Positions 1 through 16,104 of a DNA stretch of 16,104 bases are shown here, piece by piece. The translations under genes and the position numbers were made by a program. The notes under the pieces were generated by a model. It had not been told where the DNA came from. It did no database searches and saw only the letters and a list, made by a program, of their open reading frames with translations. The stretch comes from Chloroflexota bacterium (lineage in GTDB: Bacteria; Chloroflexota; Chloroflexia; Thermomicrobiales; JADLAZ01): contig JADLAZ010000167.1 of assembly GCA_020849725.1 (NCBI GenBank), positions 1 to 16,104 on the forward strand, written 5' to 3'. Position 1 is the first letter of the stretch. Each line of letters begins with the position of its first letter.

Positions 1-370
1 CGCGCCACCACTGGCCGGCCGCTTCCAGTGTCTCGCGCCGGCCATCGTCCAACGCCGCCTGCAGCGCCCAGGTGTCGACCCACAGGTCCGGCCCGGGCAC
101 GCAGAGCAGGGCATCACCCTCGACCGCGATCGGCAGCGACGGAAGCCCCTGGCGCAGGCGCGACAGGGCGACGGACAGGCTGTTGCGACCCTCACGCTCG
201 CCGCTATCCTCCCACAGGTGGTTCACCAGCCGGCCGCGCGCCTGTGCCTGTCCGGGGCGCGCAAGGAGCAGGAACAGCAGTCCGAGCGACTTCTGTGCCG
301 GCAGAAACCGGTCGACACCATCGATCCGGATGACCGGTGGACCGAGCAGGAAGATGCTGGTGCGTGACAA
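1..370 (-). CDS. SARP/BTAD-family transcriptional regulator, N-terminal part (cut by window edge)
   Basis: The minus strand encodes about 123 residues of an AfsR/SARP-like regulator, running off the left end. The start of the protein reads like an OmpR-type winged helix used by SARPs: a short beta segment (IFLLGPPVIRIDG), then KSLGLLFLLLARPGQAQAR, then RLVNHLWEDSGEREGRNSLS and VALSRLRQGLP, the usual positions of helices 1-3, followed by the wing. VDTWALQAAL then opens the bacterial transcriptional activator (BTAD) domain. I chose TTG at 370-368 because GGAGGG lies 4 nt upstream (375-380); an in-frame GTG at 382-380 is the alternative. Such regulators are DNA-binding and in Chloroflexota and Actinobacteria often carry a C-terminal NTPase and TPR region, which would lie outside the window. 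The family call is strong; target genes are unknown. Confidence 0.8.
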   Translation of the reverse strand, partial: MSRTSIFLLGPPVIRIDGVDRFLPAQKSLGLLFLLLARPGQAQARGRLVNHLWEDSGEREGRNSLSVALSRLRQGLPSLPIAVEGDALLCVPGPDLWVDTWALQAALDDGRRETLEAAGQWWR

Positions 371-470
371 GGGGCCCTCCACTGGACCATGGCATGGTGA
401 CACAACCGACGCCCAGCGCGGGCATACCGCCACCGAATCGACCGGACCACAAGACCGCTCAGCTTGGCCG

Positions 471-545
471 GGTAGCCAGCCAGTGGTGGCAGCGGCAACC
501 TCGAATCACGGCGAAAGTATAGCGCAATCGGGTGGGCTGGCTACC
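471..545. repeat. 11-bp perfect inverted repeat flanking the candidate SARP promoter
   Basis: GGTAGCCAGCC at 471-481 is the exact reverse complement of GGCTGGCTACC at 535-545, with 53 nt between the arms. The candidate TATACT -10 of the SARP gene lies between them, and the right arm overlaps its expected -35 region. The arms could be operator half-sites. The rest of 371-577 holds no convincing gene. Confidence 0.5.
516..521 (-). promoter_or_regulatory. Candidate -10 element (TATACT) for the SARP gene
   Basis: TATACT on the minus strand lies about 145 nt upstream of the TTG start of the SARP-like gene. No good -35 hexamer is seen at 16-18 nt, so an activator may be needed. One arm of an 11-bp inverted repeat overlaps the expected -35 position. 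The assignment rests only on hexamer similarity. Confidence 0.35.
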
Positions 546-577
546 GACACTGCCGCACCGTCGCGCCCCAACGACGC

Positions 578-606
578 TTGACTGGTTGAAGTCGTCGGCC
601 TATGCT
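578..606 (+). promoter_or_regulatory. Sigma-70-type promoter (TTGACT-17-TATGCT)
   Basis: TTGACT at 578-583 and TATGCT at 601-606 are separated by exactly 17 nt, close to the housekeeping consensus. Transcription should begin near 612-614, so the ATG at 602, inside the -10 box, cannot start the downstream protein. This places the start of the zinc-ribbon gene further downstream. Confidence 0.6.
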
Positions 607-655
607 GATGGCCGAACTGCGGTGGCCCGTGGGCATGGCAGGGCAGGACCGGTAC

Positions 656-898
656 ATGGGGGATGCTCCGCGCACGCCTCGCTTCTGCTGCGAAGACCTG
701 GACAGCGCCTACGAGGTGACCTTTCTCAACGCGGTGCGCGGAGAGGCAATCTGGCTGGCCTACGGCACCGACTTCGAGTCGGTGAGCGCGGGTGTGCCGG
801 AGATCCGGTTCTGGCCAGTGAGCTATTGTCCCTTCTGCGGCCGCCGGCTGCCGGATGTCAATGCGGTGGGTGCGCTCGGGCGGCCGCCGGCGGGTTGA
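656..898 (+). CDS. Small zinc-ribbon-like protein
   Basis: An 80-residue protein with a conserved-looking FCCEDL near its start and SYCPFCGRRLP near its end. The two cysteine pairs (CC and CPFC) suggest one bound zinc ion; the layout resembles small uncharacterised families such as DUF6980, but I cannot confirm membership. There is no signal peptide or membrane segment, so it should be cytoplasmic. I start it at ATG 656, with AGGA 7 nt upstream and a promoter at 578-606. In-frame ATGs at 602 and 635 are less likely: the first lies in the -10 box and the second has a weak ribosome site. It converges on the DapA-like gene with a 41-nt gap. Function unknown. Confidence 0.65.
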   Translation: MGDAPRTPRFCCEDLDSAYEVTFLNAVRGEAIWLAYGTDFESVSAGVPEIRFWPVSYCPFCGRRLPDVNAVGALGRPPAG

Positions 899-939
899 CG
901 GACGGCAGCCCGAGGGTAGGACCGCCACTGCGATGAGTG

Positions 940-1842
940 TCAGGAAGCGCCGGGCGGCATGAGGTCCAACTGCCGCAGCAGGTCGTCCAGCTCGCGCCAG
1001 GTATCAGCATCGATGGCCGGGGCCGGCTCACGCACGATGGCAGTCCGCATGGCGCCGCGTCGGCGCAAGATCTCCTTGCGGATGCCGAGTCCAATGCCGA
1101 CCTGGGCCTCGAACCGGATCAAGGGCAGGTGCTGGTGAAAGACTCGAGCGGCACGATCGTGGTCGCCGGTGATATGCGCCGAATAGATTTCCACCAGTGC
1201 TTCGGGAAAGGCGTAGCCGGTCATCGCACCGCGAGCGCCGCGTCCCAACTCTTCGAGGAAGAACAGGCCGCCGAGGCCACCGAAGACGGCGACACGGCCC
1301 TCCGTGAGGGCCAGCACCTGCGACAGTTTGCTCGGCGATGGAGGCTCCTCCAATTTGATCGCGGTCAGAGTCGAGATGTCGCGCGCCAGGCGAGCCAGCA
1401 GTGCGGGCGGCATGATCACGCCGGTCATCACCGGCTCGTCCTGCACGATGAGCGGCACATCGACAGTGGCGGCAACGCGACGGAAATGCGCCAGCAACGC
1501 GGCCTCCCCACGCACGCCGCTCGGTGGCGACACCATGATCCCGGCGGCGCCGGCCCGGCGCGCTGACTGGGCAAGCTGAATGACGACATCGGTGCCGGTA
1601 TGAGACACCCCGACGATCACTGGCACACGGCCGGCGACGCGCCTCATGACGATCTCGGTCACGCGCTCGCGCTCGGCGTCAGCCAGCTTGTGATACTCGC
1701 CCATCTGCCCCAGGATCGTCAGGCCCTGGACACCGCAGGCGAGCTCGAAGTCGACGAGGGAGCAGAGACTGACCTCGTCAAGCTGGCCGGCTTCGTCAAA
1801 AGGTGTGGCCAAGATGGCGTAGACACCGGCCCAGGTCGCCAT
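940..1842 (-). CDS. DapA-family (class I aldolase/lyase) protein
   Basis: A 300-residue TIM-barrel protein of the dihydrodipicolinate synthase/N-acetylneuraminate lyase superfamily, normal in length. The Schiff-base lysine is K163 in TAIKLEEPP. The pyruvate-binding loop reads GQMGE at 45-49, where true DapA has GTTGE, and the segment matching DapA's YNVPSRTG reads QDEPVMTG (134-141), so the proton-relay tyrosine is Gln. It therefore probably uses a Lys-dependent aldol or lyase reaction on a 2-oxo acid other than lysine synthesis. The start is ATG 1842-1840, since AGGAGG lies 5 nt upstream; an upstream in-frame ATG at 1893 lacks such a site. It follows the PHP gene on the same strand after 86 nt and may be cotranscribed. 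Family sure, substrate unknown. Confidence 0.85.
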   Translation of the reverse strand: MATWAGVYAILATPFDEAGQLDEVSLCSLVDFELACGVQGLTILGQMGEYHKLADAERERVTEIVMRRVAGRVPVIVGVSHTGTDVVIQLAQSARRAGAAGIMVSPPSGVRGEAALLAHFRRVAATVDVPLIVQDEPVMTGVIMPPALLARLARDISTLTAIKLEEPPSPSKLSQVLALTEGRVAVFGGLGGLFFLEELGRGARGAMTGYAFPEALVEIYSAHITGDHDRAARVFHQHLPLIRFEAQVGIGLGIRKEILRRRGAMRTAIVREPAPAIDADTWRELDDLLRQLDLMPPGAS

Positions 1843-1928
1843 GACTACCTCCTGTGTCGCCGGTCGGTCGCCGCCGACTGGCGCCGCGAGCATATGGCTG
1901 GCTCTGGGGGGCGGGCAAGGCCGAGCAA

Positions 1929-2651
1929 TCAGGCGCGGGCGAGCCGGCGGGCGCGGGAGATGTGCACGTAGAAGGTGGCATAGGCGAGCAGTTCGCCCGG
2001 GCGATACCAGGCGTGCGCGGCTGCGACCTCACCGGCGACGAGTGCCTGCCGGAGATCAGCGGCGGTACGCCCGTGAAAGAGCGTGTAGCTCTTCCCGATC
2101 GCGGCTAGGATGTGGGCGTCCGATCCGCCGACCTCCGGCAGCCGGCACCATTGGCGGTTGAACCGGCGCGCGCGCAGGTTGGGCACCTGTAGACAGGGCG
2201 TGCCATTGATAGTCTCGATAGCATCGAACGGCAGCGTGCGCACTAGTCGTCCAACGCCTTCGGTGACCCGGGCGCCGGCCCGGACACGCCGCCGCGCGCG
2301 AAAGAACGGGTGCGCTGCGACGGCCAGCCCGCCCTGGGCCTGAATGGCCGCCACGGTCTCGGCCGCCGACAGACCCGGACGTACCGGTTGCTCCAGCCAG
2401 AGGCCGATGATGTGGCCGTCGCGCGTGGTTACTTCCTCGCCGACGATGACGTCGATCGCTGTCGCGCACCGCGCGGCGGCGTCGCGCGCGCGCAGTGCCC
2501 CGTCCAGCACATCGTGGTCGGTGATCGCAATGACACGCAGATCGGTCTGGGAGCTAACGTGCGCCAGCACTTGCTCGACCGTGGCAACGCCGTCGGAGGC
2601 GGTCGTGTGCAGGTGCAGATCGGCTTTGCCGATCACGAAAGGTTGGACCAT
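1929..2651 (-). CDS. PHP-domain metal-dependent phosphoesterase
   Basis: A 240-residue protein that is almost entirely a PHP (polymerase and histidinol phosphatase) domain. The metal-binding motifs appear in order: DLHLHT (H13, H15), ITDHD (D45, H46), GEEVTT (E72 or E73), AAHP (H114), IETING (E146) and GGSDAH (D178, H180). All expected ligands are present, so it should be an active hydrolase of phosphate esters. Stand-alone relatives include YciV/RNase AM-type nucleotide and RNA 5'-end phosphoesterases, but the substrate cannot be read from sequence. The start at 2651 has AGGAG 9 nt upstream. It lies 195 nt downstream of the ComM-like gene on the same strand. Confidence 0.85.
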   Translation of the reverse strand: MVQPFVIGKADLHLHTTASDGVATVEQVLAHVSSQTDLRVIAITDHDVLDGALRARDAAARCATAIDVIVGEEVTTRDGHIIGLWLEQPVRPGLSAAETVAAIQAQGGLAVAAHPFFRARRRVRAGARVTEGVGRLVRTLPFDAIETINGTPCLQVPNLRARRFNRQWCRLPEVGGSDAHILAAIGKSYTLFHGRTAADLRQALVAGEVAAAHAWYRPGELLAYATFYVHISRARRLARA

Positions 2652-2846
2652 CAGCGATGACTCCTGCGCGGGCCATGATGTGGGGCAGCGATGGGCGAAA
2701 TGGACGGTCGGTGGTAATGCGTGGCCAACCGTCGGTGACGTCCTTCCATGATAGCGCGCACCCGCGCGGCTGCCACCTCCCGATGGTCATGCCTGCCGCC
2801 AGCGTGGCTGGTGCGTCGCGGGGGGACCTGGGGCGCATCTGGGTCG
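2652..2846. other. 195-nt intergenic region between PHP and ComM-like genes
   Basis: No convincing gene is seen. A minus-strand TATCAT at 2748-2753 could be a weak -10 for the PHP gene, without a recognisable -35. A GC-rich segment near 2754-2777 could fold, but has no terminator-type T-run. Confidence 0.3.
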
Positions 2847-4370
2847 CTACAGCGTGCGCTCCCGCGGCCGGTACTGCAATGCCTCGGCCACATGATGCGC
2901 TGCCATGCGGTCGTCGCCAGCCAGATCGGCGATCGTGCGCGCCAGCTTGATGACCCGGTGGTAGGCCCGCGCCGACAGATGGAGCTGGCGAGTCGCCGCC
3001 CGGAGCAGAGCCTCACTGGCCGAGTCCAGCGTGCAAAAGCGACGCAACTCAGCTGAGCGCATGTCGGCGTTGCAGACGAGGTCCAGGTCAGCGAACCGGT
3101 GGCGCTGCCGGTCCCGCGCTTGCTCGACCCGGGCGCGCACGGTGGCGGAGTCCTCGGCCAGGTCGGTCGCGGCCAGCTTCTCGTACTCGACCCGTGGCAC
3201 CTCCAGGTGGATGTCGATGCGATCGAGCAACGGCCCGCTGATGCGCTTCTGGTAGCGTGCGATGGCAGCGGCGGCGCAGGTGCAGGCGCGACCGGGGTCG
3301 CCCAGGTAGCCGCACGGGCAGGGGTTCATGGCCGCCACCAGCATGACGTTGGCCGGGAAAGTCAGCGTGCCGCTGGCCCGGGCGATCGTCACCGTCTTGT
3401 CTTCTAGCGGTTGGCGCAGCACCTCCAGCACTGTCTGGCCGAACTCGGGCAGTTCGTCGAGGAACAGGACGCCGCGATGAGCGAGACTGATCTCACCCGG
3501 TCGCGGCCAGCGCCCTCCGCCGACCAGGCCGGCATGCGAGATTGTGTGGTGCGGCGCGCGGAAAGGGCGTTGTCGGACCAGCGGCTGGTCGGGCGGCAAC
3601 AGCCCGGCGACGCTGAAGATGCGCGTCACGTCGAGCGCCTCGTCAATCGACAGCGGCGGCAGAATCGTCGGCAGCGCTCGTGCCAGCAGCGTCTTGCCCG
3701 CCCCCGGGGGGCCGCTCATGAGGACCGCGTGGGCGCCGGCCGCGGCGACTTCTAGCCCGCGCTTGACCTGCTCCTGGCCACGGATGTGGGCGAGGTCGGT
3801 GACGCCGGCGGCAGGCAGGTCCCAGTCGCCCAGATCGGTGCGCGGGGCCTGCTCGACTGGCGTCACCCCGGCCAGGTGACCGATCAGCGCCGCCAGTGAG
3901 CCGATAGGGGTCACCGTGATGCCGTCGATCAGAGCGGCTTCGGCGGCATCGTCGCTGGGAACGAACACCCGTCGCATGCCGCGCTCTCGGGCGAAGGCTG
4001 CCATTGGTAGAATGCCGGTGGTGTGGCGCACCTCACCGGCCAGCCCCAACTCCCCGATGATCAACGCATCGGACACGTCGGCTACCAACTGGCCCGACGC
4101 CAGCAGGATGCCGATGGCGATGGACAGGTCATAGCTCGGCCCGGTCTTGCGGATCTCGGCCGGGGCCAGGTTGACGGTGATACGCTTGAGCGGGAATGTG
4201 CCGCCGCTGTTCCGAATAGCGGCGCGAACCCGCTCCTTGCTCTCCTGCACCGCCGAGTCGGGCAGACCGACGATGGTCAGTGCCGGCAGGCCGTTGCCGA
4301 TATCGACTTCGACCTCGACCAGCTGGCCGTCCAGTCCGACGACGGCACAGCTCCAGACCTTGGCCAGCAC
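2847..4370 (-). CDS. comM: YifB/ComM-family Mg-chelatase-like AAA+ ATPase
   Basis: A 507-residue protein of usual length for ComM/YifB. The N-terminal ChlI-like domain starts LAKVWSCAVVGLDG and contains VEVDIGNGLPALTIVGLPD. The AAA+ core has Walker A GPPGAGKT (about 220-227), Walker B LFLDELPEF, the NPCPCGYLGDP segment and SGPLLDRIDIHLEVPR. The C-terminal domain contains LSARAYHRVIKLARTIADL. In Gram-negative bacteria ComM is a hexameric helicase that drives branch migration of incoming DNA during natural transformation; that role here is inferred. I start it at GTG 4370-4368 because family members begin MLAKVWS and GGGGGT lies 7 nt upstream. The frame is open for 38 more codons, but those residues look unlike the family. 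A candidate -10 lies at 4415-4420. Confidence 0.9.
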   Translation of the reverse strand: MLAKVWSCAVVGLDGQLVEVEVDIGNGLPALTIVGLPDSAVQESKERVRAAIRNSGGTFPLKRITVNLAPAEIRKTGPSYDLSIAIGILLASGQLVADVSDALIIGELGLAGEVRHTTGILPMAAFARERGMRRVFVPSDDAAEAALIDGITVTPIGSLAALIGHLAGVTPVEQAPRTDLGDWDLPAAGVTDLAHIRGQEQVKRGLEVAAAGAHAVLMSGPPGAGKTLLARALPTILPPLSIDEALDVTRIFSVAGLLPPDQPLVRQRPFRAPHHTISHAGLVGGGRWPRPGEISLAHRGVLFLDELPEFGQTVLEVLRQPLEDKTVTIARASGTLTFPANVMLVAAMNPCPCGYLGDPGRACTCAAAAIARYQKRISGPLLDRIDIHLEVPRVEYEKLAATDLAEDSATVRARVEQARDRQRHRFADLDLVCNADMRSAELRRFCTLDSASEALLRAATRQLHLSARAYHRVIKLARTIADLAGDDRMAAHHVAEALQYRPRERTL

Positions 4371-4414
4371 GGCGCACCCCCGTGGTGTCGCAGCATCACA
4401 CAGACGAGCGCTGC

Positions 4415-4420
4415 AGTATA
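4415..4420 (-). promoter_or_regulatory. Candidate -10 element (TATACT) for the comM-like gene
   Basis: TATACT on the minus strand lies 44 nt upstream of the chosen GTG start, giving a leader of roughly 38 nt. The -35 region is GC-rich and does not match TTGACA. It supports the downstream GTG start, since the longer open frame begins upstream of this box. Confidence 0.4.
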
Positions 4421-4483
4421 GAGCAGACGACGACTGCCCGCCGGGTAAGCGCGCCGCGAGCGGCTTGCACCTCAGCCATCTCA

Positions 4484-4506
4484 CCGCCGGGGGACCGTCG
4501 CGGCGG
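4484..4506 (-). terminator. Possible hairpin after the DUF2795 gene
   Basis: CCGCCG (4484-4489) and CGGCGG (4501-4506) form a 6-bp stem with an 11-nt loop, 12 nt past the DUF2795 stop codon. There is no T-run, so it is at best a weak or factor-assisted terminator. Confidence 0.25.
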
Positions 4507-4518
4507 CCTCACGGGTGA

Positions 4519-4851
4519 CTAGCGACGAGGTGGGTTAGGGCGCGCGACCCGCTGGGTGTTGCGACGAATGCGCTCTGCCTCGACCTCGTCGTGACGGAGC
4601 GCTGCGGGCGGAAAGCCTTCGACGTCCCAGACGCGCGGCGGGTGATAGGCCACCGCAGTCTGAACCGCCGCTAGATCGGCGTACGTCTGGTCAGGCAGGT
4701 CGGAGAGCGCCTCGACCACCTGACTGGTGGTGTTGTTGTGGCGAGCTCGCTGGATGATGGCCTGCCTGGTGGCCGGGAATTGCAGTCCGAACAAGAAGTC
4801 CGCGACCCGTGATCGAAAGACCCGTTCCTGCATGGGATCGACGTCGCCCAT
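4519..4851 (-). CDS. DUF2795 domain protein
   Basis: A 110-residue protein. Residues about 20-65 (FPATRQAIIQRARHNNTTSQ, then VVEALSDLPDQTYADLAAV) match the DUF2795 pattern: a helix, a short linker and an LPD.xY.dl.aV motif. The C-terminus is basic and Arg-rich (RIRRNTQRVARPNPPRR), which could contact nucleic acid. I chose ATG 4851 because the domain begins shortly after it and GGAGG lies 10 nt upstream; the frame stays open further upstream, but that sequence is not protein-like. It is divergent from the sigma factor gene across 253 nt and lies 148 nt upstream of comM. Small DUF2795 proteins are common in actinobacteria and Chloroflexota and have no established role. Confidence 0.75.
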   Translation of the reverse strand: MGDVDPMQERVFRSRVADFLFGLQFPATRQAIIQRARHNNTTSQVVEALSDLPDQTYADLAAVQTAVAYHPPRVWDVEGFPPAALRHDEVEAERIRRNTQRVARPNPPRR

Positions 4852-5005
4852 TCCGCCGTGCCCTCCGAGTCGTGACGCCGCACATGCGAGCGAATGTGAT
4901 CGGACCAACCTGAAACAGCCGACGCGTGAGCTGCCCGCCGCGATGGTAGCATCATCCGGAAGAACGTACCATGACAGACCCCAGCCGCCCGCCGGCAGGA
5001 TGACG

Positions 5006-5033
5006 TTGACACGCGATTGACAGGCCCTAAAGG
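5006..5033 (+). promoter_or_regulatory. Candidate promoter of the sigma/CHAT operon, with duplicated TTGACA
   Basis: Two perfect TTGACA hexamers lie 11 bp apart (5006-5011 and 5017-5022). The first is 16 nt from TAAAGG (5028-5033), a partial -10 match. The initiation site would lie near 5040, about 65 nt before the chosen GTG start. The spaced repeat could instead be a recognition site for the encoded sigma factor. The rest of 4852-5104 holds no gene I can support. Confidence 0.35.
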
Positions 5034-5104
5034 GGCGTGTGACCATCATGGTCGCCATGAGGACGCTGGCGTCGGGTACGTGCGTTTGGACAGGTGGGTT
5101 GGCG

Positions 5105-5785
5105 GTGGTGCAGCAACTCGCGCTTGCCAGTATTGTCCAGCGGTGCGCCGACGAGAGTTCGCGCTTCAGCCAGGGACAGGCGCACGACGACTCGTACTGT
5201 CATGAGCTTTTCCGACGGGCAATCGTCGAGCGACTTGCCCCGGCCTGGGAGGCGATGGTCGCGCAATACCGCGGACTGGTCCGAGACTGGATTTGGCAGC
5301 ATTCATTCGCTGCCAGCATTGACGATCATGATGATCTGACCGCGCGGGCTTTCGAGAGGTTCTGGGCGGCGGTGCCGGCCGAACGCTTCGGCGATTTCCC
5401 GCGACTGGCCGCGCTGTTGCGCTATCTGAAGTTGTGTGTCTTCCACGCACTGATTGATGAGGCGCGTGCCCAGCGTACCTGGCAGACACACCGGGCGCCC
5501 AGCGAGCAGGCCGATGAGATCGAGGGACGCCGCGTCGACGACGAGGTGCTGGATGAAGCGGCATCGTTCGCGCTCTGGCAGACCATTGAGGCGGCTCTAC
5601 CTGACCCGGCCGAGCGACTGGTTATCTATCTGTCGTGCGTGATTGGGTTGAAGCCACGCGAGATCGCCCGGCGACACGGACCGGTGTATCCAACGATTGC
5701 CGATGTTTACCGCTGCAAGCGCCTGGCTCTCGAGCGGCTGCGTCGTCATCCCGAGTTGCGGGCACGGTGGGAGGCGCCTGAGTGA
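5105..5785 (+). CDS. Sigma-70-like (ECF-type) RNA polymerase sigma factor
   Basis: About 226 residues. A region-2-like part includes HDDSYCHELFRRAI, MVAQYRGLVRDWIWQHS and LTARAFERFWAAV, the position of the ECF 'DLxQExFxrxW' helix that binds the polymerase clamp and the -10 element. A linker (about 145-165) leads to a region-4-like helix-turn-helix: ALPDPAERLVIYLSCVIG, LKPREIARRHGPVYPTIADV, YRCKRLALERLRR. The start is uncertain. I prefer GTG 5105, with AGGTGG 7 nt upstream and family-like sequence just after it. An upstream GTG at 5039 and ATGs at 5048 and 5057 are in frame without clear ribosome sites. It is the first gene of a probable four-gene operon, so it may control the cassette itself, a distant regulon, or both. 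Confidence 0.8.
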   Translation: MVQQLALASIVQRCADESSRFSQGQAHDDSYCHELFRRAIVERLAPAWEAMVAQYRGLVRDWIWQHSFAASIDDHDDLTARAFERFWAAVPAERFGDFPRLAALLRYLKLCVFHALIDEARAQRTWQTHRAPSEQADEIEGRRVDDEVLDEAASFALWQTIEAALPDPAERLVIYLSCVIGLKPREIARRHGPVYPTIADVYRCKRLALERLRRHPELRARWEAPE

Positions 5786-5831
5786 CCCCGCGTGGTCTGA
5801 CTGCGGTGGCCAATGAGCGAGACGCGCAGGT

Positions 5832-5869
5832 CCGGGCCGAAAAAAGCCCGGCCGGAACGTTTGGTCCGG
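5832..5869 (+). promoter_or_regulatory. Tandem hairpins between sigma factor and CHAT genes
   Basis: Two adjoining inverted repeats lie in the 132-nt gap. CCGGGC (5832-5837) pairs with GCCCGG (5846-5851) around an 8-nt A-rich loop. CCGGA (5852-5856) pairs with TCCGG (5865-5869) around another 8-nt loop. There is no T-run after either stem, so they are not classic terminators. They could stabilise or process the transcript, or bind a protein. Confidence 0.4.
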
Positions 5870-5917
5870 CAGAGCGGCCGGCGCCCCGGTTTGTTCGCCA
5901 GCGGCTGAGGTGCAGGG

Positions 5918-8827
5918 ATGAGTACCGCTGTCCGACTGACAGGTGAAGCGCTGATCGCGGCGCTGGCCGGGGAACCGGACGGCGTGGTGCGCGAGCGACG
6001 ACTAGCGGTGGCGCTGACCGAGCATGTGCCGGGCGAGCTCTTGACCACCCTGCGCGACGCGGCCGAGCGCCTGCGCCAGGTCGATACTCCGGCGTCACTG
6101 CGGCTGGCTGAATGCGTCGAGACCGGCGCCGCGCTGGCGGGCCGGCCCGATCACCAGGCGCTCGGCGCGATGGCGCGGGCCGATGCCCTGTGGCTGCTCG
6201 GTCACTACTCGGAGGCCGCGGCCACCTATGAAGCGGCACGGCAAGCCTTCGCCGACTTGCAGCACGAGGTCGGCTGGGCACGCACGCACATTGGCTGGGT
6301 GATCGTGAGCTATTATCTTGGCCGTGGCGCCGCGGCGCTTGACGCGCTAGCGCCGGCGGTGGCGGTGCTGGAGCGTCGCGAGGAGTGGCTGCGCGCGGGG
6401 GCCCTGGACATGAACGCCGGCTACGTCTGCTGGCGGCTGGGGCGCTTTGAGGCAGCATTGGAGCGCTTCGGGCGGGCCGAGCGGACGTTTCGGGAACGCG
6501 TGCCTGGCTCGGACCTGAAGATCGCCTGGCTTCAGGGCAATCGTGCCCTCGTACTCACTGAGATGGGGCTGTTCGACCAGGCCCTGGCGCTGCACGCACG
6601 GGCGCGGTCGGTCTTCGAGACCGAGGGCGACACGGTGTCAGTGCTGCGCACCGAGGGCTACCAGGCCGAGATACTCGCCGCGCGCGGCGAGTATACTGGC
6701 GCGCTGGCCTTGCACCAGCGCACGTTGCGGGCACTGGAGCAAGCCGGCCTGGATGTGGACGCGGCCTGGACGCGCTTGAGCATGGTGATCGCCTATCTCG
6801 GGTTGAACCGACCGGCCGAGGCGGCCGATCTGGCCCGCGCGGCGATCGACCAGTTCGAACGCTTCGCGACACCTACCGAAGCGGCCCGCGCGCGGTACTT
6901 CGCCGCGGTGGCGCTGGCGGCGCTTGATAATGCCGATGAAGCCCGTCGTCTTCTCAACGAAGCGGCGGCGACGTTTGACGCGATCGGTCACACGCACCAG
7001 CAGGCGATGGTCGCACTGCAGCAAGCGAGCTTGGCGCTGGCCGACGAGAAGTGGACCGAGGCGCGGGAGGTGGCCGGAATCGCGGCCGAGCAGTTCCTTG
7101 CCCGGGGCCAGCCGGTGCCGGCGGCACAGGCGCACCTGCTGCAGGCGCGCGCCGCGCTGGAGTGTGGCCAATGGGCCGCCGTGGCCGATGCCGCACAGTC
7201 GGTGCTGGCGGTGGCTGAGGACTGCGGTGTGCCGTGGCTGGCCTACCAGGCGCAATACCTGCGGGCGCGCGTGGCTGATCACGATAGCCGGCGGGCGGCG
7301 GCCCTGGCGGAGTACGCGGCGGCCATGGCCAGCATAGACCGATTGCAGAGCCGGCTGGCGGTTGAGTTGCGGGCGACCTTTCTCGACGACAAGCTCCATG
7401 TCTACCACGATGCCATCGACTGCGCGCTGGCCGGCGCCCTCCCAGACCTGGCGCTGGCCAGTCTCGAGCGGGCAAAATCGCGCGCGCTGGTCGATTATCT
7501 CTCTGCCCATCCCGGCGCCATCGACAACGCACTGGCTGACGACGAGAGCCGTGCGCTGGCTGGCGACGTGGCGCGGCTGCGCGCCGAGCATGCCTGGCTC
7601 GCCGGCCGGCTCTTCGGTGACAGCCTGGGCCGACGGCCGGAGCCGGGCGACAGCGGCGGGGTCGCTGCCACCGACGGCGACGTCCTGTCGGCGGCCATGC
7701 ACGATCGGGAGCAGCGCATCATCGCACTCACCGAGCAGTTAGCGTTGCGGCACGCACGGTCCGGCCGGCCGGAGCCACCCGCAAGCGGCGCCGGCGTGTG
7801 GATGGCGCCCACACTCGATGCAGACACCGTCATTCTGGAGTACTACCTGCACGGAGATACAGCCCATGTCTTCGTGATCGTCGGCGGCTCGGTGACATGC
7901 CAGCTCTTGCCAGTCACGACCGCGGCAGTGCGCCGGCTGCTGCAGTTCTGGCAGCTGAATCTCGACACCACGGCGGCGGCGCTGGCCGGCGGCCACTCCC
8001 TCGCTGAGCCAGCCGGCAACGCACGTGGCTTGCTGGCCGCCCTGTATCGAGCGCTGATCGCGCCGGTCGAGGCGTCGCTGGCTGGACATGGTCGCCTGAT
8101 CATCGTTCCACACGGGCCGCTGCACGGCGTGCCGTTCCCGGCACTTTTCGATGGTCGGCGCCACCTCATCGAGCGGTTGGTTGTGACGCTCTCACCGTCA
8201 CTCGACGTGTTGCGCCTCGACCGTGCGCCAGCGCATCGCCGGAGCGGTGTCCTCGTCATCGGACACAGCGCCGGTGGACGACTGCCAGCGGCGCTGGCGG
8301 AAGCACGATCGGTCGCTGGGCTGGTAGGCGGCCGCCTGCTGCTGGAAGGCGACGCCACCACGGCGTCGGTGCGGACATGGGCAGCTGACTGCTGCCTTGT
8401 CCACATTGCCGCCCATGGCGAAGCACGCCTCGACAACCCGGCCTTTGCCCATGTCGTGCTAGCGGACGGTCACTTGATCACCGCCGATGTCTTCGGACTG
8501 GACCTGCGCGGCGCGATCGTCGTACTGAGTGCCTGCGAAACGGGACGCGGCCAGGTCGCCACCGGGGATGAAGTCATTGGCTTGAGCCGTGGCTTCCTCT
8601 ACGCCGGCGCAGCGGCGCTCGTGCAGACGCTGTGGCGGGTGGATGATGAGGCGACCGCGGCGCTAGTGGGTGAGTTCTATCGTGCGCTGGTGGGCGGTGC
8701 ATCGACGGGCGCTGCTCTACGCGCGGCACAATGCGCCATGATCGGCAGTGATGCTCGGCGTGCCAGCCCGTTCTTCTGGGCCGCCTTTCAGTCGGTCGGC
8801 GATGCCGGCCTCGTCGATTCAGAATAA
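5918..8827 (+). CDS. TPR-CHAT protease (caspase-like, clan CD)
   Basis: A 969-residue protein. Residues about 60-500 are a long run of alpha-helical TPR-like repeats, e.g. ALGAMARADALWLLGHYSEA, GYVCWRLGRFEAALERFGRA and GNRALVLTEMGLFDQALALH. A connecting helix region containing LASLERAKSRALVDYL leads to a C-terminal CHAT domain, about 690-965. It opens with ALYRALIAPVEASL and LIIVPHGPLHGVPFPALFD and carries the catalytic His in VHIAAHGE (His833) and Cys in VLSACETGRG (Cys873), so it looks active. No signal peptide or membrane segment is seen. CHAT domains are caspase/separase-like peptidases; in type III-E CRISPR systems a TPR-CHAT protein cleaves a sigma-factor-associated target. ATG 5918 has GAGG 7 nt upstream. 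The subtilase gene follows after 35 nt. The TPR part probably senses a partner or trigger. Confidence 0.92.
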   Translation: MSTAVRLTGEALIAALAGEPDGVVRERRLAVALTEHVPGELLTTLRDAAERLRQVDTPASLRLAECVETGAALAGRPDHQALGAMARADALWLLGHYSEAAATYEAARQAFADLQHEVGWARTHIGWVIVSYYLGRGAAALDALAPAVAVLERREEWLRAGALDMNAGYVCWRLGRFEAALERFGRAERTFRERVPGSDLKIAWLQGNRALVLTEMGLFDQALALHARARSVFETEGDTVSVLRTEGYQAEILAARGEYTGALALHQRTLRALEQAGLDVDAAWTRLSMVIAYLGLNRPAEAADLARAAIDQFERFATPTEAARARYFAAVALAALDNADEARRLLNEAAATFDAIGHTHQQAMVALQQASLALADEKWTEAREVAGIAAEQFLARGQPVPAAQAHLLQARAALECGQWAAVADAAQSVLAVAEDCGVPWLAYQAQYLRARVADHDSRRAAALAEYAAAMASIDRLQSRLAVELRATFLDDKLHVYHDAIDCALAGALPDLALASLERAKSRALVDYLSAHPGAIDNALADDESRALAGDVARLRAEHAWLAGRLFGDSLGRRPEPGDSGGVAATDGDVLSAAMHDREQRIIALTEQLALRHARSGRPEPPASGAGVWMAPTLDADTVILEYYLHGDTAHVFVIVGGSVTCQLLPVTTAAVRRLLQFWQLNLDTTAAALAGGHSLAEPAGNARGLLAALYRALIAPVEASLAGHGRLIIVPHGPLHGVPFPALFDGRRHLIERLVVTLSPSLDVLRLDRAPAHRRSGVLVIGHSAGGRLPAALAEARSVAGLVGGRLLLEGDATTASVRTWAADCCLVHIAAHGEARLDNPAFAHVVLADGHLITADVFGLDLRGAIVVLSACETGRGQVATGDEVIGLSRGFLYAGAAALVQTLWRVDDEATAALVGEFYRALVGGASTGAALRAAQCAMIGSDARRASPFFWAAFQSVGDAGLVDSE

Positions 8828-8862
8828 GGAGTGGCCGCGAGCGCGGCGATGGAGGCAGGGTC

Positions 8863-10887
8863 GTGGGCGATGATGGGAGCAGCCCAGGCGTCGATTGGAA
8901 GACTGATTCTCTGACTCCGGTCAACCACGTTCCGGGTGAACTCTGCCTGGTCATTGAGGATCCGGCGTTTCGCTGGCGGCGCTACCAAGCGAACAGCGAC
9001 CCGCAAGGCGCGCTCGACCGCTACGGTCAGGCGGTGTACGCCGCCGTGCTGACGCACATGAACCGTGTCGTGCGCGATGTGCGGCTGCCAGTGTCGGTCG
9101 ATGCTCCATCTGACAAGCTGGGCGCCGCGAGCGTGGACCTGATGGGTCGCAGCCCGCTTGAACGTGACCTGACACCGGGTGTGGGGTTTCGGGCATACTT
9201 CGGTCTTAGCACGCTCAACACAGCCGTATTTCGCCCGCTGCCGAGTCGCCGCTCGACACCGCGGCCGTGGGTGCTGCTGCCGCGCCTTCGCGGTATGGTC
9301 GTTCTGGCGTTCTTCGCTGTCGGGCCGACGGAGCTGACAATAGATGAGGGCGACCGGGGAGCGCAACGCCGCGACTGGCGCTCCCGCTCGCTGCCACTGC
9401 ACCAGCAACGCATCCGGGAGTTGGTCAAGCTGCTCAACTGGCGGGCCTTGCCCCAAGCGGATGTGCCGGCGCTGGGTGGCCTGACCGTGCGGGCCGCAAC
9501 GCCCAACTGGCTGACCTGCCCGACGCACTCACACGGCAGCCCCGGCACGCTGCCGGTTCGGCTGACGCCGGTCGAGGTGCAGGCGCTCGGCGATGGCGGA
9601 CGCGGGAAGTTCACCTTCCGCTTTGTCGATGATGGACTGCTTCGGCGTGCCGGCGACCCAGCGGGCGCGGCAGCCCGCCTCCTGGCGCAGCAACAACTGG
9701 ATACGCTGGTGGAGCGCATGCGACTGCCGGTCGCGCGCGGTGTGGACCCACGGGTGGTGGTCGCCGTGCTGGACACGGCGCCGTCACCCGAGGCCATCGT
9801 GACGCGCGCGGCAGTAGCGGCCGACAACGCGCTCCTGGCGGACATTGCCGGAGAAGTCGGCCGCCCGGATGGACATGTCGTCATCGATGGCGCCGGGTTG
9901 GCCGAGCCGTTCGACCACGTGGCCGGCTTCCGCTCGAACCTGCGCGATCGACTGGCAAGTAATGGCGCGGCGTCGCTGGTCGATCACGGCCTCTTTGTCG
10001 CCGGAATCGTGCGCGATATCGCGCCGCGGGCGACGGTGCGGTTGATACGGGTACTTGACGACAGTGGCGTGGGAGATGTCGCGACACTGTTTCAAGTGTT
10101 GCAGCAGCTACCCGGACAACTCGAACGTGGCTCGCGCCTGATCATCAACCTGAGCCTCGTCGCCGATCTGCCAACTGCTGACGAGCTGCTGGCACAGTGG
10201 TTTCCCCAGACTCACGCCGACGCGACCGCACTGCGCTACTCCTGGCAGATGATCGGGGCCATGCTCGGCCTGACGCACCGTTGCCTGCAGGAGACGCTGG
10301 ATTGGCTGGCTGCCCAGGACGTTCTCGTCGTCGCTGCGGCCGGCAACGAGGGGTTCGACCCTGCCATGCGCCCGGAGCCACTCTATCCGGCCGCCTACGA
10401 CACCGTCCTGTCAGTTGCGGCGGTGACGCGTAGTGATGAGCCGGCGCAGTTCTCTAATCGGGGCGACATGCGCGTCTTTGGCAATGGCGTGGCCGTGTTC
10501 GGGGGCCAGGGGCTCGCGCCGAGCGATGAGGCGTTGCCCGACGTACCGAAGGCGGGCAAGGACGGCTGGCGCGATGCAGTGGCCGGCATCTTCAGTGCGG
10601 CCACGATTCCGCTGGCGCCGGCAGTCGCGGCCACCAACGACACCGGCTGGGTCTGGTGGTCGGGTACGTCGTTCGCGGCGCCGATCGTGGCCGCCATCGC
10701 AGCCAACCTTCTACTCGACGCGCCGACCCGGCGGCTGTCAGCGGCGGAGCTCATGCAGACGATCCGCGGCTACGCGACGATCCCCGAGTTCGCTCTGGAA
10801 CGTGATGGTCCCTTCGACTGCTCGGCCATCTTCGCGCGACAAGTGTGGCGCTCGACACCGGCCGAAAGCGTCACAACGCCACGTTGA
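8863..10887 (+). CDS. Subtilisin-like serine protease (peptidase S8), probably cytoplasmic
   Basis: A 674-residue protein with an S8 domain from about residue 295 onward. The catalytic residues are all present: Asp304 in VVVAVLDTAPS, His375 in LVDHGLFVAGIV, oxyanion Asn495 in VVAAAGNEG and Ser603 in WSGTSFAAPIVAAIAA. About 107 residues separate Asn and Ser, including a stretch rich in Gly, Ala and Pro. The first ~290 residues match no domain I recognise; they contain AATPNWLTCPTHSHG and no signal peptide, unlike secreted subtilases, so an intracellular role is likely. The start is GTG 8863 with GGAGG 7 nt upstream. Only 35 nt separate it from the CHAT gene and 54 nt from the zinc-finger gene. 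Either protease might activate the other or act on the neighbouring zinc-finger protein; this is inference. Confidence 0.92.
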   Translation: MGDDGSSPGVDWKTDSLTPVNHVPGELCLVIEDPAFRWRRYQANSDPQGALDRYGQAVYAAVLTHMNRVVRDVRLPVSVDAPSDKLGAASVDLMGRSPLERDLTPGVGFRAYFGLSTLNTAVFRPLPSRRSTPRPWVLLPRLRGMVVLAFFAVGPTELTIDEGDRGAQRRDWRSRSLPLHQQRIRELVKLLNWRALPQADVPALGGLTVRAATPNWLTCPTHSHGSPGTLPVRLTPVEVQALGDGGRGKFTFRFVDDGLLRRAGDPAGAAARLLAQQQLDTLVERMRLPVARGVDPRVVVAVLDTAPSPEAIVTRAAVAADNALLADIAGEVGRPDGHVVIDGAGLAEPFDHVAGFRSNLRDRLASNGAASLVDHGLFVAGIVRDIAPRATVRLIRVLDDSGVGDVATLFQVLQQLPGQLERGSRLIINLSLVADLPTADELLAQWFPQTHADATALRYSWQMIGAMLGLTHRCLQETLDWLAAQDVLVVAAAGNEGFDPAMRPEPLYPAAYDTVLSVAAVTRSDEPAQFSNRGDMRVFGNGVAVFGGQGLAPSDEALPDVPKAGKDGWRDAVAGIFSAATIPLAPAVAATNDTGWVWWSGTSFAAPIVAAIAANLLLDAPTRRLSAAELMQTIRGYATIPEFALERDGPFDCSAIFARQVWRSTPAESVTTPR

Positions 10888-10941
10888 GTAGGATGCGGGT
10901 GGGTGTCACCCCAGTTGTCCACTGAGGAAGGCAGGCGAGTC

Positions 10942-11694
10942 GTGACGGAGTGTATCGAGCCGGGCGCCGTCACAGACGATGATCTGGTCGCCTACGCGGC
11001 CGGCGAACGACCGCGTCGCGTGCGCGCGCACGTGCAAGCATGCGAGGCCTGCGCCGCGATAGTCGCGCGCTTCGCCGCGACCGAGGACCAGCTCGGCCAG
11101 GCTCTGTTTCGCTTTGACTGCCCGACCGGCCTGGAGCTTGGCGAATACCATCTTGGCCTGCTGGCCGAGGGCGTCCGACGCCGGGTGGCCGCGCATTTGT
11201 CGCGCTGCCCACACTGCATGGCCGAGCTAGCGACGGCGCAGGGCTTCCTCGACCAGGCCGCCAGCGCTGCCCCTGCCGAGCCGCTCGGTCGGCGCGCGCG
11301 CCAGGCGGCGCGCGCCGCGCTCGAGCGCGTCGTGGCGCAGCTCATCCCGCCGCCTATGACGATGGCGGCTGGGCTGCGCGGCACTGGAACCGCGGTGACC
11401 TGGCGCTACGAAGCCGGCGATCTGGCGCTGACGTTGCATCCGCAACCGGCTGACCGGCCACGTGGCCAGCACCAGGTGCTGGCATTTGTCGAGCAGCGCA
11501 ATGCTGCTCTGGATAGTCTGTCCGATGTGCCGGTGCGGCTCGTCGATGCGGCGGGCGTGACCGTGGCCGCGACGACGATCGATATGATCGGCAACTTCAT
11601 CATCGGGCCGGCGCCCGCCGGCGCCTATGCGCTGGAGCTGACCCTGCCTGAGCGCGTCGTCGTCGTGCCCGACCTGGCGCTCGGGACGACCTGA
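10942..11694 (+). CDS. Two-finger zf-HC2 protein, candidate soluble anti-sigma factor
   Basis: A 250-residue protein with two HX3CX2C motifs typical of zinc-binding anti-sigma (ZAS, zf-HC2) domains: H30/C34/C37 (AHVQACEACA) and H85/C89/C92 (AHLSRCPHCM). Each follows a similar acidic helix (DDDLVAYAAGE and GEYHLGLLAEG), so the N-terminal half looks like a tandem duplication. A Pro/Ala-rich link follows, then a C-terminal beta-rich domain (about 155-248: VPVRLVDAAGVTVAATTIDM, GNFIIGPAPAGAYALELTLP) resembling carboxypeptidase-regulatory-like or transthyretin-like folds. No membrane segment is seen, unlike most ZAS anti-sigma factors. I chose GTG 10942, with GGCAGG 6 nt upstream; an in-frame GTG at 10903 would add 13 residues. 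Last gene of the cassette; a partner or antagonist of the sigma factor is plausible but unproven. Confidence 0.75.
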   Translation: MTECIEPGAVTDDDLVAYAAGERPRRVRAHVQACEACAAIVARFAATEDQLGQALFRFDCPTGLELGEYHLGLLAEGVRRRVAAHLSRCPHCMAELATAQGFLDQAASAAPAEPLGRRARQAARAALERVVAQLIPPPMTMAAGLRGTGTAVTWRYEAGDLALTLHPQPADRPRGQHQVLAFVEQRNAALDSLSDVPVRLVDAAGVTVAATTIDMIGNFIIGPAPAGAYALELTLPERVVVVPDLALGTT

Positions 11695-11706
11695 GTGGCG
11701 GCACGA

Positions 11707-13056
11707 CTAGGCCCAGTCCTCCAGCGCGGCCCGGATCGCTGATAGGAACCGGCCGGCTGCCGTGGTGTCGGCGGCTCGCTCGTCGTAGGCGAGGCAGGCA
11801 TTCATCAACGGGCGCACGGCGATGGCATCCTCGTTGCCGACAACGACCGGGCGACGGGTGATTGCCTCCATCGTCACGATAGCAACCTGCGGCTGGTTGA
11901 TGATCGGACGTGACAGGACCGACCCGACCGCGCCGGTGTTATTGATCGTCATCGTGCCGCCGGCCATGTCCGAAGGCGCCAGCCGGTTGGCGCGGGCGCG
12001 CTCGACGTGGGTCTGCAGCGCGCGCGCCATGCCAGTCAAATTGAGGCCGTCGGCGCCGACGATAACCGGCACGACGAGGCCGGCGTCGATGGCGACGGCA
12101 ACGCCGAGATTGACGGTGTGGTGCTGGCGCAGTTCGCCCTCCTGCCAGGTCGCATTCAAGTCGGGCGTTGCCGCCAGGGCGCGGACCACGGCGACGGCGA
12201 AGTACGGCAGGTAGGTCAGGCTGAAGCCCTCGTCGGCCTCGAAGGCGCCACGCAGGGCGGCGCGGGCGCGCACGACGGCACTCATGTCGATTTCGATGCT
12301 CATCCAGCCGTGCGGCGCGGTGGCAACGCTGCGCTCCATGTGCGCGGCGATCGCGCGGCGCACGGGTGTCAGCGGCATCAGGTCCAGCACTGGGGGGACC
12401 GGGAGGGGGGGCGACGCGGCTACTGGCGAGGGATGGTTCATCGGGGGAACGTCCGCTGGGGCGGGTCGCGCTCCGACGGCGGCCTGCACATCGGCCGCAT
12501 TGAGCCGGCCGCCCAGGCCGCTCCCCGGCAGCGCGGCGAGATCGGAGTCGGTGAGGTGGTAGGCAGCGGCGATTGCGGCGGCGCGCGGCGTAATGAGGCG
12601 GCGGGCCAATCCGGTCGCTACGCCAATCAGGGACATATCCCATGAGTTGATATCCACCAGATTGGCAGCCCATTGCGGTGGAGGAGGGGCGGATATTGGC
12701 GTTGGCGCGGCGGTTACCGCAAGGTCACCAGCGGGCGGCAAGATTGGCGGCGAGAGGGAGCGGAGGCTGGCGCTCGCGCCAGCGGTGACCGATTGGTCCG
12801 GCGGCGCGCCCGCTTCCCCGGCGGGCGCGATGGTGGCGATCAGTGCGCCGGCAGCAACCGTGTCGCCTTCGTTCGCGGCGATGCTGACGAGCGTGCCGCT
12901 GGTTGGCGCCGGCACTTCGATCGTGACCTTGTCCGAGACGACCTCTAGCAGCGGCTCGCCCTCGGCCACGGCGTCACCCGGCTGGCGCAGCCAGACGCCG
13001 ATCGTGACCTCGGCGGCCGCCTCGTTGACGTTCGGCATCTTGACCGGCACCGGCAT
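11707..13056 (-). CDS. 2-oxo acid dehydrogenase E2 component, catalytic His replaced
   Basis: A 449-residue E2 protein with the standard order: lipoyl domain (1-78, lipoyl-lysine K43 in VVSDKVTIEV), Pro/Ala-rich linker, E1/E3-binding domain (about 190-222; TPRAAAIAAAYHLTDSDLAA then GSGLGGRLNAADV), a second Pro-rich linker and a C-terminal acyltransferase domain with MTINNTGAVGSVLSRPIINQ and PQVAIVTMEAI. In active E2s this domain ends with a DHRxxDG motif whose His catalyses acyl transfer to CoA. Here it reads DERAADT (425-431), so His is Glu and Gly is Thr. The start is ATG 13056, with AGGAG 6 nt upstream. It lies 46 nt after the AceE-like E1 gene, so the two should form one complex. No E3 gene is in view. 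It converges on the zinc-finger gene with 12 nt between them. Confidence 0.9.
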   Translation of the reverse strand: MPVPVKMPNVNEAAAEVTIGVWLRQPGDAVAEGEPLLEVVSDKVTIEVPAPTSGTLVSIAANEGDTVAAGALIATIAPAGEAGAPPDQSVTAGASASLRSLSPPILPPAGDLAVTAAPTPISAPPPPQWAANLVDINSWDMSLIGVATGLARRLITPRAAAIAAAYHLTDSDLAALPGSGLGGRLNAADVQAAVGARPAPADVPPMNHPSPVAASPPLPVPPVLDLMPLTPVRRAIAAHMERSVATAPHGWMSIEIDMSAVVRARAALRGAFEADEGFSLTYLPYFAVAVVRALAATPDLNATWQEGELRQHHTVNLGVAVAIDAGLVVPVIVGADGLNLTGMARALQTHVERARANRLAPSDMAGGTMTINNTGAVGSVLSRPIINQPQVAIVTMEAITRRPVVVGNEDAIAVRPLMNACLAYDERAADTTAAGRFLSAIRAALEDWA

Positions 13057-13102
13057 GGCCAGCTCCTGCCCAGGTGACCGCGGCCCAACCGGCCGCGCGC
13101 GA

Positions 13103-15523
13103 TCAGAGACCGAGACCCAGCCCGACCAGGACTGCGTTGGCGATACTCTCGGCATCGATAGCCTCGTCGCGGAAGAGATCGGCGCGCAGGCCGGACTGGC
13201 CGAAGCGGTCGACGCCAAGCGGCACGACCGGTGCGCCGAATACCCCGCCCAGGAACGCCAGCGCGTGCGATGCGCCGTCCAGTGCTGTTACGATCGGCGC
13301 GCGCCGGTCGGCCGGGGCGATGAGCTCCTCCAGGTGTCCGGCCGCACCGCTGACGGTGCCGGCCACGACATGGCCGCGGCGCACATGGCGCAGGCCGGCA
13401 TAGAGCCGGTCGGGACTGGTCAGGTTGAGGACAACCGCGGCCACACCCTCGGCATGCAGGAGCCGGGCAGCCTCGGCAGCTTCGGGCATAACGGCGCCGG
13501 TGGCGGCGATGTGGGCAACCGGTCCAACCAGACCGGCCGGCGGCTCGATGAGGCGATAGCCGCCGGCCAGCACCTGCCGGCGCAGCTCGTCCTCACCGAG
13601 GCGGGCCAGCGCCGGCTCCATGATCGTCTGATCGATGGCGCGCGTCGTCAGACGCAAATAGGTCGCTCGCCCGTGATCGCGGTCGCAGCAGGAGCGCAAC
13701 CCCTGCAGCAAGCACCACTCGACCTCACGCCCAAACGCCGGCTCGTACATGTGCAGGTTCGGCAGCTCCATGCCCAGCGAGTTGGTCACGGTCGACTGGT
13801 GCGCCCCACCCTCCGGCGCGAGCGAAATGCCTGATGGTGTACCGGCAAACACGAATTTGGCGCCGCTGTACAGGCTGTAGACGAGGGCATCCAGACCGCG
13901 CAGCACGAAACAGTCGTAGACGGTGCCGATGGGCAGCAGCAACTGACCGTTCAGCTCCGCCGACAGACCGAGCTGGCCGAGCAACATGAACAGGTTCATC
14001 TCAGAGATGCCCAGCTCGATGTGCTGGCCGCGCGGCCCCGGCTGCCAGCGGAGCATCCGCTGCGTCTCCGGGGTGAAATCGCGCTGCGCCTCGCTGGCGA
14101 AGACGCCAGCACGGTTGATCCAGTTGCCCAGGCTGGTCGATACGGCGACATCGGGCGATGTGGTGACGAGGCGCTCGGCCAATCCCGGCACGCGCGCCAG
14201 GCTGGCGACCAGGTTGCCAAACGCTTCCTGCGTCGACAGCGTCGCCGGCATGCGCCCGCCAAGCTGGTGTGGGATGTCTTCGGGCCGCAGCGCCGAGGCT
14301 GCCGGCGCCGGCTCGCTGGCGAGGCGCGCGGCCGCGCTGGCGCAGAGCTGGCCCGCGGTCGAGGTGGCCGGGAAGGCCGCCCACTCGTCGTCCAGCGGCA
14401 CGGCCAGCTCGTCGCGCAGGCGATCGATTTGCGTCTGATTGAGCAGGGCGGAGTGGTTGTGTGCATCGCCAGCGAACGACAGCCCCCAGCCCTTGATGGT
14501 GTAGGCGAAAATGATGGTCGGTTGTGCAGTCACACGGTCGGCGGCGGCATACGTTTCAAGAAGCACACTCAGGTCGTGGCCGCCGAGATCGGCCAGCAGG
14601 TCCGGCAAGTCATCGTCCGGCACATCGGCGACGGCCTGCGCCAGCGCGTCCATGCCCGGTTCCGTGGTATCGAGCAACCGGAGGCGCGCCTCTGGTCCCG
14701 GCAGCCGGATCATCGCCTGGTACTCTTCATTCGACATGTCGTCGATGCGGTGGCGGAGCGCCTCACCGTGCGGGCGGCTGAAGGCGGCTTGCAAGCGCCG
14801 GCCGTACTTGGCCTCGACGACATGCCAGCCGTTGCCGGCAAACAGCGCCTTCAAGCGGGCGGCGCGAATACCCGGCACGACCCGGTCGAGGCTCTGTCGG
14901 TTGAGATCGACGATCCACAGCACGTTGCCCAGGCCGGCGACGGCCTCCTCACCAATCGCCTCCCAGACATTGCCCTCGTCCAGCTCGGCATCGCCGACGA
15001 TAGAGATGAAGCGCCGGGGTCGCTGCGGCCCAAAATGCAGGCCGGCGTAGCGGTCGGCCAGCGCGGCGAACAGCGGCGCGACCGGACCCAGCCCAACCGA
15101 ACCGCCCGAGAAGTCGGGGTGATCCGGGTCCTTGGTGCGACTGGGATACGCTTGCAGGCCGTGAAAGGTGCGCAGTTGCGGCAGGTAGGCGCGGTCCAGG
15201 TTCCCGAGCAAGTACTGAAGCGCATGAAAGACGGGCGAGGCGTGCGGCTTTACCAGCACGCGGTCGCCGGGCCGCAGGTGTGCGAGGTAGAGTGCCGTCA
15301 GGATGGAGACGACGGAGGCGGACGACGCCTGATGGCCGCCGACCTTGCTGCCGTCCGGATTGGGCCGGAGGTGGTTAGCGTGGTGGATCATGTTGGTCGC
15401 CAGCCAGAGCACTCGGCGCTGGACCTGATCGAGCGCGGCCAGGTCGAGCGCGGCCGCGTCGACGGTGTCGCCAGCCTGGGGGCTAAGCGTGGCCGTGCCG
15501 GCGCGGGTCGGCTGCTCCTGCAT
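13103..15523 (-). CDS. aceE: Pyruvate dehydrogenase E1 component, homodimeric (AceE-like)
   Basis: An 806-residue thiamine diphosphate enzyme with transketolase-like domains fused in one chain, as in E. coli AceE (887 residues) rather than the alpha/beta heterodimer. The N-terminal third has GGHQASSAS, LVKPHASPVFHALQYLLGNL and the cofactor-binding GDAELDEGN (177-185) ending at IVDLNRQSLD. The middle domain has STSLGNWINRAGVFA and ELGISEMNLFMLLGQLG, where the Glu is expected to activate the cofactor, then APEGGAHQSTVTNSLGME. The C-terminal part resembles the transketolase C domain. It should decarboxylate pyruvate and reductively acetylate the lipoyl group of the E2 encoded 46 nt downstream; pyruvate specificity is inferred. 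ATG 15523 has GAGGAGG 7 nt upstream, and a promoter -10 is seen at 15566-15571. Confidence 0.87.
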   Translation of the reverse strand: MQEQPTRAGTATLSPQAGDTVDAAALDLAALDQVQRRVLWLATNMIHHANHLRPNPDGSKVGGHQASSASVVSILTALYLAHLRPGDRVLVKPHASPVFHALQYLLGNLDRAYLPQLRTFHGLQAYPSRTKDPDHPDFSGGSVGLGPVAPLFAALADRYAGLHFGPQRPRRFISIVGDAELDEGNVWEAIGEEAVAGLGNVLWIVDLNRQSLDRVVPGIRAARLKALFAGNGWHVVEAKYGRRLQAAFSRPHGEALRHRIDDMSNEEYQAMIRLPGPEARLRLLDTTEPGMDALAQAVADVPDDDLPDLLADLGGHDLSVLLETYAAADRVTAQPTIIFAYTIKGWGLSFAGDAHNHSALLNQTQIDRLRDELAVPLDDEWAAFPATSTAGQLCASAAARLASEPAPAASALRPEDIPHQLGGRMPATLSTQEAFGNLVASLARVPGLAERLVTTSPDVAVSTSLGNWINRAGVFASEAQRDFTPETQRMLRWQPGPRGQHIELGISEMNLFMLLGQLGLSAELNGQLLLPIGTVYDCFVLRGLDALVYSLYSGAKFVFAGTPSGISLAPEGGAHQSTVTNSLGMELPNLHMYEPAFGREVEWCLLQGLRSCCDRDHGRATYLRLTTRAIDQTIMEPALARLGEDELRRQVLAGGYRLIEPPAGLVGPVAHIAATGAVMPEAAEAARLLHAEGVAAVVLNLTSPDRLYAGLRHVRRGHVVAGTVSGAAGHLEELIAPADRRAPIVTALDGASHALAFLGGVFGAPVVPLGVDRFGQSGLRADLFRDEAIDAESIANAVLVGLGLGL

Positions 15524-15565
15524 GGCGGTGCCTCCTCATCTGGCGCGACCCGGTAGACTGGCTCT

Positions 15566-15571
15566 ATTGTA
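15566..15571 (-). promoter_or_regulatory. Extended -10 promoter element of aceE-E2 operon
   Basis: The minus strand reads TGCTACAAT, an extended -10 (TGn plus TACAAT, hexamer at 15566-15571). No -35 consensus is visible, which is common for extended -10 promoters. The leader to ATG 15523 would be about 36 nt. Confidence 0.5.
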
Positions 15572-15576
15572 GCAAA

Positions 15577-15592
15577 CGCCGGCTGGCCGGCG
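15577..15592. promoter_or_regulatory. Palindrome upstream of aceE, possible operator
   Basis: CGCCGGC (15577-15583) and GCCGGCG (15586-15592) are perfect inverted arms around a TG. The site overlaps the spacer and -35 region of the aceE promoter, where a repressor could block transcription. GCCGGC words are frequent in this GC-rich DNA, so chance is possible. Confidence 0.3.
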
Positions 15593-15625
15593 GGTGTCTG
15601 ATTTGCGTGCACCAGGAGGGTGGCG

Positions 15626-16104
15626 TTGCATGACGAGCGAGTGGAGCCAGGGCGGCCACGCCTCGTGCTGGCCTCGGCGTCACCGCGCCGGCAGGCGCTC
15701 CTGGCCCGGCTCGGCCTGCCATTCGAGGTCGTGCCCAGCGGCAGCGATGAGGATGTCGCGCCGGCATTGGCTCCGGAGTTGGTCGTGCGCCAGTTGGCAC
15801 AGCGCAAGGCCGCACTGGTCACCGCCGGCCGGCCGGCGGCGGTCGTCATCGGCTGCGACACGATCGTCGTGCTGGACGGCGCGCAGATCGGCAAGCCGGT
15901 CGACGCGGTTGACGCCGTGGCGACGCTGCGGCGCCTTCGCGGGCGCTCACACTGGGTCTACACCGGTGTCGCCGTCGTCGATGCCGGTCGTGGCCTGACG
16001 TTGCTGTCCGCGCTGAGGACGCGGGTCGTGATGGTCGACGTGGACGATGCGACGATCGCGGCGTACGTCGCGACCGGAGAGCCGATGGACAAGGCCGGCA
16101 GCTA
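15626..16104 (+). CDS. maf: Maf-family nucleotide pyrophosphatase (cut by window edge)
   Basis: The first 159 residues of a Maf protein, open to the end of the window. Family motifs appear in order: RLVLASASPRRQALL (12-26), IGCDTIVVLDGAQIGKP (75-91, with catalytic Asp78), RGRSHWVYTGVAVV and TGEPMDKAGSY at the very end. Maf enzymes hydrolyse non-canonical or modified nucleoside triphosphates to monophosphates and pyrophosphate, and some slow septum formation. I chose TTG 15626 because a perfect AGGAGG (15614-15619) lies 6 nt upstream; the in-frame GTG at 15620 directly abuts that site and is too close, and GTG 15641 is a later alternative. It is divergent from aceE across 102 nt. About a quarter of the usual ~200-residue protein lies beyond the window. 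Confidence 0.9.
   Translation, partial: MHDERVEPGRPRLVLASASPRRQALLARLGLPFEVVPSGSDEDVAPALAPELVVRQLAQRKAALVTAGRPAAVVIGCDTIVVLDGAQIGKPVDAVDAVATLRRLRGRSHWVYTGVAVVDAGRGLTLLSALRTRVVMVDVDDATIAAYVATGEPMDKAGS

Follow-up and report, generated by a model that had tools for sequence, protein, structure and literature searches.

Genes of the cassette

Four genes lie together on the forward strand of the window, by which we mean the whole 16,104-nt stretch of DNA analysed, and they encode, in the order given by the earlier note, an ECF-like sigma factor (SIG), a TPR-CHAT protease, an S8 subtilase and a zinc-finger protein (ZF) that is a putative soluble anti-sigma factor. The intergenic gaps of 132, 35 and 54 nt are reproduced if ZF starts at the GTG at position 10942. 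Housekeeping genes flank the cassette in the window, and a reading as a defence island was dropped on that account; Rfam and tRNA scans of the window gave no matches.

SIG (5057-5785, + strand) has alternative starts at 5039, 5048 and 5105 and a stop at 5785, and alignment to relatives favours a start near 5057. Its residues 69-214 match TIGR02937 (E 2.1e-9) with 37.2 bits, below the 42.9-bit cut-off, and 21/35 members of the SIG family match this model at 0.001. The SIG profile also matches sigma-28 (1rp3, E 0.00033). By eye, no sigma self-regulation box was recognised upstream of SIG and no ECF-type box common to the compared promoter regions emerged; vegetative-looking TATACT boxes were seen there, again by eye, in several Ktedonobacterales loci. 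Alignment A3 omits the locus L157, in which the sigma gene is broken across two frames.

The TPR-CHAT protease (5918-8827, + strand; 969 aa; PF12770, E 9e-61) consists of helical repeats up to about residue 530 and a CHAT domain at about 705-962. Its predicted model (pLDDT 87, pTM 0.85) retrieves Csx29, separase and DdvA as top Foldseek matches, Csx29 being the best fold match. Against the Csx29 sequence model the protein scores 35.3 bits, over the CHAT part only and with a cut-off of 300. Model score and fold both back its kinship with Csx29, the TPR-CHAT protease of the Craspase system to which the earlier note compared it. The PADLOC match of CHAT is at chance level.

The subtilase (8863-10887, + strand; 674 aa; PF00082, E 4.1e-16) carries the triad D304/H375/S603, and these residues as well as N495 form invariant columns in a 36-row alignment in which some rows are partial. 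That it lacks a signal peptide, as the earlier note stated, holds in the window as judged by eye only; in some relatives the N-terminus is hydrophobic or resembles a signal sequence. PADLOC gives weak subtilase/IetS matches only.

ZF (10942-11694, + strand; PF13490, E 6.8e-6) lies in an open reading frame readable from 10903, the position from which its residues are numbered here. It is built of tandem C...HX3CX2C modules, a linker and a C-terminal Ig-like beta-sandwich. The ZAS motif (Cys + HX3CX2C) occurs twice, as C17/H43/C47/C50 and C73/H98/C102/C105, which confirms the two HX3CX2C motifs noticed earlier, at H43 and H98; the Cys ahead of each, C17 and C73, is conserved. The match to the antisigma model NF052375 (4.6e-8) lies below its cut-off, and the ZF profile weakly matches the solved anti-sigma factors DdvA, 3hug_B and ChrR (E 0.015 for ChrR). 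In a structure search with the predicted model (pLDDT 81.6, pTM 0.47), beta-sandwich matches filled the list, so that the anti-sigma part was barely probed; ChrR appears at Foldseek rank 34 (E 0.045) and is absent among the 50 VIA matches listed.

Distribution and relatives

Among 400 Chloroflexota genomes, a cassette-type TPR-CHAT is present in 49 of the 51 that have a full-length or near-full-length ZF homologue, and 327 have neither protein. This co-occurrence rejects a chance cluster, and the neighbourhood on whose conservation across related genomes the earlier note had first of all made its proposal depend is indeed conserved. The four genes form a conserved module, with relatives in Ktedonobacter racemifer, Streptomyces and others. 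The list of ZF homologues held 123 rows, of which 7 were removed as second pieces of already counted genes; the remaining 116 were split by hand into 77 that are full-length or nearly so and 39 whose match covers mainly the zinc-finger part. Some of these 39 have longer frames. The CHAT and S8 rows in the co-occurrence count include gene fragments. One locus, L188, was excluded from the controls (set A8, whose rows are cut by locus ends) for its high cassette score, and was later seen to lie in a cassette. No description of the Chloroflexota cassette was found in the literature consulted, which covered the ECF classification through a review (PMC8999054).

The gene order of the window, with ZF last, is atypical, since the usual order elsewhere is sigma factor, zinc-finger protein and CHAT, often followed by a subtilase. 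ZF lies directly 3' of SIG in all 34 fetched loci with both genes, and in three relatives a single open reading frame encodes both. The pairing of sigma factor and zinc-finger protein that the earlier note had supposed is upheld by these in-frame fusions together with the weak but consistent anti-sigma matches; for binding of SIG by ZF the fusions are indirect evidence.

Actinobacterial loci combine a sigma factor, a subtilase and CHAT with a zinc-less relative of ZF. The C-terminal domain of ZF is homologous to this third protein, and intermediates are found in Chloroflexota. An ECF sigma gene precedes 31/32 of the actinobacterial third proteins (the exception being L009), the sigma factors of L015 and L023 having been recognised by eye after a motif script missed both. 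CarboxypepD_reg is matched by 19/29 scanned actinobacterial third proteins and by 11/44 ZF relatives; for ZF of the window the match has an E-value of 0.12.

A proposed proteolytic switch and its alternatives

It is appealing to propose that the cassette is a CRISPR-free sigma switch in which CHAT frees SIG by cutting ZF, with some help from the subtilase, a scenario that we favour at a probability of roughly 0.55. That ZF binds SIG, that CHAT responds to a trigger and that ZF is cleaved are inferred, as are the function of S8 and the regulon. SIG would be held by ZF as a zinc-finger inhibitor, the long TPR superhelix would be the likely sensor through which a cytoplasmic cue activates the protease, and active CHAT would cut ZF, probably in the linker before the beta-sandwich. 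Such a cut could destabilise ZF and free SIG to transcribe a gene set, with S8 perhaps serving as an accessory second protease in trimming, amplification or shut-off.

The candidate cleavage or recognition site is Arg159 in the linker (codon at 11377-11379, + strand). An Arg occupies this position in 44/44 ZF rows, compared with a maximum of 16/44 in a shuffle control, and an aligned Arg is present in 29/29 actinobacterial third proteins (alignment A6, which holds 29 of the 32). After realignment the column is just nearly invariant, with L053 out of register; in the 18 proteins of a further set, and in L022 and L048, the linker Arg was read by eye. The predicted model has pLDDT below 50 at residues 156-162. 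In separase, D2151 binds the P1 Arg, and its equivalent in Csx29 is K670 (PMC9729208). The corresponding residue of the window CHAT is A914, and Ala stands there in 23/32 rows as counted on the alignment. A separase-type P1-Arg pocket was therefore rejected as support for cutting at Arg159: with the acid absent, the CHAT pocket gives no support for Arg specificity.

Perhaps no cut is needed at all. TPR-CHAT could be an allosteric sensor whose binding to ZF sets SIG free without cleavage of ZF, the cassette being in effect a split DdvA, in which an anti-sigma domain and TPR-CHAT indeed share one chain. We consider this improbable, since the CHAT residues H829, H833 and C873 are invariant in 32/32 Chloroflexota cassette rows, window included (alignment A5; L149, L157 and others were left out of alignments A4 or A5), and the His and Cys are likewise invariant in 26/26 CHATs adjoining S8 in other phyla. 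Such columns in the alignments of relatives agree with the earlier description of an intact CHAT His/Cys pair and an intact S8 triad.

It is also conceivable that ZF works like ChrR or RsrA, as an anti-sigma factor that senses redox state or zinc and lets go of SIG unaided, with CHAT and S8 being sigma-driven outputs or executioners rather than regulators. The Cys + HX3CX2C modules are those of zinc anti-sigma factors, and the profile match to ChrR points the same way. However, where a locus retains CHAT, the related third protein mostly lacks HX3CX2C: the motif occurs in 1/9 Chloroflexota loci with an ECF54-like sigma factor and in 0/32 actinobacterial third proteins, whose last 170 residues were searched. 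Redox sensing is thus not the conserved function, and we regard this explanation as unlikely, if less so than release of SIG without cutting.

Least probable, in our estimation, is a two-protease cascade in which CHAT activates S8 and S8 in turn cuts the anti-sigma factor. S8 does lie within 1.5 kb of CHAT in 24/58 Chloroflexota S8 rows (gene fragments included), and CHAT is found within the 10-kb flanks of 41/72 loci chosen by S8 (eight best excluded). Yet 20/40 regions, mostly the main Ktedonobacterales copy, have CHAT without an adjacent S8, and lone S8 genes lie away from cassettes at L177-L179 and L184. Of the four genes, that of the subtilase is the one least firmly tied to the cassette. 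Thus, of the switch put forward in the earlier note, the neighbourhood, the SIG/ZF pair, the independence from CRISPR and the Csx29 kinship stand; the subtilase is part of the cassette and often present, but its role as a 'second executioner' is weak because of this loose attachment.

Several observations count against the favoured switch. At L165, L167 and L176, SIG and ZF are paired but the fetched flank contains no CHAT, and for 26/77 ZF rows, some at contig edges, no CHAT is listed within 1.5 kb. Neighbouring ECF and anti-sigma genes are in any case frequent in Chloroflexi, where 72% of ECFs have such a partner gene (PMC7406223). The A914 pocket and the lack of a recognised self-regulation box belong here too, as does the Csx29 model, which just 6/26 CHATs adjoining S8 in other phyla match.

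Relation to known systems

The actinobacterial loci resemble the context of ECF54, an identity that their gene content suggests. In the classification of Casas-Pastor et al., as presented in a review (PMC8999054), subtilase, CHAT and 'carboxypeptidase' domain proteins are conserved near ECF54, for which proteolytic control was proposed and no anti-sigma factor is named in the sections consulted. The window likewise has a sigma gene near CHAT, a subtilase and a homologue of the 'carboxypeptidase'-type protein; unlike ECF54 as described in those sections, it has a tandem zinc-finger protein of anti-sigma type. The cassette is less novel than the earlier note proposed, since subtilase and CHAT beside an ECF54 sigma gene are already in print there, and the joining of anti-sigma domain and TPR-CHAT in DdvA lowers its novelty as well. 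A further published neighbourhood combines a caspase-like protease, a TPR protein and an ECF sigma factor, much as the cassette does with its ECF-like SIG, and a sigma output was proposed for it, but its caspase, TPR and adaptor families are different, and the portion of the source consulted mentions neither a zinc-finger anti-sigma factor nor a subtilase. With ChrR and RsrA, ZF has the HX3CX2C anti-sigma domain in common, but it carries the module twice and ends in a C-terminal domain unlike theirs.

DdvS/DdvA of Myxococcus (8rot, 8rw5, 8rlz) resembles the cassette in bringing together a sigma factor (ECF in DdvS, ECF-like in the window), an anti-sigma domain of zinc type and TPR-CHAT. The DdvA chain is one transmembrane polypeptide, whereas the window encodes the anti-sigma and CHAT parts separately (10942-11694 and 5918-8827), its ZF carries a pair of zinc modules along with a beta-sandwich, and the cassette adds a subtilase. 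DdvS controls an antiphage island (PMC12288465), and a defence role of the cassette is therefore worth considering. Like type III-E Craspase (Csx29, Csx30 and CASP-sigma), the cassette has a TPR-CHAT, a sigma factor and a putative sigma antagonist. Unlike in Craspase, neither a CRISPR array nor Cas7-11 was found, and its CHAT is far below the Csx29 cut-off: a simple exact-repeat scan of 50 loci (790,751 bases) brought up nothing like a CRISPR array, and the scanned window proteins matched no Cas family, Cas7-11 included, except for the weak Csx29 match of CHAT, in keeping with the CRISPR independence originally proposed.

More tentatively, and with rather less confidence than we place in the switch itself, the CRISPR-free combination of ECF sigma factor, anti-sigma factor and TPR-CHAT may be the general type, with ECF54 systems, DdvSA and the Csx29/Csx30/CASP-sigma arm of type III-E CRISPR as its variants. 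The anti-sigma factor of ECF54 might then have been overlooked, its zinc ligands having been lost, and the cut by which CHAT releases the sigma factor might fall at the invariant Arg, Arg159 in the window, within a flexible linker that joins the helices binding the sigma factor to the beta-sandwich. If true, ECF54 sigma factors would gain a concrete partner, and their proposed proteolytic control would become a single-residue test. Release of a sigma factor by a caspase/separase-like protease would then be a standing design of bacterial signalling that exists independently of CRISPR, with Craspase as one version wired to CRISPR.

A four-gene sigma, protease and zinc-finger module

The window encodes on the plus strand an ECF-like sigma factor (SIG, ~5057-5785), a TPR-CHAT protease (CHAT, 5918-8827), an S8 subtilase (S8, 8863-10887) and a zinc-finger protein (ZF, 10942-11694; residues numbered from 10903), separated by 132, 35 and 54 nt. 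The genes upstream (DHDPS, PHP, a Mg-chelatase-like ATPase that we take to be YifB-like, DUF2795) and downstream (2-oxoacid dehydrogenase acyltransferase, a transketolase-like/PDH E1-like protein, Maf) are all ordinary. The tRNA and Rfam scans of the window gave no match, and an exact-repeat scan of 50 loci found no CRISPR-like array. Judging by the relatives of these genes, the host probably belongs to Chloroflexota.

CHAT matches PF12770 (E 9e-61), S8 PF00082 (E 4.1e-16), ZF zf-HC2 (E 6.8e-6) and SIG TIGR02937 (E 2.1e-9, under the model cut-off). Residues H829, H833 and C873 of CHAT are unchanged in all 32 aligned rows, their equivalents are kept in 26/26 CHATs adjoining S8 in other phyla, and the S8 catalytic triad is invariant across a 36-row alignment. 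ZF carries two zinc modules (C17/H43/C47/C50 and C73/H98/C102/C105), both predicted to form small helical bundles, followed by low-confidence linker stretches and, from ~residue 167, a predicted Ig-like beta-sandwich (mean pLDDT 81.6 but pTM 0.47). Among the cysteine columns of the 35-row SIG alignment, C127 is invariant and C30 and C48 are present in at least 90%.

The four genes appear to constitute a genuine module (probability about 0.9), in which SIG and ZF are very probably a sigma/anti-sigma pair. A scan of species genomes returned 80 S8-related loci; six of the eight best (L001, L003, L005-L008) have the order SIG, ZF, CHAT, S8, one (L004) has ZF, CHAT, S8, and one (L002), on a short contig, shows S8 alone. 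Across 400 Chloroflexota genomes, CHAT matches 71 (E up to 1e-60), the ZF profile 70 (E up to 1e-8) and S8 41 (E up to 1e-25). Full-length or nearly full-length ZF co-occurs with CHAT in 49 genomes, with ZF alone in 2, CHAT alone in 22 and neither in 327 (Fisher p ~6e-43, a figure that disregards shared descent). CHAT lies within 1.5 kb of 51/77 such ZF rows versus 0/39 rows matching mainly the zinc finger, and the best 30 ZF loci have SIG adjacent in 29 and CHAT inside the short flank in 28.

Among 40 larger regions picked from the profile matches in the Chloroflexota genomes, 10 hold all four genes (the CHAT-S8 pair being divergent in L166), 20 hold SIG-ZF-CHAT without adjacent S8 (mostly the main Ktedonobacterales copy; a contig end cuts two), 2 hold ZF-CHAT-S8 without detected SIG, 4 hold SIG-ZF alone (L165, L167, L176, and L175, which stops at a contig edge) and 4 hold S8 alone. 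ZF is immediately 3' of SIG in all 34 regions holding both. The ZF-last order of the window is probably derived: a FastTree tree of untested support groups the window with L003 and L169-L172, all of which keep ZF before CHAT.

Several side observations accompany this survey. The S8 genes of L177, L178, L179 and L184 belong to a tight subfamily, and their fetched flanks hold none of the other cassette genes. The main Ktedonobacterales-type cassette is adjoined in L146, L151 and L155 by a ~1100-aa ORF (start MPSxGYxR) and a ~440-aa ORF, both absent beside L180. One cassette-type CHAT match (G351:C1:3351422-3353632) has an internal TAG stop, a possible pseudogene or sequencing error. By eye, the SIG-ZF fusions L219, L220 and L221 share a linker stretch around RGPxSL between the sigma and anti-sigma parts. 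Of 12 non-cassette CHAT proteins (L194-L205; genomes G002, G004, G329, G362), 5 match HetF and 2 also strongly match ClpA/ClpB ATPase models, joining CHAT to Clp-type AAA modules.

Relation to ECF54 systems

The review PMC8999054 places ECF54 sigma factors beside carboxypeptidase, subtilase and CHAT proteins, lists them without an anti-sigma factor and mentions proposed proteolytic control. Beyond the eight best S8 loci, 41 of 72 have CHAT within the fetched flanks, and a third protein of ~130-180 aa could be recognised in 32 of these 41 (all Actinomycetota by title), with an ECF sigma just 5' of it in 31, all matching TIGR02937. Because 19 of the 29 third proteins scanned match CarboxypepD_reg, sequence suggests that the "carboxypeptidase" of ECF54 descriptions may be a non-enzymatic domain. 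The actinobacterial third-protein profile aligns with ZF over its C-terminal region (probability 97.1, E 6.2e-11).

In some Chloroflexota cassettes the sigma matches the actinobacterial sigma profile (E 5e-40 to 3e-54), and we call these sigmas ECF54-like. Nine Chloroflexota loci pair such a sigma with a third protein (L206, L228-L230, L232, L234-L237), and HX3CX2C is retained in just one (L230). A profile built from zinc-less third proteins, six from these nine loci and one from L227, where sigma was not detected, matches ZF over residue 77 to the C-terminus (probability 99.4, E 9e-22) and also aligns with the actinobacterial family (probability 98.4, E 7e-15). The zinc-less third proteins of L048 (Phycisphaerae, 4.9e-10) and L022 (Zixibacteria, 1.2e-4) match the NF052375 anti-sigma model, both under its cut-off; that of L038 had no match in the same model scan. 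We infer that ECF54-type systems may possess an anti-sigma factor whose zinc ligands have been lost.

Arg159 as a candidate cleavage site

If ZF is cleaved, Arg159 is a specific lead for the site. It is the same residue in 44/44 aligned ZFs and sits in a stretch (156-162) predicted with pLDDT <50, where the other positions reach 20-68% conservation across the rows. The linkers are rich in Arg (mean 2.5; a single Arg in just 4/44); in 60 rounds of linker shuffling and realignment the Arg peak in one column was 16/44, and a column of some other residue reached 39/44. An aligned Arg is found in 29/29 actinobacterial third proteins (one out of register in a realignment) and, by eye, in 18/18 further proteins.

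However, separase relies on an Asp to hold the P1 Arg (PMC10317155), and Csx29 carries Lys at that position (PMC9729208). The window CHAT has A914 there, which counts against cleavage at Arg159, as does retention of the Arg in ZFs without adjacent CHAT (L165, L176). Alternatively, Arg159 may play a structural role, for instance by pairing with conserved D227.

A proposed proteolytic switch and known systems

In the switch that we propose, a cue would turn TPR-CHAT active, active TPR-CHAT would cut ZF, and the cut would free SIG. That CHAT acts on the anti-sigma through proteolysis is slightly favoured, with Arg159 as the candidate site, and S8 would be an accessory part of the proposed switch. 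As proposed, its working resembles in outline that of Craspase, the type III-E CRISPR system with Csx29, and that of DdvSA, the Myxococcus ECF sigma and anti-sigma/TPR-CHAT chain, although the window's module does not have the defining features of either. Compared with ECF54 systems, the window adds an explicit anti-sigma-type protein to the ECF54 context.
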